Source: Streptomyces sp. Ag109_O5-1 | Lineage (GTDB): Bacteria > Actinomycetota > Actinomycetes > Streptomycetales > Streptomycetaceae | Length of the DNA stretch: 64,000 nucleotides | NCBI RefSeq assembly: GCF_003814875.1 | Contig: NZ_RKQF01000001.1 | Location: forward strand, 11,160,001 to 11,224,000 | Reading direction: 5' to 3' | In this document: positions 1 to 64,000 of the stretch, piece by piece | Numbering within the stretch: the stretch's first letter is position 1 | How the letters are laid out: each line of letters begins with the position of its first letter | Notes under the pieces: model-generated | The model's input: the letters and a program-made list of their open reading frames with translations, nothing else | Told to the model about the DNA's origin: nothing | Database searches by the model: none | Position numbers and translations under genes: made by a program

Positions 1-205
1 GGCCACGATGTTACTGCGCGAAGACCATGCGGTCCTCCTCCGATGCCACCGGCAGGTGGACACACCCCCTCCGCGCCACGGTAGGCGTCGGCCAGGTCCA
101 CGGTGGAGGAGTGGTCGACGGCCGGCACGCGGGCATCGTCCACGGCAGTGCCCGCGTTGCGGGTAAGTGCGGTCACGGGTATGCCCGCGGCGGTAACGGC
201 GACGA
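1..205 (-). pseudogene. NmrA-like NAD(P)-binding protein, broken fragment
   Basis: Reading the minus strand gives an NmrA-family middle segment: GIPVTALTRN, then LADAYRGAEG, then, after a frame change near position 75, VHLPVASEEDR followed by FAQ and a stop. An intact member would run through this block without shifts and begin with a glycine-rich dinucleotide-binding loop. That loop is absent, and similarity stops near position 205, where the HxlR fragment of the opposite strand starts. The piece also runs off the left edge of the window, so its C-terminus is not visible. NmrA-like genes are often divergent from HxlR regulators, which fits this layout. Clearly non-functional as read; the family assignment rests on short motifs. 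Confidence 0.5.
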
Positions 206-493
206 CAGGGGAGCGCGAGCCCTGCGTGGGGGCCCCACGGCTTCATCCAGCTGCGTGACGCCCTGCCCGGCATAGCCCGCATTCCCTGACCAGCCGGCTG
301 CGCCAGTTCGAGAGGCACGGCATCGTTGTCCGCATCTCCTACGCGGAGATCCCGCCACGGGTCGAGTACCGGCTCACTCCGCTCGGCGAAGGACTGCGCG
401 AGGTCCTCGACGAGATGGCCGCCTGGGCCGTGGCGGTTCCGGACGGCGAGCCCACGGTCACCGCGTGCCGTCGAAGCGGCCCGCTACCGGATC
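206..493 (+). pseudogene. HxlR-family winged-helix regulator, frameshifted remnant
   Basis: Three reading frames must be joined to recover an HxlR domain: RALRGGPTA, then QLRDALPGIA (242-275), then SLTSRLRQFERHGIVVR and PPRVEYRLTPLGEGL (about 279-420). These are the recognition helix and wing of HxlR/DUF24 repressors. The N-terminal third is missing and at least two frameshifts interrupt the rest, so no regulator can be made. The tail overlaps the end of the convergent SDR gene. With the adjoining NmrA scrap it looks like a divergent pair whose intergenic region and both N-termini were deleted. Confidence 0.65.
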
Positions 494-1242
494 GAGGACC
501 CGATGGAGATGCCGCCATCCACGTCGAGGACGATGCCGGTGATGTAGCCGGCGGCTTCGCTGGCGAGGAATGCTGCGGCTTCGGCGATGTCCTCGGGCCT
601 GCCGGTGTGGCGCATGGGGATCTTGTTGGTGAGTTTGTCGCGTGCGGGACCGTTCATGGAGGCGAGCATGGGGGTTTCGATGAGGCCGGGGGCGATGGCG
701 TTGGCGGTGATGCCGTGGCGGGCGCCTTCGAGTGCGAGGGTGCGGGTCATGCCGACGATGCCGGCCTTGGCGGCCACGTAGTTGGTCTGGCCGAAGTTCC
801 CGCGCCATGACATGGAGGAGAAGCTGACGATGCGTCCGTAGCCCTGGCGTTTCATGGGTCCGAACGCGGCGCGGGCGCAGTGGAAGCCGCCGGTGAGGCT
901 GACGTCGATGACGGCGTGCCAGTCGTCGTCGGTGATGTCCTCGACGCGGTTGTCGCGGATGATGCCGGCGTTGTTGACCAGCACGTCGAGGCGGCCCAGA
1001 GCGTCGGTGACACCGTCGATCCAGGCGTTGACCTGGGCCGAGTCCGTCACGTCGACCACGTCGGTGCGGTGTTTCGTGTCGTGGGCGTCGGTGAGGGTTC
1101 CGGCGGCGTGGGTGAGGGCCTGTTCGTTGACGTCGGCGAGCGCGACGGTGGCGCCCTCGGCGGCGAACCGGGTCGCCATGGCGAGGCCGAGACCCTGCGC
1201 GGCCCCAGTAATGGCGACGACCCGTCCGTGGTAGCGCTTCAC
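484..1242 (-). CDS. SDR-family NAD(P)-dependent dehydrogenase
   Basis: A 252-residue short-chain dehydrogenase of classical length. The Rossmann motif is TGAAQGLG near residue 11, the NNAG motif lies near residue 88, and the catalytic Ser with YVAAK supplies the Tyr/Lys pair. The GTG start is chosen because it overlaps the stop of the upstream hydratase (GTGA); the longer frame upstream only runs antiparallel to that gene. It is the last gene of a four-gene operon (hydrolase, CoA ligase, hydratase, dehydrogenase). By position it would oxidise the hydroxyacyl-CoA made by the hydratase, as a 3-hydroxyacyl-CoA dehydrogenase or reductase; that role is inferred from order, since SDR substrate cannot be read from sequence. 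Confidence 0.9.
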   Translation of the reverse strand: MKRYHGRVVAITGAAQGLGLAMATRFAAEGATVALADVNEQALTHAAGTLTDAHDTKHRTDVVDVTDSAQVNAWIDGVTDALGRLDVLVNNAGIIRDNRVEDITDDDWHAVIDVSLTGGFHCARAAFGPMKRQGYGRIVSFSSMSWRGNFGQTNYVAAKAGIVGMTRTLALEGARHGITANAIAPGLIETPMLASMNGPARDKLTNKIPMRHTGRPEDIAEAAAFLASEAAGYITGIVLDVDGGISIGSSIR

Positions 1243-2027
1243 TGGTTGCCCGCTTTCGTGGGGGAGGGAGCGAGGAAAGCACGCAGCGCGTCGGCCACCG
1301 CGCTCGCCGACCAGTTGTCGGCGAAGACGGCCAGCTCCTCGGGCAGGGCCTGCTCGGGGGCCATGCCGCCGATCCGGTGCAGCAGCGTCTTGAGCCGTTG
1401 CTGAGCGGGGTTGTGACGGTCGGCCAACTGCTCGCAGATGCGGGTGGCGGTGACGTCGAGATCGGCCTCGGGCACGATCGCGCGGATCCAGCCGGTGTAT
1501 GCGAAGGCGGTCGCGGGCAGCAGTTCGCCGGTGAGCAGGAGCCAGCGGGACAGGCCCCGTCCGACCGCACCGGGAAGCCGGACGCTGGACCCGCCGGCCG
1601 GTACCAGGCGCCGCTGGAGGTGGCCGTCGCCGATGAGCGTGGTGTCGGCGGCGACGACGACATCGCAGGCCAGCGCGAGTTCGAGACCCCCGGCGACGGC
1701 GTGACCGTGCAGCACGGCCACCCATGGCTTGGGGCTGGCGGCGATACGGCTGAAGCAGGCCGACACGTCGGTCAGGAAGTCCACCGGGTTGTCGCCCCGC
1801 TCGTGCAGCTCCAGAAACTGGTGGAAGTCACCGCCGGCGCAGAAGCTCGGCCCGTTGCCTGCCACGGCGACGACCGCTGTGCCGGGGTCGGCCTCGGCGC
1901 TGGTGATCTGCTTGTCGAGGGCTTCGATGAGGGTGATGTCGAGGGCGTTGCGTCGCTCGGGGCGGTTGAGCAACAGCCACCGGACGGGGCCGCGTTGCTC
2001 GACGAGCAGAGGTTCGGTGTCGGTCAA
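1239..2027 (-). CDS. Enoyl-CoA hydratase/isomerase (crotonase) family protein
   Basis: A 262-residue crotonase-fold protein, the usual length. FCAGGDFHQF (near residue 62) and GHAVAGGLELALACD (near 108) are the two oxyanion-hole segments. The region that normally carries the acidic catalytic residues reads GDGHLQRRLVPAGG, so the usual LPE motif is not conserved and the exact reaction (hydratase, isomerase, hydrolase or lyase) is open. Translation apparently begins at TTG, whose last bases form the TTGA overlap with the ligase stop codon; this argues for translational coupling. It sits between an acyl-CoA ligase and an SDR, matching a short beta-oxidation-like sequence. Confidence 0.88.
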   Translation of the reverse strand: MTDTEPLLVEQRGPVRWLLLNRPERRNALDITLIEALDKQITSAEADPGTAVVAVAGNGPSFCAGGDFHQFLELHERGDNPVDFLTDVSACFSRIAASPKPWVAVLHGHAVAGGLELALACDVVVAADTTLIGDGHLQRRLVPAGGSSVRLPGAVGRGLSRWLLLTGELLPATAFAYTGWIRAIVPEADLDVTATRICEQLADRHNPAQQRLKTLLHRIGGMAPEQALPEELAVFADNWSASAVADALRAFLAPSPTKAGNQ

Positions 2028-3667
2028 CGTGGCTCCGGGGTGGCGAGTTCGGTGCGTCGGCGTTTGCGCAGCAGGTAGCGCTGGGTCTTGCCGCTGGGGG
2101 TTTTGGGCAGGGCGTCGATGAAGTGGATGGTGCGCGGGTAGGCGTGGGCGGCGTAGCGGGTCTTGACCAACTGCTGGAGTTCGGCGGCCAGTTCCGGCGA
2201 GCCGTCGGTGCCGTCGCGGAGGACGACGTACGCCTCGATGACCTCACCGCGCACCTCGTCGGGTGCGCCGATGACACTGCACTCGGCGACGGCGGGATGC
2301 TGGACGAGCACGCTCTCGATCTCGAACGGCCCGATCCGGTAACCGGCCATGATGATGACGTCGTCGTCGCGGGAGGAGAAGAAGAAATCGCCATCGGCGT
2401 CGACCAGTCCGGCGTCACCGGTGAGGTACCAGCGGCCGTCGGGCGTGAACTTGGAAGCGCTCTGCCCGGGGATCTGGTAGTCGCGGAAGGTCATCAGCGG
2501 GCTTTCGGCGACGTCGATCGCGACCCGGCCGAGCACGTCCGGACCGGCGGGCTCGTCCTTGTCGTCGGCCAGGACGGTGAGGCTCCAGCCGGGCACCGGC
2601 CGGCCCATCGATCCCGGCTTGAGGGGACGGGCGAGTTCGGGATGGTGGTGGTTGGCCAGGGGCATGCCGACCTCTGTCTGGCCGAAGTGGTCGTGCACGG
2701 CCAGGCCGAGCGCGGCGCCGGCCCACTCGTTGACCTCGGGGGTCAATGGCTCCCCCGCACTGGACGCCCGCTCCAGACGCAGCCTCCGCGGCACCGGCAC
2801 CGACGAGGAGCGCAGTCCCCGGTAGACGGTGGGGGCGGCGGTGAAGTCGGTGACCTGGTGGTCGGCGAGGGTGCGCCAGGTCGTCTCGGCGGAGAACCCG
2901 CCGGACAGCAGCAGGCTGGGGATGCCGGCGGCCAGCGGCGCGACGATGGCGGAGTACAGTCCGTAGGCCCAGCCGGGGTCGGCGGCGCACCAGTAGGTGC
3001 TGTCGTGGGTGACGCCCAGGCCGTACTCCAGGTAGACCTGCCATCCGGCGACGTAGGAGACGGGGTGGATGACGCCCTTGGGCTTGCCGGTGGTGCCGGA
3101 GGTGAACATGTGCACCAGCGGTCCGTCCCCGCTCGTAGTGACGGACGGCACCGGCTCGGGTGACGCGGCCGCGACGAGGTCGGACAGCGACGTGTCGCCG
3201 TGCCGCGCGCCGTTTCCGGTGACGAGGACGCGGCGCCGAGGATCGTCGTTCATGTCGGGGCCCGGGTCCAGTTTGTGGCGCTGGTCCGGGTCGACGACCA
3301 CGACGTGCGCCCCTGAGCCCTCCAGGCGCAGAGCGATGGCCTGGGGCGCGAACGCGGTGAACAGCGGGACGTAGACCGCGCCGAGCCGCCAGATCGCCAG
3401 GATGACGGTGACCAGGTCGCTGCTCTTGCCCATCAGGGTCGCCACCCTGTCGCCCGGACCGACGCCGAGTCCCTGGAGCGCCCGCGCACAGCGGTGGGAG
3501 TCCGCGGCGAGTTCTCCGTAGGTCAGCGTCGCGGCCTTGCCGTCGCCGTCGACGACGCTGAACGCGACGCACTCGGCGGGATGCCGGTCACACAGCAGCC
3601 AGGCCACATTCAGGGACGGAGCCGTGAAGGTCGCGGTGAGTTCGGCGACCCGGTCGGCGGCGCTCAC
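2024..3667 (-). CDS. AMP-dependent acyl-CoA synthetase/ligase
   Basis: A 547-residue member of the acyl-adenylate-forming superfamily that activates a carboxylic acid to its CoA thioester using ATP. The phosphate-binding loop MFTSGTTGKPKG lies at about 188-199, the adenine-binding segment HFGQTEVG in the middle, YLTGDAG and the hinge before the C-terminal lid, and the adenylation Lys in TPSGK at about 527. The organisation is closer to acetyl/medium-chain acyl-CoA synthetases than to long-chain FadD, but the acid is not identifiable. It starts within the stop of the CocE-like gene and overlaps the hydratase start, so all four genes are probably cotranscribed. Inferred role: activate the acid released by the upstream ester hydrolase. 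Confidence 0.92.
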   Translation of the reverse strand: MSAADRVAELTATFTAPSLNVAWLLCDRHPAECVAFSVVDGDGKAATLTYGELAADSHRCARALQGLGVGPGDRVATLMGKSSDLVTVILAIWRLGAVYVPLFTAFAPQAIALRLEGSGAHVVVVDPDQRHKLDPGPDMNDDPRRRVLVTGNGARHGDTSLSDLVAAASPEPVPSVTTSGDGPLVHMFTSGTTGKPKGVIHPVSYVAGWQVYLEYGLGVTHDSTYWCAADPGWAYGLYSAIVAPLAAGIPSLLLSGGFSAETTWRTLADHQVTDFTAAPTVYRGLRSSSVPVPRRLRLERASSAGEPLTPEVNEWAGAALGLAVHDHFGQTEVGMPLANHHHPELARPLKPGSMGRPVPGWSLTVLADDKDEPAGPDVLGRVAIDVAESPLMTFRDYQIPGQSASKFTPDGRWYLTGDAGLVDADGDFFFSSRDDDVIIMAGYRIGPFEIESVLVQHPAVAECSVIGAPDEVRGEVIEAYVVLRDGTDGSPELAAELQQLVKTRYAAHAYPRTIHFIDALPKTPSGKTQRYLLRKRRRTELATPEPR

Positions 3668-5409
3668 GACTGGTCCTTGCGGTCGATGATCGGCAGCACG
3701 AGACGGCTGGGGTGGTTCGGCCCGTGGTGGATGTGGTTGATCGCGGGGATCATCTGCTCCTCGCTCTCAAGGGCGATGACGCCGCCGGTGTTGGTGTTGC
3801 GGTCGTAGCGGGGGAAGTTGCTGCTGGAGACGTCCACGCGGATGCGGTGACCGGGGAGGAACACATTGGAGGTGGCGGTCATGTCGATGGTGATCTCGTA
3901 GACCGTGCCGGGCTCCATCAGTTCCTCCGTGGCGAGGCCGCCCCGGTAGCGGGCGCGCAGGATCCCGTCGCACAGGTTGATCGCCTTGCCGTCGGGGAAG
4001 ACGTCGACGAGCTTGGCGGTGAAGTCGGTGTCCACCGCCGAGGAAGAGACGAACAGGGTCAGGCTGACGGGACCGGTGACCTCCACGGCCTCCTCGAGTA
4101 CGGGCGTGGCGAAGCACAGGACGTCCTCGCGGGCGGCGACGGTCCGCTGGTCGACCGGGCCGCAGAGTTCCAGCGTCACCGGCATGGACGCCCCGCCGGC
4201 CGTGGGAACCGGGCGGCGCGGGTCGTAGAGGTAGGTGTCGTGCCCGGCGCCGGTAGGCGGCTCGGTCGTCAACACGCCGTCACCGTCCGCGGTGTTGGCA
4301 TGGCCGGCGCTGGTGAGGTGGAAGTCGGTCCACCGCGTGTCGGGCAGCGGCCACTCCTGCTCGTCGCGCCACTGGTCGATGCCCATGACAAAGATCTTCA
4401 CGGGCGCCACGTCGTCGAGAGCGGTGGTGTCGCCGCGCAGCCAGCGGTCGAAGAACTTCACATGCAGGCCGGTCAGGCCCAGCATCTGGCCACTGGCCAG
4501 CGGGCCGAAGGAGCGGTCGGGATAGACGCCACTGGTGGACATGTGATCCCACGGACCGATGATCAGCCGCTGCCCCTCACGTGCCTGCGCACTGCCCGCC
4601 CTCTGGCGGGCAGTGGTGTAGGTACGCACGGACTGCCCGATGTAGAGGTCGTACCAGCCACCGATGTTCAGCGCCGGGACGGTGACGTTCTTGAGCTCGG
4701 GCGTGAGCTCCATGGCGTCCCAGTACCCGTCGTGAGAGGGGTGCGCCATCCAGTCGTCCCACCACTTCCCGTACGCCTTCAGGACGGGCACCTCCGCCGT
4801 CGGCAGCACATCGTTCAGCGACTCCGGGAACAGGAAAGCCTGACCGAGCTCCTGCAGCTGGGACAAGGTGTCCTCACCGGCCGCCAGGGGCCGCTGGGCG
4901 TCAGCGGTGTACATCATGGCGTTCCACACCGTGACCAGGCTCAGCGACAGCGCACCGCCCGGGCCGTACCAGGGCGCCTCGTAATTGTCGATCGAGGTGA
5001 GGGCCGGAGCGATCGCCTTGAGGCCCGGGGCGCCGGTCACGGCGGTCTCCCACTGGACCATCCCCAGGTAGGACGGCCCGTACATGCCCACCGCGCCGTC
5101 CGACCACGGCTGCTCGGTGATCCAGGCGACGGTGTCCTCACCGTCGGCCCGGTCGGCCATATGCGGAACGAACTCGCCCTCCGAGCGGTGGGTGCCCCGG
5201 CAGTCCTGCACCACCACCGCGTAACCGGCCTCCACCAATGCCAGAAGGTCGGGGTTGGTCGACCCGTTGATGGTCATCACGTCCTTGCCGTAGGGCATGC
5301 GCACGAGCAGCGTCGGCGCCGTCCCCTCGGCCGGATGCCACACGTTGGCGGCCAGGGCCACGCCGTCACGCATCGGAACTCGGACATCTATCTCGTACAG
5401 GTGCTGCAT
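3664..5409 (-). CDS. CocE/NonD family hydrolase (S15/X-Pro dipeptidyl-peptidase-like)
   Basis: A 581-residue serine hydrolase of the cocaine-esterase family. The nucleophile is Ser113 in GPSYLG; a likely catalytic Asp is in GGWYDLY and the His in GPWDHM. The N-terminal alpha/beta domain includes RMPYGKDV and QDCRGTHRS, and the C-terminal half is the beta-rich jelly-roll typical of the family. The ATG at 5409 is chosen over a frame running to 5949 because AGGAG lies just upstream and homology starts at DVRVPMRDG. No signal peptide is seen, so a cytoplasmic ester or amide hydrolase is expected. It is the first gene of the operon and likely cuts the substrate whose acid part is processed downstream. 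Confidence 0.92.
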   Translation of the reverse strand: MQHLYEIDVRVPMRDGVALAANVWHPAEGTAPTLLVRMPYGKDVMTINGSTNPDLLALVEAGYAVVVQDCRGTHRSEGEFVPHMADRADGEDTVAWITEQPWSDGAVGMYGPSYLGMVQWETAVTGAPGLKAIAPALTSIDNYEAPWYGPGGALSLSLVTVWNAMMYTADAQRPLAAGEDTLSQLQELGQAFLFPESLNDVLPTAEVPVLKAYGKWWDDWMAHPSHDGYWDAMELTPELKNVTVPALNIGGWYDLYIGQSVRTYTTARQRAGSAQAREGQRLIIGPWDHMSTSGVYPDRSFGPLASGQMLGLTGLHVKFFDRWLRGDTTALDDVAPVKIFVMGIDQWRDEQEWPLPDTRWTDFHLTSAGHANTADGDGVLTTEPPTGAGHDTYLYDPRRPVPTAGGASMPVTLELCGPVDQRTVAAREDVLCFATPVLEEAVEVTGPVSLTLFVSSSAVDTDFTAKLVDVFPDGKAINLCDGILRARYRGGLATEELMEPGTVYEITIDMTATSNVFLPGHRIRVDVSSSNFPRYDRNTNTGGVIALESEEQMIPAINHIHHGPNHPSRLVLPIIDRKDQS

Positions 5410-5454
5410 CGGTGCTCCTCGTTGAGCCTCAGCGGCATTGCCAGGATGTGGGTA

Positions 5455-5483
5455 CGTTAAGAGGTACGAAAGTACCTTGTCAA
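5455..5483 (-). promoter_or_regulatory. Sigma70-type promoter of the cocE-like operon
   Basis: On the minus strand TTGACA (5478-5483) is followed by a 17-nt spacer and TTAACG (5455-5460), about 45 nt upstream of the ATG at 5409. The -35 matches the vegetative consensus exactly and the -10 is weaker. The spacer is almost entirely occupied by an inverted repeat, so the promoter is probably repressor controlled. Confidence 0.5.
5462..5477. promoter_or_regulatory. GTAC-type inverted repeat, probable operator
   Basis: A perfect 6-bp inverted repeat with a 4-bp loop, AGGTAC-GAAA-GTACCT, fills the -35/-10 spacer of the putative operon promoter, and a further GTAC is found at 5452-5455. GTAC-N4-GTAC arrangements are typical of HxlR-family operators. 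A degraded hxlR gene lies near the far end of the same operon. Binding by an HxlR protein is inferred, not shown. Confidence 0.45.
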
Positions 5484-5494
5484 TTACCGAACGA

Positions 5495-5641
5495 AGGGCT
5501 GACATCCCGCTGCACCGTGCTGGAAGACCACAAGGCCCTCCCCTCCGCCGACTACGTGGAGATCGACGGCGCACCCCATGGCTGCTGTGGATCCATGCCG
5601 CCGAGGTGAACAAGGCGCCGCTTGAGTTCCTGGCCAAGTAG
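5495..5641 (+). pseudogene. C-terminal scrap of an alpha/beta hydrolase (haloperoxidase-like)
   Basis: Two alternating frames spell the end of a haloperoxidase-type alpha/beta hydrolase: ADIPLHRAGR, then DYVEIDGAPHG (with the catalytic His context GAPHG), then HAAEVNKAPLEFLAK and a stop at 5641. The rest of the gene is absent upstream, where the operon promoter lies. Only the last 50 or so residues are recognisable and at least two frameshifts are present. Confidence 0.55.
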
Positions 5642-6505
5642 GGTCCCGGCCCAGAGTCCAGGGGGAGGGGCACCCGAAAGAAGTCCGCGATGTCGGCTGC
5701 GCGATCGCTGGGGTGGAAGGGCGCGCGCCCGGCCAGGAGGTGGCAGACCGGATTCCGGGAAGCAACAGCCAACGGCCCTTGTCGAAGCGGACGTTGGCGG
5801 GCCGAGCGAGCCGACGCGGTACCCGTACAAGCCGCGCGCGACCAGTCGTAGCGGCTCTGCTCGACCAGCTTGCCCGGGACAGCCGTACCCCTCATTGCCC
5901 ACGCGCTGTGGTGGTGACCGGTCGGCACGGTCCTGACCCTGATGTTCAACAGGGCTGGTGATGGCGGCCGCGGTGATCTACACCGGGTGGGAGGTGGAAC
6001 CTGCTCGAGGCCGGGGGCCCCAAGGAGGACGGCGCTCTACGCGAAGCGACCCGCCTGGTCACTTGGTAGGCAGTGCCGTGAACGCCGCCAGGGTGTGGGT
6101 GACGAAACCGCGCAGTCGGCGGTCCATGCCGAAGTTCGGGTCGTTCATCATGCTCAGCAGCTATATCCAGGGGGCGATGTCCCCCCGGTACCCGCTTGTT
6201 CTGCGCTTCCAGTCGGCGGGCGCAGGGGCGGCCCCTGCCCACGGTCCTGAGCTGGGTGAGTGAGCTGACCCCGGCGGCGCCCGCCGCAGCCGTGTGCGCG
6301 GTGTGCAGTTGGTCGTCGGTCTGCTCCGCGAGGAGGCCCGGCAGCTGGACGCTAGGCCAGGCCGGTCAGGTTCGCGCGTACGGTCAGTGGGTTGGTGAAG
6401 GACAGCACGCCGTCGGGCGCCGGCCGGTGAGTGGTGCCGGCAGGCTTTTTCCGCGTCGCCCGCGAGGGCGGCGTTGAGAGGGCGGACCGCGGCCGAGGTC
6501 CAGGA
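5642..6505. other. No intact gene; decayed sequence
   Basis: About 860 bp without a convincing gene. Open frames on both strands are short and lack ribosome binding sites. On the minus strand a stretch around 6060-6170 reads like the end of a real protein (MDRRLRGFVTHTLAAFTAL) but is cut off after some 30 residues by stops and frame changes, so this is best described as unidentified gene debris between two better-defined relics. Confidence 0.45.
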
Positions 6506-6509
6506 GCCG

Positions 6510-7039
6510 TGGAAGGTACGCCGTCATGAACTCACCGAGCAGGGGTGGGAGTTACTCGCTCCGCTCATACCGCGGGCCTCGGCTGGTCGCCCACGGGTGG
6601 AGCAGCGCCTGGTGATCAACGGCATGGTCTACAAGATCCGAACCGGGATCTCCTGGCGTGACCTGCCGGAACGCTGCGACCCGTGGCCGACGGTCTGCAC
6701 CTGCTTCCGCCGCTGCACCTCGACGGCATCTTCACCGGGCGGCCCTGCGGCAGATGCAGACCCGGGCTGATACAGCCGGAGACATCGACTGGTTGGTCCA
6801 GATCGACTCCACCATCGTCCGCGCCCATCAGCACGCCGCCGCCACCGGCCGAAAAGGGGGACCCGCCGGCAGGACGAACCGGCTGATCACGCCCTCGGCC
6901 GATGCCGAGGCGGACTGGCTACCAAGACTCGCCTCGACTGCGACGGCCGAGGACTGCCGCTGGCCGTCCTGTGCACGGCCGACCAGCGCCACGACGCGAT
7001 CTACGCACGCACGCTTCTCAAGCGCATCCGATGCGGGTT
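6510..7039 (+). mobile_element. IS5-family (DUF4096-type) transposase relic
   Basis: The first frame (from about 6513) gives the IS5 N-terminal domain: HELTEQGWELLAPLIPRA, then INGMVYKIRTGISWRDLPER. The frame is lost near 6690 and resumes as LRQMQTRADTAGDIDWLVQ, IDSTIVRAHQHAAATGRKGG, then shifts again into IHLACDG- and RHD-type motifs that are only partly legible. The first DDE aspartate (IDSTIVRAHQH) is visible, but the last third and terminal inverted repeats are missing. The relic ends directly at the stop codon of the DUF1330 gene, suggesting an old insertion or deletion joint at about 7039. Confidence 0.8.
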
Positions 7040-7411
7040 TTAAGGCTTGAGCACCGCCAGTACATCGTCGAGCGAGACGTTGGCGGGGTCACTCATATCG
7101 GAACCATCGAACGTCTGCCAGATATAGGACGCCGTCCCGTCCTCCCGCAGCGGATGCAAATCGGCCAAGTCCGGATCATCCCGGAAGCTGTTGAACGCCT
7201 CTTCGGACTCCCATTCAACGAGAAACAGAACCTGCCGTGGCGCGAGGTCACCGGCTACGCTACCTCGGAAACGGCCAAACGCCACGATTCGACCACCATA
7301 CTGCGGGGCCACTTCGGGAAGGCGGCTGAAATACGCAAGGTACTTCTCCACGTCAACCACGTCAAACATATTCAGGGCGTAAAACTTCTTCTTCTGCGAA
7401 TTTGCACTCAC
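7040..7411 (-). CDS. DUF1330 domain-containing protein
   Basis: A protein of about 123 residues whose body (YALNMFDVVDVEKYLAYF, GGRIVAFGR, LVEWESEEAFNSFRDDP) fits the DUF1330 ferredoxin-like fold, related to the dimeric alpha-beta barrel (EthD/ABM) group. The GTG at 7411 is preferred to a TTG two codons upstream because an AGAGGG sequence lies 9 nt before it. DUF1330 function is unknown; some related folds are monooxygenases or isomerases. It is the only intact gene in a stretch of relics. A second, shorter DUF1330 gene of different sequence lies at 62.2 kb. Confidence 0.75.
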   Translation of the reverse strand: MSANSQKKKFYALNMFDVVDVEKYLAYFSRLPEVAPQYGGRIVAFGRFRGSVAGDLAPRQVLFLVEWESEEAFNSFRDDPDLADLHPLREDGTASYIWQTFDGSDMSDPANVSLDDVLAVLKP

Positions 7412-7429
7412 TGCCAATACCCTCTTCGG

Positions 7430-7535
7430 TGTCGGGAAACTGGTGTTTGCTGCTCCAGGCGGGCGTGGGGCGCCAGCAGCAGGACGCCGGCATTGTTGAC
7501 GTCGGTCGCGATTTGCGCCGCCTCAGAGACTGACT
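7430..7535 (-). pseudogene. SDR dehydrogenase fragment
   Basis: A short minus-strand frame reads SEAAQIATDVNNAGVLLLA, which resembles the VNNAG core of an SDR joined to sequence that normally lies 15-20 residues before it, so an internal piece is missing. Nothing else of the gene is present: no Rossmann start, no YxxxK. It is a scrap left between the DUF1330 gene and a CocE relic. Confidence 0.4.
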
Positions 7536-7539
7536 GTGA

Positions 7540-7893
7540 AGAACGCGCTTCCAGTGCTCGGGACGGCGGCCGCAGCATCAGCTCCCAGGAGTAGGCCACC
7601 GGCCTCGCCGGACCTCGCCCGTCCCGGGCGACCGGCCGCCCCGGGCAGCTCGCCGTAGCCGCCGTCGGCCAGGCCGTCGAGATCATGCACGAGCCTGCCG
7701 AGGCCGCCCCCGGGCGCGGCGGGGTCGGCGCCGTGCCGGCGCATCGGCGCGTCGGCACCCATCATGAGGGTCAACGGCGCGGCGATGCCGAGCTCGATCG
7801 CGCCGCCGCGCGTCCACAGTCCGTCATAGGCGCGCAGCACTGTGCGTCACGCATCGTGGCGGGTGCGTCGAACTCGGTCTCGATCTCCGTCAT
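7540..7893 (-). pseudogene. CocE/NonD hydrolase relic with internal deletion
   Basis: An ATG at 7893 begins TEIETEFDAPATMRDA, typical of the start of CocE-type hydrolases (PMRDG), and after a one-base frame change continues LRAYDGLWTRGGAIELGI, which matches a segment well downstream of the nucleophile elbow in this family (W-x-x-GGA-x-ELG). The catalytic Ser region is missing altogether, so an internal deletion of well over 100 codons is inferred. It is not a recent copy of the intact gene at 3.7-5.4 kb, whose equivalent segment reads WYGPGGALSLS. The assignment is moderate. Confidence 0.5.
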
Positions 7894-7998
7894 GTGCTGC
7901 TTCTTTGCCTGCCACGACGCCTTCGCGAGACATGGTTGATCGGGTCTTCACCCACGCGACACCTCCGAAAGGGGGTGACCACGGCGGTCTCGGGACGC

Positions 7999-8877
7999 TT
8001 ACGCCACCGTGTTCAGCAAGTCGGCCAGTACGTCGGGCCGTTCCAGGGCGATGAAGTGGCCGGCCTTCGGCACCTGTGTGAAGTCGGCGGCGGGCAGCAG
8101 CTTCTTGTTGGCCTCGCGGTCCGAGGGGCGGGACCAGTCGTTCTCCCCGTAGACGAGGTGGACGGGGGCCTTGACCTCGGGGTAGTGCGAGCGGGCGGCG
8201 ATGAGGCTGGGCAGGTTCTGGTACACGCCCCGGGCGACGGTCGGGTAGCCGGGGCGCCGGCCCACCTGGAGCAGCTCGTCCACGTAGTCCTCGCGCAGTG
8301 CGCTCCTGTCGCCCAGGCCGCCCTGAAGGATCTTGCGGAGGGCGGGCTTGGGCTCCACCCCGGCGATCACCGGGCCCACACCCGGGGCGAGGACACCGCC
8401 GACCACCACGCGGGCGAGGAGGCTGGAGCGGGCGATCCCGCCGCGGAAGTCGTAGGTGTTGACCGCGACGACGCGCCGGACCCGCTCCGGCAGATCGGCG
8501 GCGGCGGTCAGGGCGAGCACCGCCCCCATGGACTCCCCGACCAACGTCACGTCGTAGAGGTCGAGTTCGGTGAGGAGCCGCTCGACGCCCGTGCGCATGG
8601 CCGGCTCGTCGTAGGAGGCGCCGGGCACGATCTCGGAGTAGCCCATCCCCGGCAGATCGAGGGCGTACACGGTGTACCGGTCCGCGATCAACGGGATCAG
8701 GAGCCGGAAGTGCTCGGCCTGGGTGCGCACGGTGTGCAGCAGGACCAGAGGCGCACCGCTGCCCGCCTTGAGGTAGCGCAGTCTTCCCTCGCTGCCGTGG
8801 TGTCCTGCGCGCGGCGCGATGGTGTGACTGGTGGTCCCCGCGATGTGAATCGTGGGACGTGATTCCTGACTGGCCAT
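7999..8877 (-). CDS. Alpha/beta fold hydrolase
   Basis: A 292-residue alpha/beta hydrolase. Nucleophile Ser in GESMGA, acid Asp in YGENDW and His in KAGHFIALE form the expected triad; the HG-type oxyanion strand is LVLLHTVRT, and LDLPGMGYSE is the standard loop. ATG at 8877 follows GGGAG by ten bases; the longer frame only overlaps the SDR gene. It lies 19 bp after the SDR on the same strand, so both are probably expressed from the palindrome-controlled promoter near 9.63 kb. No signal peptide. Substrate unknown; esterase, lactonase or haloalkane-type activity are all possible. Confidence 0.9.
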   Translation of the reverse strand: MASQESRPTIHIAGTTSHTIAPRAGHHGSEGRLRYLKAGSGAPLVLLHTVRTQAEHFRLLIPLIADRYTVYALDLPGMGYSEIVPGASYDEPAMRTGVERLLTELDLYDVTLVGESMGAVLALTAAADLPERVRRVVAVNTYDFRGGIARSSLLARVVVGGVLAPGVGPVIAGVEPKPALRKILQGGLGDRSALREDYVDELLQVGRRPGYPTVARGVYQNLPSLIAARSHYPEVKAPVHLVYGENDWSRPSDREANKKLLPAADFTQVPKAGHFIALERPDVLADLLNTVA

Positions 8878-8896
8878 CTCTCTGTGTCTCCCTGTT

Positions 8897-9598
8897 CTAC
8901 TTGGCCAGTTGGGGGTACAGGCCGGCCAGGTCGCCGGCGAGGCCCGCTTTGACCTGGCGCGTGGTGTCGTCGGCGAGCACCTCGTACGCGCCCGTCTCGA
9001 CCCCGTCGAGGGCGAGGGCGGCGACGTCACGAGGGTTCGACTTGGGTGCGTCGACGTCCGCCGCCAGGTCCGTGTCGACGTAGCCGACGTGCAGTCCGGT
9101 GACGGCGATGCCGCGCGGCTGCAGCTCCAGGCGCAGGGAATTGGACTGCGACCACAGGGCGGCCTTGGACGCGCTGTAGGAGCCGCCGAGCGCCAGCCAG
9201 GAGAGTACGGAGTGCACGTTGAGGATGTGGCCGCCGCCGTTGCGCTCGATCACCGGCACGAAGGCCCGGGTGAGGAGCAGCGGGCCGTAGAAGTTGGTCT
9301 CGAACTCCCTGCGGACGTCGTCGACCGGGGAGTCGAGGAAGGACGCGCCTACCGCCGCACCCGCGTTGTTGATCAGCACGGTGACATCCTGCGCCTGCGC
9401 CACGGCCGCCGCCACGGAGGCCGGGTCGGTGACCTCCAGCGCCACCGGCACTGCGTCGGGGTGCGTCACGCTGCGCGGGTCACGGGCCGTGGCGTACACC
9501 TTGGCGGCGCCGCGCGCGTACAGCTCTTCCACCAGTGCCTTGCCGATGCCCCGGCTGCCGCCGGTGACGAAGACGTTGGCGCCCTTCAAAGTAGTCAT
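8897..9598 (-). CDS. SDR-family oxidoreductase
   Basis: A 233-residue SDR: TGGSRGIG near residue 12, NNAGAAVG near residue 80, catalytic Ser in NVHSVLSW and YSASK in the expected place. The ATG at 9598 is preceded by GGAGG. The start lies only 21 bp below a pair of 14-bp palindromes shared with four other promoters in this region, so it belongs to the putative TetR regulon together with the following alpha/beta hydrolase. Likely an NAD(P)H-dependent carbonyl reductase or alcohol dehydrogenase on a small xenobiotic or signalling molecule; the substrate is inferred only from context. Confidence 0.92.
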   Translation of the reverse strand: MTTLKGANVFVTGGSRGIGKALVEELYARGAAKVYATARDPRSVTHPDAVPVALEVTDPASVAAAVAQAQDVTVLINNAGAAVGASFLDSPVDDVRREFETNFYGPLLLTRAFVPVIERNGGGHILNVHSVLSWLALGGSYSASKAALWSQSNSLRLELQPRGIAVTGLHVGYVDTDLAADVDAPKSNPRDVAALALDGVETGAYEVLADDTTRQVKAGLAGDLAGLYPQLAK

Positions 9599-9619
9599 GA
9601 CTGCCTCCACAAGAATCAG

Positions 9620-9657
9620 AAACCGATCGGTTTCCACCACAGTAAACCGATCGGTTT
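9620..9657 (-). promoter_or_regulatory. Paired TetR-type operators upstream of the SDR-hydrolase operon
   Basis: Two perfect copies of the palindrome AAACCGATCGGTTT lie at 9620-9633 and 9644-9657, 24 bp centre to centre. Between them, on the minus strand, TTTACTGTGG gives a TACTGT -10-like hexamer. The distance corresponds to a little over two helical turns, consistent with two dimers binding the same face. Repression by one or both nearby TetR proteins is inferred from the shared sites. Confidence 0.8.
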
Positions 9658-10166
9658 CCGGGCGCAAGCTCATCGACGGAGTCAGTCGCGTGGGGTCGCG
9701 GCCTCAGGGCGTCGTTCCGCCCCAGGGTGGTGAGCTCTCCACCCGTGTGTCCGGCCTGGTGGATGTCGGCGTCGGTCGGGCTGAGTTGGAGTTTGAGGCC
9801 GAGTTTCCCGACGGTGTCGAAGAGCCACTCCGGAACGGCGTCTGGGGTGAGGTGGAGCAGAGCGGGAGGCAGGGGGGCGCCCTCGGCGCTGGAGGGGGCG
9901 CTGTGTGTGCGGGCGGGGGAGTGGTCGGAGGGGTGGGTCCCCGGAGCGGTTGGCGGTGGAAGTCTCCGGTGGGGTGTCCGCGTGTCACCGGCGCCTCGCT
10001 CGCGGGGGTCGGTCGGCGCCAACGGGACCGACTTGTCGGCGGGTTCAGCGGTCGTCGCGTTGGTCGATCCCTGGTCGCGCGTTGAGGCGGCATCGGCGGC
10101 CTGTGTGGGTGTCGGCATTGTCGGGTCGGTCACAGGTCGGGGACCACCTCTCCACTTGCGCCATGG
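9658..10166. other. Divergent intergenic region, no confident gene
   Basis: About 500 bp between the SDR operon and the exporter gene. A minus-strand GTG frame starting at 10133 is rich in Pro/Thr/Ala and then reads TPDAVPEWLFDTVGKLGLKL, but it runs on through the operators into the SDR gene, has no conserved motif I recognise, and has only a distant purine-rich sequence upstream. It may be a remnant of a lost gene; nothing else is visible. Confidence 0.4.
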
Positions 10167-10204
10167 AAACCGATCTGTTTTTCTAAGTGGAAACAGATCG
10201 GTTT
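10167..10204 (+). promoter_or_regulatory. Paired operators upstream of the DHA2 exporter
   Basis: AAACCGATCTGTTT (10167-10180) and AAACAGATCGGTTT (10191-10204) each carry one mismatch from the regional palindrome, and the two are exact reverse complements of each other, so the whole site is symmetric about its centre. Spacing is 24 bp as at the SDR promoter. A TCTAAG -10-like sequence lies between them. The ATG is about 40 bp downstream. Confidence 0.75.
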
Positions 10205-10245
10205 CCTACCAGTGTTCGGCCTATGACCAGCGACAAAGGGAAAAG

Positions 10246-11745
10246 ATGACTGCCACCTTCGACCGTGGGGCGCCCGCCTCGGGGAAAACGGACTCGGGCT
10301 GGCGCGGCTCACATGCCGTGCGCTGGTGGGTGCTTGTCGTGCTGGGCACGGCGCAGCTCATGGTCACGCTCGACGCGACCGTCGTGAACATCGCGCTGCC
10401 CGCGGCGCAACATGACCTCGGTTTCAGCGACGGCAGCCGGCAGTGGATCATCACCGGCTACGCCCTGGCGTTCGGCAGCCTGCTGCTGCTCGGTGGCCGG
10501 CTCGGTGACCTGTTCGGCCGACGTACGACCTTTGTGACCGGGCTGATCGGTTTCGCGGGCGCATCGGTCCTCGGGGGTGCGGCCACCAGCTTCGATGTCC
10601 TCGTCACGGCACGTGTGGCCCAAGGGCTCTTCGCCGCGCTGCTCGCGCCTGCGGCACTCTCACTGCTCAGTGTGACCTTCACCGACCCGACCGAGAGGCC
10701 GAAGGCGTTCGGCATCTTCAGTGCGCTGGCCGGTGCGGGCGGCGCGATCGGGCTGCTGCTCGGCGGCATGCTCACCGAATGGGCGTCGTGGCGCTGGGTG
10801 ATGTACGTGAACGTCGTCTTCGCGGCCGTAGCGCTGGTCGGTGCGGTGCTGCTGCTGGCCAAGCCTGCGGTCACTCAGCGGCCCAAACTCGACATTCCCG
10901 GCACCGTCGTGGTGAGCGCGGCGCTGTTCGCCATCGTCTACGGGTTCGCGCACGTCGAGTCCACCAGTTGGACCGATCCGGTCACCCTCGGCTCCATGGT
11001 CGTCGGCGTGGTGCTGCTCGCGGTGTTCGTCTGGCTGGAGGCGAGGGTCGCGCATCCGCTGCTGCCGCTGCGACTGGTGCTGGACCGGACCCGCGGTGGT
11101 TCGTTCCTGGCGGTTTTCGTCATCGGTATGGGGATGTTTTCGATCTTCCTGTTCCTGACCTACTACCTGGAGGCCAGCATCGGCTACTCGCCGATCAAGA
11201 CCGGTCTGGCGTTCCTGCCGATGGTCGCCGGCATCGTTGCCGCGTCGACCATGGCGCCTTCGCTGCTGCTGCCCAGGGTCGGCCCGAAGATCGTGGTCAG
11301 CGCCGGCTTCCTGGTCGCCGCATCCGGTATGGCCCTGCTGACCCAGCTCAGGCTGGACAGCACCTACGCCGCCCACATCATGCCCGGTCTGATCCTGCTG
11401 GGGCTCGGTCTCGGTGGAGTGATGACCACCGCGTTCCAGGGCGCGACCGCCGGCATTCATCACGAGGATTCGGGCGTCGCCTCGGCGCTGATCAACACCG
11501 GCCAGCAGGTGGGCGGCTCGATCAGCACGGCGCTGCTGACCACCGTTGCCTCATCGGCCGCGACCGACTACCTGTCCTCGCGCAAGCCCGGCGCGCTGAC
11601 CGTGGCGCAGGCCGGAGTCGAGGGCTACACGGCCACCTTGGCGTGGGGTGCCGGGTTCTTCGTGGTCGGTGCTGTGCTCGCAGCGTTCCTGATACCGAAC
11701 GCGGCTCTGGCGCCGTCGGAGGGCGAGCCGGTGATCGCCCACTGA
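10246..11745 (+). CDS. DHA2-family MFS multidrug exporter
   Basis: A 499-residue major facilitator protein with about 14 predicted membrane helices, as in EmrB/QacA drug:H+ antiporters. Helix 1 contains LDATVVNIALPA, the DHA motif D1-like signature; LGGRLGDLFGRR is motif A in the loop between helices 2 and 3; and GAGGAIGLLLGG corresponds to motif C of helix 5, the antiporter motif. The ATG at 10246 follows AGGGAAA. Divergent from the SDR operon and under paired palindromic operators, it is probably the efflux component of the putative TetR regulon. A hairpin follows the stop. The exported compound is not deducible. Confidence 0.93.
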   Translation: MTATFDRGAPASGKTDSGWRGSHAVRWWVLVVLGTAQLMVTLDATVVNIALPAAQHDLGFSDGSRQWIITGYALAFGSLLLLGGRLGDLFGRRTTFVTGLIGFAGASVLGGAATSFDVLVTARVAQGLFAALLAPAALSLLSVTFTDPTERPKAFGIFSALAGAGGAIGLLLGGMLTEWASWRWVMYVNVVFAAVALVGAVLLLAKPAVTQRPKLDIPGTVVVSAALFAIVYGFAHVESTSWTDPVTLGSMVVGVVLLAVFVWLEARVAHPLLPLRLVLDRTRGGSFLAVFVIGMGMFSIFLFLTYYLEASIGYSPIKTGLAFLPMVAGIVAASTMAPSLLLPRVGPKIVVSAGFLVAASGMALLTQLRLDSTYAAHIMPGLILLGLGLGGVMTTAFQGATAGIHHEDSGVASALINTGQQVGGSISTALLTTVASSAATDYLSSRKPGALTVAQAGVEGYTATLAWGAGFFVVGAVLAAFLIPNAALAPSEGEPVIAH

Positions 11746-11753
11746 GTCTGAAT

Positions 11754-11773
11754 CCACCGCGGATGCGCGGTGG
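11754..11773 (+). terminator. Hairpin after the exporter gene
   Basis: Perfect 8-bp stem CCACCGCG / CGCGGTGG around a GATG loop, starting nine bases after the stop codon. No U-tract follows, as is common in high-GC actinobacteria. Confidence 0.55.
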
Positions 11774-12055
11774 ACCGCAACGAGCGGACAGGGAGAAATG
11801 CCCTGCCGCCCGCGTTGACTGGTGTTCTCGAGGTGCAGGTCGGCGAAGGAAGGCAGGGCTTCTCCGGGATCGCGCGTACTTCCACGGGCGCGATCCGTCC
11901 TCAGTGAACTGACCATCGCTGGTACCGGGCATCCGCAGTGTGGTCTGAATTTCCGAGGCTCGCGGGTGTGCTGGTCAAGGCGGCCGCGGTCGGCCTCGCT
12001 GGGGGCGCACCAGGAGCGTGGGCGGCGTCGAAGAGCACTCCCCGGCAAACGCCGT
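11774..12055. other. Intergenic, nothing recognisable
   Basis: About 280 bp between the exporter terminator and the first tetR operator. Short frames on both strands show no motif or ribosome binding site. Confidence 0.5.
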
Positions 12056-12095
12056 AAACCGATCGGTTTTCAGTTGGCCGGATTCGAGCTAACCT
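12056..12095 (+). promoter_or_regulatory. Operator and promoter of the first tetR gene
   Basis: A single palindrome AAACCGATCGGTTT at 12056-12069 overlaps a -35-like TTTTCA (12067-12072); after a 17-nt spacer comes TAACCT (12090-12095). The ATG is six bases after the -10, so transcription would begin at or next to the start codon, and no ribosome binding site is present: a leaderless, self-repressed gene is likely. Confidence 0.65.
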
Positions 12096-12101
12096 CGCAA
12101 T

Positions 12102-12671
12102 ATGACCACCGAGGCGAAGTCAAGTCCCCGAGAGCGGCTGCTGGAGGCGGCGGCCATGCTCACCTACCGAGACGGTGTCGGCATCGGCGTCGACGCGCTG
12201 TGCAAGGCGGCCGGGGTGTCGAAGCGTTCCATGTACCAGCTTTTCGAGAGCAAGGACGAACTGCTGGCGGCAAGCCTGGAGCAACGCGCCTCCGCCTATG
12301 TGGCGACGCTCCTGCCTCCGGCCGACGACAACCGTTCACCCCGCCGGCGGATCCTGCACGTCTTCGACCAGTTGGCAGCACATGCGGCTGCGCCCGACTT
12401 CATGGGCTGCCGGTACCTGGTTGTGCAGATCGAGCTCAAGGACCAGGGTCACCCTGCGAGTCGGGTGGCCCGCCAGGTCAAGGAGAACCTGACAGGCTTC
12501 TTCCGTGCCGAGGCCGAACGGGGAGGCGCGCGCGACCCGGAGCTGCTGGCCCGACAGCTGATCCTGGTCTTCGACGGCGCCAGCGCCCGCGCGGGAATCA
12601 AAGCCGACACGCCGGCAGGGCTGGTCGCTCCCACGGTGATCACCCTGCTCGATGCGGCCGGCATGCGCTGA
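12102..12671 (+). CDS. TetR/AcrR-family transcriptional regulator (copy 1)
   Basis: A 189-residue one-component repressor. The N-terminal helix-turn-helix is at about residues 27-50 (VDALCKAAGVSKRSMYQLF), followed by KDELLAA; the C-terminal ligand and dimer domain contains GCRYLVVQIELKD and ends LITLLDAAG-like. It is closely similar throughout to the regulator at 15.1 kb. A single regional palindrome overlaps its promoter, implying autorepression, and its divergent or downstream neighbours have paired copies, so it probably controls the SDR-hydrolase operon, the exporter and the 4Fe-4S protein. Cys at GCRYL could take part in sensing, but this is speculation. No Shine-Dalgarno; start fixed by homology with copy 2. 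Confidence 0.93.
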   Translation: MTTEAKSSPRERLLEAAAMLTYRDGVGIGVDALCKAAGVSKRSMYQLFESKDELLAASLEQRASAYVATLLPPADDNRSPRRRILHVFDQLAAHAAAPDFMGCRYLVVQIELKDQGHPASRVARQVKENLTGFFRAEAERGGARDPELLARQLILVFDGASARAGIKADTPAGLVAPTVITLLDAAGMR

Positions 12672-13007
12672 CGCATCACGTCGGCGAGAGGTCTCGGTGA
12701 GCGATGCGCTCCACGGGTGACCGCCGGCCTCCGGCGACCTGGGCGCATCCCATGGCGGCGCGCCCTTGCCTCCCGACGCTCGGAGGGACCCGGCCGTAAG
12801 GGCGTTGATGGGCGTGCGGTGAGCCATCAAGGCCGTGGTTTCGTCGACATCGTGCCCGGCCGCAGGGGCAAGGTCTCCCGGGCGTCCAGCCGACCCGGAA
12901 GGGTTTGTGGGGCTGGGCACCGATCGCCAGGCGATCGGTTGTCGACGTCCGTGTGGAAGTGGGCCGACATGTCGAAGAAGAGGCCCGCCGCTTGGTCTTG
13001 CGCACGG
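12672..13007. other. Intergenic, no gene seen
   Basis: About 340 bp between the first tetR gene and the operators of the iron-sulfur gene. No frame has a supported start or a recognisable motif on either strand. Confidence 0.5.
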
Positions 13008-13044
13008 AAACCGATCGGTTTACAGTAGTGAAACTGATCGGTTT
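13008..13044 (+). promoter_or_regulatory. Paired operators upstream of the 4Fe-4S reductase-like gene
   Basis: AAACCGATCGGTTT (13008-13021) and AAACTGATCGGTTT (13031-13044, one mismatch), centres 23 bp apart. The spacer TTACAGTAGTG is nearly the same as in the SDR promoter and contains a TACAGT -10-like hexamer, so a dimer on either site would block the promoter. Confidence 0.75.
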
Positions 13045-13091
13045 CTCGCTGTGAAGACGAGCCTGACCGCTGGGCTCACAAGGAGGTTCGG

Positions 13092-14213
13092 ATGACTGCC
13101 GGGCGCGACGCCGAGGGACAGTCTGTGGATCTCAGACTTCCGGCCAAACTGGCTGCGCACCCGTCGGTGAAGGCCGTCCTCGCTCGGCGTGCGGCCGGTG
13201 AGGCCGCGAGCCCACCGCCGGTGATCGACGCGGCCTGGCTGCGCGAGCTGTGCCTGGCGGCCGGCGCGGACGACGCGGCCGCGGTAAGCCTGGACCACCC
13301 CGATCTGGCCGGCGAGCGCGAGTACGCGCAGTCGGCGCTGCCCGGCACCCGCACCCTGATCGCGATGGCGGTCCGGATGAACCGCGACAACTGCCGCTCC
13401 CCGGCTCGCAGCGTGGCCAACCAGGAGTTCCACCAGACCGACGAGCAGGCCAACCATGCCGCCCGCAGCGTCACCCAGGCGCTCCAGGACGCCGGATACC
13501 GTGCGCTCAATCCGTCCGTCGGCTTCCCTCAGGAGATGGACCGCTTCCCCAGGGAGCGGATCTGGGTGGTGGCGCACAAGACGGTCGCGGTGGCCGCCGG
13601 GCTCGGCGTGATGGGTCTGCACCGCAACGTCATCCACCCGAAGTTCGGCAGCTTCGTCCTGCTGGTCACCGTGCTGGTGAACGCGGAGGTGAGCGAGTAC
13701 GGGCAGGCGCTGGACTACAACCCTTGTATCGACTGCAAGTTGTGCGTCGCGGCCTGCCCGGTCGGCGCCATCGCCAAGGACGGCGCCTTCGACGCCCTGG
13801 CCTGCACCACGCACAACTACCGCGAGTTCATGAGCGGGTTCACCGACTGGGCGCAGACCGTGGCCGACAGCGAGGACGCCGCCGACTACCGTTCCCGGGT
13901 CACCGATTCCGAGAGCGCCTCCATGTGGCAGAGCCTGTCCTCGCCCCCCGGCTACAAGTCCGGCTACTGCCTCGCGGTCTGCCCCGCCGGCGAGGACGTC
14001 CTCGGCCCGTACCTGGACGACCGCAAATCGTTCATGGACACCGTGCTGCGCCCGCTCCAGGAGAAGAAGGAAACGCTCTACGTCCTGCCGGGCTCCCACG
14101 CGCAGGAGTACGCCCAGCGCCGTTTCCCCCACAAGCCCGTCAAGGAAGTCACCGGCGGCTGGCAGCCTCCGGCTAAGCGTTCGGCATCCCCCGAGCGAGA
14201 GCAACGGACGTAA
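13092..14213 (+). CDS. 4Fe-4S double-cluster reductase-like protein (QueG / reductive dehalogenase-like)
   Basis: A 373-residue protein with a C-terminal ferredoxin module: Cys212, 215, 218 and 222 in CIDCKLCVAACP, then Cys238 and the pair Cys293/Cys297 in CLAVCPAG. The preceding domain (RTLIAMAVRMNRDN, HKTVAVAAGLGVMGLHRNV, PKFGSFVLLVTVLV) matches the cobalamin-binding barrel shared by epoxyqueuosine reductase QueG and reductive dehalogenases, including the GLG-x-MG-H-x-N and FGS-x-V-L signatures. No Tat signal or membrane partner, so a soluble cytoplasmic enzyme is expected. Strong AAGGAGG ribosome site. It lies under paired TetR-type operators and overlaps a broken membrane-protein gene. 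Housekeeping QueG is unlikely given its regulation and lack of HEAT repeats; a reductase for a xenobiotic is inferred. Confidence 0.8.
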   Translation: MTAGRDAEGQSVDLRLPAKLAAHPSVKAVLARRAAGEAASPPPVIDAAWLRELCLAAGADDAAAVSLDHPDLAGEREYAQSALPGTRTLIAMAVRMNRDNCRSPARSVANQEFHQTDEQANHAARSVTQALQDAGYRALNPSVGFPQEMDRFPRERIWVVAHKTVAVAAGLGVMGLHRNVIHPKFGSFVLLVTVLVNAEVSEYGQALDYNPCIDCKLCVAACPVGAIAKDGAFDALACTTHNYREFMSGFTDWAQTVADSEDAADYRSRVTDSESASMWQSLSSPPGYKSGYCLAVCPAGEDVLGPYLDDRKSFMDTVLRPLQEKKETLYVLPGSHAQEYAQRRFPHKPVKEVTGGWQPPAKRSASPEREQRT

Positions 14214-14886
14214 TGATCGGCATTCACCCCTTCCGCGTCCTGCGCGCCAACCCCGTGTGGATCGCCAACGGCGTCATCAAGGGCGTACTCGCGCTCCTGT
14301 TCGCCGCTTTCTACGTCGGCACCACATGGGACCACTGCGCCTGCACCGCCCGCTGATCCGGGCGACCCGGGTGCAGACCCTCGCCATCAGCAGCACCCTC
14401 ATGGCCGGGCTGTCCCTGCTGATGGGCGCCCTGGTCATGGTCGGGACGGTCTGCATCATGGGTATGGACGCCTCTCACCTGCCGTTGCTGTGGCTGTACT
14501 CGGTGTGCGCCGTCGCGGTCTCCGGGATCGGGGCGCTCGCCCTTCTCGCGGTCTTCGGTACGCCCGGCATGCTGGTCGTCGCGCTGGTCTTCATCGGGAT
14601 GGCGGTGCCGATGGCCGGGGCCGCCACCCCCATCCAGGCGCTGCCCGGCTTCTACCGCTTCTTCGCGGAGTTCGAGCCTCTGCGGCAGATCACCGGTGGC
14701 ATCCGCTCGATCCTTTACTACGACGCCCAGGGCGACGCGGGACTGACCCGGGGCTGGGTCATGATGGCAGCCGGCCTCGTGGCGGCAGCGCTGTTCGGCT
14801 TCGGCGTACTGGGGTGGTACGACCGCAAGGGGCTGCACCGTATCCCGGTGGACACGACGCCCGAGAAGGCGGCGGCTCCGGCGTAG
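14213..14886 (+). pseudogene. SNG1/YhgE-like membrane protein (DUF3533) with internal deletion
   Basis: An ATG overlapping the previous stop (TAATG) starts IGIHPFRVLRANPVW and one membrane helix (GVLALLFAAFYVGT), then stops at about 14356. In another frame the C-terminal membrane part resumes at LIRATRVQTLAISS and continues through about five helices (LLMGALVMVGTVCIMG, LPGFYRFF, RQITGGIRSILYYDA) to 14886. Members of this YhgE/Pip-like group have one N-terminal helix, a large external domain and C-terminal helices; the external domain is missing here. A deletion near 14330-14340 with frameshift explains this. It was the second gene of the iron-sulfur operon and is now probably inactive. Confidence 0.7.
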
Positions 14887-15041
14887 CGCAGGCCACCCTC
14901 CGCATCCCCCAGGGCGGGCCATCACTCGGAGTGGCCCCGGTGTGTCGCCCTGCCGGGGACGACAGGCACGCACACCGCAAGGGCTCGGCGACGGTCTTTC
15001 CCCCAGGCTGTCGCCGAGCTTCCGCGAGGACACCACCCCGG

Positions 15042-15081
15042 AAACCGATCGGTTTTCATTTGCTTCTCTCTGGGTTAACCT
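15042..15081 (+). promoter_or_regulatory. Operator and promoter of the second tetR gene
   Basis: Palindrome AAACCGATCGGTTT at 15042-15055 overlaps TTTTCA (15053-15058); 17 nt later TAACCT (15076-15081) ends six bases before the ATG. Site, promoter elements and start are spaced exactly as at copy 1, including absence of a ribosome binding site. Confidence 0.65.
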
Positions 15082-15087
15082 CGCGGT

Positions 15088-15657
15088 ATGACCACCGAAG
15101 TGAAACAAAGCCCCAGGGAGCGGCTGCTGGAGGCGGCGGCCACCCTCACCTACCGAGACGGCGTCAACATCGGCGTCGAGGCGCTGTGCAAGGCGGCGGG
15201 AGTATCGAAGCGCTCCATGTACCAGCTGTTCCAGAGCAAGGACGAACTGCTCGCGGCGAGTCTGGAGCGGCGCACGTCCGCCTACGTGGCAACACTCCTG
15301 CCCGCGGCGGACGACGACCGTTCCTCCAGGGAGCGGATCCTGCACGTCTTCGAGCAGGTGGAATCACAGTCGCGCGCGCCCGAGTTCTACGGCTGCCCCT
15401 TCCTTGCCGCACAGATCGAGCTCAAGGACCAGAGCCACCCCGCGAGCCGGGTCGCCCATGGGGTCAAGGACAACCTGACAGGCTTCTTCCGTGCCGAGGC
15501 CGAGCAGGGCGAGGCGAGCGATCCCGGTCTGCTGGCCCGGCAGCTCAGCCTGGTCTTCGACGGTGCCAGCGCCCGCGCGGGCATCGGCGCGGACACCCTG
15601 ACGGGGCTCATCGCGCCCACGGTGATCACCCTGCTCGACGCGGCGGGCGTGCGCTGA
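15088..15657 (+). CDS. TetR/AcrR-family transcriptional regulator (copy 2)
   Basis: 189 residues, identical in length to copy 1 and with an almost unchanged DNA-binding domain (ALCKAAGVSKRSMYQLF at about 32-48). Differences concentrate in the ligand domain: LAAHAAAPDFMGCRYLVVQ of copy 1 is replaced by VESQSRAPEFYGCPFLAAQ. This is what is expected if both proteins read the same operator but answer to different or differently bound ligands. Probable leaderless transcript and autorepression, as for copy 1. It is convergent with the broken LAL regulator. Confidence 0.93.
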   Translation: MTTEVKQSPRERLLEAAATLTYRDGVNIGVEALCKAAGVSKRSMYQLFQSKDELLAASLERRTSAYVATLLPAADDDRSSRERILHVFEQVESQSRAPEFYGCPFLAAQIELKDQSHPASRVAHGVKDNLTGFFRAEAEQGEASDPGLLARQLSLVFDGASARAGIGADTLTGLIAPTVITLLDAAGVR

Positions 15658-15744
15658 CGGATGGCGGCACGATGCAGGGACGGCTGAGGCAAGTTCCGCG
15701 AAAGATCACATGGCGCCGCTGCCCTCCAAAAAAGAAGCCGACGT

Positions 15745-17330
15745 GTTCGTTCATTGGGTGAGCGGATGCCTAGCTTTGTGTAGATGTGAGTCAGGTGGTA
15801 TTGCACCGTCTTGACCGAGATATACAGCTCAAGTGCGATCTGCTTGTTACTTGTTCCCGAAGCCACCTGTTGCGCGACCGCCTGTTTGCGTAAGGAGGGA
15901 CAGTCTGGCGGTGGTTCGGCTGGTGGGCAGGCCGCCCGCCTTGAGTTCCCGGTCGCACCGTTCGACATAGGTGCGGGCACCGAGCGCCATGTACGCGTCC
16001 CGCGCGTTGTGGAGGACCGCGTCGGCCTCCCGTGGCTTTCCCGCGCGGCGGAGGGACTGGCCGTAGGCGAAGTTGACGCGGGCGTGGTCGTAGGGGAGTG
16101 GAAGGCGTTCGAGGTGGGCAAGGGCTTGCTCGAACTCCTTGCGTGCGGTGTCGACGTCGCCTGAGCGGCGGTGAGTCGGCGGCGGGCCAGGCCGAGCCGT
16201 GCCTGGGCGGAGTGGCGCCCGCGCAGCGCCGCGCGCGACTCGTGCGGGGTGCGGAAGGCGTCGGCCTCGTCCAGTCGACCGGTCATCACGAGGGCGTTGG
16301 CGTAGATGTCCGGCCAGGGCCAGAAACCCGGTTCCTCGATGCCCTCCCGCGCCGGCAGGTGGACCACGGGGGCGAGGGCTTCCAGGACGCGCTCGTAGTC
16401 GCCGCGCGCCTCGGCGACCTGGGCGCGGGCCAGACAGGAGGGGACCAGCATGACCTCGTAGTGGTGGGAGGACGCGGCCGCCTCGCCGAGATGGTGCTCG
16501 GCGGCCTCCCAGTTCCCGCGCAGCGCGTTGAGCTGCGCCCCGGTCCAGTGCACCAGCGGGCGGACGAACTCGATCTGGGAATCGGCGAGGCGTATCGCGG
16601 CTCGCTGCATCGTTTCCAGGGCCTCGGGCCAGTCGCCGAGCGTGAACTGGGTCCGCGCCAGCCACCCCTGCGCCCATAGCGAGATGCGCGTGGAGCCCAT
16701 CCGGTAGCCGGTGGGAACGACCGCTTCGAGTCTGCTGCGGGCGGACTCCGGGGCGTCCAGGGTCAGGTCCACCCAACCGCGGCCGAGCTGGAATCGCTGC
16801 GGCTGGGCGGCGTCGGGCAGCTTCGCTGAGGACGTCTCGTAGGCGGCGATCGCCTCCTCGGCGCGGCCGAGCGCGGCGAGGCCGATGCCGAGTACCGCTT
16901 CCGACTCGATGGCGGACGGATCGGTTGGTCCGGCCAGTTCGACGGCACGCCGGGCCCAGGCGACCAGGTCCTGCGCGTCCCAGCGGCCAAGAGCGTGGAG
17001 TACGCACCGTTGACAGATCCGGGCCATCGGATCGGGGTGCTGCTGCGGATCGCAACGGTCCCATGCCTGGGTGAGGAATCGCTCGGCCTCCGAGGGGCGA
17101 CCGCGCATGATGGCGAGGTAGCCGAGGACCGCGTCACGCAGGATGCCGGGCGCGAAACTCTCCAACTCGGCGGCTTGGGGCACGTCTCCGGCGCCGATCA
17201 TGGCGTCCACCGCACGTAGCAACCGGCTCTCCCGTGCACTGCGATCAGCGCTCAGCCGGCTGGCGCGAACCAGGGTGTCGGCCACGGCGGACCACTCAGG
17301 GCTCGCCGCCCGGCCGCCGCGGCGACCGGT
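15745..17330 (-). pseudogene. LAL/MalT-type LuxR regulator, N-truncated and frameshifted
   Basis: The minus strand encodes TPR-like helical repeats typical of large ATP-binding LuxR regulators (GRPSEAERFLTQAWDRCD, LGRAEEAIAAYETS, RGNWEAAEHHLGEAA), then shifts frame near 16160 to continue DTARKEFEQALAHLERLPLP, and shifts back near 15890 to the LuxR helix-turn-helix (VASGTSNKQIALELYISV, YHLTHIYTKLGI). The N-terminal AAA/NB-ARC-like ATPase half, normally some 500 residues, is absent, and similarity begins near 17330 without a start codon or ribosome site. At least two frameshifts plus truncation: a non-functional relic. The open frame running further into the tetR gene is antisense artefact. Confidence 0.75.
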
Positions 17331-17422
17331 CCGTACGGGCTCGCCCGCGCCCGGCCGGCCCTGCACCGGACGGTGACCCAACAGAACTGACGAGCAGTCA
17401 GTTCGCCTGGGAGCGGCGGGAC

Positions 17423-18424
17423 TCAGAGCCAGCCGCGGCGAGCGGCCTGCCAGGCGAGCTGCATCCGCGTGTCGGCGCCGGCGAGCGTCATCATGTGCTG
17501 GATGTGGCGCTGCACGGTGCGCCTGCTCAGCCCCATCTGACTCGCGATGGCCTTGTCGGCGACACCCGCCACGAGCAGCGAGAGCAGCCGGCGGTCGGTC
17601 TCGGTCAGCGGGTCGGCGTCGACGACCCCGTCGCTGCCCTCCACCTCGCCGGAGGCGCTGACGTTCAGCGGGACCGCGGTCTCCCAGTAGCGCTCGAAGA
17701 GCGAGATGAGCGCCTCCAGCAGGCTGCTGCCCCGCACCAGCGCGGCCGTCGCCACATGGGGACTGCCCTGGGGCCCGCCGGGGACCAGCGGGCAGATGGC
17801 GATGGCGCGGTCGGCCACGGCCAGGCGCAGCGGCAGGTGCGGGACCGACCGGGCCACCTCACCGGCGCGCACACCTTCCACGACGTTGTCGACGGCGCCC
17901 TCGTCGTCGAAGAAGGCCTGCTCGTACAGGACGCGGTAGCGCACCCCGCGGGCGAGGGCGTCGTACTCGGCGCGGTTGCTGCCCGAGGGCATCGCCACGT
18001 ACTGCGCCTTGCAGAACCAGAGCATCTCGTGGCGCGCGTTGTCCTGCATCTGCCGCAGGTGCTGGCGCAGCGCCTCCGCTCCGGTGATGACCTCGATGAG
18101 CTGGCCGGGGTCGTGCCTGCGGCGCGTGCTGCGGTAGCTGTCGAGCAGGTCGGTGACGGCGGTACGGGCCTTGTCGAGCGCGTCGGCGTTGCGCTGCAAC
18201 CGCGGCAGCAGCGCCACGTCGGGCGGTACGGCGGCGTAGTGCAGCGGATCGCGGTCGGTGGGGCTGGCGAGACCCTTGCCGCGCAGGGCCGCGAGGACGG
18301 CCTCGGCGGAGTCGCGCGGGAGCCCGGTCCGGTCGGCGACCTCCTGGGCCGACGCGGTCGCGGTCCCGACCAGGAGCCGGTAGACCGTCTCCTCGATCGC
18401 CGTGAGACCTGCCGCCTCCAGCAT
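17423..18424 (-). CDS. LuxR-type HTH regulator with TrmB-like N-terminal domain
   Basis: 333 residues. The N-terminal 70 residues form a winged-helix-like domain (TAIEETVYRLLVGT, AQEVADRTGLPRDSAEAVL), the middle (ALRQHLRQMQDNARHEMLWF) resembles TrmB/PLD-like effector regions, and the C-terminus is a LuxR helix-turn-helix: LLSLLVAGVADKAIASQMGL then SRRTVQRHIQHMM and a GWL end. The ATG at 18424 follows GGGAGGGG. It is a paralogue of the regulator at 22.9 kb, and the two flank the giant subtilisin gene. This type is abundant in streptomycetes, often next to secreted hydrolases. It lies downstream of the protease on the same strand but beyond a strong hairpin, so it is likely transcribed separately. 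Confidence 0.88.
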   Translation of the reverse strand: MLEAAGLTAIEETVYRLLVGTATASAQEVADRTGLPRDSAEAVLAALRGKGLASPTDRDPLHYAAVPPDVALLPRLQRNADALDKARTAVTDLLDSYRSTRRRHDPGQLIEVITGAEALRQHLRQMQDNARHEMLWFCKAQYVAMPSGSNRAEYDALARGVRYRVLYEQAFFDDEGAVDNVVEGVRAGEVARSVPHLPLRLAVADRAIAICPLVPGGPQGSPHVATAALVRGSSLLEALISLFERYWETAVPLNVSASGEVEGSDGVVDADPLTETDRRLLSLLVAGVADKAIASQMGLSRRTVQRHIQHMMTLAGADTRMQLAWQAARRGWL

Positions 18425-18511
18425 GCCGTGCCCCTCCCTCGCCGCGGCCGGCCCCGAGAAGCGGAACGGCCCGTTGAAGTTTGCACCGCGAGCCACCACC
18501 GGGCAAGCAAA

Positions 18512-18547
18512 CGGCGGGTGCCGGGGCTTCCGCCCGGGCACCCGCCG
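18512..18547 (-). terminator. Terminator after the subtilisin gene
   Basis: Perfect 11-bp stem CGGCGGGTGCC / GGCACCCGCCG (18512-18522 with 18537-18547) around a 14-nt GC-rich loop, about 28 bp beyond the protease stop codon and before the regulator gene. No U-tract. Confidence 0.75.
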
Positions 18548-18574
18548 CCGTTCAGCCGCTCAGCAGGGCAGGCG

Positions 18575-21500
18575 TCACCGCCCCGAGGAGGGGCCGTGGT
18601 GCAGGTAGGCGCGGTCGACGGTCTGCCGCACGCTGTTGCCCGCGGCGTCCACCGCGGTCACCCGCAGGCTGACGTACGCGTCCCCGCGCACGCCCGACGG
18701 CCGTTCGACCGCGGCGGTGAACCGCGTGCCGCCGTGCCGCCCGGTGCGGGCGGTGTGCGCGGTGTGCCAGGTACGGCCGTCGTCGTACGACGCCTCGACC
18801 TTGAGCGTGACCCCGCGCGGGGGGGCCAGGCCGTCCGGCATCCGTACGTTCAGACCCAGCGTGTGCGACCGGCCCGGACCCACCGCGTTGCGGAGGTCCA
18901 CCGGCGCGCTGTAGTCGACCTGGAGCAGCGGCAACAGCGTGGCCGTCGCCGCGGTGTCCGAGGTGAACGTCCAGGACGTCCGGGTACCGGTGCCGAACTG
19001 CCAGTCGGCGGAGGTACGGGCGGTGGTGAGGTCCAGCCGGTAGCCGGCCTTGCCCGCGGGCACCTCGAATCCGCCCCAGGCCCCGGTGCCGGACTGCGCC
19101 ACGAGCCGGCCGTTGCGGTACACCTCGGCGTGGGCCACGTCGCTCGGGTCGCCCACCGCGGACACCGCGGCACCGGTGCCCACACCGCCACCCAGCGAGC
19201 TCGCCTCCGCGAACGACCAGTGGCCGGACTGGGAGTCGGTGAACTCCGGGATGTGCAGGGACAAGGTGTCGCCGTTGCGCACCGAGCCGGGCCAGCCCGT
19301 CACACCGTGCGGGATCGACGGGCGCACCGGCCCCGCGAACCACTTCTCCGCGGCGTGCTGTCCGGGCCGGTAGGTGCGGGCGGCGTCCTGCATGCCGACG
19401 CCCAGCTCGAGGTCGCGGTCCATGACGGTGTCGTGGTGCACGGTGTGGCTCCACAACGTGTCACCGGCCGTCACGTACTCGGTGCGCTGCTGTCCCACCG
19501 GCACGTCACGGGTGTACTGGTTCCAGGCGAACTCCTGGTAGGGGCGCCAGCCGAAACGCTGCTCGCTCCCCCAGGCCGAGGCGCCGGTGCGGGTGTAGGA
19601 GGCCTTCACCACCGCGCTGTTGCGTTCGCTGACCGTGTACACCAGCTTCTCGGGAACACGCTGCTGGGACACCTGCATGACGTCGTACAGGTAGGGGCTC
19701 TTCACCGTGCCGGAGAAGTCCACCGTGGTGGTGCGCTCACCGGCACGCTTCAGCAGGTCGGTGCCCTCCGTCGCGCCGGCGCGCATGATCGGCAGCGCGA
19801 GGCGGTCGCCCTCCGGCTGCCAGCGCGTCCAGGGGAAGAAGCCCTCGGGCATGACGAGCATCAGCGCCTTGGCCCCGGCGTCCGCGGCGGCCTTCGCCAG
19901 CTCGGCGTCGTTGCCGAAGTCGTAGCGGACGACAGCGAGCTTCCCGCGCACATGGGCGGCCTTGAGGTCCGCGGCGGTGCCCGCTCCGGCGTCCACCGCG
20001 GTCAGCCGGACGCCCTTGTCGTCGAAGACCGGAGAGGTCGGCAGGTAGTACGGGACGAAGGGCGCCGAGGTGCCGGACACCTTCGCCCGCAACTGCGGGG
20101 CCACCATCTGCCAGCGCGAGGCGAACTCGAAAGTGCCGTCGGTGACCTGCGCGGTCGGGCTGACGTAGATGCGCTTGGCGACGTCGAAGAACATCACGCC
20201 CTGGATCAGGCCGTGTCCCTCGATGCGCCGGTACGTCTGGTAGCTGAGGATCCCCCGCTGCTCGGCGGGCTCGGGCGTGCGGATCTGCACCTGGGTGACC
20301 TTGGAGGCGTCCAGCGTCACCGTGGTGTCCTTGGCGACCTTCACCTGCGGGTTGATCACCTCGACCAGTTCCTGGCCGTCCGAGGCGTTGTCCAGAGTGC
20401 TGAAGTCGACCTGGTAGGTGCCCTCCTCGACGACGGCGACCGCCGGGTCGGCGCTGGTGTACGAGACGAAGCCGTCCTGGCCCCAGATCGTCGGCAGCCA
20501 GCCCGGCAGCACCTTGCCCGCGCGGTCGCGGGCGATCACGGTGAGCCGGTGCAGCGGCGCGTGCACGACCAGGGAGAGCGTGGTGTGGGCGAGGACGCTG
20601 CCGTCCGCGCCGGTCGCGGTGGCGTAGCCGTAGTAGGCGCCGCGCTTGGCGTCCTTCGGGTCGGTGCTCAGCGGCACGTCGGCGGAGGCACCGGGGGCGA
20701 GGTGGACGGTGCTCGCGCCGGGCGCGACGACACCGGCCGTCAGGGCCACGCCGTCGGAGTTGGCCAGGGCCACGCTCAGCTTCAGGTCCACTGCCTTGTC
20801 ACCGGTGTTGGTGTAGTGCAGGGCCGCCGACTGCTGCTTGTCGCCGCCCACCTGGACGGCGGGCAGCAGCACGCTGCCGGTGGCCGTGACCGCGCCCATG
20901 GCCGCGGCCACGTCGATCCGGCCGCCGCCCTGCTCGGTCACCTTCGTGCCCGGCACGGTGTGCGCGGTGCTGATCAGCGCGTCCTTCAACTGCTGGCCGG
21001 TCCAGCCGGGGTGCTGCTGCGCGATCAGCGCGACGGCACCCGCCACGTGCGGGGTCGCCATCGAGGTGCCGGACGCCGCCGTGTAGTTCGCGTCGACCGG
21101 GTCGCCCATGGTGGTGCCGGACGCGCGCGCGGCGACGATGCCGACGCCGGGGGCGGTCACGTCGGGCTTGACGGCCTTGTCGCCGAGGCGCGGACCGCGG
21201 CTGGAGAAGGAGGCGAGGGAGTCGTCGCGGTCCACGGCGCCCACCGTCAGCGCGGCGTCGGCCGCACCGGGCGAACCGATCGTGGAGTCCCCGCTCTGGC
21301 CCGCGTTGCCCGCCGCGACGACGAAGAGGGTGTCGCCAGAGGCGGACAGCGTGTTGAGGGCCTGGCTCATCGGATCGGTGCCGTCGGTCGGCTCGTCGGA
21401 GCCGAGGCTCATGTTGACGACCTTGGCGTGCTCGGCGGCCGCCCACTCCATGCCGTCGATGACCTGCGACTCCGAACCGTAGCCGTCGTCGCCGAGCACC

Positions 21501-22438
21501 TTGCCGATCAGCAGCTCCGCCTTCGGCGCCACACCCTTGCGGGAACCGGAGGACGCAGCGCCCGTACCGCCGACGATCGACGCCACGTGCGTGCCGTGCC
21601 CGAAGTGGTCCATGGTGTTCCCGCTGCCCGAGAAGTCCTTCGACTCCGCGATCCGGCCCACCAGATCGGGGTGGGCGGCGTCCACGCCGGTGTCCAGCAC
21701 GGCCACCTTCACGCCCTGGCCCTCGTACCCGGCCTTCCACGCCGCCGGCGCGTTGATCTGCGCGGTGCTGCGGTCCAGCACCGGCGCGACCCGGCCGTCC
21801 AGCCACACCCGCGGGGTCGCGGCGGCGCGGGCGGTGCCCTCGGCGTCGCCCGGGTTCAAGGCCTTCCAGAAGGCGCCCAGGTCGTCGTCCGCGACGCGCA
21901 GCGACCGCGCGCCGATACTCGCGAGGGTCCGCACCGGGGTCGATGCCTCGTTGAACGCGGCGACCCGGTCCGCGACGGCGGCCGCGGCCTTCTCGCTCTT
22001 CGCGGTCGTCCGGGCCACACCGCCGCGCGGGGAGGCGGAGACGATCAGCGGCAGCGCGGAGGTGCCGGCCTCGTCGTAGCCCTGGGCGATCAGGGTGGAG
22101 ACGTCGAACAGACGCCGGTCCAGCGTCCCGGCGGAGACCAGGTCCGCGGCGTCCGACGGCAGCACCGTCAGGTCGCCGCCGTCCTCCTGGTACGTGCGGA
22201 AGACGATGCCCTCACGGCCGGGTCCCGGCTCGACCGAGGCGGCGCGGCGGCCGTCGGCTCCCGGCGTCACCGTCACGCGGTCGCCGGTCACCAGGCGTAC
22301 GGTCACGGGCGGCGCGCCCTGGCCGTCGGCGGGTCGCGCCGCGGTGTCCTGGGGCGTCCGGGCGGAGGCGGCCGGTACGCCTCCGGCGGCCAGCAGCAAC
22401 CCTGTCGATATCGCCGCCGTCAGGCGGATCCATGCCAT
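18575..22438 (-). CDS. Secreted subtilisin-family (S8) serine peptidase, 1287 aa
   Basis: A large exported protease. Signal peptide at about residues 1-27 (LLLAAGGVPAASA). An N-terminal propeptide-like region (VRLVTGDRVTV) precedes the catalytic domain with Asp249 (VLDTGVD), His281 (HGTHVA), oxyanion Asn378 (AAGNAG) and Ser459 (SGTSMATPH): a complete triad. After residue 470 about 800 residues of beta-rich sequence follow, including a protease-associated-like insert region (AKAAADAGAKALMLVM) and Ig-like segments near the end; no LPxTG or transmembrane anchor, so release to the medium is expected. The ATG at 22438 has GAGAGGTG upstream. Flanked by two related LuxR regulators, which may control it. 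Typical Streptomyces S8 proteins of this layout exceed 1000 residues. Confidence 0.95.
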   Translation of the reverse strand: MAWIRLTAAISTGLLLAAGGVPAASARTPQDTAARPADGQGAPPVTVRLVTGDRVTVTPGADGRRAASVEPGPGREGIVFRTYQEDGGDLTVLPSDAADLVSAGTLDRRLFDVSTLIAQGYDEAGTSALPLIVSASPRGGVARTTAKSEKAAAAVADRVAAFNEASTPVRTLASIGARSLRVADDDLGAFWKALNPGDAEGTARAAATPRVWLDGRVAPVLDRSTAQINAPAAWKAGYEGQGVKVAVLDTGVDAAHPDLVGRIAESKDFSGSGNTMDHFGHGTHVASIVGGTGAASSGSRKGVAPKAELLIGKVLGDDGYGSESQVIDGMEWAAAEHAKVVNMSLGSDEPTDGTDPMSQALNTLSASGDTLFVVAAGNAGQSGDSTIGSPGAADAALTVGAVDRDDSLASFSSRGPRLGDKAVKPDVTAPGVGIVAARASGTTMGDPVDANYTAASGTSMATPHVAGAVALIAQQHPGWTGQQLKDALISTAHTVPGTKVTEQGGGRIDVAAAMGAVTATGSVLLPAVQVGGDKQQSAALHYTNTGDKAVDLKLSVALANSDGVALTAGVVAPGASTVHLAPGASADVPLSTDPKDAKRGAYYGYATATGADGSVLAHTTLSLVVHAPLHRLTVIARDRAGKVLPGWLPTIWGQDGFVSYTSADPAVAVVEEGTYQVDFSTLDNASDGQELVEVINPQVKVAKDTTVTLDASKVTQVQIRTPEPAEQRGILSYQTYRRIEGHGLIQGVMFFDVAKRIYVSPTAQVTDGTFEFASRWQMVAPQLRAKVSGTSAPFVPYYLPTSPVFDDKGVRLTAVDAGAGTAADLKAAHVRGKLAVVRYDFGNDAELAKAAADAGAKALMLVMPEGFFPWTRWQPEGDRLALPIMRAGATEGTDLLKRAGERTTTVDFSGTVKSPYLYDVMQVSQQRVPEKLVYTVSERNSAVVKASYTRTGASAWGSEQRFGWRPYQEFAWNQYTRDVPVGQQRTEYVTAGDTLWSHTVHHDTVMDRDLELGVGMQDAARTYRPGQHAAEKWFAGPVRPSIPHGVTGWPGSVRNGDTLSLHIPEFTDSQSGHWSFAEASSLGGGVGTGAAVSAVGDPSDVAHAEVYRNGRLVAQSGTGAWGGFEVPAGKAGYRLDLTTARTSADWQFGTGTRTSWTFTSDTAATATLLPLLQVDYSAPVDLRNAVGPGRSHTLGLNVRMPDGLAPPRGVTLKVEASYDDGRTWHTAHTARTGRHGGTRFTAAVERPSGVRGDAYVSLRVTAVDAAGNSVRQTVDRAYLHHGPSSGR

Positions 22439-22910
22439 CAGCCAAGCACCTCTCGTACAGCTGGGAGTCACGCGCTGTCCGACAGAATCTGCTGTGGCGG
22501 TGAGCATGTCACTGGCCTCTGGTGTCACACCTGCGACATGTCCCAACGGCGCCACGGGGTGCGGCCGTGGCCCCCGTCAGGGGCTGTCGTTTGGATCAGG
22601 CCGGCCTGACTCACGGTGCCTTGCCGGCTGACCCGAGCGGGGCGTGGTGCGTGCAGCTGCAAGGCGGAGGAGGGAGTCGACGCGGTGGGGGCACGTCCCG
22701 GCCGAAGGCTGGGGGACGTCGGCGACCGACGACAACGCCGCTGGGGGTCCGGCACGCACAGAACACGGGACCAGTAGTGGGCGTGGCAGCTCTCGCCCTG
22801 CCGGTACCTCGGCCGCCGGGCCCGCCGGGATCGACGTAGCATCAAGCCGGTACCCCGTCGGTCGGGCTCGGGTTCGCCCGGTCTTGCAGCACACAGGAGT
22901 GGCAAACCCC
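22439..22910. other. Divergent regulatory region between protease and LuxR gene
   Basis: About 470 bp between divergent genes. No gene is supported. A small palindrome GGTGTCACACC occurs near 22519-22530 about 90 bp above the protease start and could be a regulator site, but there is no second copy to support that. Confidence 0.35.
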
Positions 22911-23975
22911 ATGGACGCACCCGCGGACAGCCCATGGTCCGGAGCCGGTCTGGACCCGCTGACCGGTCACGTTCTGGAGCACCTGGTGACCGTGCCCTCG
23001 GCTGACGCGGACGAAGTCGCGGCAGCGGTCGGAGTGTCCACGGCGGAGGCGGCGCGGGCTCTGCGCGACCTCGCCGACGCCTCGCTCGCCCTGCGCACCG
23101 ACGCTGCCGCGCCACGCTGGGCGGCCGGCCCTCCACGCACCTCCCTGAGCGCCCTGCTGGCCCGTCGGCGGGCTGAACTGGCGCGCACCGAAGGGCTCGT
23201 GGAGCGTTTGCACGAGATGTACGAGACGGTGTCCGGACCGCGCTCGGCCCACCTGGTGGAGCTGTTGGAGCGCGAGGACGAGGTATCGGCGCGCTACGCC
23301 CAGCTGCTCAAGGGATGTGCGACCGAAGTGCTGCACCTGGCGAAACCGCCCTACGTCACCAGTTTCGGGGCGGCCGCGGAGGCATCAGGGGTGGCGGACG
23401 GGGTGCGGATGCGTTCCGTGTACGAGACCGAAGGCTTCTCCGACGAGGTGTCCCTGGCCACGGCGGTGCGCGGCACCGGGCAGGGCGGGGAACTTCGGCT
23501 GGCGCCACGGCTGCCGGTGAAACTCGTGGTGTTCGACCGCACCGCGGCCCTGCTGCCGGTGCGGGGGGACCGTCCGTCCGCCGGCTCACTGGTGGTTCAC
23601 TCGCCCGCGCTCGTCGAGGCGCTGGCGGACTTGTTCGAGAGTGTGTGGCGAGATGCCGAACCCATGTCCCTCTCCAGCCGGACCGATGCGCTGCCGCCGG
23701 CCTGCGGCCACCACGGCACGCCGCTGACGGACACCGGGGCGACGGGGTCACCCGACCCGCGTACCCGGGAGATCCTGCACCTGATGGCCGCGGGCATGAA
23801 GGACGACACGATCGCCCGCGTACTCAAGGTGAGCCGCCGCACCGTTCAGAAACATGTCAGCGACGCGGGCACACGGCTCGGCGCCCGCACCCGCTTCCAG
23901 ATCGCCTTGCTGGCGGCCGAACGGGGGTGGCTGGGGGAGAGCCAGGGCTTGGGCGATGCCGTGGTCGGTCGGTGA
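22911..23975 (+). CDS. LuxR-type HTH regulator, paralogue of 17423-18424
   Basis: 354 residues with the same plan as the regulator beyond the protease: an N-terminal helix-turn-helix-like segment (VTVPSADADEVAAAVGVS), a central region with LLKGCATEVLHLAKPPYV equivalent to the MLWFCKAQYV block of its paralogue, and a C-terminal LuxR domain (ILHLMAAGMKDDTIARVLKV, SRRTVQKHV, ending ERGWL). Start ATG at 22911 with AGGAG 11 nt before it. Divergent from the S8 protease and convergent with the S53 protease, separated from the latter by a hairpin, so it is well placed to regulate secreted proteolysis. No receiver domain or ligand domain of known type; the signal is unknown. Confidence 0.88.
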   Translation: MDAPADSPWSGAGLDPLTGHVLEHLVTVPSADADEVAAAVGVSTAEAARALRDLADASLALRTDAAAPRWAAGPPRTSLSALLARRRAELARTEGLVERLHEMYETVSGPRSAHLVELLEREDEVSARYAQLLKGCATEVLHLAKPPYVTSFGAAAEASGVADGVRMRSVYETEGFSDEVSLATAVRGTGQGGELRLAPRLPVKLVVFDRTAALLPVRGDRPSAGSLVVHSPALVEALADLFESVWRDAEPMSLSSRTDALPPACGHHGTPLTDTGATGSPDPRTREILHLMAAGMKDDTIARVLKVSRRTVQKHVSDAGTRLGARTRFQIALLAAERGWLGESQGLGDAVVGR

Positions 23976-24106
23976 TACGCAGGAGTGCGGCGATCCAGGG
24001 GTTCTAGTCAGGAAAGCGCGGGCCCGCAAGGTGGTTGCCGGGTGTCCCGGCGGAAGGCTTCGCACAGTCTGCCGCGGGGGCGGTTACGCGGCCCGGCATG
24101 ACCGCG

Positions 24107-24138
24107 CACGGTGCCGTACCCGTGGATACGGCACCGTG
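24107..24138. terminator. Bidirectional terminator between convergent luxR and S53 genes
   Basis: Perfect 12-bp stem CACGGTGCCGTA / TACGGCACCGTG with an 8-nt loop, eight bases past the S53 stop and about 130 bp past the regulator stop. Symmetric, so it can serve both converging transcripts. Confidence 0.8.
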
Positions 24139-24146
24139 ATCGAGGC

Positions 24147-26774
24147 CTACGTGGTGGGCTTCAACGCGAAGTCCCTCTGGGTGACCCGGTCCCGGTGCAC
24201 CACGGTCCGGCGGGTGAGGGGCCGGTGGCCGTCCGCGGTGGCCTGGAGGGTGTGTACGCCGGCGGCGCGCGAGAACAGGGTGTAGAGACCGTCGCCCACG
24301 GCCGGGTCCTCCGGCGTGGCCACGGTGAGTACGGCGCTGTCCGGCGCCGAGGTGTCGGCGACCTTCGCGCCGATGATCGCCGTACCGGTGCGGGCGTCCT
24401 GGACGGTTCCCACCGTCAGCCCGCCCGGCACCGGCTCCAGCGTCCGGCTCTGCACGCTCACGTCGTCGACTTCCCAGAAGTAGGCCCAGTTCGCGACGAA
24501 GTGGAAGCGCAGCCGCACCGACGACTGCCCGGCGTACTGCCGCAGCGGGACACTCACCGTGAGGTGGTCGGCTTCGCCGTTCGCCTTGGGACCGGCCCAC
24601 ACGTTCTGCCAGGTGGCGCCGTCGTCGGTGCTGGCGTCCACGGTCATGTGCTGCTGGCTGAGGTTGGTGATGTAGTGCGTCTTGAAGGTGAGACTGGCCG
24701 ACTGCGCCGTCGACAGGTCGTAGGCGGGGCTGACCAGCGAGGTGTCCTGATGCGGTCCGAAGGGCGCGTTGTCGCTCTCGACGGTCGCGAAGGAGCCGCT
24801 GCCGCCGGTGGCGTTGCCGCGCTGGGTGGGGTCGTCGAACTGCCAGCCGTTGTCGCTGTCCGCCGCGCTCGCCACCGTCCAGCCCTGTGGTGCCGCGGTG
24901 GATGTGTCGAATCCCTCGGAGTGCTCGGTGGTGTTGAGGGCGTAGCCGACGGCGGTGGCCGCGTCCGGGTCGGCGACCAGGGCGCTGTCGGCGGTCACGG
25001 CCTTTCTGCCCACCGTCACCTCGCGGGTGACCGCCTCGTAACCGGGCAGGGCCGCGGTGACGTCCAGGGTGTAACCGGCCTGCTCCGGAAGGGAGATGTC
25101 GTACCGGCCGCTGACCGGGTCGGTCCACACCGGCGCCTCCGGCGAACCCTCGACGGCGATCCGGGCGTACAGCGGCCAGCCGTGCCCCGAGCCGTCCCGG
25201 ATCGTGCCGCGCACATGGGTGCGGGGCAGGGCCCTGAGACCGAAGTCGCGTGTCACGGTCTGGCCGTCCGCGATCTCCAGGGAGAGCGGTGCCGTGGACG
25301 CGTAGCCGAAGGCCGTGACGGTGAGCCCGTCGACCTCACCTGCGGGCAGGTTCAGGGTGTACGTGCCGTCGGCGCTCGTGGTGGCCACGTCGAGGCCGGA
25401 GGCCACGGTGGCGTCGGCGACGGGTTTGCCGGTCCTCGTGTCGGTCACCTTGCCGGTCAGGGTCCCGCTCGGGCCGCTGCGGAAGGCCGCGAGTCCGGCC
25501 GGGGTGCCCAGGCCGGTGGGGCCGTCGTAGCCGGTGGCCGCGGTGCACAGGTAGGCGGCGGCGCAGGCGCCGTTGGATCCGGAGGTGATGTCGTTCAGTC
25601 CGGTGCCGCCGGCCGTGTACGGATACGCGTTGGGGTAGGTGCCCGGGCGCGGTGAGCCGGCCAGCGCGTAGACGCCGGCGATCACCGGGGCGGCCGCGCT
25701 GGTGCCGCCGTAGGTCTGCCAGCCGGTGCCGTGGCTGCCGAACGTCGAATAGACAGCAACGTTGTCAGCTACCGCGGAGACGTCTGCGACACTGCGTCCC
25801 TGGCATCCGGTGTCCTGCTGGAAGGAGGGCTTGGACTGGTACGACGCGCAGCCCGAGCCGGGCCCGTAGGAGCCGCGCTTCCACACGGTCTCGTCCCACC
25901 CGCGGGCAGTGTCCGGGTCGGCGACCAGATCGGTGCCGCCGACCGCCGTCACCGTGGGAAGGGTGGCCGGGAAGGCGACGCCGTAGCCGTTGTCCCCGCT
26001 CGCCGCGACGACCGCGACGCCGGGATGGTCGTAGGAGGCGCCGTACGTCGGGACGTCGGAGGCGTAGTCGCCGGTGCGGCCGTAGGAGTTGGACACGTAC
26101 TTGGCGCCCAGCTCGACCGCCTTGTCGACCCCGGCCGCGAGCCGGTCGAGTCCGTCGTTGTCGGTCTCCACGAGCAGGATGTGCGCCTGCGGGGCGACCG
26201 CGGAGACCATGTCGAGATCGAGGGCGATCTCACCGGCCCAGCCGTCGTTGGACAGCGGGTAGTCGGTGCCGCCGCGCTGGTCCACCTTGCTGAAGCAGCC
26301 GTTGGCCGTGGTGCACGGCGGCAGTCCGTACTGGGCGCGGTAGACCGCCAGGTCCGCTTCGGCGTCGGGGTTGTCGTAGGCGTCCACGATGGCGATGGTC
26401 TGCCCCGCGCCGCCGTCGGCCGGGAGGCTGTAGGCGCTCTGCAGGTCCTGCGGTCCGAGCCCCGGCGGCGTCTGAGCCGCGGCCAGCCGGAGCAATGGGG
26501 ACTCGCTCGTGGAGCGCATGGCGAAGCACGACGCGTGTCCCTTGGCGGGCGTGCCGCACACGGGAGTCAGGTCGGTGGCCGCGCCGGCTTCGGTGTCCGG
26601 AGAGGTGTCGAAGCGGGCCGGAGGGGCGGCGGCACCTGAGGGCGTGGCCGGCATGGCATGCGCGGGCGCCTCGATGCAGAGCAGAGCAAGGGCGGCGAGC
26701 CCCAGGGCGGTTACACCCGAACGGAGCCGCGGGGCCACGGATATTCGCTCTCTTCGGAACGCGGATTGCTTCAC
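24147..26774 (-). CDS. Secreted S53 (sedolisin-like) peptidase with C-terminal carboxypeptidase-regulatory and MAM-like domains
   Basis: About 875 residues. A signal peptide ends around residue 40 (LAALALLCIEAPAHA). The S53 catalytic set is visible: Glu182 and Asp186 in GEIALDLDMVSAVAP, Asp261 in ASGDNGYG and Ser359 in GGTSAAAP. The long N-terminal pro-domain usual for kumamolisin-type enzymes is missing: only about 70 residues separate signal peptide and catalytic core. After about residue 450 come two carboxypeptidase-regulatory-like repeats (GTLTGKVTDTRTGKPV, HVRGTIRDGSGHGW), a MAM/concanavalin-like block (GFDTSTAAPQGWTV) and a third regulatory-like repeat at the C-terminus. GTG at 26774 is the best start before the signal peptide, though its ribosome site is weak; a second GTG 11 codons later is possible. 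Confidence 0.9.
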   Translation of the reverse strand: MKQSAFRRERISVAPRLRSGVTALGLAALALLCIEAPAHAMPATPSGAAAPPARFDTSPDTEAGAATDLTPVCGTPAKGHASCFAMRSTSESPLLRLAAAQTPPGLGPQDLQSAYSLPADGGAGQTIAIVDAYDNPDAEADLAVYRAQYGLPPCTTANGCFSKVDQRGGTDYPLSNDGWAGEIALDLDMVSAVAPQAHILLVETDNDGLDRLAAGVDKAVELGAKYVSNSYGRTGDYASDVPTYGASYDHPGVAVVAASGDNGYGVAFPATLPTVTAVGGTDLVADPDTARGWDETVWKRGSYGPGSGCASYQSKPSFQQDTGCQGRSVADVSAVADNVAVYSTFGSHGTGWQTYGGTSAAAPVIAGVYALAGSPRPGTYPNAYPYTAGGTGLNDITSGSNGACAAAYLCTAATGYDGPTGLGTPAGLAAFRSGPSGTLTGKVTDTRTGKPVADATVASGLDVATTSADGTYTLNLPAGEVDGLTVTAFGYASTAPLSLEIADGQTVTRDFGLRALPRTHVRGTIRDGSGHGWPLYARIAVEGSPEAPVWTDPVSGRYDISLPEQAGYTLDVTAALPGYEAVTREVTVGRKAVTADSALVADPDAATAVGYALNTTEHSEGFDTSTAAPQGWTVASAADSDNGWQFDDPTQRGNATGGSGSFATVESDNAPFGPHQDTSLVSPAYDLSTAQSASLTFKTHYITNLSQQHMTVDASTDDGATWQNVWAGPKANGEADHLTVSVPLRQYAGQSSVRLRFHFVANWAYFWEVDDVSVQSRTLEPVPGGLTVGTVQDARTGTAIIGAKVADTSAPDSAVLTVATPEDPAVGDGLYTLFSRAAGVHTLQATADGHRPLTRRTVVHRDRVTQRDFALKPTT

Positions 26775-27438
26775 TTCGTACCCATCGTGACGGGCCCCTC
26801 GGAATCGGGCCGGGAACAGGGGAAACCTGCGTGCAGGAAGACGTCCCGACAATTAGCCGGTTAGGCATGACGGGATGTCAATAGGCCCTTCGTTACACGT
26901 TCATTTCCCGGAGACTGCCGACTTCCGCTGAGGGTTCTCACTTGTGCAGAATCACGAAGTGGCATGGCAAGTCCCGTGCCGAGCAGTCGAGTTCGTAGTC
27001 ACAATGGACGGGCCCGCCGAGATCTCCGCCTGATTACTGCAGGCTCCGCACCTTTTTCCTCTCGCAATAGCCGCACAATGAGGTGACTCGGCCATGATGG
27101 CCGTGTTCTGAAGACGGTCCCCTAAATGATTTTCCAGTGGGTACGGGCAGGCTCCGCTGCCGTACGAAGGTGTCCGGTGTGGGCGACGTCGTGCAGTCGC
27201 GCGATGCCGGGTGTGGCGTGGTGGAGGCGGGCGCCCTCGACGCCCGCTCCGCGCACCCGCTCCTGCCGGCCCCCGTGGCCCGCCCTGGCCACCGCATCGG
27301 ATGCGGCACCGCCTACGGCCGGCCCATGGAAACGGTTGACCTCCTCATGACGACGGCGGCCGTGAACCCCGCCCAGCATGCGAAGGAGATCTGCGAAAAC
27401 GGCGTAACACTTCGGGCCGTCGGCCGGTTTATCTGTTC
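26775..27438. other. Intergenic region, no supported gene
   Basis: About 660 bp upstream of the S53 gene, with locally lower GC around 26890-27060. Frames on either strand that cross it owe their length to the hexamer tract next door and show no motif. The promoter of the S53 gene must lie in its right part but no clear hexamer pair stands out. Confidence 0.45.
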
Positions 27439-27595
27439 CGCAACCGCAACCGCAACCGCAACCGCAACCGCAACCGCAACCGCAACCGCAACGCAACCGC
27501 AACCGCAACCGCAACCGCAACCGCAACCGCAACCGCAACGCAACCGCAACCGCAACCGCAACCGCAACCGCAACCGCAACCGCAACCGCAACCGC
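27439..27595. repeat. Hexanucleotide tandem repeat (CGCAAC)n
   Basis: About 157 bp made only of the hexamer CGCAAC, roughly 26 units. Two units, near 27489-27493 and 27536-27540, lack one C, splitting the tract into three phased blocks of about 50, 47 and 58 bp. It is strand-asymmetric: one strand carries no G-rich run but purines alternate as GCAACC, the other GGTTGC. It lies about 90 bp past the stop of the PIG-L gene, outside any supported gene. Confidence 0.95.
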
Positions 27596-27683
27596 CTCGT
27601 GTCGCAGGTTGGCGGCGCCTGACCGCCTGTGACCGACGCGCGGCTGTGTGGCCGGACACGCCTGCCCGGACCGGGTGCGCGGC

Positions 27684-29873
27684 CTACCGTCCGTCCGCGG
27701 CCGACCAGGCATCAAAGGCTGCGTCGGGTCCCCTCGAATCGGTGCCTGAGGCCTGTCGGGCGGTGTAGAGGCGCGCATCGGTACCGAGGGCCGCGACCAC
27801 GGCACGCCCGTTCGCGTCCCGGGCCACTGCCGGTGCCGCCGTGTGCTGCACCTTCCCCGTCTGCCAGCTCCCCGGCCCGCCGTCGGCCATGGCGACACGC
27901 ACCATGCCTTCGTCGTCGCGCCCGGCGAGCACCGTCCGCCGCCCCTGGGGGCCGACAGCCGCGGCGCTCACCCGACCGTACCCGCCGATCGGCTCGGCCT
28001 TCCCGATGACCTGCCAACCGCCCCTCTGCCGCTCCCAGTCGGCGAGCAGCACTTGCGCGGTGCGCGGCAACCGGTAGGCGATCCGTATGCCCCCGTCCGC
28101 CAGCGGCACCACGCTGACAGGCCCGGCGGGCTGCGGCAAACCGGGCGCCGGGACCGGCCGTGGGAGTTCCCCGGGCTCCGTGGACACCCAGTGCAGTACG
28201 GACTTGGCGTTGGGAGCGACGAGGTGGATCAGCCCGGCGGAGTCCATACAGGCGTCCAGTCCGTCCACCACCTGCGGGTACTTCCCAGGCAGGCACTCCA
28301 CCCGCCGCCAGTCCGTCCACTTCCCGCCGCGGACGCTGCTGCGGTGGCTCACACCGCCATCCCAGTTGCGTACGAAGACGTGCGCCACTCCGTCCTTCCC
28401 GGCGACCGCGGCCGGGTAGCCCATCTCCAGCGACTTGACCGGGGCGGAGTCCGGCGCGCCCAGCGACTCCCACGCGCCGAAGACGGGCACACCCTTGTCG
28501 CCGGTACCGCGCTGGATCGCAGCCATCAGCTCGCGACGATGGGCACGCTTGCCGCTTGGCAGTACGGTACGGGCAGCGAAAAGCTGAATCCTTCCGTCGT
28601 TGTGGCGCAAGGCGAAGAGCTGACCTTCGAGCATTTCCCCTGCCAGGTCATGGGGGCCGCCGAATGCGCCGCTGCCCGGAGCGGTCTCTACCCAGCAGCG
28701 CGCCGTGCCGTCCAGGACCGCGAAGGCTGCCAACCGGTTGTCCTTGAGGGGCAGCAGCCAGGAGTTGGAGCCGGGGGTGCGCAGGTAGGTGGAGCGGGTC
28801 CAGTTCTTGGAGAAGCCGGTGAGGGCTGTGCCGCCGAGTTTGCGGTCACCGCAGCCGGCCTCGTCGCCGCAGTCCTTGTGGTCCGCCCAACCGTAGACCG
28901 ACAGTAGATCGCCTTTGCGCTTGGCGGTCTTGAGGTCGATGTTGTGGGGCAGGGCAGCATTCTCGTAGCCGAGGTAGCTCTCGACGGCCACGGGACGGCT
29001 GTGTTCGCGCCCCCAGTACTGGGCCAGCGCCGCCTGGGCAAAGTGGGCGGAGGCAGTGTGGTCCTGGTGGTCGTGGTAGTGAAAGCCGCGCAGCCGCGGG
29101 TCGCGGGAGTGCAGCGGCGGCTTGTGAGCCATGTGGACGGCGTTGGGGTCCAGGGTGCGTACGACGGTGGGCCGGACCCGTTCCATGATCGCTGTCAGTG
29201 AGTCGATGAGCTGGTCCCGGGTGTATTCGTAGCGCTCTTGCACGGGAGTACGGGTCGGCGGGAGAGTGACGAGGGTGTCAGCCACGCCTAGCCACAGACC
29301 CCGCAGACTGTCCTTCTTGGGCACGAACAGGGAGCGAGCCTCGACCAGTTCCAGAAACACCAACTGGTTTTCCGGCGCCGCGCGCAGCGTCTGCACCTCC
29401 ACCTGGAAGCCGGGAATGAGCGATACCGCCTCCACGTCCCACCGGCTTTCGGCGTCGCCCGTGGCCATGAGGGCATGGGCCCGACGCACGCCGTTCATCC
29501 GGGCCCGCACGTACTTCTTGCGGTCGTAAGGGACCGTGCCGGCGGCGGGGTCATGCGCACGGACGTTGTGGCCGTCGGACTCGCCGCCGGTCAGGCAGAC
29601 GGTGACCGAGGGCGCCCCGCTGCGTATGGACTGTTCCAGGTCCGGATTCATGAAGTACAGGTTGTCGTCCGGGTGCGCCATGATGTGAAGGAACGCCTGC
29701 TTCGCCGCGGCCGCAGCGGCCTGCTTCACCGACACCGGAGCAGCCGACGTATTCGACGCGCCACCGTCCGTTGCCGGCCAGGTGTACAGTCCGACTCCTG
29801 CCCCCAGGGTGACGGCACCCGCACCGGCCGCCTTGAGCAGTTGCCGCCTGTCCATATGGGTGAGCGAACGCAC
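27684..29873 (-). CDS. Tat-exported PIG-L family deacetylase with C-terminal propeller-like region
   Basis: About 729 residues. A twin-arginine signal is clear: DRRQLLKAAGAGAVTLGAG. The PIG-L zinc site begins with HPDD (67-70) in LHIMAHPDDN and is completed by the His-rich HYHDHQDH; TGGESDGHN is also typical. From about residue 370 onward the sequence changes to repeated W-D/G-x-W blades (FVRNWDGGVSHRSSV, LHWVSTEPGELP, LLADWERQRGGWQV), as in PLL/tectonin-type beta-propellers that bind sugars. Family members remove N-acetyl groups from GlcNAc-type substrates. GTG at 29873 is chosen because AGGAG lies five bases upstream. Probably an extracellular deacetylase that docks on glycans; the exact substrate is unknown. 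Confidence 0.88.
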   Translation of the reverse strand: MRSLTHMDRRQLLKAAGAGAVTLGAGVGLYTWPATDGGASNTSAAPVSVKQAAAAAAKQAFLHIMAHPDDNLYFMNPDLEQSIRSGAPSVTVCLTGGESDGHNVRAHDPAAGTVPYDRKKYVRARMNGVRRAHALMATGDAESRWDVEAVSLIPGFQVEVQTLRAAPENQLVFLELVEARSLFVPKKDSLRGLWLGVADTLVTLPPTRTPVQERYEYTRDQLIDSLTAIMERVRPTVVRTLDPNAVHMAHKPPLHSRDPRLRGFHYHDHQDHTASAHFAQAALAQYWGREHSRPVAVESYLGYENAALPHNIDLKTAKRKGDLLSVYGWADHKDCGDEAGCGDRKLGGTALTGFSKNWTRSTYLRTPGSNSWLLPLKDNRLAAFAVLDGTARCWVETAPGSGAFGGPHDLAGEMLEGQLFALRHNDGRIQLFAARTVLPSGKRAHRRELMAAIQRGTGDKGVPVFGAWESLGAPDSAPVKSLEMGYPAAVAGKDGVAHVFVRNWDGGVSHRSSVRGGKWTDWRRVECLPGKYPQVVDGLDACMDSAGLIHLVAPNAKSVLHWVSTEPGELPRPVPAPGLPQPAGPVSVVPLADGGIRIAYRLPRTAQVLLADWERQRGGWQVIGKAEPIGGYGRVSAAAVGPQGRRTVLAGRDDEGMVRVAMADGGPGSWQTGKVQHTAAPAVARDANGRAVVAALGTDARLYTARQASGTDSRGPDAAFDAWSAADGR

Positions 29874-29920
29874 GGCCACTCCTCGAAGGCGTCCGGCTCC
29901 GCCTCAGATATGACAAACAC

Positions 29921-30196
29921 TCACACCGGGATGAGCCACCCCACTAGATGTGCGAATCCCGAGCCTGGTTCCCCTTCTTCATCACGCGCCCGCCATAATT
30001 GCCAGGTGTCAGCCCCCTCCGTGACGTCGAGGGTGATGGAGTCCTCGTCCTGGGTGACGGCGCCGACCCGGTGTCCGGGCCGTCGGCCCACGCCAAGGTC
30101 GCGGGCACGCTCCTCAAGGACCCCGACGATACGGTGCTGCGGTGCTGCCAGACCGAAGACCGGACTGCTGTCGAGGAGGCCGAGGTTGCGGCCCAT
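29921..30196 (-). CDS. Possible 91-aa hypothetical protein
   Basis: An ATG frame of 91 codons with a protein-like composition (RIVGVLEERARDLGVG, DSITLDVTEGADTWQLWRA) but no ribosome binding site and no family I recognise. It lies just upstream of the PIG-L gene on the same strand. It may be a fragment of a larger lost gene. Reported because nothing else explains the open, codon-biased stretch. Confidence 0.3.
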   Translation of the reverse strand: MGRNLGLLDSSPVFGLAAPQHRIVGVLEERARDLGVGRRPGHRVGAVTQDEDSITLDVTEGADTWQLWRARDEEGEPGSGFAHLVGWLIPV

Positions 30197-30710
30197 GAAA
30201 CGGCGAACACATGAAGCAGGCGGAATTCGGCTGCGGGGGCTCCGGGCTGCCGCTCAGCGGCTCGTACATGCCGCGATGGTCGGCTAAGGACTGGTAACAA
30301 AGTGAGTTTGTAGCCGTCGAGGAGGGGACAGCGAGGAGGACGAGACGGTCGCCGAACGCATCAAGAAAGCCATGGCCGTTCGATGGCCGCGGGCGGACCA
30401 GGTCTTCCTCGACATCACAGAGGCACCACCGCGCCCGGGGCGGTGAGTGCCCGGAGCCAGGAGTGATCGGCCTTGCAGGCCATTCGCCGACGGCACGGTC
30501 TTCCTCACACACACCGGATACGGCCGGCTGCGTGGCTACGCCGTCGGGCGGCAGGTCCTACCTCTCTGTACCGTTCATCGGCGGCCTCGCGGTCAAGGAC
30601 ACCCGAGTGCAGCATGCGCCCGCCGCAAGGCCGAGTCGATCCTTCCGGACAGCGTGCGGGCTCCGTCATGACCCGGAGTTTCCGGATCGCACCCATCGAC
30701 CGGGCGGGGC
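30197..30710. other. Intergenic / decayed sequence
   Basis: About 510 bp. A plus-strand snippet at about 30325-30443 reads VAERIKKAMAVRWPRAD then VFLDITEAPPRPGR and a stop, which looks like the C-terminus of a real protein but has no upstream body. No intact gene. Confidence 0.4.
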
Positions 30711-31061
30711 TCAGGCGTCGGTTCGGGCCTGCTCGACCATGCCCTGGCGTTCGACCTCGTCCCTGACCAGCATCGACAGCAGAGAGGCCACGGTGAGCCC
30801 GGCCTCGGCCGGATGGCGCAGGACCTTGCTCGGGTCGATCCGGTAGTGGTTGGTGCGGCCGCTGCGGGTGTGGGAGAGATAGCCGTCCTGTTCGAGGTCC
30901 GCGATGATCTTCTGGACGGCGCGTTCGGTGAGCCGGCAGCGGGCCGCGATGTCCCGGATCCGCGCGCTGTGGTTGTCGGCGATGCTCGCCAGGACGCGCG
31001 CGTGATTGGTGACGAACGTCCATCCCGTATGCGGCTCGGGCACTCCATCGACTCCCAGCAT
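30711..31061 (-). CDS. Winged-helix (MarR/ArsR-like) transcriptional regulator
   Basis: 116 residues. A winged helix spans about 15-85: VLASIADNHSARIRDIAAR, recognition helix LTERAVQKIIADLEQDGY, wing THTRSGRTNHYRI. This is the compact fold of small actinobacterial HTH regulators with the first line WTFVTNHARVL. ATG at 31061 follows AGGA by nine bases. Divergent from the STAS-ANTAR gene 120 bp away, and the two may share control. No sensing domain beyond a short C-terminal helix (LLSMLVRDEVERQGM), which probably dimerises. Confidence 0.8.
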   Translation of the reverse strand: MLGVDGVPEPHTGWTFVTNHARVLASIADNHSARIRDIAARCRLTERAVQKIIADLEQDGYLSHTRSGRTNHYRIDPSKVLRHPAEAGLTVASLLSMLVRDEVERQGMVEQARTDA

Positions 31062-31179
31062 GACCAAATCCTACGGCTGTTTGTTCACGCAGACAAAAAC
31101 AGGAAATTCTATTCACGTATGCCTTGACGCATTAGGCGGGACGTAAGAGGCTGGTGAAGGAGACGTGGAGGAGGCGATG

Positions 31180-31899
31180 ATGACCGAACCGTCCTACGAC
31201 GCTCCGGGTGCGGGTGAAGGCGCGGTCGTACGCGCTGCGTCGCTCCCGCCGGCCGCCGTCCTGCTGGTGCGGGCGGGACCGGACGACGCCCGGGTGTCGG
31301 TCACGCTGAGCGGGGAGCTCTGTCTCGACGACAGCCAGAAACTGCGACACTCCTTGACCCACGCCCTCACCAGGTCGGCCGAGGGAATCGACCTGGACCT
31401 GGGGGGCACGACGTTCGCGGACTGCTCCGCGCTCAACGTCCTGCTGGCCGTTCGCCGCCAGGCGGTGCAGGACGGCAAGACGGTCACCGTCACCACCGCA
31501 AGCCCGGTCGTCGAACGCCTGCTGACCGTCACGGACACCTACGACCTCTTCCTGCCTGAACACGATGACGACGGGCTGCTGCAGGTCGAGCTCGTACAGC
31601 TGCGGCGTGCGATGCGGACCAGGCCGGACATAGACCTCGCCCGCGGCATACTCATGGCGTCCTTCGGCCTGAACCCCGACGAGGCATGGGAGGCGCTGGT
31701 CACGGCCTCCCAGAACACCAACACCAAGCTGCACCGTCTGGCCCGGGACGTGGTCGCCACCGTGGTGCAGGGGGCGTCGCTGCCCGGTCAGGTCCAGCGG
31801 CAGCTCACCATGGCCGTCGCCCGGGCCCGGAACACCGACGGTGACCCGATGAGGCGGCCGCCGCGACAGACGGTGTGCTCGGGGCGGGAGCGTGCATAG
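31180..31899 (+). CDS. STAS-ANTAR fusion protein
   Basis: 239 residues with two regulatory domains. The N-terminal STAS domain (about 30-130) has the anti-sigma-factor-antagonist pattern, with DLDLGGTTFADCSALNVLL placing a Ser at the site that partner kinases normally phosphorylate. The C-terminal ANTAR domain (about 145-200: LRRAMRTRPDIDLARGILM, then EAWEALVTASQNTNTKLHRLA) is the three-helix RNA-binding module used for transcription antitermination. The second of two ATGs is chosen from the GGAGGAGG spacing. Inferred: a phospho-switch or partner-binding input controls RNA binding. Targets, expected to carry paired hexaloop hairpins, are not evident in this window. Confidence 0.85.
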   Translation: MTEPSYDAPGAGEGAVVRAASLPPAAVLLVRAGPDDARVSVTLSGELCLDDSQKLRHSLTHALTRSAEGIDLDLGGTTFADCSALNVLLAVRRQAVQDGKTVTVTTASPVVERLLTVTDTYDLFLPEHDDDGLLQVELVQLRRAMRTRPDIDLARGILMASFGLNPDEAWEALVTASQNTNTKLHRLARDVVATVVQGASLPGQVQRQLTMAVARARNTDGDPMRRPPRQTVCSGRERA

Positions 31900-32198
31900 G
31901 CGCCACCTCGGCCCTCGCCCCTGACGATCCTCTACGGGGCCGCTGGTGTGCGCGGCGGCATCGGCACCCGCGTCCGCTACGGCGGCGACGCAGGTCCGCA
32001 CAGCCGCGCCTGCGAGGCGACGGGCCCGCGCCCGGTACGTTTCGGATCTGCGAACGAAACGCCTCGGCGCAGTCACGGCACTTCATCTTCTCTCTGTGTG
32101 TTTGCCTGTTTGCCGGGTTGCCCAGCCAGACAGGCACAAACGTTGCCCGCCCGAGCGCCGTGCTGCCGCCCGCTGCCAGCTCCATCAGCCGCGCTTCC
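31900..32198. other. Intergenic between convergent genes, nothing recognisable
   Basis: About 300 bp separating the STAS-ANTAR gene from the convergent small protein gene. No gene or clear terminator hairpin found. Confidence 0.4.
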
Positions 32199-32525
32199 TC
32201 AGCGACCGAGGGCGTTCTCCAACTGCTTCTTGGTCATCGAGGAGCGACCGTGGATGTTGCGCTTCTTGGCCTCCTCGTACAGCTGGTCCTTGGTCGGTCC
32301 TTCCGCACCGCTGTGTGAGCGCTGCCCGCCGCGCTGGTAGGCGGACTTGGGGTCGCGGACAGAGGCTCGACTGGCGGTCTGCGACTCGCCCGACCTCGCG
32401 CGCTCCTTGTTGACCGTCCGTGCGGCGATCTCCTTGGCCCGCTCGGCGGACTCGCCCCGGTCCTGGGCGCTCTTCCTGATGTGTTCGTACTGTCGTTCCC
32501 GCTTGGAACTCGACCCGGCAGGCAT
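32199..32525 (-). CDS. Small basic protein with Rho N-terminal-like / plasmid-stabilisation-type C-terminus
   Basis: 108 residues, highly charged and Ser/Arg-rich: KRERQYEHIRKSAQDRGE, then AKEIAARTVNKERARSG and a C-terminal module TKDQLYEEAKKRNIHGRSS-MTKKQLENAL, resembling the SAP/Rho-N helix-extended-loop-helix that binds nucleic acid. Such proteins are often annotated as plasmid stabilisation proteins in actinobacteria. ATG at 32525 after GGAGG with 7 nt spacing. No membrane segments. Its neighbour upstream is another small hydrophilic protein, and the two may be coexpressed. A chromosome- or RNA-associated stress role is inferred only. Confidence 0.8.
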   Translation of the reverse strand: MPAGSSSKRERQYEHIRKSAQDRGESAERAKEIAARTVNKERARSGESQTASRASVRDPKSAYQRGGQRSHSGAEGPTKDQLYEEAKKRNIHGRSSMTKKQLENALGR

Positions 32526-32568
32526 GTCGTTCCTCCTCGCTGTTCTCACACCGGAACCGGCCGGCGAC

Positions 32569-32760
32569 TCAGGGGTGATCGGGCCGCTGGACCGGAGGTA
32601 CTCCGCCGCCTTCTCCGCCGCCCTTGTTCCCCTTGTCCGTGCCGTGGGCGTGCCGGTCACTTCTGTCCCCGGTCTGGCCTGTCCTGCGCTCACCGCCGTG
32701 TTGCGGTGTGGCACCGCCCCTGTGGCTGCGCCGCTGCTCGGGCTGCTGTGGACGCGGCAT
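32569..32760 (-). CDS. Small hydrophilic low-complexity protein (63 aa)
   Basis: 63 residues, rich in Gly, Arg, Gln and Pro, beginning PRPQQPEQRRSHRGG and ending GGGVPPVQRPDHP. The start at 32760 has a good ribosome site (GGGAGGTG ten bases upstream), and it lies 43 bp before the start of the following small basic gene on the same strand, which supports it being real. Probably disordered. No recognisable domain. Confidence 0.5.
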   Translation of the reverse strand: MPRPQQPEQRRSHRGGATPQHGGERRTGQTGDRSDRHAHGTDKGNKGGGEGGGVPPVQRPDHP

Positions 32761-32904
32761 CCTCGGACACCTCCCTCGTGCCGGGGTTCGGTCAGGATGA
32801 CGAGTTCCCCGGAGCAACCGTCCGCCCCGTCCACCTCAGCGATTGGTGCCGGGGTACGGGCCGGGATCAGCACTCCCGCCGTGCCTGCCGTCCGTACCGT
32901 GGGC

Positions 32905-34014
32905 TCATCCGGTGCGGTAGGGCCGGGCACGCTCGGCGTCGAGGCTCAGTCCGAGGCCCGGTGCGCCGTCCCGGCCCGGGGCGATGCCGCCGGCGGCCGG
33001 ATCAAGCGTGCCCTCGAAGAGAAGGCGCTCGATGCGGACGTGGTCGTGAAACCACTCCAGGTGCCGCAGGATCGGTACGGAGGCCGCCGCGTGCGCGTGG
33101 GCGTGCGGGGCGCAGTGGCCGGAGATCTCCAGCCCGTGGCTCAGGGCGAGCGCGGCGACGCGCAGCCAGACGGTGATCCCGCCGCAGCGGGTGACGTCCG
33201 CCTGGAGACAGTCGACGGCTCCGGCGGCCAGCATCCGCCGGAAGTACGGCAGCGCGTAGCCGTACTCGCCGGCCGTGACGTCGGCCATGACCCGGCCGCG
33301 GACGAACGCGAGGTCCTCCAGGTGGTCGGAGGAGACCGGCTCCTCGAACCACGTGACGCCCTGGCCGTCCAGCCCGGCCGCCACCCTTACCGCCTGCTTC
33401 GCGCCGTAACCCCCGTTGGCGTCCACGTACAGCTCGGCCGTGTCACCGATGCTCTCGCGCGCCCGCGCGACCCGCCACAGGTCCCGGGCCTCGCACCGTC
33501 CCCAGGACTCCCCGATCTTGATCTTGACGCGGGGAATGCCGTCCTCGGCCACCCAGCCGCGCAGCTGCCGGTCCTGACGCTGCTCGTCGTACGTCGTGAA
33601 CCCGCCGCTCCCGTACACGGGCACCTCGTCGCGGGCCGCGCCCAGGAGGCCGACGAGCGGCAGACCCAGCAGCCGCGCCTTGGCGTCCCACAGTGCGATG
33701 TCCACGGCCGAGATCGCCTGGGCCGCGACCCCTGGCAGTCCGGCGTTGCGCACAGCGCGCTGCATGGCTTCGTTGGCGCGCGGCACGTCTTGGGCGGACA
33801 GCCCGATGACGACCCCGGCAAGCAGGTCGTCGACGACACGTGCGGACGCCGCCGGGGCGTACGTGTAGCCGAGCCCCGTGACCTCACCGCAGTGCACGGT
33901 GACCAGAATGAGCGTGGTGCTGTCCCAGGCCAGGGTGCCGTCCGCCTCGGGGGCGTCCGTCGGGACGGTGTAGACCGCGCTGTCCACCCGTTCGACGGCC
34001 GGCAGGTCGCTCAC
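32905..34014 (-). CDS. Enolase-superfamily enzyme (mandelate racemase / muconate lactonizing type)
   Basis: 369 residues with the capping domain (1-120) and barrel of the MR/MLE group. The K-x-K catalytic pair appears as VKIKIG, metal ligands as Asp in YVDANGGY, Glu in FEEPV and Glu in TAGEYGY, and a His-rich C-terminal strand ISGHCAPHAH. This suits a sugar-acid dehydratase or racemase more than muconate cycloisomerase. The GTG start overlaps the stop of the TPP-enzyme gene (GTGA). As third gene of an operon with a 2-hydroxyacid dehydrogenase and pyruvate oxidase-like enzyme, it might supply hydroxy- or keto-acids. Substrate unproven. Confidence 0.9.
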   Translation of the reverse strand: MSDLPAVERVDSAVYTVPTDAPEADGTLAWDSTTLILVTVHCGEVTGLGYTYAPAASARVVDDLLAGVVIGLSAQDVPRANEAMQRAVRNAGLPGVAAQAISAVDIALWDAKARLLGLPLVGLLGAARDEVPVYGSGGFTTYDEQRQDRQLRGWVAEDGIPRVKIKIGESWGRCEARDLWRVARARESIGDTAELYVDANGGYGAKQAVRVAAGLDGQGVTWFEEPVSSDHLEDLAFVRGRVMADVTAGEYGYALPYFRRMLAAGAVDCLQADVTRCGGITVWLRVAALALSHGLEISGHCAPHAHAHAAASVPILRHLEWFHDHVRIERLLFEGTLDPAAGGIAPGRDGAPGLGLSLDAERARPYRTG

Positions 34015-35813
34015 CGTCGCCCCGCGTCATGCCGGTGTGGCAGGAACTCCTGCATCTTGGCCTTGAAGCCCTGCCGGACCATCGCGACCCGGTCGCTGTC
34101 GCCCTTGAGGACGGCTGCCGCGGCGGCTTCGATCTGGTCGAGGGTGGCGTGCGGCGGGATCGGTGGTACGGCGGGGTCGGTCAGGAAGTCGAGCACGCAC
34201 GGGCGGTCGGCGGCAAGCGCGGCCGCCCAGGCGTCGGTCACCCCGTCCGGCTTCTCGATCCGTATCCCGTCCAGGCCGAGGGTGCGGGCGAAGTCTGCGT
34301 ACCGGACGTCCGGGATGGACTGCGAGGGCAGGAACTGCGGGGCGCCCTCCATCGCACGCATCTCCCAGGTCACCTGGTTCAGGTCGTGGTTGTTGAAGAC
34401 AGCGACGATCAGCCGCGGATCCTCCCAGTCCTGCCAGTACTTGGCGACGGTGATCAGTTCGGCCATGCCGTTCATCTGCATCGCACCGTCGCCGACCAGG
34501 GCGATCGCCGGCCGGTCGCCGTGCGCGAACTTGGCGCCGATGGCGTACGGCACGCCTGGCCCCATCGTGGCCAGCGTCCCGGACAGCGAACCCCGCATCC
34601 CCTCGCGCAGCTTCAGGTGCCGCGCGTACCAGTTGGCGGACGAGCCCGAGTCGGAGGACAGGATCACGTCGTCCGGGAGCAGCCCGCCCAGTGTGTGGGC
34701 GACCAGCTCCGGATTGATGGGATCGGCCTCGACGGCGGCCCGCCGCTCCATGACCTCCCACCAACGCGTGACATCGGCCTCGATCTTCTTCCGCCAGGAG
34801 GGTTCCTCCCGCTGCTCCAGCAGCGGCAGCAGCCGGCGGAGCGTCCGGGCCGCGTCGCCGACGAGGTTGACCTCGAACGGGTAGCGCAGCCCGACCATGT
34901 GCGGGTCGATGTCGATCTGCACGGCCCGCGCGTTGCCGAACGCCGGCAGGAACTGTGTATAGGGGAAGGACGACCCGATCACGAGCAGGGTGTCGCAGTC
35001 GCGCATCATCTCGTACGACGGCCGGGTGCCGAGGAGCCCGATGGCGCCCGTGACGTACGGCAGGTCGTCGTCGAGGGCGTCCTTGCCCAGCAGCGCCTTC
35101 GCGACTCCGGCGCCGAGCCGGTCGGCGACCTCCTTGACCTCCGCCTGGGCACCGCGCGCACCCTGGCCGATCAACATGGCTGTTTTTCCACCGGAATTGA
35201 GCACATCGGCGGCCCGCTGCAGATCGCCGTCGTCCGGAACCGGCGCGTAGTGCGGCATGCCAAGACTGGACGGCACCATCTTGAAGGCGTGCTCGGGCGG
35301 CGAGTAGTCCAGCTCCTGGACGTCGGCCGGGATGATGAGGGCGGTCACCGAGCGCCGGGCCATGGCGGTGCGCATCGCCCGGTCGAGCACGTTCGGGAGC
35401 TGTTCGGGAACGGTCACCATCTCGCAGAAGTCCGAGGCGACGTCCTTGTACAGGGACAGCAGGTCCACCTCCTGCTGGTAGGAACCGCCCATGGCGCTGC
35501 GGTTGGTCTGCCCGACGATCGCGACCACGGGAACATGGTCGAGTTTGGCGTCGTACAGGCCGTTGAGGAGATGGATGGCGCCGGGCCCGGAGGTGGCCGC
35601 GCAGACGCCGACCCTCCCGGAGAACTTGGCGTAGCCGACGGCCTCGAAGGCGGACATCTCCTCGTGGCGGGACTGGATGAACCTGGGCTTGTTCTCCGCT
35701 CGTCCCCAGGCCGCGAGCAGCCCGTTGATGCCGTCACCGGGGTAGGCGAAGACATGCTCCACGTCCCACTCGCGCAGCCGCTGGAGGAGGTGGTCGGAGA
35801 CTTTCGTGGACAT
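34011..35813 (-). CDS. Thiamine pyrophosphate-dependent enzyme, pyruvate oxidase/dehydrogenase (PoxB-like)
   Basis: 600 residues in the three-domain layout of the acetolactate synthase/pyruvate oxidase family. The N-terminal PYR domain has YPGDGINGLL, the active-site Glu in SRHEEMSA and ATSGPGAIHLLNG; the central FAD-type domain follows; the C-terminal PP domain has the TPP/Mg motif GDGAMQMNGMAEL through FNNHDLNQVTWEMR. That tail and the length match PoxB-type pyruvate:quinone oxidoreductases rather than acetolactate synthases, though oxalyl-CoA-type or carboligase activity cannot be ruled out. ATG with GAGGAAAGG upstream, 31 bp after the FAD/Fe-S dehydrogenase gene. Likely oxidises pyruvate to acetate with electrons to quinone. 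Confidence 0.9.
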   Translation of the reverse strand: MSTKVSDHLLQRLREWDVEHVFAYPGDGINGLLAAWGRAENKPRFIQSRHEEMSAFEAVGYAKFSGRVGVCAATSGPGAIHLLNGLYDAKLDHVPVVAIVGQTNRSAMGGSYQQEVDLLSLYKDVASDFCEMVTVPEQLPNVLDRAMRTAMARRSVTALIIPADVQELDYSPPEHAFKMVPSSLGMPHYAPVPDDGDLQRAADVLNSGGKTAMLIGQGARGAQAEVKEVADRLGAGVAKALLGKDALDDDLPYVTGAIGLLGTRPSYEMMRDCDTLLVIGSSFPYTQFLPAFGNARAVQIDIDPHMVGLRYPFEVNLVGDAARTLRRLLPLLEQREEPSWRKKIEADVTRWWEVMERRAAVEADPINPELVAHTLGGLLPDDVILSSDSGSSANWYARHLKLREGMRGSLSGTLATMGPGVPYAIGAKFAHGDRPAIALVGDGAMQMNGMAELITVAKYWQDWEDPRLIVAVFNNHDLNQVTWEMRAMEGAPQFLPSQSIPDVRYADFARTLGLDGIRIEKPDGVTDAWAAALAADRPCVLDFLTDPAVPPIPPHATLDQIEAAAAAVLKGDSDRVAMVRQGFKAKMQEFLPHRHDAGRR

Positions 35814-35844
35814 GTTCGGAACCTTTCCTCAAGTGATGTGCGGC

Positions 35845-38800
35845 TTACGGGTGGCGCAGTTGTCGTACGGCTCCCAGCACGGCCGTGGCGGTGAGCGTCC
35901 CGGCGACGGCGGTGGCCGCCCACCGGGCCGTTTCCGAGGGATCGGCGGGCCGTCGGGCGAGCCGTTCGGGCCGGTCGCTCGGCAGGGGGCCGTCGAGTGC
36001 CAGGGCCAGCGCCTCCGCCAGATGCAGGGCCCGGCGTCCGGTGCCGCCCTGCTCGATCTGAGTGCGGCAGCTGAAGCCGTCGGCCAGGATCAGGCTGTCG
36101 GGGGCGGCCGCTCGTACGGCGGGCAGCACTCCCAACTCGCCGACGGCCATGGAGACTTCGTGATGTCCGCGCTCGAAGCCGAAGTTCCCGGCGAGACCGC
36201 AGCAGCCCTCGTCGAGGATGTCCGCGTCGAGACGGGCGCTGTGCATGAGTTCGCGGTCGGCGTCGAACTTCATGATCGCGTGCTGGTGGCAGTGGGTCTG
36301 CACGGTCGCCTGCCGGGCGAGGAAGGGCGGCCGCCAGCCCTCCGGTGCGTGGTGGACGAGCTGCTCGGCGAAGGTGCGGGTCTGTTCCGCCAGCCGCCGC
36401 ACATCCTGGTCCTCGGGGAGGAGTTCGGGGGCGTCTGAGCGGAAGACGGCGGTGCAGGACGGCTCCAGGCCGATGACCGGGGTGCCCGCGTCGAGATAGG
36501 GTCGAAGAGTCCCGAGCGTGCGGCGCAACACCCTTTTGGCCGTGTTTAGTTGACCGGTCGATATCCATGTCAGGCCGCAACACAGGGGTGCCTCGGGGAC
36601 GGCGACCCGGAAGCCGGCGTCCTCCAGGACCCGTAGCGCCGACATCGCGACCGACGGGTGGAAGTGGTTGCTGAAGGTGTCCGGCCAGAGGAGAACGGTC
36701 GCGGGGTCCGCCGGGTCCGGCTGTTCGACGCCGAGGGCGCGCCACCACTGTACGAAGGACCGCTCGGCGAACACCGGGGGCCGGAGTGCCCCGTCCACTC
36801 CGGCGAGTGCCTTCCCGATCCGGCCCAGCACCGGTGCGTGCAGCGCGGTGTTCGCCAAACCCGGTGAATGCGAAGCGAGTTGGGCCCAGACGGGCAGCCA
36901 GCCCATCGAGTAGTGGGCAGCGGGGCGCGGCCGGCCCGCGTAGTGGTGGGCGAGGAACTCTGCCTTGTACGTGGCCATGTCCACGCCCGTCGGACAGTCC
37001 GACTTGCAGCCCTTGCAGGCCAGGCAGAGGTCCAGGGCGTCGCGGACCTCGGTCGAGCGCCAGCCGTCCTTGACCGCCGAGTCGGGGTGACCGTCGAGCA
37101 TCTCGAACAGCAGCCGGGCCCTCCCGCGGGTCGAGTGCTCCTCCTCCCGGGTGGCCCGGTACGAGGGACACATCACGTCGCCTTGCAGGCCCCGGCAGTT
37201 GCCGATGCCGACACAGCGCAGCACCGCCCGGGTGAAGGAGTGGCCGTCGTCCGGGTAGCCGAAATGGGTGTCGTGCGTGTGCGGCCGCCAGGAGGCCCCG
37301 AGCCGCAACTGCCCGTCCACCGGCTGCGGGTCGACGACCTTGCCCGGGTTCATCCGGTCGCCCGGATCGAAGAGGGCCTTGAACTCGCCGAAGGCACCGA
37401 CCAGCCGCTCCCCGAACATCCGCGTCAGCAGTTCGCCCCGGGCCTGCCCGTCCCCGTGCTCGCCGGACAGCGAGCCGCCGTAGGAGGTCACGAGGTCGGC
37501 GGCCCGCTCCAGGAATCGGCGGAAGTCGGCCACGTCCTCCGCGGTCTTCAGCCCGAACGGGATCCGGGTGTGCACGCATCCCTGCCCGAAGTGGCCGTAC
37601 AGGGACGGATGGTCGTAGTCGAAGTCCTGGAACAGCGCTTTGAGATCCCGCAGATACTCGCCCAGGCTCTCGGGCGGCACGGCCGAGTCCTCCCAGCCCT
37701 CCCAGGTCTCCCGGTCGTCCGGCGGCCGCGCGGTCACCCCGAGCCCGGCCTCCCGCGCCCTGAGCATCTTCTGCTCACGCTGCGGGTCGTCGGAGAAGGC
37801 GACCGAGGCGTCCTTCTCGGACCGGCCGACCGCTTTCAGCAGGGCGTGGGCCTGCTCGTCGACTTCGTCCTGGCTGTCCCCGGTGAACTGCACCAGCAGC
37901 CAGCTGTCCGCCTCGGGAAGCGCACGCAGCGAGTCGAGATAGGCGTGCTCCTCGCGCATCAGCTGGGCCATCCGCCCGTCCAGGGCCTCCAGCTGACCGG
38001 GGGAGCAGTGCTCCAGCAGATGGGGGACGTCGTCGGCGGCCCGGCAGATGTCGTCGTACCCCAGCACCAGCAGCGACTCGCACGGCGGCACGGGCACCAG
38101 ATCGAGCTCGGCGTTCAGGACGGTCACCAGGGTGCCCTCGCTGCCCACCAGCGCCTTGGCCACGTCCAGGCCGTTCTCGGGCAGCAGCGAGTCGAGGTTG
38201 TAGCCGGAGACCCGGCGCGGAATCTTCGGAAAGCCGCGCCGGATGTCCGCGAGATAGTCGGCGACCAGGCGGTCGAGACCGTCGTACAGCTCGGCCCGCC
38301 GACCGCCCCCGGCGGCGATCCGTGCCCTCTCGGCCCGAGAGGTGGGCCCCACCCACATCCGCAGCCCGTCGTACGTCAGCACGTCGAGCCGACGCACGTT
38401 GTCGACGGTCTTCCCGTACGCCTGCGCCGACGACCCGCACGAGTTGTTGCCGATCATGCCGCCCAGCGCACAGTGGCTGTGTGTCGACGGCTTCGGGCCG
38501 AACATGAGGTGGTGGTCCGCGAGCCGCCGGTTGAGTTCGTCCAGGACGATGCCGGGTTCCACCACACAGGTGCGGGCCTCGGGGTCGACGGTGACCAGGG
38601 CGTTGCAGTGCTTGCTCCAGTCGATCACCACGGCCGCGTTCGTCGTCTGCCCGGCGAGGCTCGTGCCGCCGCCGCGCGACAGCACCGGGACGTCGAAGCG
38701 GGCGCACAGCTCCACCGCGTGCGCCCCGGCATCGACGGTCCGGGGGACGACCACGCCGAGTGGGACCTGCCGGTAGTTCGACCCGTCCGTGGAGTAGGCG

Positions 38801-38898
38801 CCCCGGCTGCCGGGATCGAAGCGGATCTCGGCGTCCGTCTCGGTGCGCAGAGCCGTGACCAGGCCGTCGAGGGGCCCTCCGGGAACGCGTGTGCTCAT
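35845..38898 (-). CDS. FAD-linked oxidase with C-terminal iron-sulfur (GlpC-like) domains
   Basis: 1017 residues, a fusion of a D-lactate/glycolate-type dehydrogenase with its Fe-S electron module. The FAD domain contains SRGGGTSLAGQTTN (about 72-86), GGMIGNNSCGSSA and the C-terminal cap with SLSGEHGDGQARG. Then CLACKGCKSDCP is a 4Fe-4S motif preceded by a second Cys cluster (CVGIGNC), and two CCG-type domains follow (CCGLTW, CCGLAGNFG). A C-terminal hydrophobic stretch near the end may anchor it. The start is set by GGAGG six bases before the ATG. First gene of an operon with the pyruvate oxidase-like enzyme: 2-hydroxyacid to 2-oxoacid, then oxidative decarboxylation. Confidence 0.93.
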   Translation of the reverse strand: MSTRVPGGPLDGLVTALRTETDAEIRFDPGSRGAYSTDGSNYRQVPLGVVVPRTVDAGAHAVELCARFDVPVLSRGGGTSLAGQTTNAAVVIDWSKHCNALVTVDPEARTCVVEPGIVLDELNRRLADHHLMFGPKPSTHSHCALGGMIGNNSCGSSAQAYGKTVDNVRRLDVLTYDGLRMWVGPTSRAERARIAAGGGRRAELYDGLDRLVADYLADIRRGFPKIPRRVSGYNLDSLLPENGLDVAKALVGSEGTLVTVLNAELDLVPVPPCESLLVLGYDDICRAADDVPHLLEHCSPGQLEALDGRMAQLMREEHAYLDSLRALPEADSWLLVQFTGDSQDEVDEQAHALLKAVGRSEKDASVAFSDDPQREQKMLRAREAGLGVTARPPDDRETWEGWEDSAVPPESLGEYLRDLKALFQDFDYDHPSLYGHFGQGCVHTRIPFGLKTAEDVADFRRFLERAADLVTSYGGSLSGEHGDGQARGELLTRMFGERLVGAFGEFKALFDPGDRMNPGKVVDPQPVDGQLRLGASWRPHTHDTHFGYPDDGHSFTRAVLRCVGIGNCRGLQGDVMCPSYRATREEEHSTRGRARLLFEMLDGHPDSAVKDGWRSTEVRDALDLCLACKGCKSDCPTGVDMATYKAEFLAHHYAGRPRPAAHYSMGWLPVWAQLASHSPGLANTALHAPVLGRIGKALAGVDGALRPPVFAERSFVQWWRALGVEQPDPADPATVLLWPDTFSNHFHPSVAMSALRVLEDAGFRVAVPEAPLCCGLTWISTGQLNTAKRVLRRTLGTLRPYLDAGTPVIGLEPSCTAVFRSDAPELLPEDQDVRRLAEQTRTFAEQLVHHAPEGWRPPFLARQATVQTHCHQHAIMKFDADRELMHSARLDADILDEGCCGLAGNFGFERGHHEVSMAVGELGVLPAVRAAAPDSLILADGFSCRTQIEQGGTGRRALHLAEALALALDGPLPSDRPERLARRPADPSETARWAATAVAGTLTATAVLGAVRQLRHP

Positions 38899-38966
38899 GG
38901 CCGACCTCCGGGCTGGTGTGCGGTTCCGTCCGGTACGGGCCACCGGGTACCCGGCGCCGGTGTGGG

Positions 38967-39122
38967 CTACCAGTAGTGGCGTCGGCCGGCGACGGCGTGG
39001 CCGAGCGAGCCGAGGAGGAACAGGACCAGCCCGATCACGAGCAGGACGATCCCGATCGTCCACAGGAGGCCGATGTGGAAGACGAATCCGAGAACGAGGA
39101 GGATGATGCCGAGGGCGATCAT
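38967..39122 (-). CDS. 51-aa membrane protein (DUF6131-like)
   Basis: Too short for many gene finders but well supported: ATG at 39122 after GAGGAGAAGG, 51 codons, almost entirely hydrophobic with two membrane helices (IALGIILLVLGFVFHIGLL and TIGIVLLVIGLVLFLLG) and a basic tail ending RRHYW. This matches small two-helix proteins found across actinobacteria, often beside stress genes. It lies 69 bp upstream of the FAD/Fe-S dehydrogenase gene on the same strand. Function unknown. Confidence 0.8.
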   Translation of the reverse strand: MIALGIILLVLGFVFHIGLLWTIGIVLLVIGLVLFLLGSLGHAVAGRRHYW

Positions 39123-39215
39123 CGCCTTCTCCTCTCTGTCTGGCCGAGGTGCCGGCCGCTGGTGGTGGGATGACGCCGGCCCGCTGGGTTTCCCTGCTGT
39201 CGCCGGGCGGGCTTT

Positions 39216-39698
39216 TCAGGTGGTCAGCAGGCGGTTGAAGAACGAGCGGTAGTGGCGCAGGGCCGTACGCAGGGCTTCGGTGTCGGCGTCCCCGCCTCGG
39301 GTCCACTGGTCTTCGAGCTCCTTCTTGTGCTCGTCGAACGTCGAGGCAAGCGTCTGCATGACGTTGGCGACCAGGCTGTCCGCGTCCTGCACTGCGTTGC
39401 GAGGGTCGTCGACGAACGCGGTCTGGATCTTCTCCCAGCGTTTGCGCAAGTCCTCCTCGTCCTGGGGCGTCAGCAGCTGCGGCATCTCGTCCGCGCCCCC
39501 GGCCCGTGCCGCCGTCACCGGGGTGACCGCGTCATCCGTCTCCGGCCCGATGCCGTTCACGTCGGCTCGTTCGTCGCCCTCGCCGGGGTACACCGGCGGC
39601 GAGGTGCTGTCCGGTGCCGTGCCGGTCGCGCGTGGCCGCGCGAGGTCCTCGGTGGACAGCCCGGTGTCGGTCGTGTGCGGTGTGTCGTTGCGTTCCAT
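39216..39698 (-). CDS. Hypothetical soluble protein, paralogous C-terminal domain to 39731-40288
   Basis: 160 residues. The first 75 are disordered (Pro/Thr/Asp-rich), then a helical domain: LRKRWEKIQTAFVDDPRNAV, DADSLVANVMQTLAS, RTALRHYRSFFNRLL. The same helical block with [18 protein letters not shown] and [15 protein letters not shown] occurs in the protein encoded just upstream, so the two are paralogues, one soluble and one membrane-anchored. ATG at 39698 is 33 bp from the upstream gene end, so they form one unit. No enzymatic motif. Likely part of a general stress set by neighbourhood. Confidence 0.8.
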   Translation of the reverse strand: MERNDTPHTTDTGLSTEDLARPRATGTAPDSTSPPVYPGEGDERADVNGIGPETDDAVTPVTAARAGGADEMPQLLTPQDEEDLRKRWEKIQTAFVDDPRNAVQDADSLVANVMQTLASTFDEHKKELEDQWTRGGDADTEALRTALRHYRSFFNRLLTT

Positions 39699-39730
39699 GT
39701 CGTCTCCGCCGGATTGCGCCCGCTCGGGTG

Positions 39731-40288
39731 TCAGGCCGTGGCATGGCGGCTCTGACCGCCGTCGAAGAGAAGTCCGTCGAACATCGCGCGGTAGTGCACC
39801 ATGGCGCTGCGCAGCTGTTCGGTGGTGGCCTTGTGGCCTGTGCTCAACAGGTCGATCTCGTGTGCGGTCCGGTAGTGCTCAAGGGTGCGGCCGTGTTCCA
39901 CGGAGAGATCCTTGAGCTGCTGGTCGTAGCTTCCGGTGGGATAACCGCGCGCCTCCATCAGCGACGTCACCAGCCGGTCCGCGTCGTGCACGGCGTCCTC
40001 GGGCCGGTCGACGAACTCATGCTGCGCGTCGTCCCAGTCCCGGCTGTAGCGCTCCCGGACATGGTCGGGCAGCGGCTTGATGTCGAGCTTGTCGTGTCGC
40101 TTCTCGCGCGTGCTGAGCTCGCGCTCCGCGGCCAGTCGGCTGTCCGCGCCGTCGACCGTCCGTTCGTACTCCGGGCCGAACCTCTCGCGCAGAGCCCTGC
40201 GCCGCTGGAAGAGGACCAGAGCCACGGCGATCAGTGCGACGACCACCACGATGGGAATGACGATCGCCAGAAGCGTACCGGTAGACAT
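39731..40288 (-). CDS. Membrane-anchored hypothetical protein with conserved helical C-terminal domain
   Basis: 185 residues. One N-terminal membrane helix ([21 protein letters not shown]), then a basic/charged helix region ([19 protein letters not shown]) and the conserved [14 protein letters not shown] domain shared with the next gene. The internal ATG at 40288 is chosen since a very strong AAAGGAGG precedes it. FGPEYERTV is a motif common in streptomycete single-pass proteins of unknown role. Orientation predicts the helical domain in the cytoplasm. The upstream region is shared with the divergent catalase gene. Confidence 0.82.
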
Positions 40289-40417
40289 CGGACCGACCTC
40301 CTTTCCGATCTCTTGATGTCGTTCCGGGTACCCCTTCTGCTTCGAATATTCCAAGGCGACGAAAGAGTCTGAGCGAGCAGAGGCCCACGGGCATCCGGGA
40401 TCCGTTGTACAGAGGAC

Positions 40418-40441
40418 GTTTGGCGCGGCTGCTCGGGGTCA
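40418..40441 (+). promoter_or_regulatory. Possible SigB-type promoter for the catalase gene
   Basis: GTTT (40418-40421), 14-nt spacer, GGGTCA (40436-40441), resembling the actinobacterial stress sigma pattern GNNT-N14-16-GGGTAY with a deviation at the last bases. It is about 110 bp before the catalase ATG. Suggestive given the stress-related neighbours. Confidence 0.3.
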
Positions 40442-40551
40442 CGCGTCTGGTGGGTCCCGCGAGACCACCGAAACAGAAGCCGACCTTTCTGCGCTCTTTT
40501 CCACGATCGTCTCGCGCAACGACTGCGAGGCCCGGCGAAAGGAGAAGTTTC

Positions 40552-42012
40552 ATGACGGAGATCCACCACACCACCACGACCGACTCGGGCGCTCCGGTGG
40601 AGAGCGACGAACACTCACTGACCGTGGGACCCGGGGGGCCGATCCTCCTGCAGGACGCCTATCTGATCGAGCAGATGGCGCAGTTCAACCGAGAACGCAT
40701 TCCCGAGCGCCAGCCGCATGCGAAGGGGAGCGGCGCCTTCGGTCACTTCGAGGTGACCCACGACGTCAGCGCCTACACCAAGGCCGCCCTCTTCCAGCCG
40801 GGCACCCGCACCGACCTGGTGGTCCGCTTCTCGACCGTGGCCGGCGAACGCGGCAGCCCGGACACCTGGCGCGACCCGCGTGGTTTCGCGGTGAAGTTCT
40901 ACACCAGCGAGGGCAACTACGACATGGTCGGCAACAACACGCCGGTGTTCTTCGTCAAGGACCCGATGAAGTTCCAGCACTTCATCCGCTCCCAGAAGCG
41001 CCGCGCGGACAACAACCTGCGCGACCACGACATGCAGTGGGACTTCTGGACGCTCTCTCCGGAGTCCGCGCACCAGGTCACCTGGCTGATGGGCGACCGC
41101 GGCATCCCGCGCAGCTGGCGTCACATGAACGGCTACACCTCCCACACCTACATGTGGATCAACGCCTCCGGCGAGCGGTTCTGGGTGAAGTACCACTTCA
41201 AGACCGACCAGGGCATCGAGTGCTTCACCCAGCACGAGGGCGACCAGATGGCCGCCGTCGACACGGATTACCACATGCGGGATCTCTTCGAGCACATCCG
41301 TGACGGTGATTTCCCCAGCTGGACGCTGTATGTGCAGCTGATGCCGTACGAGGAGGCGGCGGGCTACCGGTTCAACCCGTTCGACCTGACCAAGGTGTGG
41401 CCGCACGGCGACTACCCGCTCCTCCCGGTCGGCCGGATGACGCTCGACCGCAACCCGACCGACAACCACGCCGAGATCGAGCAGGCGGCCTTCCAGCCGA
41501 ACAACCTGGTCCCGGGTATCGGGCCGAGCCCGGACCGGATGCTGCTCGCCCGTCTCTTCTCGTACGCGGACGCGCATCGCCACCGCATCGGCGCCAACTA
41601 CCAGCAGCTCCCCGTGAACGCCCCGATCACCGAAGTCTGTTCGTACTCCAAGGACGGGGCGATGGCCTACCGGAAGACATCCGATCCGGTCTACGCCCCG
41701 AACTCCAAGGGCGGCCCGGCGGCCGACGCCGCCCGTTACTCCCCGCCGAGCTGGGAGGCCGACGGCGAGATCGTCCGCGCGGCCTACGTCAGCCACCCCG
41801 AGGACGACGACTGGGGGCAGCCCGGCACGCTGGTGCGTGAGGTCATGGACGACGCGGCCCGTGACCGACTGGTCGACAACGTCGTGGGGCACCTCCTCGA
41901 CGGGGTGAGCGAGCCCGTCCTGGAACGCGCCTTCACGTACTGGTCGAACATCGACGAAACCATCGGCAAACGCATCGCCGACGGCGTACGAGCGAAGCTC
42001 CATGAAAAGTAG
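40552..42012 (+). CDS. Monofunctional haem catalase
   Basis: 486 residues, the small-subunit catalase length. Catalytic His56 is in [11 protein letters not shown], the distal Asn in [10 protein letters not shown], and the proximal haem ligand Tyr in [33 protein letters not shown] is the core signature. It disproportionates hydrogen peroxide in the cytoplasm. ATG at 40552 follows AAAGGAG; the longer upstream frame lacks homology. Divergent from a stress-type membrane protein gene and followed after 9 bp by a small hydrophilic protein gene on the same transcript, closed by a symmetric hairpin. Several subgroups of catalase exist in streptomycetes, so no gene letter is assigned. Confidence 0.97.
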
Positions 42013-42021
42013 GAGAATCTC

Positions 42022-42180
42022 ATGAAGGTCCCCGGCGACAACGAAACACCTCCACCCGATGAGAAGACCCGGCAACGGTCCGCAGAGCAGCGGAATGTCA
42101 CCGCACCCACACCGCGGGATGTCCGGGAAAAGGCCGAGAACAAGGACGAACCCGAATTCCCGGCCGGAGACAACAGCTGA
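42022..42180 (+). CDS. 52-aa hydrophilic protein downstream of catalase
   Basis: ATG at 42022 with AGGAG at 42011-42015 in an ideal position, 52 codons, highly charged and Pro-rich (NETPPPDEKTRQR, APTPRDVREKAENKDEPEF). Directly after catalase and before the terminator, so cotranscribed. Probably disordered; family unknown to me. Confidence 0.65.
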   Translation: MKVPGDNETPPPDEKTRQRSAEQRNVTAPTPRDVREKAENKDEPEFPAGDNS

Positions 42181-42206
42181 CCGCCGGTCGGGAATTCCGG
42201 GAGACG

Positions 42207-42236
42207 GGAAAGCCGCCGTGCGCCGGCGGCTTTTCC
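42207..42236. terminator. Bidirectional terminator between catalase operon and SDR gene
   Basis: Stem AAAGCCGCCG / CGGCGGCTTT (42209-42218 with 42224-42233), 5-nt loop, with T-rich TTTTCC on the plus strand and an A-rich GGGAAA on the other side, serving both convergent genes. Confidence 0.85.
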
Positions 42237-42251
42237 TGTGGCCGCATTTTC

Positions 42252-43289
42252 CTATGGCCGCAGCATGCGGTGCCGTGCGGCTGCGGCGGCCGCCGCCACC
42301 GTGAGTCCGGCGACGGCGAGTGCGTTGTGATGGCGGGAGGTCCATGGCTGTGGCGCACGCGATGCCGCGCGTTCGTCGAAACGGCCGTGCGCGCCGAAGT
42401 CCTCTCCGTCGGAACCGTCGAGCGGCTGCCAGAGGTTGCCGCGGTCACCCGGCGGCTTCGTCTCGTCGGTCATCTGGGAGTCGTAGCCGGTCCGGGCCAG
42501 GTAGCGGTCGAGGAGGCCGGGCATCACGGCGTTGGCAAGCAGCGTGCCCATGGTGCTCGCGCCGACCCAGTACTCACGCCGGCGCGGGTGATCGGCGGCG
42601 TACACGACCGCACGGGCGGCCAGTTCGGGCTGGTAGATCGGCGGAACCGGCTGCGGCCTACGTGGCATCCGGGCCAACGACCAGTCGAACTGCGGGGTGT
42701 TGAGAGCCGGCAGTTGGACCATGGTGACCGACGCTCCGCTGCCGTGGTGCAGGAGCTCACAGCGCACTGCCTCGTTCCAGCCCTGGATCGCGTGCTTGGC
42801 GCCGCAGTAGGCGGACTGCAAGGGGATGCCACGGTAGGCGAGTGCCGAGCCGACCTGTACGACGACGCCGCGGTCGCGCGGCAGCATCCGGCGCAGCGCG
42901 GCCCGTGTGCCGTAGACGTAACCGAGGTAGCAGACCTCGGTGACCCGGCGGAACTCGTCCGGCTCGATGTCTGTGAATTCCGCGAATACCGTGGTGAAGG
43001 CGTCGTTGACCCAGACGTCGATCGGGCCGAGTTCCCGTTCGACCTGCGCCGCCGCGTCCTCCACCGCGCGGGCGTCGGCCACGTCCGCCTCCAGCGGGAG
43101 CGCCGTACCGCCGGCCCGGCGTACCTCGTCCGCCGCCGCGTCCAGCCCCTTTCGGCCGCGTGCCACGAGTGCCACGCGGTCGCCCCGTGCGGCGAAGGCC
43201 CGAGCGGTGGCCCGCCCCACGCCTCCACTGGCTCCGGTGACCACGACGACCCGCGGGCCGTGCGACGTACGACCGGACCGTTGGAACAT
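42252..43289 (-). CDS. SDR-family oxidoreductase with C-terminal extension
   Basis: 345 residues. The SDR core occupies 1-260: TGASGGVGRA at about 20, YCGAK for the catalytic Tyr/Lys, and Ser in VQVGSALAY. The usual NNAG is replaced by VNDAF, a feature of a streptomycete subgroup of longer SDRs. Beyond the core is an extension with YQPELAARAVVYAADHP, a polar linker (TDETKPPGDRGN) and a terminal hydrophobic helix (ALAVAGLTVAAAAAAA), suggesting membrane association. ATG at 43289. Convergent with catalase. Substrate unknown; members of this group often sit in stress clusters. Confidence 0.88.
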   Translation of the reverse strand: MFQRSGRTSHGPRVVVVTGASGGVGRATARAFAARGDRVALVARGRKGLDAAADEVRRAGGTALPLEADVADARAVEDAAAQVERELGPIDVWVNDAFTTVFAEFTDIEPDEFRRVTEVCYLGYVYGTRAALRRMLPRDRGVVVQVGSALAYRGIPLQSAYCGAKHAIQGWNEAVRCELLHHGSGASVTMVQLPALNTPQFDWSLARMPRRPQPVPPIYQPELAARAVVYAADHPRRREYWVGASTMGTLLANAVMPGLLDRYLARTGYDSQMTDETKPPGDRGNLWQPLDGSDGEDFGAHGRFDERAASRAPQPWTSRHHNALAVAGLTVAAAAAAARHRMLRP

Positions 43290-43525
43290 GGCTGCTGCCT
43301 CCGTTTCTCGCCGGTGTCACCGGTACGACGACCGGTGCGACTCCTTGCGGCGACGCGAGCAGTCACCTTGGAGTCCTGCCGGGCCTCGGCCTCGCGTTCG
43401 CCATCGTCGGGTGATCCGGCGGCCTGCACTGCCGAGGTGTACTTGCGGAGTAGCCCTCGGGCGCGTCGGGAAACCTTTCGCGGTGTTCTACGGACCGCAT
43501 GCCACGCGGGCACGGTGACGGCGCG

Positions 43526-45376
43526 CTACACGGTCATGGCGACCAGCAGCACCGCCACCCCGACGGCGAGCCAGGCGACGTAGTCACCGAGGTGCCCCGA
43601 GTGCAGCCGCCGTAGCGGCACGATCACCCGCCGTCCCACACCCTCGCAGACCGCTGTGACCGGCCCCACCAGCGGTGACCGCAGAACGGGGCCCCATACC
43701 GCGACTGCGGCGAAGAGCACCGCCATGACGGTCGAGACGAGCCCGAGGAGCACGCCCTCGGTGTTCCAGCCGACGTCGGGCACCGGCGCGGACGGCCCCA
43801 CGTGATGGCCGAATGCGGCGGCGGTGTAGGCGGTGCGGTCGGTGAACTGCCTGGCCGCGTGGGCGAGGGCGACACCGGGGCCGGGGAGCAGCCCGACGGC
43901 GAGAGCTGGGGCCAGCAGGACGGCGGGCACGGCCAGCATCGGGACGGGAATCCGGCGCCGCGGATCGCGGATCTCCGGTTCCTCGCCCCCGCCGGTGGTC
44001 TCCGGCCCGGCGTATCGCTCCCGCGGCCGGGGCCCGGCACCGGCGAAGATCCGGACGCCCGCGCGCAGCACGGCCCCGCCCGTGAGGGCCGACACGAACA
44101 CGAACACCGCGGGCAGCCAAGGGAGTCGCTCCTGGCCGGAGTGTTCGACGACGGCCTTGCCCAGGCCCGTACCGAACGGCGGCAGACCGGCGAGCGCGAG
44201 ACCGCCGACGGTGAACAGCGCCCCGACGAAGGGAAGTTCGCGGCCGCGCCGGTACAGCCCGTGCTCGTCGACGGAGCCGAACCGGTCCAGCAGCACGCCT
44301 GTCGTGGCGAACAGGGCCGCCTTCACCCCGGCGTGGGCGGCGACGTACAGGGCCACCCCAGCCGTGCCTGCGGGGGTGAGCAGTGCAACCCCGGCGAGGA
44401 AGAGGCCGACATGGCCGATGGTGGAGAAGGCGAGCAGGCGCTTGAGGTGCCGCTGCTGCCAGCACATCACGGCACCCACCAGGGCCGTCAGCACCCCGGC
44501 GGTGACGAACGTGGCGCGCAGATGGGGCTCTGCGATGCCGTGGGGTCCGGAGAACACGACCCAGTAGACGCGCGCGACGCCGTAGACGCCGAATTCCACC
44601 ATGACCCCGGAGAGCAGCATGCACACCGGGGTCGGCGCGACGGAATGGGCATCGGGCAGCCAGAAGTGCAGCGGCACCACCGCCGCCTTGACCAGCAGGC
44701 CGGTGACGATCAGCACGAAGGCGACGGAGAGCAGGGCGTCGGGGCGGTGCCTCGTCAGCTGCACGCCGATCTGCGCGAAACCGAGCTCACCGGTGCGGGC
44801 GTACACCAGGCCGATGCCGAGCAACGAGCAGTACGCGCCGAGGGAGTTGACGACGCCGAAGACCAGGGCTCCCTGTACCGGCCGTGGATCCTCGATGCGA
44901 TAGCCGGTGAGTGCGTAGGCGACCGCGCCCATCAGCTCGAAGAAGACGAACGTGTCGAACAGGTCGCCGGTCAGCGCGAACCCGACCATGCCCGCCTCGA
45001 AGAGAAGGAGGAGAGCGGGGAAGGTGCCCGCGTGCGCCACGGGCGGCTCGTCGAAGTAGCGCCAGGAGTAGACGACGACCGCGAGGACGAGCGCGCTGGT
45101 CAGCAGTGCGAGGCCGATACCGATCCGGTCGCCGACGAGCACGATGCCGACGCTCTCGCCATGCACCGGTGTCCAGCCGCCCAGCCACGACACACTGTGC
45201 CCGTCGCCGGTGCGCAGCCACAGCAGGACGAGGCCGGCGACCTCCAGCGCCGCCCAAACGGTGACCAGTGCGTCGATGGCCGGGCGCGGCAGCCGGCGTC
45301 CGGTGATCACGAGGACGACGGCGCCCAGCAGCGGGACGGCGACGGCGAGCGGCAGCAGATCGGCGGTGCGCACCAT
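43526..45376 (-). CDS. mrpD: Mrp-type cation/proton antiporter subunit D
   Basis: 616 residues with about 14 or more membrane helices of the NuoL/M/N-like proton channel family. FFELMGAVAYALTGYR and VKAAVVPLHFWLPDAHSVAPTPVCMLLSG are the antiporter-like subunit signatures, with the key Glu of helix 5 and Lys of helix 7. The loop before the last helices is Arg/Pro-rich (GPRPRERYAGPETT). It is the last gene of a seven-gene unit in the order E-F-G-(DUF4040)-B-C-D and the only large channel subunit present. Plasma-membrane complex exchanging Na+ or other cations for protons. Confidence 0.9.
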   Translation of the reverse strand: MVRTADLLPLAVAVPLLGAVVLVITGRRLPRPAIDALVTVWAALEVAGLVLLWLRTGDGHSVSWLGGWTPVHGESVGIVLVGDRIGIGLALLTSALVLAVVVYSWRYFDEPPVAHAGTFPALLLLFEAGMVGFALTGDLFDTFVFFELMGAVAYALTGYRIEDPRPVQGALVFGVVNSLGAYCSLLGIGLVYARTGELGFAQIGVQLTRHRPDALLSVAFVLIVTGLLVKAAVVPLHFWLPDAHSVAPTPVCMLLSGVMVEFGVYGVARVYWVVFSGPHGIAEPHLRATFVTAGVLTALVGAVMCWQQRHLKRLLAFSTIGHVGLFLAGVALLTPAGTAGVALYVAAHAGVKAALFATTGVLLDRFGSVDEHGLYRRGRELPFVGALFTVGGLALAGLPPFGTGLGKAVVEHSGQERLPWLPAVFVFVSALTGGAVLRAGVRIFAGAGPRPRERYAGPETTGGGEEPEIRDPRRRIPVPMLAVPAVLLAPALAVGLLPGPGVALAHAARQFTDRTAYTAAAFGHHVGPSAPVPDVGWNTEGVLLGLVSTVMAVLFAAVAVWGPVLRSPLVGPVTAVCEGVGRRVIVPLRRLHSGHLGDYVAWLAVGVAVLLVAMTV

Positions 45377-45386
45377 GCCCGGCCCG

Positions 45387-45731
45387 TCAGCCCCTCAGCC
45401 CGGTCAGCGCGTCCGGGTCGACCGTGCCGTGGCGCTTGCGGATCTGGATGGCCAGTGCCAGCAGCAGCGCCGTGACCGTGGCGCCCACGACGACGTCGGT
45501 GAGCGCGAGCGCCTGCACGACCGGGTCGACGGTGCGCGTGCGCAGGGGAGTGTCGGTGAAGTACGGCGCGATGCCGCCGCGCCGGTAGCCGACGGTGAGC
45601 AGCAGCACGTACGTCGACGACTGCGCCACGGCGAGACAGCCGACGGCGTGGACGATGTCCCGGCTGGTGACCATGCCGTACACACCGGCGAGGAAGATCC
45701 AGCCGGCGGTCAGGAAGGGCAGGACGGTCAT
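45387..45731 (-). CDS. mrpC: Mrp antiporter subunit C (NuoK-like)
   Basis: 114 residues, three membrane helices. HAVGCLAVAQSSTYVLLLTVG and the end QALALTDVVVGATVTALLLALA are the NuoK/MrpC pattern, in which T/TDVV-x-G-A-x-T-A-L is diagnostic. Overlaps subunit B by 4 bp (ATGA) and is 10 bp from subunit D, so tightly coupled. Confidence 0.92.
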   Translation of the reverse strand: MTVLPFLTAGWIFLAGVYGMVTSRDIVHAVGCLAVAQSSTYVLLLTVGYRRGGIAPYFTDTPLRTRTVDPVVQALALTDVVVGATVTALLLALAIQIRKRHGTVDPDALTGLRG

Positions 45732-46483
45732 GTACGTTCTCCCGAGCCGGAGTCCGTCTCCGACCTGACCTCTACGGCCTGGTCCAGGAAGGAGGCGAGC
45801 AGGACGATGATGCCGGAGCCGACCTCGATGCCGACCGCTGCGTTCAGCAGCGGCACCAGGCCGCCGGACGAGATCTCCCCGAAGGTGCCGAGCGGCAGCA
45901 CGTTCTGGAGAAAGGCGGCGCCGGCGATCAGCCCCGCGAAACCCAGCGCCACGAACGCGCCCGCGCCGCAGGCGTCGGCCACGTCGAGCACGCCCAGCGG
46001 ACGGATCCGTTTCAGTACGAGGTAGTCGGCGGCCACGTACACCATGTGCAGCCCGGTGGCCAGGATGACGCCGCCCTGGAAGCCGCCGCCCGGCGACAAC
46101 TGGCCGTGCGCCACGATGTACACACCGGTCAGCAGCGTGAGCGGCACCATCACCAGGCCCAGCAGTCGGGTGCTGGGCAGGACCCGGCCCGCGCGCGGCC
46201 GGCCGACGCGCTCGTCGCGGGCATGGCGCAGCAGCGCAGTGGTCCCGAGCACCGAGGCGAACAGGATCGACTCCTCTCCGAGGGTGTCCAGGGCGCGCTG
46301 GTCGAAGTTGATCGACGAGACCACGTTGGCGGTGCGCTGCCGCAGGGACGCGGCCACCGCGCGGCTGCCGTAGGGGTGCACCGTCGTCCCGAAGTGCGGC
46401 AGTCCGGTGCAGGCGAGCGTGTACACCACGGCGAAGACGACGGCCGCGGCCCAGAACAGCCGGATGCGCGCGCTACGACTCAT
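45728..46483 (-). CDS. mrpB: Mrp antiporter subunit B (MnhB domain)
   Basis: 251 residues. An N-terminal helix and a segment (NVVSSINFDQRALDTLGEE) that corresponds to the end of MrpA/DUF4040-adjacent proteins, then the MnhB core: GVYIVAHGQLSPGGGFQGG, VILATGLHMVYVAAD, and GAAFLQNVLPLG. The HGQ-x-SPGGGFQGG motif identifies the family. It overlaps both neighbours. The fused N-terminal part suggests that some elements of MrpA C-terminal region are kept here. Confidence 0.9.
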   Translation of the reverse strand: MSRSARIRLFWAAAVVFAVVYTLACTGLPHFGTTVHPYGSRAVAASLRQRTANVVSSINFDQRALDTLGEESILFASVLGTTALLRHARDERVGRPRAGRVLPSTRLLGLVMVPLTLLTGVYIVAHGQLSPGGGFQGGVILATGLHMVYVAADYLVLKRIRPLGVLDVADACGAGAFVALGFAGLIAGAAFLQNVLPLGTFGEISSGGLVPLLNAAVGIEVGSGIIVLLASFLDQAVEVRSETDSGSGERT

Positions 46484-46778
46484 CGGTGCCCTCGGGCCCG
46501 CGCTTGTCCCGGTCGTGGTGCGACGCCGTGGCGCGGCGCACCTTCCGGACCGTCAGCAGGATCAGCAGCGGGGTGACCGCCGTACCGACGGCCAGTTGGG
46601 ACAGCGCCACGTCCGGCGCCTGGAGCAGCGTGAACAGGACGGTGAGACACAGACCGAGAACGGCCAGCAGCACGGCCTGCCGCACCGGGTCGCGGGCGAG
46701 CGCCGCGGCGGTGGCACTCGCCGCCACCAGCACCAGTGCGACGGCGATCAGATACTCCTGCGCGGTCGCTGTGTTCAT
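46473..46778 (-). CDS. DUF4040 / MbhD-like small Mrp subunit
   Basis: 101 residues with three membrane helices. LARDPVRQAVLLAVLGL and LLQAPDVALSQLAVGTAVTPL match the DUF4040 (hydrogenase MbhD-like) domain, which in canonical Mrp systems forms part of the long MrpA C-terminus. Here it stands alone, as in archaeal and actinobacterial split versions. Overlaps the B subunit by 11 bp and G by 4 bp. Confidence 0.85.
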   Translation of the reverse strand: MNTATAQEYLIAVALVLVAASATAAALARDPVRQAVLLAVLGLCLTVLFTLLQAPDVALSQLAVGTAVTPLLILLTVRKVRRATASHHDRDKRGPEGTDES

Positions 46779-47083
46779 TGCGGGGAGTCCTCTCGCAGCA
46801 GACGTTCGTGCTGGGCCGTCGCCCTGCCGATCGCCATGGCGGTGACCGCCCCGCCGAACGCGACGATCACAGCGATGACCAGCAGCTTGAGGGCGGTGCG
46901 CCCCGGGCCGGTCTCGACCGCCATCGCGAGGGCGACGAGCGGCCCGCCGACGGTGGAGGCGGGGGTGAGGGCGTGCAGCCGCTGGAACGGCCCGGGCAGC
47001 ACCACCAGGCCCACGGCCGAGAGCAGCAGTACACCAGTGCCGACGGCGAGCAGGACGAGCGCGCAGACATGACGAGCTGTCAT
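46775..47083 (-). CDS. mrpG: Mrp antiporter subunit G
   Basis: 102 residues, three helices: VLLLSAVGLVVLPGPFQRLHA, TPASTVGGPLVALAMAVE and LLVIAVIVAFGGAVTAMAI. The P-x-x-x-R-LHA-x-T/P sequence is the MrpG/MnhG signature. The ATG at 47083 is one base past the F stop; the longer frame starting at 47137 only overlaps F. Confidence 0.9.
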   Translation of the reverse strand: MTARHVCALVLLAVGTGVLLLSAVGLVVLPGPFQRLHALTPASTVGGPLVALAMAVETGPGRTALKLLVIAVIVAFGGAVTAMAIGRATAQHERLLREDSPQ

Positions 47084-47084
47084 C

Positions 47085-47378
47085 TCAGATATCCCCATGA
47101 TTCTCTCGTGCCCCGGGAGTGTCGATCGACCGGCCACCGAGGAAACGGGCGAAGACCAGGGTCCCGGCGGGCCCCAGGACCGCCAGGACCAGGCCGAGAT
47201 CGGTGAAGGAACCGCGGGCGAACCCCTGTGCCGTCAGCAGCAGGACGGCGGTGACGACGGTGGTCGCCAGGCTGAGCCCCGCCAGCCGCTCGACTGCCGT
47301 TCCCCTGCCGGCGGCCCACACGCACGGCGGCACACCCAGCGTCAACAGAATCGCCGTCGCGAGCAACCAGGCGTTCAC
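47085..47378 (-). CDS. mrpF: Mrp antiporter subunit F
   Basis: 97 residues, three helices (LLATAILLTLGVPPCVWAA, TTVVTAVLLLTAQGF, DLGLVLAVLGPAGTLVFARF). The arrangement and the RxLxG middle element suit MrpF/PhaF. GTG start within the E stop codon (4-bp overlap). Confidence 0.85.
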   Translation of the reverse strand: MNAWLLATAILLTLGVPPCVWAAGRGTAVERLAGLSLATTVVTAVLLLTAQGFARGSFTDLGLVLAVLGPAGTLVFARFLGGRSIDTPGARENHGDI

Positions 47379-47869
47379 CGGCGCGTACCTTCGGTGAGTA
47401 CACCCTCCAGGCGCGTACGGTCATCGGTGAGGAAGTGGGCGACGACTGTCTGAGACTCCTGCGCCGCCTCTCGCGTTCCGTGTACGTCGACGACGTACGC
47501 GCCGGGAGTGGAGGACAGCAGGGCGCAGGCCCACGCCGCACCAGTACCGGGGGCCAGCGTCATCGACTTCAGGCTCCCCTCGGGCAAACGACCGCCGAGC
47601 GCACGCGCGGTGATCCACCACAGCCTGATCAGGTCGGCGAGAACCGCACCGGGCCAGGCGAGTACGGCCGCACCCCATCGCCGGGTGCCGCCGAGCCGGG
47701 CACCCGACGCCGTGTGGACGGCCCGCGCGGCGACCGCCGCGATCAACGCTCCTGCAGCGACCATGGCGAGTTCCAGGGCGGAGACAGTGCTGATGAACAG
47801 GATGTTGAGGACCGCCAGTACCACCCACCAGGCCAGCACCTCACCGAACGCAGTCAGCGCCATGCGCAT
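47375..47869 (-). CDS. mrpE: Mrp antiporter subunit E
   Basis: 164 residues. N-terminal helices (VLAWWVVLAVLNILFIST) are followed by the soluble MrpE region: LADLIRLWWITARALGG, then LLSSTPGAYVVDVHG, the conserved STPGT-like loop of this family. First gene of the operon; ATG at 47869 with GTGAGGAGGGG upstream. Divergent from the iron permease-like gene across a 500-bp region that must hold both promoters. Confidence 0.9.
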   Translation of the reverse strand: MRMALTAFGEVLAWWVVLAVLNILFISTVSALELAMVAAGALIAAVAARAVHTASGARLGGTRRWGAAVLAWPGAVLADLIRLWWITARALGGRLPEGSLKSMTLAPGTGAAWACALLSSTPGAYVVDVHGTREAAQESQTVVAHFLTDDRTRLEGVLTEGTRR

Positions 47870-48366
47870 CGCCCCTCCTCACCCCCGTGCGTCGTCGTCG
47901 CGGACCAGCAACGTGTACCGCGTACCGCCAACGCCATGCCCCACGCACGCCGGAGAACGCGACCCGTCAGGCCGAGCGTCACCGCGATGGCGCATCCTGC
48001 GCGGACGTGCGGACACGGCACACCATCGGGTGTCAACCGGATCGGTGGCGAAAGGGCGGCACATTTCTCCCACCTGTTCGTCCCGACTGACAGCCGCTAT
48101 GCCGATTTACTGCCCAAGAGGGGGTACCCGGGATGGGTGCACTATTTCCCACGGCGGGAGGAGAGCGAACAGCGATTACCGGAGAGTGAAAGGCCAAGGG
48201 AAAGACGCCAGACGCGGCGGGCACGGCCACTACTGGGCGAATTCGCCCTTCGGGACCCGCTCCCTCGCGCCGTGACCCCCCGGACTTGGCGATAGGTGAC
48301 TGACCTGCCGGTTCGTCGCCCTTCAGGACATCGCTGTGGGTCTTGGTCTCGGGAGGCGAGGAGATC
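47870..48366. other. Divergent regulatory region, no gene
   Basis: About 500 bp between mrpE and the iron permease-like gene. A TTGACA hexamer on the minus strand (48031-48036) could be the mrp -35, but no good -10 follows. No frame in the region is supported. Confidence 0.4.
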
Positions 48367-48726
48367 ATGGTGATACAGCATCCCGCCGAGAAGGGCAAAG
48401 GGAGATTCGAGCGCTTCGCCGAATCTGCCTCGAACATGACCAGCTCTCCGGTGTTCTACGGGTTCTGCCTACTGCTCGTCGCCTTTTTCATAGCCACGCA
48501 CGTTGCGGGTCTGTCGGTTTCGCAGCAGATGCTGGCCAGTGATTTGATGACTTCCGTCACCTTGTTGCTGCTCGCGTTGTTGAAGAACTCGGAGCGACGG
48601 GCCGAGCGCGCTGTCCAACGAAAGCTTGATGCGATCGCCGCAGCGCTCCTGGAACAGGACGAGGGCGAGGCGCGCGAAGCTCAGGAGGATCTTCGGAGCG
48701 CCATCAGGATGGAGGAAGACCTCTGA
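48367..48726 (+). CDS. Low-affinity iron permease family protein
   Basis: 119 residues. A short cytoplasmic start (RFERFAESASNMTSSPVFY) leads to two membrane helices (GFCLLLVAFFIATHVAGL, MTSVTLLLLALLKNSERR) and a charged coiled-coil-like C-terminus (AVQRKLDAIAAALLEQDEG). This matches the Fet4-like short bacterial family; the QRKLD-x-I/L-A pattern is typical. ATG with GAGGAG upstream. True iron transport by such small proteins is not well established. Confidence 0.85.
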   Translation: MVIQHPAEKGKGRFERFAESASNMTSSPVFYGFCLLLVAFFIATHVAGLSVSQQMLASDLMTSVTLLLLALLKNSERRAERAVQRKLDAIAAALLEQDEGEAREAQEDLRSAIRMEEDL

Positions 48727-48801
48727 GCCCCGGGCGTCTCCTGGACCAGGTGCTGGCCGAGTGGATGTGGGGCAGGGAACACGGCAGCTCGGCGCCACCA
48801 T

Positions 48802-49631
48802 GTGCCGTTCGCCTTGGTTGACGTCTTCGTGGACGCGCCACTGGCCGGCAACCCGTTGGCCGTCATCGACGTGAGCCATCTCGACGACGATTCGCCCGTC
48901 GCATGGATGCAGAAGGTGGCGCGCGAGTTCAACCAGGCCGAAAGCACCGTCGTACGCCCGAAAGCCACTACGGGCAAGGATGTCGCGGCCCGACTGCGTT
49001 CCTTCACTGCAGGCGGAACCGAAGTCTTCGGAGCCGGCCACAACGCCTTGGGAGCATGGTGGTGGCTCTTCGAGACCGGCCGCGTGACGCGGCCGGACGA
49101 TGGCGGCCGTGTCGCGCAGCAGATCGGCGACCGGGAATCGGACGTCCTTGTGCTTGGGGACACGCTCGGAATACCTGCGCCCTGAGGACGTCGACCTCTC
49201 CCTCCCCCGCGGAGCGTCGACACCGGTGTCAGTCATCGCCTCGTCGCGCTTCCGACGCCGCAGCGCTCATCCGTTGTGCGCCCGAGAAGGCCGCGTTGGT
49301 TCGAGTAGCACGCGAGTGCCACGCGCAGGGTCTCTACGCAGTGGTCATCGGCGACGAACGCTCCGTAACCAACGTGTCGGCACGACTCTGCAACCCCGGC
49401 TCCGGACCCGACGAGGACCCAGCTACCGGAAGCGCCGCAGGCCCATTGTGCGCCTGCCTGGACCACCTCGGCCTCCTCGGTGACTCAAAGCGGTTGACCA
49501 TCGCACAAGGCGAGTTCATGGCCCGGCCCAGCGTCATCGACATCCATCTCGACCACAGTTCCCGGCCAGTGGTCACAGGCCGCTGCGCCACCTCTGCCGA
49601 TGGTCAGTTGAGGGCGAGTTCGATGTGGTGA
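48802..49631 (+). pseudogene. PhzF-family isomerase/epimerase, frameshifted
   Basis: GTG at 48802 opens a PhzF N-terminal half: ALVDVFVDAPLAGNPLAV, catalytic Glu in NQAESTVVRP, TAGGTEVFGAGHNALG. The frame stops at 49185 after LGIPAP. The C-terminal half continues in another frame: KAALVRVARECHAQGLYAVV, NVSARLCNPGSGPDEDPATG, SAAGPLCACL, to the stop at 49631. The middle (49185-49260) needs a third frame to read, so at least two indels are present. Non-functional as one chain unless sequencing errors are to blame. A separate intact PhzF gene lies at 62.6 kb. Confidence 0.8.
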
Positions 49632-49664
49632 GGCGATCCGGTTTCCCACCGGCGGCCCGGAAGC

Positions 49665-49793
49665 ATGACGAACACCGTCCTCGGCGTGCTGGTCGGCGGT
49701 GCGCTCCTGGGCTTCATCGGCGCTCGTGTCGCCAGGTGGGGCACCACGACCGCGGCCGAAGGCGGGAAAGCGGGGATGGCGCGTCCTCAGTAG
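49665..49793 (+). CDS. Possible 42-aa membrane peptide
   Basis: ATG frame of 42 codons with one hydrophobic helix (TVLGVLVGGALLGFIGARVA) and a polar tail. No convincing ribosome site, and its end overlaps the stop of the convergent gene by a few bases. Listed as a low-confidence candidate. Confidence 0.25.
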   Translation: MTNTVLGVLVGGALLGFIGARVARWGTTTAAEGGKAGMARPQ

Positions 49794-50557
49794 CCGCCGA
49801 GGAGAGTGCGCATCCGGAGCAGGGCCTCCGGGCCGGCGCTGCTGTGCCAGCGGGACGGGTCGGCGGGGCGGCGGCCCCAGAGCAGCAGGACGCGTACGGC
49901 CGCGTCGCTCTCGATCGTCGCGGGACCCTCGGGGGCCGCGAGCCGGATGCCCCCTCCTTCGGCGTCGGCGGTGACCACGACGTCGTCCATGCCGGGGGTG
50001 CGTTGCCTGCCCTCGATCCGGCCTTCGGGGCCCAGGCCGAGGCCGACGCGCCCCTTCTCCAGGAGCGGGCGGCCGACCTGCACCACGCTGTGCTCCGTCA
50101 TCCACGGCTCGGTGAGCGACTGCATCGCCGTGCGGTTGTCGCCGGTCAGGTCCCAGCCGTGCAGGATCAGCTCCTCCCGCATGTGTTCCGCGAAGAAGGG
50201 GACCTTCACCAGCCGCCCGGTCCACATCATCTCCGTGTCCGGGGACAGGTCCTGGGCGGCTGCCGCGGCCACCTCCGTCAGCTTCTCGCAGCGGCTCAGG
50301 AAGGCCGCCCACAACTCGGTGTCGGACAGCCGCCGGTACGGCTCCTCGCGATCGAAACCACGCGTCTCCACCGGCGCGCCGTCGAGGAACGCCTGGAGCA
50401 CCCGGGCCAGTTCCTCGGCGTTGCCCGTCTGGTGGACGAGGACGTCCCGTACCGTCCATGCCTCGCACCAGGTGCCGTCATCGGGGCGCCGCGCCTGTAC
50501 GGCGTGAACGAAGGGCGCCAGTTCGGGCAGGGTCTCCTCGACCCGGGAGGGAATCAT
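49787..50557 (-). CDS. Maleylpyruvate isomerase family mycothiol-dependent enzyme (DinB-like)
   Basis: About 256 residues. The N-terminal four-helix DinB/MDMPI domain shows WCEAWTVRDVLVHQTGN, with the first metal His in DVLVHQ, and EELILHGWDLTG with the second His. The C-terminal part (DAAVRVLLLWGRRPAD) is the usual companion domain. Members use mycothiol in isomerisation or thiol transfer in actinobacteria. ATG at 50557 fits the family start; a longer form to 50590 is possible. Substrate unknown. Confidence 0.82.
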   Translation of the reverse strand: MIPSRVEETLPELAPFVHAVQARRPDDGTWCEAWTVRDVLVHQTGNAEELARVLQAFLDGAPVETRGFDREEPYRRLSDTELWAAFLSRCEKLTEVAAAAAQDLSPDTEMMWTGRLVKVPFFAEHMREELILHGWDLTGDNRTAMQSLTEPWMTEHSVVQVGRPLLEKGRVGLGLGPEGRIEGRQRTPGMDDVVVTADAEGGGIRLAAPEGPATIESDAAVRVLLLWGRRPADPSRWHSSAGPEALLRMRTLLGGY

Positions 50558-50664
50558 GCGCCATGGGTAGCCTGCCGAGGTGCCGGCCAACCGGCGCCCG
50601 CGCCTGCGGGCCCCGAGAGCCTGGCCGCCAACGGTCGGCCTACGCTCTTCGCCGCGCGCTCCCG

Positions 50665-51321
50665 TCAGCTGTCGGCGCGCGCCGTGACGTCGTCCGCGAC
50701 CCGTTTGTCGAGCGCGGATCGTACCAATCCAGCGGCGAGCGCCGGGTATTCATTCTTTTTGACCAGGCGGGCGATGGCGCTCGGGGACGTCGGTAGACCG
50801 AGCCGGGCCGCTCCCTGGAGGGCCTTGGAGTCGAAGTAAGGTGAGGCCTCAGGCCAAACACCCTGGGCTTCCCGCAGGAAGATGTCCGCCCCGGCGGGCC
50901 CGATGCCGGGGAGTTCGCGCAGCAGGCGCTTGCATTCGTCGACGTCGCCGCAGGCGGCGTCTCGGAGCTTGCGCAGGTCGCCGCCGTAGCGCTCCAGCAG
51001 CTGGTCGGCGGCCTCGCCGAGCTGGGTGGCGGTGCGCTCGTCGTACCGGCGGTAGTGGCCCTTGCCGAGGGCGTCCACACGCTGCTGCCAGGTGGCTTTG
51101 CTCATGCGCTTCGGGTTGCGCATCCCGTCGTCGAAGAGGGCGCGCGCGGCGTCCGTCGCCACGGACGCCCTGATCCGTGCGCTGAGCAGGTGGGCGAGCA
51201 CCAGCAGTTGGTAGAGCGGCTGTGGCGTGTCGCGCAGTTTCACGCCGGCTTCTCGCGCGTAGGTCTGCCCGTGGCCGGTGAGCAGGGCGTCGGCCCTGGC
51301 CCGTTCCGTCGCGGTCGGCAT
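50665..51321 (-). CDS. HhH-GPD-type endonuclease/DNA glycosylase-like protein
   Basis: 218 residues, helical. It contains a helix-hairpin-helix (RELPGIGPAGADIFL) followed by YFDSKAL, where the Asp is the likely GPD catalytic acid. The Lys found after the hairpin in bifunctional endonuclease III (LPGVG-x-KTA) is absent, and so is the C-terminal 4-Cys cluster, so a monofunctional glycosylase or non-catalytic DNA binder is expected. ATG at 51321. It is 16 bp downstream of the LigD polymerase-like gene, same strand, suggesting a DNA repair pair. Confidence 0.82.
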   Translation of the reverse strand: MPTATERARADALLTGHGQTYAREAGVKLRDTPQPLYQLLVLAHLLSARIRASVATDAARALFDDGMRNPKRMSKATWQQRVDALGKGHYRRYDERTATQLGEAADQLLERYGGDLRKLRDAACGDVDECKRLLRELPGIGPAGADIFLREAQGVWPEASPYFDSKALQGAARLGLPTSPSAIARLVKKNEYPALAAGLVRSALDKRVADDVTARADS

Positions 51322-51337
51322 GATTGCATCACTTCTT

Positions 51338-52276
51338 TCACCCGCTGCGGTCGTCCTCCACGAGTGCGTCGAGCCGCCGCCTGGCCGTAATGAGGGAACG
51401 GCGGCACCGGCCCAGGCCCTTCCAGGGATCGCCGACCTCCGCCAGGCGGTTCGGGAGAGTGCGCAGGGTCCAGTGCCGGGGGCCGAGTTCGGGGTCGTCG
51501 AGTTCGTTCCAGGTCAGCGGCGCCGCGACCGGCGCGTGCGGCCGGGCCCGCACGGCATAGGGGGCGACGGAGGTCTGGGCATAGGCGTTGCGCTGGACAT
51601 CCAGGTAGAGACGGTCGCCTCGGTCGGCCTTGCGCGCGGCGGTGGTCAGCCGGTCCGGGTGGCGGGCGGCGAGCAGATCGGCGACGCGGCGGGCGAAGGC
51701 GCGTGCGGTGTCGAAGTCGGTGCGGCGGTTCATGAGTACTACCAGGTGCAGTCCGCGTGAGCCGGTGGTCATCACAGCCGGGCGTAGTCCCAGCCCGGTG
51801 AGCAGATCGCCGAGTTCGCGCGCAGCCCATCGGACGGTCTCGAAGGCGTCCGCGGTCGGCGGGTCGAGGTCGAATACCAGCCGGTCGGGCTGGTCGAGGC
51901 GGTCGGTGCGGCTGAGCCACGGGTGCGGCGTCAGGCACGCTTGGTTGGCCAGGTACGCGAGCGTGGCGGCATCGTCGCAGACGGCCATGTCGACCGTGCC
52001 GCTTTGTTCGGGCACCTGGCGGTGGTGGATCCAGCCGGGGAAGTAGTCCGGGAGGTCCTTGTGGAAGAAGGGCCGGCCGCCGTAGCCGTCGGGATACCGC
52101 TCCATGACCAAGGGACGGTCATGCAAGAAGGGCAGCATGACGCGTGCGACAGCTCGGTAGTAGTCGACGAGTTCGGCCTTGGTGATCCCCTCGTCAGGGA
52201 ACAGCTCCTTGTCAGGGTTGGTCAGGGGCACCCGGCGCCTTCCGACCCGCACAGTCCCTTTCGTTGTCGCGTTCAT
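51338..52276 (-). CDS. Stand-alone LigD polymerase/primase domain protein
   Basis: 312 residues, matching the archaeo-eukaryotic primase-like POL domain of the NHEJ ligase LigD. Visible elements: VPLTNPDKELFPDEGITKAE at the start, PLVMERYPDGYGG, the metal-binding DLDPP of VFDLDPP, MTTGSRGLHLVV and the late KADRGDRLYLDVQRN. No ligase or 3-phosphoesterase domain is attached and no ku gene is in the window. ATG at 52276 after GGAGGTGTGG. Role in end-joining synthesis is inferred from the family; streptomycetes often encode such separate POL proteins. Confidence 0.93.
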   Translation of the reverse strand: MNATTKGTVRVGRRRVPLTNPDKELFPDEGITKAELVDYYRAVARVMLPFLHDRPLVMERYPDGYGGRPFFHKDLPDYFPGWIHHRQVPEQSGTVDMAVCDDAATLAYLANQACLTPHPWLSRTDRLDQPDRLVFDLDPPTADAFETVRWAARELGDLLTGLGLRPAVMTTGSRGLHLVVLMNRRTDFDTARAFARRVADLLAARHPDRLTTAARKADRGDRLYLDVQRNAYAQTSVAPYAVRARPHAPVAAPLTWNELDDPELGPRHWTLRTLPNRLAEVGDPWKGLGRCRRSLITARRRLDALVEDDRSG

Positions 52277-52856
52277 CCACACCTCCTGGCACAACGGGTG
52301 GCCGCAGGAGAACGAGCCGCTGCCCCCGGTCCTTTCAGCGCACTTGAAAGGCAGAGGCGGAAACCGCCGGACCGGTCACTGTGCCCCCCCGCCGGGTGCC
52401 CGTCCGGCCATCGGGAAAACGACGACTGCCCTGTGCGTTTCCGGAGGCCGTGCTGCACCACGCCGGCGAGACGATCGCCGACCTCCCCGGGCCGCAACCT
52501 TTGGGGCAGGAGGTCGTCGCTCGGTGTGCGGGCGACTTGGTCTGGGCTGACGCTGATCCGAGCCCGATCCGTCCCGGTGGACACACAGAGGGTGTAGGCC
52601 AGATCCTGTAGGCGGGTGCAGGCGGGGCGTGAGCTTCGGCCGCGAGAGGCGTTACGTGTTCCTTCAACTCCGTGTATTGCGCACCCAGTGTCATATCCCT
52701 GTGCTGCATGACAGTACCGACGAAATTTACGCCACGGCAGCGAAGTGTGCCGGACGGCCGGAACGGCGAACCCGCCGCAAGAGACGTGCAGGACGCGAAC
52801 TCTGGTCGGACACTGGAGGTCAGAGCGGCGGCTGACGGCGTACGGAACCAGGGCGC
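52277..52856. other. Long intergenic stretch without supported gene
   Basis: About 580 bp. A minus-strand frame has biased composition in parts (LAYTLCVSTGTDRARIS) but no family, start site or continuity was found. The region holds the promoter of the LigD-like gene in its left part. Confidence 0.4.
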
Positions 52857-53657
52857 ATGGCCATGATCCACGGCACGACACATTCCTCCGGTGCGACGGA
52901 CTCCGTCTCCACGCGCTCCGTGTTCGGCGCGCCGTGCTGGGTGAGTCTGAGCAGCCGCGACCTCGACGCGACCCAGGACTTCTATGGGGCCGTGCTGGGC
53001 TGGCGGTGGCGCACCGCCCGACTCGGCGACCGCTTCCGGACCGCGCTGGCGGATGAGACACCCATTGCGGGGATCGCTGAGATGGCCACCGTGTGGCACA
53101 TGGCCGTGGCCTGGACGCCGTACTTCGCCGTGGCGGACGCGGACGAGGCGGTCGGCCGCGTCCGGGAGCGTGGTGGAACCGTGGCCGTGGGGCCGATCTC
53201 TTTCCCTCCCGGAAGGGCGGCGCTGCTCGCGGACCGCGACGGTGCCCGCTTCGGGGTGTGGCAGGGGCAACTCGTCACCGAGTGGGAGGCATGGCGGCAG
53301 GCGGCGCCGACGTTCATCACCCTGCACACCCGGGACGCCTTCGACGCAGCCATCTTCTACGGCGAGGTCCTGGACTGGGCCTCGGACCTGCCCGGCTGTT
53401 GCGAGGTCGAGTACGCGGCAGGCGAAGTGCTGCTGCGTAGCCGGGGCCACGTCGTGGCCCGCATCGAGTCGGGCTCGGTGGAGGCACCACCCGATCCTTC
53501 TGTCCGGCCGCACTGGCAGGTCACCTTCGCCGTGGCCGACGTGGAACCGTGTGTCCAGGCGGCGGGGAAGTACGGCGGCAGTGTCCTGTACGAAGGCGAG
53601 CACGAGGCCGTGCTGCGCGATCCCGACGGCGCCCAGTTCACGGTGACCTCGCGTTGA
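52857..53657 (+). CDS. VOC (glyoxalase/bleomycin-resistance) family protein, two-domain
   Basis: 266 residues with two vicinal-oxygen-chelate modules. First: CWVSLSSRDLDATQDFYGAV then LADRDGARFGVWQ; second: FITLHTRDAFDAAIFYGEV then VLRDPDGAQFTVTS. The usual metal ligand positions are not clearly His/Glu (CWVSL, TLHTRD), so binding rather than catalysis is possible. ATG at 52857 or the second ATG two codons later. Monocistronic between the repair pair and the AraC regulator. Confidence 0.88.
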   Translation: MAMIHGTTHSSGATDSVSTRSVFGAPCWVSLSSRDLDATQDFYGAVLGWRWRTARLGDRFRTALADETPIAGIAEMATVWHMAVAWTPYFAVADADEAVGRVRERGGTVAVGPISFPPGRAALLADRDGARFGVWQGQLVTEWEAWRQAAPTFITLHTRDAFDAAIFYGEVLDWASDLPGCCEVEYAAGEVLLRSRGHVVARIESGSVEAPPDPSVRPHWQVTFAVADVEPCVQAAGKYGGSVLYEGEHEAVLRDPDGAQFTVTSR

Positions 53658-53779
53658 TCAGGATCTCCGGACTCGACCAGAGGTACACCTCCCCGGTGGT
53701 CTGCCTGTGGACGGACTGGAGATCGTCGGGAGTAACCGCGTGATCCCGGTCGTATCGTCTGCGGCTTGAGGCGGTGGTG

Positions 53780-54715
53780 TCAGCCGGCTTCGCCGCGCGG
53801 CGTGGCTCCGGTGGGGGCGGGAACGGTCGCACTCTGCTGGGTACGGCGGAAGTCGCCGGGAGTGGTGCCGGTGTGGCGGGTGAAGAACTTGCCGAAGTTG
53901 GTGGGTTCGGAGAAGCCCAGCCGGCGGGCGATGACGGCGACGGGTTCGTCGGTGTGGGCGAGAAGCCGCTGGGCCTGCAAGGCGACGCGGGCGTCGATGA
54001 CGTGCTTGACGGGGCGCCCGGTGGCGGCCTGGCAGGCGCGGCTGAGGGTCTTGACGGTGTAGCCCAGGCGGTCGGCGTAGTCCTCGGCGCGTCGGGTCTT
54101 GGCGTAGGAGCGTTCCAGTTCGGCGTGGAAGCGGGCGTAGGTGTCGCCGCCGGCGTGCGGATCGGCGTGCGTGCCGGGGCGGGGGAGACGGTTGACGTGC
54201 AGCAGCAGCGCGGCCAGCAGCAGGCGCAGGATCTCGTGCGACGCACCGCCAGGGCGGTCGTACTCGGCGTGGAGCCGGGCGAGGAGGGCGGAGGCGGCGG
54301 CGTAGTCGGTACTGGTGTGCAGCTGCCAGCAGCTGGGTGCGGACCAGTCGTCGGAGAGGCGGGTGACGGCGGAGGTCGTTTCGGGGAAGGCGGGCGTGAA
54401 CAGCAGGTGGGCGCCGTTCATCCGGCCGGGCGGGCCGAAGCGTTGCACCTGGCCGGGGCGGACCCACAGCAGTGTGCCGGGGCGGCACGGGTAGGTGACG
54501 AAGTCGATGGTGTGCTCTCCGCTGCCCTGCGTGACCAGGGTGAGGGAGTGGAAGTCGGCACGGTGCACTCCCTGGAGGCTGCCGTCCGTGACCCGGCGGT
54601 GCAGCGAGGCCAGATCGGTGACCTCGATGCCCGGGACCAGGGCGTGCGGCGGGTTGAACCCGAACCCGGGGATGGCGGCCGCACCGGTGTTGTTGTCCGC
54701 GTTTGACCATGCCAT
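53780..54715 (-). CDS. AraC-family transcriptional regulator
   Basis: 311 residues. N-terminal cupin-type effector domain (HSLTLVTQGSGEHTIDF, CRPGTLLWVRPGQVQRF) and C-terminal double helix-turn-helix: ADRLGYTVKTLSRACQAATG and AVIARRLGFSEPTNFGKFF with the closing G-x-TPGDFR. Divergent by 90 bp from the MBL hydrolase gene, whose operon it probably regulates. Ligand unknown. Confidence 0.9.
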   Translation of the reverse strand: MAWSNADNNTGAAAIPGFGFNPPHALVPGIEVTDLASLHRRVTDGSLQGVHRADFHSLTLVTQGSGEHTIDFVTYPCRPGTLLWVRPGQVQRFGPPGRMNGAHLLFTPAFPETTSAVTRLSDDWSAPSCWQLHTSTDYAAASALLARLHAEYDRPGGASHEILRLLLAALLLHVNRLPRPGTHADPHAGGDTYARFHAELERSYAKTRRAEDYADRLGYTVKTLSRACQAATGRPVKHVIDARVALQAQRLLAHTDEPVAVIARRLGFSEPTNFGKFFTRHTGTTPGDFRRTQQSATVPAPTGATPRGEAG

Positions 54716-54805
54716 GTCTCCACCGTACCTCGCTGGCCTGCTGTTTTTCCCGAACAGTGGACGACGAGGCAGAACAGGGGTCGCATCCCATCAGCAGGAG
54801 GCATC

Positions 54806-55597
54806 ATGAACGGCACGGTCACCGTCATCGACAAGGGCGCGGTGCGCATCCACAGCTACATGGCACCCGACGACAGCCTGAACGTCACCACCCACCTGAT
54901 CGAGACCCCGGCGCGCATCGTGGCCGTGGACGCCCAGTACGCCCTGGCCTGCGCGGATGAGGTCGTGGCCTACGCGCAGGGCCTGGGCAAGCCGCTGGAC
55001 CGGCTGATCATCACCCACGCCCACCCCGACCACTTCCACGGCGCCGCCCGCTTCGGCACCCTCGTGCACGCGCTTGCTGCGGTGCGCGACCAGATCGCCG
55101 CCCAGGGTGACGCCCAGGACCCCACCGGCGCAGTCATCCCGCTCGCCGATGTCACGCCGACGGTGGAGATCACGCCGGGGACGGAGGTCATCGACGGCAT
55201 CCCGTTCGTCTGGGAGGCCCACCAAGGCGGCGAGGCCGCCGACGAGCTGGTGATCAAGCTCCCGGAGCAGGGCGTCCTGGTCGCGCAGGACCTCGTCTAC
55301 CACGCCACGCACCTGTTCCTCGGCAACAACGACATCGCCGGCTGGACCAAGGCCGTCGCCGCGCTGGCCGCCGACACCGGCTACGACACCGTCCTCGCCG
55401 GGCACGGCCTGCCCGCCGGCCCCGAGGTCTTCGACCAGCTGCGCCACTACCTCGCCGACGCCGACGAGCTGCTCGGCGACGACGGCGAGGCGTACAAGCA
55501 GGCCATCACCGCGCGCTATCCCGCCTTCGGCGCCCCGTTCCTGATCGACATCGGCAACCAGTACCTCTTCGGCACCCAGAACGCCGAGAGCGCCTGA
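54806..55597 (+). CDS. MBL-fold metallo-hydrolase
   Basis: 263 residues. The HxHxDH zinc motif is THAHPDHFHG (near residue 70); the Asp/His later ligands are in VLVAQDLVYHATH and LAGHGLPAG. Cytoplasmic, no signal. ATG at 54806 after AGGAGG. 44 bp upstream of an NAD(P)-binding protein gene, so probably one operon controlled by the divergent AraC protein. Substrate unknown; this short subgroup covers lactonases, thioesterases and similar. Confidence 0.9.
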   Translation: MNGTVTVIDKGAVRIHSYMAPDDSLNVTTHLIETPARIVAVDAQYALACADEVVAYAQGLGKPLDRLIITHAHPDHFHGAARFGTLVHALAAVRDQIAAQGDAQDPTGAVIPLADVTPTVEITPGTEVIDGIPFVWEAHQGGEAADELVIKLPEQGVLVAQDLVYHATHLFLGNNDIAGWTKAVAALAADTGYDTVLAGHGLPAGPEVFDQLRHYLADADELLGDDGEAYKQAITARYPAFGAPFLIDIGNQYLFGTQNAESA

Positions 55598-55641
55598 CGC
55601 CCCCATCCCGTCCCGCACCAGCTACCGAAAGAGATCACAGC

Positions 55642-56286
55642 ATGAGCAGGATCGTCGTGTTCGGCGCCGCCGGAAAGGCCGGCTCCCGCATCGTCGCCGA
55701 GGCCGCATCCCGCGGCCACCAGGTCACCGCCGTCGCCCGCACCCTCGATGCGCCGGTCACGTATCCGGACGGGGTCTACGTGGTGGCCGGGGACGTCACC
55801 GATCCGGAGACGGTCGCCGTCCTCGCCAAGGATGCCGACGTCCTGGTGCTGACCGTCGGCGGCCCGGACGCCGCCCTCTACACCGACGCCGTCGCAGCGG
55901 CAGCAGCGGCCGTCCGCGCCGCAGGCCCGGCCGGCCCGCGCATCATCCACATGGGCGGCGGCGCCGGCCTCCTCGACGAGCAGGGCGAGCGCTTCTTCGA
56001 CACCCCGGGATTTCCGGAGGAGTTCAAGCCCTACGCCATCGGGCAGATCCGCGCGCTCGACGCCTACCTCGCCCTGGACGACAGCGTGACCTGGACCTAT
56101 CTGTCCCCTCCTCCGGTCCACTTCGCCCCTGGCGAGCGCACCGGCCGCTACCGCTCCGGCCTGGACCACCCCGTCATCGGCGACGACGGCCAGGCCCGCA
56201 TCTCCTACGAGGACTACGCCGCCGCCCTCGTGGACGAGATCGAAACTCCGCGCCACCTCAACCGACGCTTCACCGTCGGCTACTGA
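55642..56286 (+). CDS. NAD(P)H-binding protein (atypical SDR, NmrA/BVR-B-like)
   Basis: 214 residues. The dinucleotide loop FGAAGKAGSRIV starts at residue 7; AGDVTDPETV and RIIHMGGGAGLL follow the atypical SDR pattern lacking a YxxxK. Close to the YwnB/RrrA-like flavin reductase group (YLSPPPVHFAPGERTGRYR). Start has GAAAGAG upstream. Likely redox sensor or reductase working with the MBL hydrolase. Confidence 0.9.
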   Translation: MSRIVVFGAAGKAGSRIVAEAASRGHQVTAVARTLDAPVTYPDGVYVVAGDVTDPETVAVLAKDADVLVLTVGGPDAALYTDAVAAAAAAVRAAGPAGPRIIHMGGGAGLLDEQGERFFDTPGFPEEFKPYAIGQIRALDAYLALDDSVTWTYLSPPPVHFAPGERTGRYRSGLDHPVIGDDGQARISYEDYAAALVDEIETPRHLNRRFTVGY

Positions 56287-56324
56287 CCCTCGTCCCGGAC
56301 TGTTCCGGTGATGCTGGGGTGTTC

Positions 56325-56492
56325 GTGACAGAGACCGAGACCGCGGGCGGCCACCAGTACGGGCCCGGCTGGGAACAGCGTGGCCGACAGGCGCTCACCG
56401 ATGCCGCGCGGTCGACCGGCGCTGCGTCCGCCGATCCCCCGGTCCCCGCGGTCTCGGAATCCACCGCCCCCGTCCCGCGGCGAGCGGCCTGA
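56325..56492 (+). CDS. Possible 55-aa hypothetical peptide
   Basis: A GTG frame (TETETAGGHQYGPGWEQRG) with plausible codon bias but no known family and weak ribosome site, between the NAD-binding gene and a relic on the other strand. Low confidence. Confidence 0.2.
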   Translation: MTETETAGGHQYGPGWEQRGRQALTDAARSTGAASADPPVPAVSESTAPVPRRAA

Positions 56493-56539
56493 TGGGTCGC
56501 CGGATCCGGGCCGGCGATGTTTGTACGGGGCACAGGCGT

Positions 56540-56965
56540 GCGGGTACGTCCAGCCACGGCAGCGCCTCCCAGGGCAGTGCCCCGATCAGGTCGGCCGCGT
56601 CCGCCCCGAGCATCTCTGCGGCCTCAGGCGTGACGAACGTGAACCGGCCGGTCACATCCAGCGCGCAGGCCCCGCCGGGAAGCCGGTCGATGAACGCGGC
56701 CAGCTCGTCCGTCCCGGCGGGCGGCACCCGCGCGCACGAAGGATGCAGCAGGATGCGCGGCTGGGAGGGCGGGCGTACGCGCTCCCTGCCCGCCCGCGCC
56801 AGCAGCTCGCCCAGTCGGCGGCAGCCCGCGTCGACGGCGGCGCGCTCGCCGGCACTGAGGCGCGGCGCGTGTCCACCCGGCCAGAGCAGCACCAGACCGC
56901 CGACGGGCACGCCATTTCCGGTCAGCGGCCGGGTTCCCCGAAGCAACCGGTCCACCCGTCCAGGG
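56540..56965 (-). pseudogene. GAF-PAS fragment of a SpoIIE-type phosphatase
   Basis: The minus strand shows the end of a GAF-like domain (GNGVPVGGLVLLWPGGHA, SAGERAAVDAGCRRL) and then a PAS-like beginning (FIDRLPGGACALDVTGRFTF, EAAEMLGADAADLIG, ALPWEALPWLDVP). In streptomycetes this pair normally precedes a PP2C/SpoIIE phosphatase domain, which is absent, as is the first half of GAF. No start codon or ribosome site. A truncated relic. Confidence 0.65.
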
Positions 56966-57025
56966 GGTCGGCACTGCCTGGGGCGACTGCGTGTGTGACC
57001 TCGGCGGGCAGGGAACCCGGCGGTC

Positions 57026-58316
57026 ATGAACGCCGAGGAAGCGCTCCGGGGGTCGTACTGGACCGAGACCGCACCGGGTGAGCCCGCTGCCCCTCCGTCC
57101 TGGGATCTCACCGTCGAGGTCGCGGTGACCGGTGGCGGTGTCGTAGGGCTCAGCACCGCCTGGGAGCCGGCCCGGCGCGGCCACGAGGTGGCCGTACTGG
57201 AGGCAGACCGGATCGCCGCTGGAGTCACCGGCCACACGACGGCCAAACTGACCGCGCTGCACACCCTGATCTACGATCACCTGCGCCGCACCCGAGGCCG
57301 CGAGGGTGTACGGCTGTACGCCGACTCGCAGCCGGCGGCGATCCGCCGTGCCGCCGAGATCGCCGCCGACCTGGGCATCGAGTGTGAGTGGGAGGAGGCG
57401 GCGGCCTGCACCTACGCTGAAGGTGCCGGGCACGCCGCCCAGCTCCGGGCGGAAGCCGAGGCGGCGCGCGAGGCGGCCCTGCCGGAGTTCGTCACCGACA
57501 CCGAGCTGACCTACCCGGTGGCCGGTGCGGTCCGGGTGACCGACGAGGCGCAGTTCCATCCGGTGAAGTACCTGCGCGCCCTCACCGACGAACTGCGCCT
57601 GCGCGGCGGCACCGTGTACGAGGGGACGCGCGTCACCGGTCTCACCGAAGGCGAATCCTGTGTCCTGAGGACCGACGTCCGCGTGGTGGTGCGGGCGCCC
57701 GAGGTCGTGGTCGCCACGCACTACCCGGCGGCCCGCAGCCGCTTCCCGGGCCTGACCCTCGCCCACCGCTGGGCCACTCAGGACCACGACTCCACCGACT
57801 CAGTACCCCTCGTCGGACCGCTCCACCCCGGCAGCCCGGCACACCTACGTGGCCACCGGCTTCGGCGGCTGGGGACTCAGCGGCGGCATCATGGCCGGTC
57901 TGCTGATCACCGGTCTCGTCGAGGGCCAGGAGGTGGCATGGGCGGGCCTGTACGACCGCGTCGACTGGGTTCCGTGGTCCGCGAAGGCGTGTCCTTCCTC
58001 AAGCATCAGGCCCACGTGGCCAAGCACTTCGTCGGGGACCGGCTCCCGCCCGTCACCGCACCCGCCCCGGAGGACCTCGCCCCCCGGAGACGGAGCGGTC
58101 CCGCGCGTGGGCGGGCACCAGTGCGCTGTCCACCGGGACGACAGCGGTCAGCTCCACGCCGTCTCGGCCCGCTGCACCCACCTCGGCTGCCTCGTCGCCT
58201 TCAACCACGCGGAGCAGGCATGGGAGTGCCCGTGCCACGGCTCCCGCTTCGCCCCCCGACGGTCGCATCCTCCAGGGTCCCGCAGTGCGGCCGCTGGAGA
58301 AACGAGAGGTCTGAGT
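57026..58316 (+). pseudogene. FAD-dependent oxidoreductase with C-terminal Rieske domain, deleted and frameshifted
   Basis: Frame 1 gives a DAO-type FAD protein (VAVTGGGVVGLSTAW, EADRIAAGVTGHTTAKLTALH) to about 57830. Sequence jumps from ARSRFPGLTL directly to RWATQDHDSTDSVPLVGP, missing about 80-100 residues of the family. Then a frameshift near 57840 into ATGFGGWGLSGGIMAG, another into LKHQAHVAKHFVGDRL, and more shifts to the Rieske motif CTHLGCLVAFNH and CPCHGSRF, ending at 58316. All parts of the domain order are recognisable but no single frame covers them. Non-functional. The surviving start ATG at 57026 has no clear ribosome site. Confidence 0.8.
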
Positions 58317-58319
58317 GTC

Positions 58320-58988
58320 ATGGAACAGGCAGCCCTGTTCGACGTGGACGGAACCCTCGTCGACACCAATCATCTGCACGTGGTCACCTGGTGGGAGGCG
58401 TTCCGCCGGGCCGGGCACCGGGTACCGACGCACGCCATCCACCGTGCGGTCGGGCTCGGTTCCGAGGATCTCGTCGCCCATCTGCTCGGCGAGGGCGAAG
58501 AATCAGCCCTGGCTCCCGGCGAGGCGGAGGACCTCAGCACCGCGCACAAGATCCTCTATGCGCAGTACTTCGAGCGGCTGACCGCGCTCCCGGACGCGGG
58601 CCGTCTGTTGCGAAGGCTGGCCGACGACGCCTGGACGGTCGTCCTCGCCACCTCGGCGAGCGACGACGAACTCTCCGCGCTGCGGCGGGCGATCGATGCG
58701 GACGACGCCATCAAGGCGACGGCGAGCGCAGACGACGTCTCCGAGGGCAAACCGGCTCCCGAGCCCGTCGAACGGGCGCTGGAACTGGCCGGCGTACCGG
58801 CGGAGCGTGCCGTCTTCGTGGGCGACACGGTGTGGGACATGCGGGCGGGCACCCGTGCGGGCGTGCGGTGCGTGGCGCTGCTGTGCGGCGGCATTCCCCG
58901 TGTGGACCTGCAGGAGGCCGGTGCCGACGCCGTCTTCGCCGACCCGGCCCAGCTGCTCGCCGAGCTGGCGCGCAGTCCGTTCGCCTGA
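58320..58988 (+). CDS. HAD-family phosphatase (beta-phosphoglucomutase-like)
   Basis: 222 residues. Motif I FDVDGTLVDTNH with nucleophile Asp9, motif II ATSASDDEL, motif III Lys in EGKPAPEPV and motif IV GDTVWDMRAG. The long cap domain after motif I places it in the subclass I phosphatases. ATG at 58320 after GAGAGG. It directly follows the FAD/Rieske relic with only a few bases between, so it was probably cotranscribed. Substrate is a small phosphate ester. Confidence 0.92.
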   Translation: MEQAALFDVDGTLVDTNHLHVVTWWEAFRRAGHRVPTHAIHRAVGLGSEDLVAHLLGEGEESALAPGEAEDLSTAHKILYAQYFERLTALPDAGRLLRRLADDAWTVVLATSASDDELSALRRAIDADDAIKATASADDVSEGKPAPEPVERALELAGVPAERAVFVGDTVWDMRAGTRAGVRCVALLCGGIPRVDLQEAGADAVFADPAQLLAELARSPFA

Positions 58989-59266
58989 TGCCGTTGTCAC
59001 GTCAGCCGCGCCGGGGAACCCGTGTGGCGCCGCCGGTTCATGGCAGGCCCATCCCCGTCCGCTGCGCGAACAGGTCGTACGCCACGAGGTCCTCGCCGGT
59101 CCGCCGGCGGAAGAGCCGTGGCTGGCGGGCGATGTGGTGTTCGGGATCCGTGCTACCGGACGCCTGGAGGAGCGATTGGCCGACCGGCTCCTGCAGCTTG
59201 GCGAGATGGCCGATCCGCGCTGCGTACAGGCCGCATTACACCGGCTGCCCTGGGTACGCACAGGGC
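58989..59266 (+). other. Short relic region between HAD and Ppx genes
   Basis: A plus-strand frame reads LREQVVRHEVLAGPPAEEPW then LADRLLQLGEMADPRC up to the next gene and may be the tail of a lost gene; frame continuity is short and no start is seen. No intact gene. Confidence 0.35.
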
Positions 59267-60307
59267 ATGAGACTGAGCGTGGTGGACGCGGGCTCGAACA
59301 CGGTCAGGCTCGTTGTGACGGATGCGACGGACGGTGTACCGCTGCCGGTGCACACCGCGAAGTGGAAGCTTCGCCTGTCCGAACAAGTGGCGCCGGACGG
59401 ACACTTCGGCGAGCGGGCCACGGAGGAACTGGTCGCAGCCCTCCGCAGAGCCGCCGAGATCGCCGCCCGCTGGGGTGCCCCGGAGCCGCTGGCGTTCGCC
59501 ACCGCCGTCGTACGCAGCGCCCCCGACCGCGCAGCCGTGCTGCGAGCCGTGGCCGAGGAGACGGGGATACGCCTGCGCGTACTGCCCGGCGAGGTGGAGG
59601 CCGAGCTCACCTTCCTCGGTGTACGGCGCTGGATGGGCTGGCGGGCCGGACCGCTGGCCGTCTTCGACATCGGAGGCGGCTCCCTCGAAGTGGCCTTCGG
59701 GCGGGGCCGGATGCCGGAGTTCGCCGTCTCCCTGCCGCTCGGTGCGAACCGGCTGACCAACGAGTTCCTCGGCGACGGCGACGTTCCGTCCGAGAAGGAA
59801 CTGCTGGCCCTGCGCCGCACCGTGCGCCACCAACTGCGCGACGCCTCCGCCCGGATCCGCTGGGAGCATCCGCACACCGCCGTCGCCACCTCACGCACCT
59901 TCCAGCAGCTGGCCCGGCTGTGCGGCGCCGCGCCCGGACGGGACGGCCCGTTCGCCGAACGAACCCTGTGCCGGGGCGAACTGCGCCGCGCGATCGCCCG
60001 GCTGGCGGCCCTGCCGATGACCGAGCGGGCCGGGTTGCCGGGTATTTCGGCGCCCCGGGCCCGGCAGAGCCTCGCGGGAGCGATCGTCGGGCACACCGTG
60101 ATGAAACTGAGCGGCGTGAAGACCTTACTGATCTGCCCCTGGGCCCTGCGCGAGGGCATCCTGCTGCGCTACTTGGAGGACGGCGCCGACTGGTGGGCCG
60201 ACGTGGGGCTCGGCCCCGGCACCGAGCAGCGGCCACTCGGCGGACTCGACGGAACGGCCGTCAGCCGCCTGCCACCGCGTCCTGCACCACCTGCTCTCGG
60301 ATGCTGA
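59267..60307 (+). CDS. Ppx/GppA family exopolyphosphatase-like protein
   Basis: 346 residues of the ASKHA fold. Phosphate-1 loop DAGSNTVRLVV at the start, LPGEVEAELTFLGV around the catalytic Glu, phosphate-2 DIGGGSLEVAFG, and a late ICPWALREGILLRYL. Hydrolyses terminal phosphate from polyphosphate or pppGpp in the family. ATG at 59267 is set by homology (RLSVVDAGSNT) with a weak AGGG before it. Typical length of the short actinobacterial form. The upstream frame extends back through other genes without stops but is not one protein. Confidence 0.92.
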   Translation: MRLSVVDAGSNTVRLVVTDATDGVPLPVHTAKWKLRLSEQVAPDGHFGERATEELVAALRRAAEIAARWGAPEPLAFATAVVRSAPDRAAVLRAVAEETGIRLRVLPGEVEAELTFLGVRRWMGWRAGPLAVFDIGGGSLEVAFGRGRMPEFAVSLPLGANRLTNEFLGDGDVPSEKELLALRRTVRHQLRDASARIRWEHPHTAVATSRTFQQLARLCGAAPGRDGPFAERTLCRGELRRAIARLAALPMTERAGLPGISAPRARQSLAGAIVGHTVMKLSGVKTLLICPWALREGILLRYLEDGADWWADVGLGPGTEQRPLGGLDGTAVSRLPPRPAPPALGC

Positions 60308-60326
60308 GGGGCACTGACTGGCCGGG

Positions 60327-60465
60327 TCACCGGGCATCCCGGAACTCGGCTTCCTTCGCGAGGTCGATCCGGGCGCCCATGTTCCGCTCCATCATTTCCA
60401 GTGCGGCAACCGCCAGACGGGGATGGACCGAGGCGACGGCGTCCCTCGGCACCATGACCTCCAGA
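60327..60465 (-). pseudogene. C-terminal fragment, possibly isochorismatase/cysteine hydrolase-like, cut by IS3 element
   Basis: The minus strand reads LEVMVPRDAVASVHP, LAVAALEMMERNMGARIDLA and a stop. The V-P-x-DAVA pattern followed by A-x-x-MMERNMGA resembles the end of isochorismatase-like hydrolases. It is cut at the left end of the IS element and no continuation is found past the right end, so flanking sequence was also lost. Confidence 0.4.
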
Positions 60466-60537
60466 TGAGCTGCATCCCGTTTCGTGGAGTCCCTGATGCC
60501 AGGGTTACGATCCTGGCGAAGGAGATCCACCAACACC

Positions 60538-60849
60538 ATGGCAGCACCACGTAAATACCCGGACGAGCTCCGCGAGCGCGCGGTCCGCGAGGTCCGGGCC
60601 ACCGGCCGGCCCGTAGCGCATGTCGCGAAGGATCTTGGCATCCATCCCGAGGCCCTGCGCGGCTGGGTCCGCCAGGCCGAGGCCGACCGCGGCGAGCGGG
60701 ACGACCGGTTGACCACCGGCGAGCGCGACGAGCTCAAGCAACTCCGCAAGGAAGTAGCGGAGTTGAGGCGGGCCAACGAGATCCTCAAAGCGGCCAGCGT
60801 GTTTTTTGCCCAGGAGATCGACCGTCCCCGGACGAGGCCGGGCAAGTGA
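60538..60849 (+). CDS. IS3-family transposase OrfA
   Basis: 103 residues. Helix-turn-helix of the transposase_8 family (KYPDELRERAVREVRATG, VAHVAKDLGIHPEALRGW) and a C-terminal coiled coil (ELKQLRKEVAELRRANEIL, LKAASVFFAQE). ATG at 60538 with AAGGAG upstream. Intact; in IS3 elements it acts alone as regulator or fuses to OrfB by programmed frameshifting. Confidence 0.9.
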   Translation: MAAPRKYPDELRERAVREVRATGRPVAHVAKDLGIHPEALRGWVRQAEADRGERDDRLTTGERDELKQLRKEVAELRRANEILKAASVFFAQEIDRPRTRPGK

Positions 60850-61752
60850 TCGACCACCTGCGCGAGAAGGGCCTCGGGGTCGATCTCCCCCAGAGGGGGC
60901 ACCCCCAGTCTGCCGGGTGCTGGAGTTGTCGCCGTCCACTTATTTCGCCCGCAAACACCGGCCGAAGTCGGCCCGCCGGCTCCGCGACGAACAGCTGATG
61001 CCGCTGATCGAGGAGATCCACGCGGAGTCCGGGGCCACCTATGGGGCCCGGCGGGTCACCCGCGCCCTGCGGCGCAAGGGCATCGACGTGGCCCGCTGCA
61101 CCATCGAGCGGCTGATGCGCGAGCTGGGCATCGAGGGCGTCATCCGCGGACAGCGGCGCCGCACCACGGTGCCCGAGCCGTCGGCGCCCCGCCCGCCGGA
61201 CCTGGTCGACCGAAATTTCACGGCCTCCCGTCCCGACCAGCTCTGGGTGGCGGACATGACGTATGTCCGTACCTGGTCGGGCTGGGTGTATGTGGCGTTC
61301 GTCCTGGACGTGTACTCGCGGATGATCGTCGGCTGGCAGGTCGCGAACCACATGCGGACCGAACTCCCGCTGGACGCCCTGGAGATGGCCTTGTGGAGAC
61401 GGAGGATCAAGACGGACTCCGGCCTCATTCACCACAGCGACAGGGGTTCGCCCAATATGTGTCGATTCGCTATACCGACCGGCTCGCCGACATCGGCGCC
61501 TCCGCGTCGGTCGGTTCCGTCGCGGACAGCTATGACAACGCGATGGCCGAGGCGTTGAACGGCACCTTCAAGGCCGAGCTGATCGAGATGCAGGGGCCCT
61601 GGACCGGCTCCGACCAGGACGAGCGGGCGATCTTCCAGTGGGTCACCTGGTACAACGAAGAACGCCTGCACTCCGCCCTCGACTACGTACCGCCCGCCGA
61701 GTACGAACGCGACTTCTGGCGAAGCCAGGAGCAAGCCCAGCAGTCCGCCTGA
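60846..61752 (+). pseudogene. IS3-family transposase OrfB (DDE integrase), twice frameshifted
   Basis: Starts as IDHLREKGLGVD in frame from GTG 60846 overlapping OrfA. A C5-AGA-G5-like insertion at about 60885-60907 shifts the frame; it then reads CRVLELSPSTYFARK, DEQLMPLIEEIHAESG, YGARRVTRALRRKG, WVADMTYVRTWSGW (first Asp), VLDVYSRMIVGW and LIHHSDRGS (second Asp). A 2-bp insertion near 61450 shifts it again to QYVSIRYTDRLADIG, SYDNAMAEALNGTFKAEL (Glu) and EERLHSALDY. All three DDE residues persist but in different frames. Confidence 0.9.
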
Positions 61753-61791
61753 AACAAGATCACCGGACTCTACGAAACTCGGGGCGGCTCA

Positions 61792-62219
61792 ATCCATCCT
61801 GGAGACCGTCATTCGCCTCCTATGCAATAAAGGCCCTCAAAGCAGGGTGGGGGCGAGAGCCGCATATAGGGCTTGACCTGCATAAACACCCTCTCAGAGG
61901 GCGTTTAGTGATGATTGGTAAGGATGTGTCCACTTTAAGGTCTACGGCTTTCGTGAGGCTTTGACCTGTAGGAGCGCATTCGCGCGCTCCGAGGTGGCGA
62001 TCGGACCGCCCGTTTGGTTCGCACGTGCCGCTCAAGTTCCGTCTGGTTTAGCAATGGGATGGAAGACCCCTACCAGTAGAGATCTTCCAGGTATTTCATG
62101 CCATGACATTGGCAATAAAGTCAGGCAAAGTGCTGCAAAACGGTCGGTGCGAATCAACATCAAACGCCCACTCAAGGTTCCCGGCAGAGTCCTTCAGTGA
62201 AGATCTGACTGGACCTCGG
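61792..62219. other. Lower-GC stretch without genes
   Basis: About 430 bp right of the IS element with clearly lower GC than the surroundings and no supported gene. A small inverted repeat CCCTCTCAGAGGG sits at about 61890-61902. Codon bias seen everywhere else in the window is absent. It looks like foreign or mobile-element-derived DNA; no terminal repeats or transposase remains were recognised. Confidence 0.55.
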
Positions 62220-62513
62220 TCAGTCGATGCCTTCGACGATGCGGAAGTCGCGTTCGACGCCGTCGGAGAGGGCGACCAGCGCCTCCTGGTAGGCCGCGCT
62301 CTCGCGCGTCGCGACGGCCTGCTCGAAGCTGTCGAACTCGATCAGGACGGTGCGCTCGGCGATTCCGGCGTCATGCGCCACTACCCGACCGCCACGGACG
62401 AGGACCCGGCCGCCCCCGGCCTCGACGGTCAGGCGGGCCAGCTTGTTGTAAGCAGCCAGCTTCTCAGGATCTGAAATGGTGCGGTAGACGCTGACCCAGT
62501 AGCCCTTGGGCAT
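62220..62513 (-). CDS. DUF1330 domain-containing protein
   Basis: 97 residues covering the whole DUF1330 domain: KGYWVSVYRTISDPEKLA, GGRVLVRGGRVVAHD, VLIEFDSFEQAVATRES, YQEALVALSDGVERDFRI. ATG at 62513 follows GGAGG with ideal spacing. Downstream of PhzF on the same strand with a 100-bp gap; possibly cotranscribed with nadC-phzF. Fold is a dimeric alpha-beta barrel; function unknown. Confidence 0.9.
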   Translation of the reverse strand: MPKGYWVSVYRTISDPEKLAAYNKLARLTVEAGGGRVLVRGGRVVAHDAGIAERTVLIEFDSFEQAVATRESAAYQEALVALSDGVERDFRIVEGID

Positions 62514-62619
62514 GGAACCTCCAGTGTTGGGATGAGTGCATCTGACTTACGCGTTGGTCCCGGACTCGCGTCGGCGGCCGTCCTCGTTGGTCTGCTGACC
62601 ACCCCGAGTCGCCTTCGTG

Positions 62620-63492
62620 TCAGCCGAGCCGGGGAAGGCGGACGACGCGCGCGATTTCTGCGGCGCCGCCCAGGCGGATCAGGGTGCCGGACGCGCTGCG
62701 TTGTGCGTTGGCGATGATCGTGGACGGATGGCCGAGGTGATCGCCCATGTCGACCGCGATGCCGGTGACGCCCTGATCCGCGAGATACGCGGCCAGACAT
62801 GCGGTGCTGTTGGCGTTGGCGACATCCTCGGGGACGCCGATCGACGGGGCGAACATCCGGGCCGCCGCCCGACCGTCCGCATCGGGGATCGAGTAGGCGT
62901 AGCAGCCCAGCAGTCCGTAGCGGTCACAGGCATGGCGCAGTGCCGTGACGTCCGGACGGAGTTCGGCCAGCACGGTGCGTGATCGCACGGGTAACAGCAG
63001 CCGTGGCCGGCCGGGTGAGGCCACGCAGGCGCCGTCGGGAAGGGATTCGCTCATCAGGCCGAGGGCGGTCGCGATCGCCCGGAGTTCGGGTTCCCCGGCG
63101 TCCCGCGGGCTGATCGGGCCCGGGTCGAAAGTGGCCGTCAGGTCGTCGTGTTCTCGCTTCGCCCAGCCTTCGAATGCGCGACTTGTGGTATGCAGCGCGG
63201 CCCGGTAATCGGCGTCGCCGCCGTAGCGCACAGCGAGCAGCGCCAGTGCGGCGACTGTGCCGTGACCGCAGGCGGGCAACTCGCCTTCGCCGGTGAAGAA
63301 CCGGAGCCGATACGACGGTCGAGCCTGATCCTCGCCGTCCACCGCAGCGATGAAGACCGCGTGCGAGGTGCCTGTCGCAGCAGGGATGCGCCGTCGCTCG
63401 GCATCGGTGAAGGGCGCATCGTCGAGAACGGCGGTCGGACTGCCGCCCTGGCCCTGCCGCCGGCACGCGTCGACGATCGTCACCTCGGGCAT
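62620..63492 (-). CDS. PhzF-family protein
   Basis: 290 residues of the PhzF/diaminopimelate-epimerase fold. Recognisable blocks: VDACRRQGQGGSPTAV at the start (the usual F-x-GNP is altered to G-GSP), RFFTGEGELPACGHGT for the first half and ANANSTACLAAYLADQG in the second (replacing DPATGSA). The Glu that abstracts the proton near residue 45 in the family is here in a TGTSHAVFI context, so catalysis is doubtful or altered. Start overlaps the end of nadC by 13 bp, so they are coupled. The function in a nadC operon is unclear; a pyridine-ring-related isomerase is a guess. Confidence 0.8.
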   Translation of the reverse strand: MPEVTIVDACRRQGQGGSPTAVLDDAPFTDAERRRIPAATGTSHAVFIAAVDGEDQARPSYRLRFFTGEGELPACGHGTVAALALLAVRYGGDADYRAALHTTSRAFEGWAKREHDDLTATFDPGPISPRDAGEPELRAIATALGLMSESLPDGACVASPGRPRLLLPVRSRTVLAELRPDVTALRHACDRYGLLGCYAYSIPDADGRAAARMFAPSIGVPEDVANANSTACLAAYLADQGVTGIAVDMGDHLGHPSTIIANAQRSASGTLIRLGGAAEIARVVRLPRLG

Positions 63493-64000
63493 GGCGCCGC
63501 GTCCATCGTGATCAGCATCGTCAGGTCGAGCGCGGGCGCGCTGTGCGTCAGGGCGCCGATCGAGATGAGGTCGATGCCGGCATCGGCAATGGCGCGAACC
63601 CGGTCCAGGGTGACGTTGCCGGAGGCCTCCAGGAGGATCTCCGAACCGCTGGAACGGCTGGCCCTCATTCGCATCACTTCTTCGATGTCGGTCACCTCCA
63701 TGTTGTCGAGCATGAGCCAGCCGGCTCCCGCTTCCATGGCTTCGCGGGCCTGCGCGACGGTCTGCACTTCGACGTCGATCGGCACGCTCGTCCCGGAATC
63801 GGCCATTCCCTTCCGGACCGCACTGATCGCCGCGGTCACCCCGCCCGCCGCGGTGATGTGGTTCTCCTTCAGCAGGACCATCGCCGCCAGGGTGAGCCGG
63901 TGGTTGCTGCCGCCGCCCGCGGTGACGGCGTACTTGTCCAGCGCCCGCAGCCCCGGGGCGGTCTTGCGGGTGTCCAGGATCCGCGCCGGGGTTCCGGCCA
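63480..64000 (-). CDS. nadC: Nicotinate-nucleotide diphosphorylase (carboxylating), C-terminal part
   Basis: The window holds the last 173 residues; the N-terminal part lies beyond 64000. Visible: RILDTRKTAPGLR and KYAVTAGGGSNHR (quinolinate and PRPP binding), LKENHITAAGG, VPIDVEVQTVAQAREA, LMLDNM, EASGNVTLDRV and ISIGALTHSAPALD. These are the diagnostic blocks of quinolinate phosphoribosyltransferase, which makes nicotinate mononucleotide from quinolinate in NAD synthesis. Last codons overlap the phzF start. Whether this is the housekeeping copy cannot be told here; the unusual partner suggests a secondary copy used for a pyridine-derived metabolite. Confidence 0.93.
   Translation of the reverse strand, partial: AGTPARILDTRKTAPGLRALDKYAVTAGGGSNHRLTLAAMVLLKENHITAAGGVTAAISAVRKGMADSGTSVPIDVEVQTVAQAREAMEAGAGWLMLDNMEVTDIEEVMRMRASRSSGSEILLEASGNVTLDRVRAIADAGIDLISIGALTHSAPALDLTMLITMDAAPCPR

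Follow-up and report, generated by a model that had tools for sequence, protein, structure and literature searches.

A conserved palindromic operator and its predicted regulon around twin TetR genes in Streptomyces

LmrA and QdoR of Bacillus subtilis are both repressors of the TetR family. The title of Hirooka 2007, as cited in PMC8481877, assigns to the two a single regulon, of which lmrAB, yxaGH and yxaF are part; according to passages of PMC8481877, qdoI has two operators and qdoR one, and quercetin releases QdoR. In Streptomyces avermitilis, SAV576 and SAV577 are neighbouring genes for two similar TetRs, which compete for common sites and each repress the other (abstract and passages of PMC4051647). 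SAV151 of the same species, also a TetR, represses an operon in which a dehydrogenase and a hydrolase are encoded (PMC10933834).

The locus described here lies in a stretch of 64,000 bases from Streptomyces sp. Ag109_O5-1, hereafter the window. It carries two closely similar tetR genes together with genes for an SDR oxidoreductase and a hydrolase, a DHA2-type exporter and a 4Fe-4S protein, all behind promoters that contain the palindrome AAACCGATCGGTTT. These genes share one DNA switch, which two sister repressors of ancient origin very probably keep off, and they probably form a regulon for handling a small compound.

The palindrome and its promoters

A scan of both strands of the window for AAACCGATCGGTTT, permitting up to three mismatches, gave exactly eight matches, none of which has more than one mismatch (Table 1). 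The mean of dinucleotide shuffles gives an expectation of 0.81 such copies in 64,000 bases, and none of 100 shuffles attained eight. The first-pass annotation had reported eight palindromes ahead of five transcription units, and all eight were found in place. Its division into two sites at structural genes and one at tetR is likewise seen in the window and recurs in relatives. The paired operators are spaced by 24 bp (SDR), 24 bp (DHA2) and 23 bp (Fe-S), and the single operator ends 32 nt before the ATG in both tetR copies. Each gene has its own operator type: perfect double sites at the SDR gene, symmetric inner-half variants at DHA2, a one-sided variant at the Fe-S gene and a single site at each tetR.

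Table 1. Genes, operators and promoter elements of the locus; positions are those of the window
Feature	Position	Strand	Evidence
Alpha/beta hydrolase, 292 aa, second gene of SDR operon	7999..8877	-	Pfam Abhydrolase_1 2.7e-21
SDR oxidoreductase, 233 aa	8897..9598	-	NCBIfam NF006119 368 bits, cut-off 249
SDR operator O2, at predicted start site	9620..9633	.	perfect palindrome
SDR -10 TACTGT	9639..9644	-	by eye; TAnnnT in register, 35/35 SDR rows (pair spacing <=27)
SDR operator O1, within -35/-10 spacer	9644..9657	.	perfect palindrome
SDR -35 TTGCGC, 17-nt spacer	9662..9667	-	by eye; TTGC in register, 35/35 SDR rows (pair spacing <=27)
DHA2 -35-like TTGCGC	10156..10161	+	by eye
DHA2 operator O1, AAACCGATCTGTTT	10167..10180	.	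one mismatch; identical variant in 24/26 DHA2 pairs at 24 bp
DHA2 operator O2, AAACAGATCGGTTT	10191..10204	.	one mismatch; identical variant in 20/26 DHA2 pairs
DHA2-type MFS exporter, 499 aa	10246..11745	+	MFS_1 4.8e-49; EmrB/LmrA-type models below cut-offs
tetR1 single operator, overlapping -35	12056..12069	.	perfect palindrome; equivalent place in 86/92 tetR genes
tetR1 -35 TTTTCA	12067..12072	+	by eye; commonest hexamer in register, 43/92
tetR1 -10 TAACCT, 6 nt before ATG	12090..12095	+	TAACCT in 85/92 tetR genes
TetR repressor 1, 189 aa	12102..12671	+	TetR_N 2.5e-9; solved relative 3jsj, E 1.7e-91
Fe-S gene -35 TTGCGC, 17-nt spacer	12998..13003	+	by eye; TTGC in register, 27/29 Fe-S rows
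Fe-S gene operator O1	13008..13021	.	perfect palindrome
Fe-S gene -10 TACAGT	13021..13026	+	TAnnnT in 29/29 Fe-S rows
Fe-S gene operator O2, AAACTGATCGGTTT	13031..13044	.	one mismatch; identical variant in 20/26 pairs at 23 bp
4Fe-4S protein, QueG/reductive-dehalogenase-like, 373 aa	13092..14213	+	TIGR00276 4.2e-14, RDH 3.4e-5, both below cut-off; 5d6s QueG 7.8e-11
Membrane gene of DUF3533 type (YhgE/Pip-like), broken into two separate pieces	14213..14886	+	match to intact paralogue
tetR2 single operator, overlapping -35	15042..15055	.	perfect palindrome
tetR2 -35 TTTTCA	15053..15058	+	by eye and register across relatives
tetR2 -10 TAACCT, 6 nt before ATG	15076..15081	+	by eye and register across relatives
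TetR repressor 2, 189 aa, 79% identity with TetR1	15088..15657	+	TetR_N 1.2e-9

The promoter hexamers are consensus matches and the start sites are predicted. Judged by consensus, the operators are positioned to block RNA polymerase, either over the -35 of tetR or over the -35/-10 spacer and start region of the targets. A -10-like sequence had been described between the paired sites; it is found at the SDR and Fe-S genes and recurs in relatives, but is poor at the DHA2 gene. In the DHA2 rows, TTGC stands in the 17-nt register in 0 of 29 and one base further out in 27. The SDR start was taken as the ATG at 9598, where the start of its paralogues also aligns, although an alternative ATG upstream of its sites is possible. 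The tetR1 mRNA is predicted to be leaderless.

Both TetR copies have the N-terminal TetR helix-turn-helix domain (TetR_N, 37.2 and 38.2 bits; cut-off 24). The Fe-S protein, called a 4Fe-4S reductase in the first-pass annotation, shares a common core and a CxxCxxCxxxCP cluster motif with QueG and the reductive dehalogenases, and it matches their models and a solved QueG, but it scores far under the family cut-offs. It falls short both of the NCBIfam equivalog model for QueG, TIGR00276 (52.3 bits against a cut-off of 200), and of the NCBIfam reductive dehalogenase model, TIGR02486 (23.9 bits against 160.35). Its AlphaFold model is unusable, with a mean pLDDT of 45.4. The pieces of the broken DUF3533 gene correspond to residues 1-40 and 247-429 of an intact paralogue and lie in different frames.

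Sites elsewhere in the genome and in relatives

The whole 12.0-Mb genome contains 16 palindromes (10 perfect, 6 with one mismatch), eight of them outside the window, and the pattern read backwards has no match in it. Restriction of the motif to five transcription units therefore holds within the window but not genome-wide, and the module is not self-contained as had been claimed, since the other eight sites stand at paralogues of the same genes. Many scattered copies had been named beforehand as the outcome of a genome-wide scan that would refute the proposal. They are present only in a formal sense, because every outside copy with at most one mismatch lies upstream of a member of the same gene families; in all 16 cases the gene that follows the site is a tetR, an SDR, an exporter, an Fe-S or a DUF3533 gene. 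The eight outside sites belong to a second module copy, partly decayed, in the region 2.56-2.59 Mb, to a third SDR (10.75 Mb) and to a truncated tetR (10.45 Mb). The window TetRs have a paralogue, TetR3, encoded at 2.588 Mb, and the SDR has two in the genome, both with paired sites. The DUF3533 operator pair at 2.590 Mb is found 140 bp before its gene, within the 3' end of another predicted ORF. The broken DUF3533 gene in the window, a broken hydrolase gene at 2.56 Mb and the truncated TetR at 10.45 Mb show that parts of the module are dispensable.

Ten further sites in the genome have two mismatches, and context was checked for seven; the other three are 5062687, 5114768 and one on C2. Five were rejected as targets: 951486, 9925521 and 5235366 are inside predicted genes, 7539033 is inside an open frame and 2577147 is at the start of a predicted ORF. 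Site 3492623 is about 50 bp before a predicted gene with no Pfam match. Site 2587365 has on one side a complete open frame for the second TetR type (79% to its relative) and on the other what is left of the second SDR, 38 residues, so that it probably represents a regulon site that has weakened.

Across 295 genomes of the genus, with TetR presence scored per genome at E 1e-50, the perfect motif occurs in 81 of the 83 genomes that have the TetR and in 8 of the 212 that do not (325 copies against 8; Fisher p 2e-60, uncorrected for relatedness). Two TetR-bearing genomes have no perfect motif; the eight exceptions without TetR have one copy each, and the other 204 have none. The reversed motif, used as a control, is found in none of the 295. 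The sequence link between motif and TetR is strong, and together with the recurrence of the pattern in relatives it supports the proposal of a common regulon with the twin TetR repressors.

The layout recurs in 77 related loci, which were fetched through the TetR and are related to one another, so that counts over them are not independent events. One operator lies 32 nt before tetR and overlaps the -35, while enzyme and exporter genes have two, mostly 23-24 bp apart, of which the first falls between -35 and -10 and the second on the predicted start. The distance is exactly 32 nt in 86 of 92 tetR genes, and TAACCT lies 6 nt before the start in 85 of them. The 92 are those that encode TetRs longer than 180 aa, with the genes of this genome among them; of the 93 rows, only L066, at 97 aa, was left out. 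With up to two mismatches, a site is found 31-33 nt upstream in 91 of the 92, both window copies among them; for TetR2 of L106, the 60 nt upstream contain none. A single site is found at 90 of 93 tetR assignments, and two sites at 73 of 79 SDR-like, 43 of 44 DHA2 and 33 of 35 Fe-S assignments.

Of the 146 gene-pair assignments with a spacing of at most 27, 102 have TTGC in register and 114 have TAnnnT; a few pairs shared by divergent genes, that of L064 for example, are counted twice. Shifting the register by up to six bases either way gives 0 to 5 matches, except for 30 at -1, of which 27 are DHA2. The sites stay in register with the -35 and -10 while the flanks vary. Over the 77 loci and the window, 78 in all, seven families are each found in more than 13, and every one of them has members with an operator no more than 260 bp upstream: TetR (87/89), SDR (34/35), second SDR (29/30), DHA2 (26/28), hydrolase (21/40), Fe-S (19/26) and the second TetR type (17/21). 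These family counts are lower bounds, since the gene caller misses genes, for example a second TetR at L006:13512-14036.

Of the 20 loci of the type-B subfamily, 3 have no site at up to one mismatch. The B-type SDR pairs are spaced by 30-35 bp in 14 of 15 cases and by 25 in the other, and an argument on helical phase from pair spacing was dropped because of this spread. Related loci are also found in Saccharothrix, Nonomuraea, Actinomadura, Pseudonocardia and Trebonia, which sit among the streptomycete rows of the tree with mixed support. Among the streptomycete relatives, Streptomyces sp. NRRL S-646 (L065) is one whose cluster is fuller than that of this strain. Only one of 72,556 plasmid records has a relative (59%), so that plasmids lend little support to mobility.

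Proposed control and the role of the twins

From sites, registers, conservation and co-occurrence we infer binding, repression, ligand release and a role in detoxification. It is highly likely that the palindrome is the operator of TetR1, TetR2 and TetR3, with ligand-released repression of SDR, hydrolase, Fe-S, DHA2 and DUF3533 genes that would serve to modify and export a compound. In the proposed model, one TetR dimer would occupy each 14-bp site when ligand is absent. At the enzyme and exporter promoters, both the spacer between -35 and -10 and the predicted start would be covered by two dimers and RNA polymerase thereby firmly excluded, while a single dimer overlapping the -35 of tetR would give a looser self-limitation. 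On binding a small molecule, the repressors would release the DNA, and the SDR, hydrolase, putative Fe-S reductase and DHA2 exporter would be switched on together with the DUF3533 transporter encoded elsewhere in the genome. The induced proteins may then modify and export the releasing compound or a related one. A role in detoxification or signal processing, with two sensors, is plausible.

The idea that the palindromes are chance occurrences or a mobile repeat with no regulatory role deserves hardly any credence. The module is indeed duplicated in this genome, but the shuffles, the empty reversed control and the register kept amid varying flanks all argue against it. Alternatively, some other regulator might bind the palindrome, with the tetR genes mere targets. 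This would suit the eight genomes with the motif and without a TetR at the cut-off used, as well as the second TetR type, which in many loci is itself encoded beside an operator; the fixed place of the operator at the tetR genes' own promoter and the near-perfect co-occurrence across genomes make it very improbable.

Given a TetR operator, the question is what two TetRs are for. The twins are old paralogues by their sequences: the TetR tree has two separate supported clades (26 rows, 100/96; 60 rows, 95/93), and 12 loci have kept one TetR of each. Residues S40-K41-R42-S43 of the predicted recognition helix are invariant in 92 of 92 TetRs. tetR1 and tetR2 have the same operator, and because their predicted recognition residues are also the same, each should bind all sites, including the other's promoter. 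One reading is that the twins are redundant, extra copies setting only the dose of repressor and being retained through repeated cluster duplication and transfer. The presence of up to four TetR copies per genome, the partly decayed second cluster and the placement of non-streptomycete hosts are consistent with this, and its chances fall only a little short of even; the age of the clades and the 12 loci with one of each are not predicted by redundancy alone. These same observations favour non-equivalent twins, which would respond to different ligands (or form heterodimers) on one operator set and act as a two-input gate that opens fully once both release. The window twins are 89% identical in the DNA-binding part and 75% in the remainder, and five of the seven positions that separate the clades are outside residues 1-56. 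However, the ligand domains are 75-86% alike in 11 of 12 twin pairs (the second part of L112 is at 17%, owing to an indel), only 5 of 132 ligand-domain positions separate the clades, and in 65 of the 77 fetched loci the stretch examined has only one full-length TetR, although some stretches end at contig ends. Non-equivalence is rated unlikely. More doubtful still is a fuller version, in which ancient paralogues with one DNA specificity and two ligands would form a conserved two-input gate, conserved operator variants would set the output of each gene, and A-type TetRs would have taken over targets such as the SDR3 at 10.75 Mb from an older B-type TetR, now truncated here.

Comparison with described systems

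A close solved relative is PDB 3jsj, a putative TetR-family regulator that matches residues 1-188 of the 189 in TetR1 (phmmer E 1.7e-91). We take it to be SAV143 of S. avermitilis. The entry offers a structure alone, under a name without a function, and none of the papers listed in the literature search has a title that fits it. The exact palindrome was not found in the literature searched, the coverage of which excludes most subscription journals, and no paper on this TetR was recognised among the matches listed. For the core CCGATCGG with TetR, the only TetR-operator study noticed among the matches listed concerns Thermus TTHB023 (PMC7022988). SAV151 was considered as the regulator because its targets include a dehydrogenase and a hydrolase, and was rejected since its sites, as given in a table of PMC10933834, are TCTGACATGGTGTCGTGTCAGA and GAACTGACACTCTAGCTTGTCAGTTC and differ from AAACCGATCGGTTT.

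A sharply defined regulon is now at hand for a TetR group with a solved relative, 3jsj, and with no function found in the literature searched. The operator has enough specificity for candidate regulon members to be listed in genomes of the genus by pattern alone. Conserved twins with gene-specific operator variants provide a natural test of backup versus logic gate for paralogous sensors, and the operators could, once the ligand is known, give an induction system for Streptomyces.

SAV576/SAV577 resembles the present locus in having two similar TetRs on common sites (passages in PMC4051647). According to PMC4051647 and the abstract of PMC3742746, its consensus is CCRTACRVYGTATGS and its targets are others; the motif is not the one found here. 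TetR1 has 16 solved relatives at E 0.001, and QdoR (YxaF) is not named as one of them. The gene set of the LmrA/QdoR regulon is a different one; the likeness to it is one of control logic. That logic is the same as here, with two operators at the target and one at the regulator (passage in PMC8481877). Judged by sequence, the switch is genuine and many species have conserved it; the regulon adds a further case to a known type of control and is best read as a TetR repression regulon built like that of LmrA and QdoR in B. subtilis.

Putative operators in the window and in the rest of the genome

The palindrome AAACCGATCGGTTT, a putative 14-bp TetR operator, occurs eight times in the window at up to one mismatch, against 0.81 copies expected, and none of 100 shuffles of the window sequence contained eight. 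A motif search placed all eight copies where the first-pass annotation had reported them, serving five transcription units: SDR plus alpha/beta hydrolase on the minus strand, a DHA2 exporter, tetR1, a 4Fe-4S protein gene with a broken DUF3533 gene directly after it, and tetR2. TetR1 and TetR2 are 79% identical. The DUF3533 (YhgE/Pip-like) gene shares one base of its start codon with the stop codon of the Fe-S gene, and its pieces match residues 1-40 and 247-429 of an intact paralogue in different frames. Reading of the sequence also showed a second inverted repeat with a similar core, ACCGATCGCC / GGCGATCGGT, some 70 bp ahead of the Fe-S operators. Transposase-like ORFs, recognized by eye upstream of the module, are a possible insertion scar.

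The regulon had been regarded as self-contained. It is instead dispersed: the 12.0-Mb genome holds ten perfect and six one-mismatch copies, all 16 upstream of the same kinds of genes, and eight of them lie outside the window. At 2.56-2.59 Mb lies a second, partly decayed copy of the module, in which the SDR, TetR3 (a third paralogue), DUF3533 and a second-type TetR have open frames, the hydrolase is broken, and DHA2 and the second SDR are represented by matches of 37 and 38 residues. No Fe-S match was found there at E 1e-8 in a search of four own-genome stretches. The site pair before its DUF3533 gene falls within the 3' end of a different predicted ORF, and a two-mismatch site adjoins the second-type TetR. 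Another two-mismatch site is found some 50 bp upstream of a predicted gene that has no Pfam match.

Locations of sites, genes and gene remnants in the window, elsewhere in the genome and in relatives
Feature	Location	Detail
Transposase-like ORFs	window 6474-7050	
Second inverted repeat	window 12919-12939	
Broken DUF3533 gene	window 14213-14886	
Two sites	2.5625 Mb	before SDR paralogue, 91%
One site	2.5886 Mb	before TetR3, 77%
Two sites	2.590 Mb	140 bp before intact DUF3533 gene
One site	10.453 Mb	before TetR, match stopping at residue 122-123
Two sites	10.753 Mb	before third SDR (SDR3), 75%
Second-copy pieces	L005:5157-5267, L005:9317-9747, L006:13333-16361	own genome, 2.56-2.59 Mb
Second-type TetR	L006:13512-14036	second copy
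Truncated B-type TetR	L008:7144-7604	10.453 Mb
Two-mismatch site	L012:4624-4637	own genome, 3492623
Predicted gene behind it	L012:3868-4575	minus strand
Extra alpha/beta hydrolases	L109:5512-6441, L133:5540-6481, L087:8173-9159, L121:14683-15747	relatives

Conservation and promoter layout

The motif tracks TetR across the genus. Among 295 genomes, own genome included, TetR (E 1e-50) was present in 83 and the perfect motif in 89; both occurred in 81, TetR only in two, the motif only in eight (one copy each) and neither in 204 (Fisher p 2e-60, relatedness uncorrected). The 83 TetR genomes hold 325 perfect copies, compared with eight in the 212 others, and the reversed control pattern gave none in the 295.

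From 377 confirmed TetR matches the best 80 were kept, yielding 77 loci, mostly from Streptomyces but also from Streptacidiphilus and other Actinobacteria, with single loci from Saccharothrix, Trebonia, Nonomuraea, Pseudonocardia and Actinomadura. A site matching at one mismatch or fewer is present in every one of these loci and in the window. Predicted proteins of these 78 loci were clustered, counting operators within 260 bp. Seven families span more than 13 loci: TetR (78 loci; operator near 87 of 89 genes), hydrolase (40; 21/40), SDR (35; 34/35), a second SDR (30; 29/30), DHA2 (28; 26/28), Fe-S (26; 19/26) and a different TetR divergent from the second SDR (21; 17/21). DUF3533 occurs in 13 loci, five with an operator; one NmrA-like family has an operator in all of its five loci, another in none of 13. 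Among the fullest clusters, that of Streptomyces sp. NRRL S-646 (L065) comprises SDR, DHA2, TetR1, Fe-S, DUF3533, TetR2 and the second TetR/second SDR. Four relatives have an additional alpha/beta hydrolase gene close to the module, preceded by a site within 260 bp in two of them.

In 86 of 92 full-length tetR genes the operator lies exactly 32 nt upstream of the start, and in 85 TAACCT lies 6 nt upstream of the start; the commonest -35 is TTTTCA (43/92), whose opening bases are the operator's final bases. A leaderless tetR transcript is predicted. Each structural gene is preceded by two sites, 24 bp apart for SDR (30/37 rows), second SDR (26/28), DHA2 (26/29) and hydrolase (19/20), 23 bp for Fe-S (26/29) and 23-26 bp for DUF3533 (5/5). 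Among the 146 rows whose sites are at most 27 bp apart, 102 have TTGC 17 nt upstream of the -10 position and 114 have TAnnnT at that position; other shifts give 0-5, save 30 at one base further (27 of them DHA2), and no DHA2 row has TAnnnT in the paired-site register. Operator 1 thus occupies the -35/-10 spacer, and the predicted start is covered by operator 2, which starts just past the -10.

On sequence evidence, the one-mismatch sites of the window are not noise, and gene-specific variants are conserved. DHA2 pairs keep AAACCGATCTGTTT in 24/26, AAACAGATCGGTTT in 20/26 and both together in 20/26, so that two inner half-sites have changed symmetrically. The second Fe-S site is AAACTGATCGGTTT in 20/26, and both sites of SDR pairs are perfect in 20/30. 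Such conservation suggests tuned affinities.

Predicted twin repressors and the type-B subfamily

The tree separates a TetR1 clade (26 rows, support 100/96) from a TetR2 clade (60 rows, 95/93), with six rows outside both, own TetR3 among them. One TetR1 and one TetR2 occur together in 12 loci, window included; in 65 of the 77 fetched loci the stretch contains just one full-length TetR. All 92 TetRs share S40-K41-R42-S43 without variation, and the clades are separated (at least 0.8) at seven positions only, five of them outside residues 1-56. The pair is thus old; at a minority of loci both members have been retained, and they should share one DNA specificity.

An older subfamily, type B, comprises 44 TetR matches at 55-66% identity from the 295-genome search, of which 20 loci of 20 genomes were examined. 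An SDR (59-81%) lies in the stretch at 15, always accompanied by a site pair; the spacing is 30-35 bp in 14 and 25 in one. A single one-mismatch site lies near tetR in 12, the SDR pair is the only one present in five, and three loci (L142, L145, L156) have no site at up to one mismatch. With this arrangement, TetR plus SDR looks like the ancestral core. The SDR3 pair in the own genome is spaced 35 bp, and the truncated B-type TetR keeps a one-mismatch operator and the DNA-binding part; both seem to be left over from a B system. This TetR stands directly before an ORF that by eye resembles an ABC permease.

Function and relation to known systems

The Fe-S protein resembles QueG (TIGR00276 4.2e-14, far under cut-off; 5d6s 7.8e-11) and, weakly and far under cut-off, RDH; seven cysteines of its Fe-S region are invariant in 22 aligned sequences. 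The SDR belongs to NCBIfam NF006119 (368 bits, cut-off 249). Reductases, hydrolase and exporter under TetR control would fit small-compound modification and export.

The first-pass interpretation holds in part: judged by sequence, the regulon it proposed is real and conserved, with its sites dispersed in the genome rather than self-contained. According to Ahn et al. (PMC3511530), the genes repressed by TetRs in Streptomyces are for the most part enzyme genes transcribed divergently, no more than 200 bp away. The SAV151 operator differs from AAACCGATCGGTTT, and the competing twins SAV576/SAV577, as described in PMC4051647, can be likened to the TetR1/TetR2 pair. LmrA/QdoR of B. subtilis (PMC8481877) has twin repressors and two-versus-one operator logic, which the predicted twin repressors and the site layout here resemble. 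The type of control is thus already known, and the present regulon is a further, probably LmrA/QdoR-like example.
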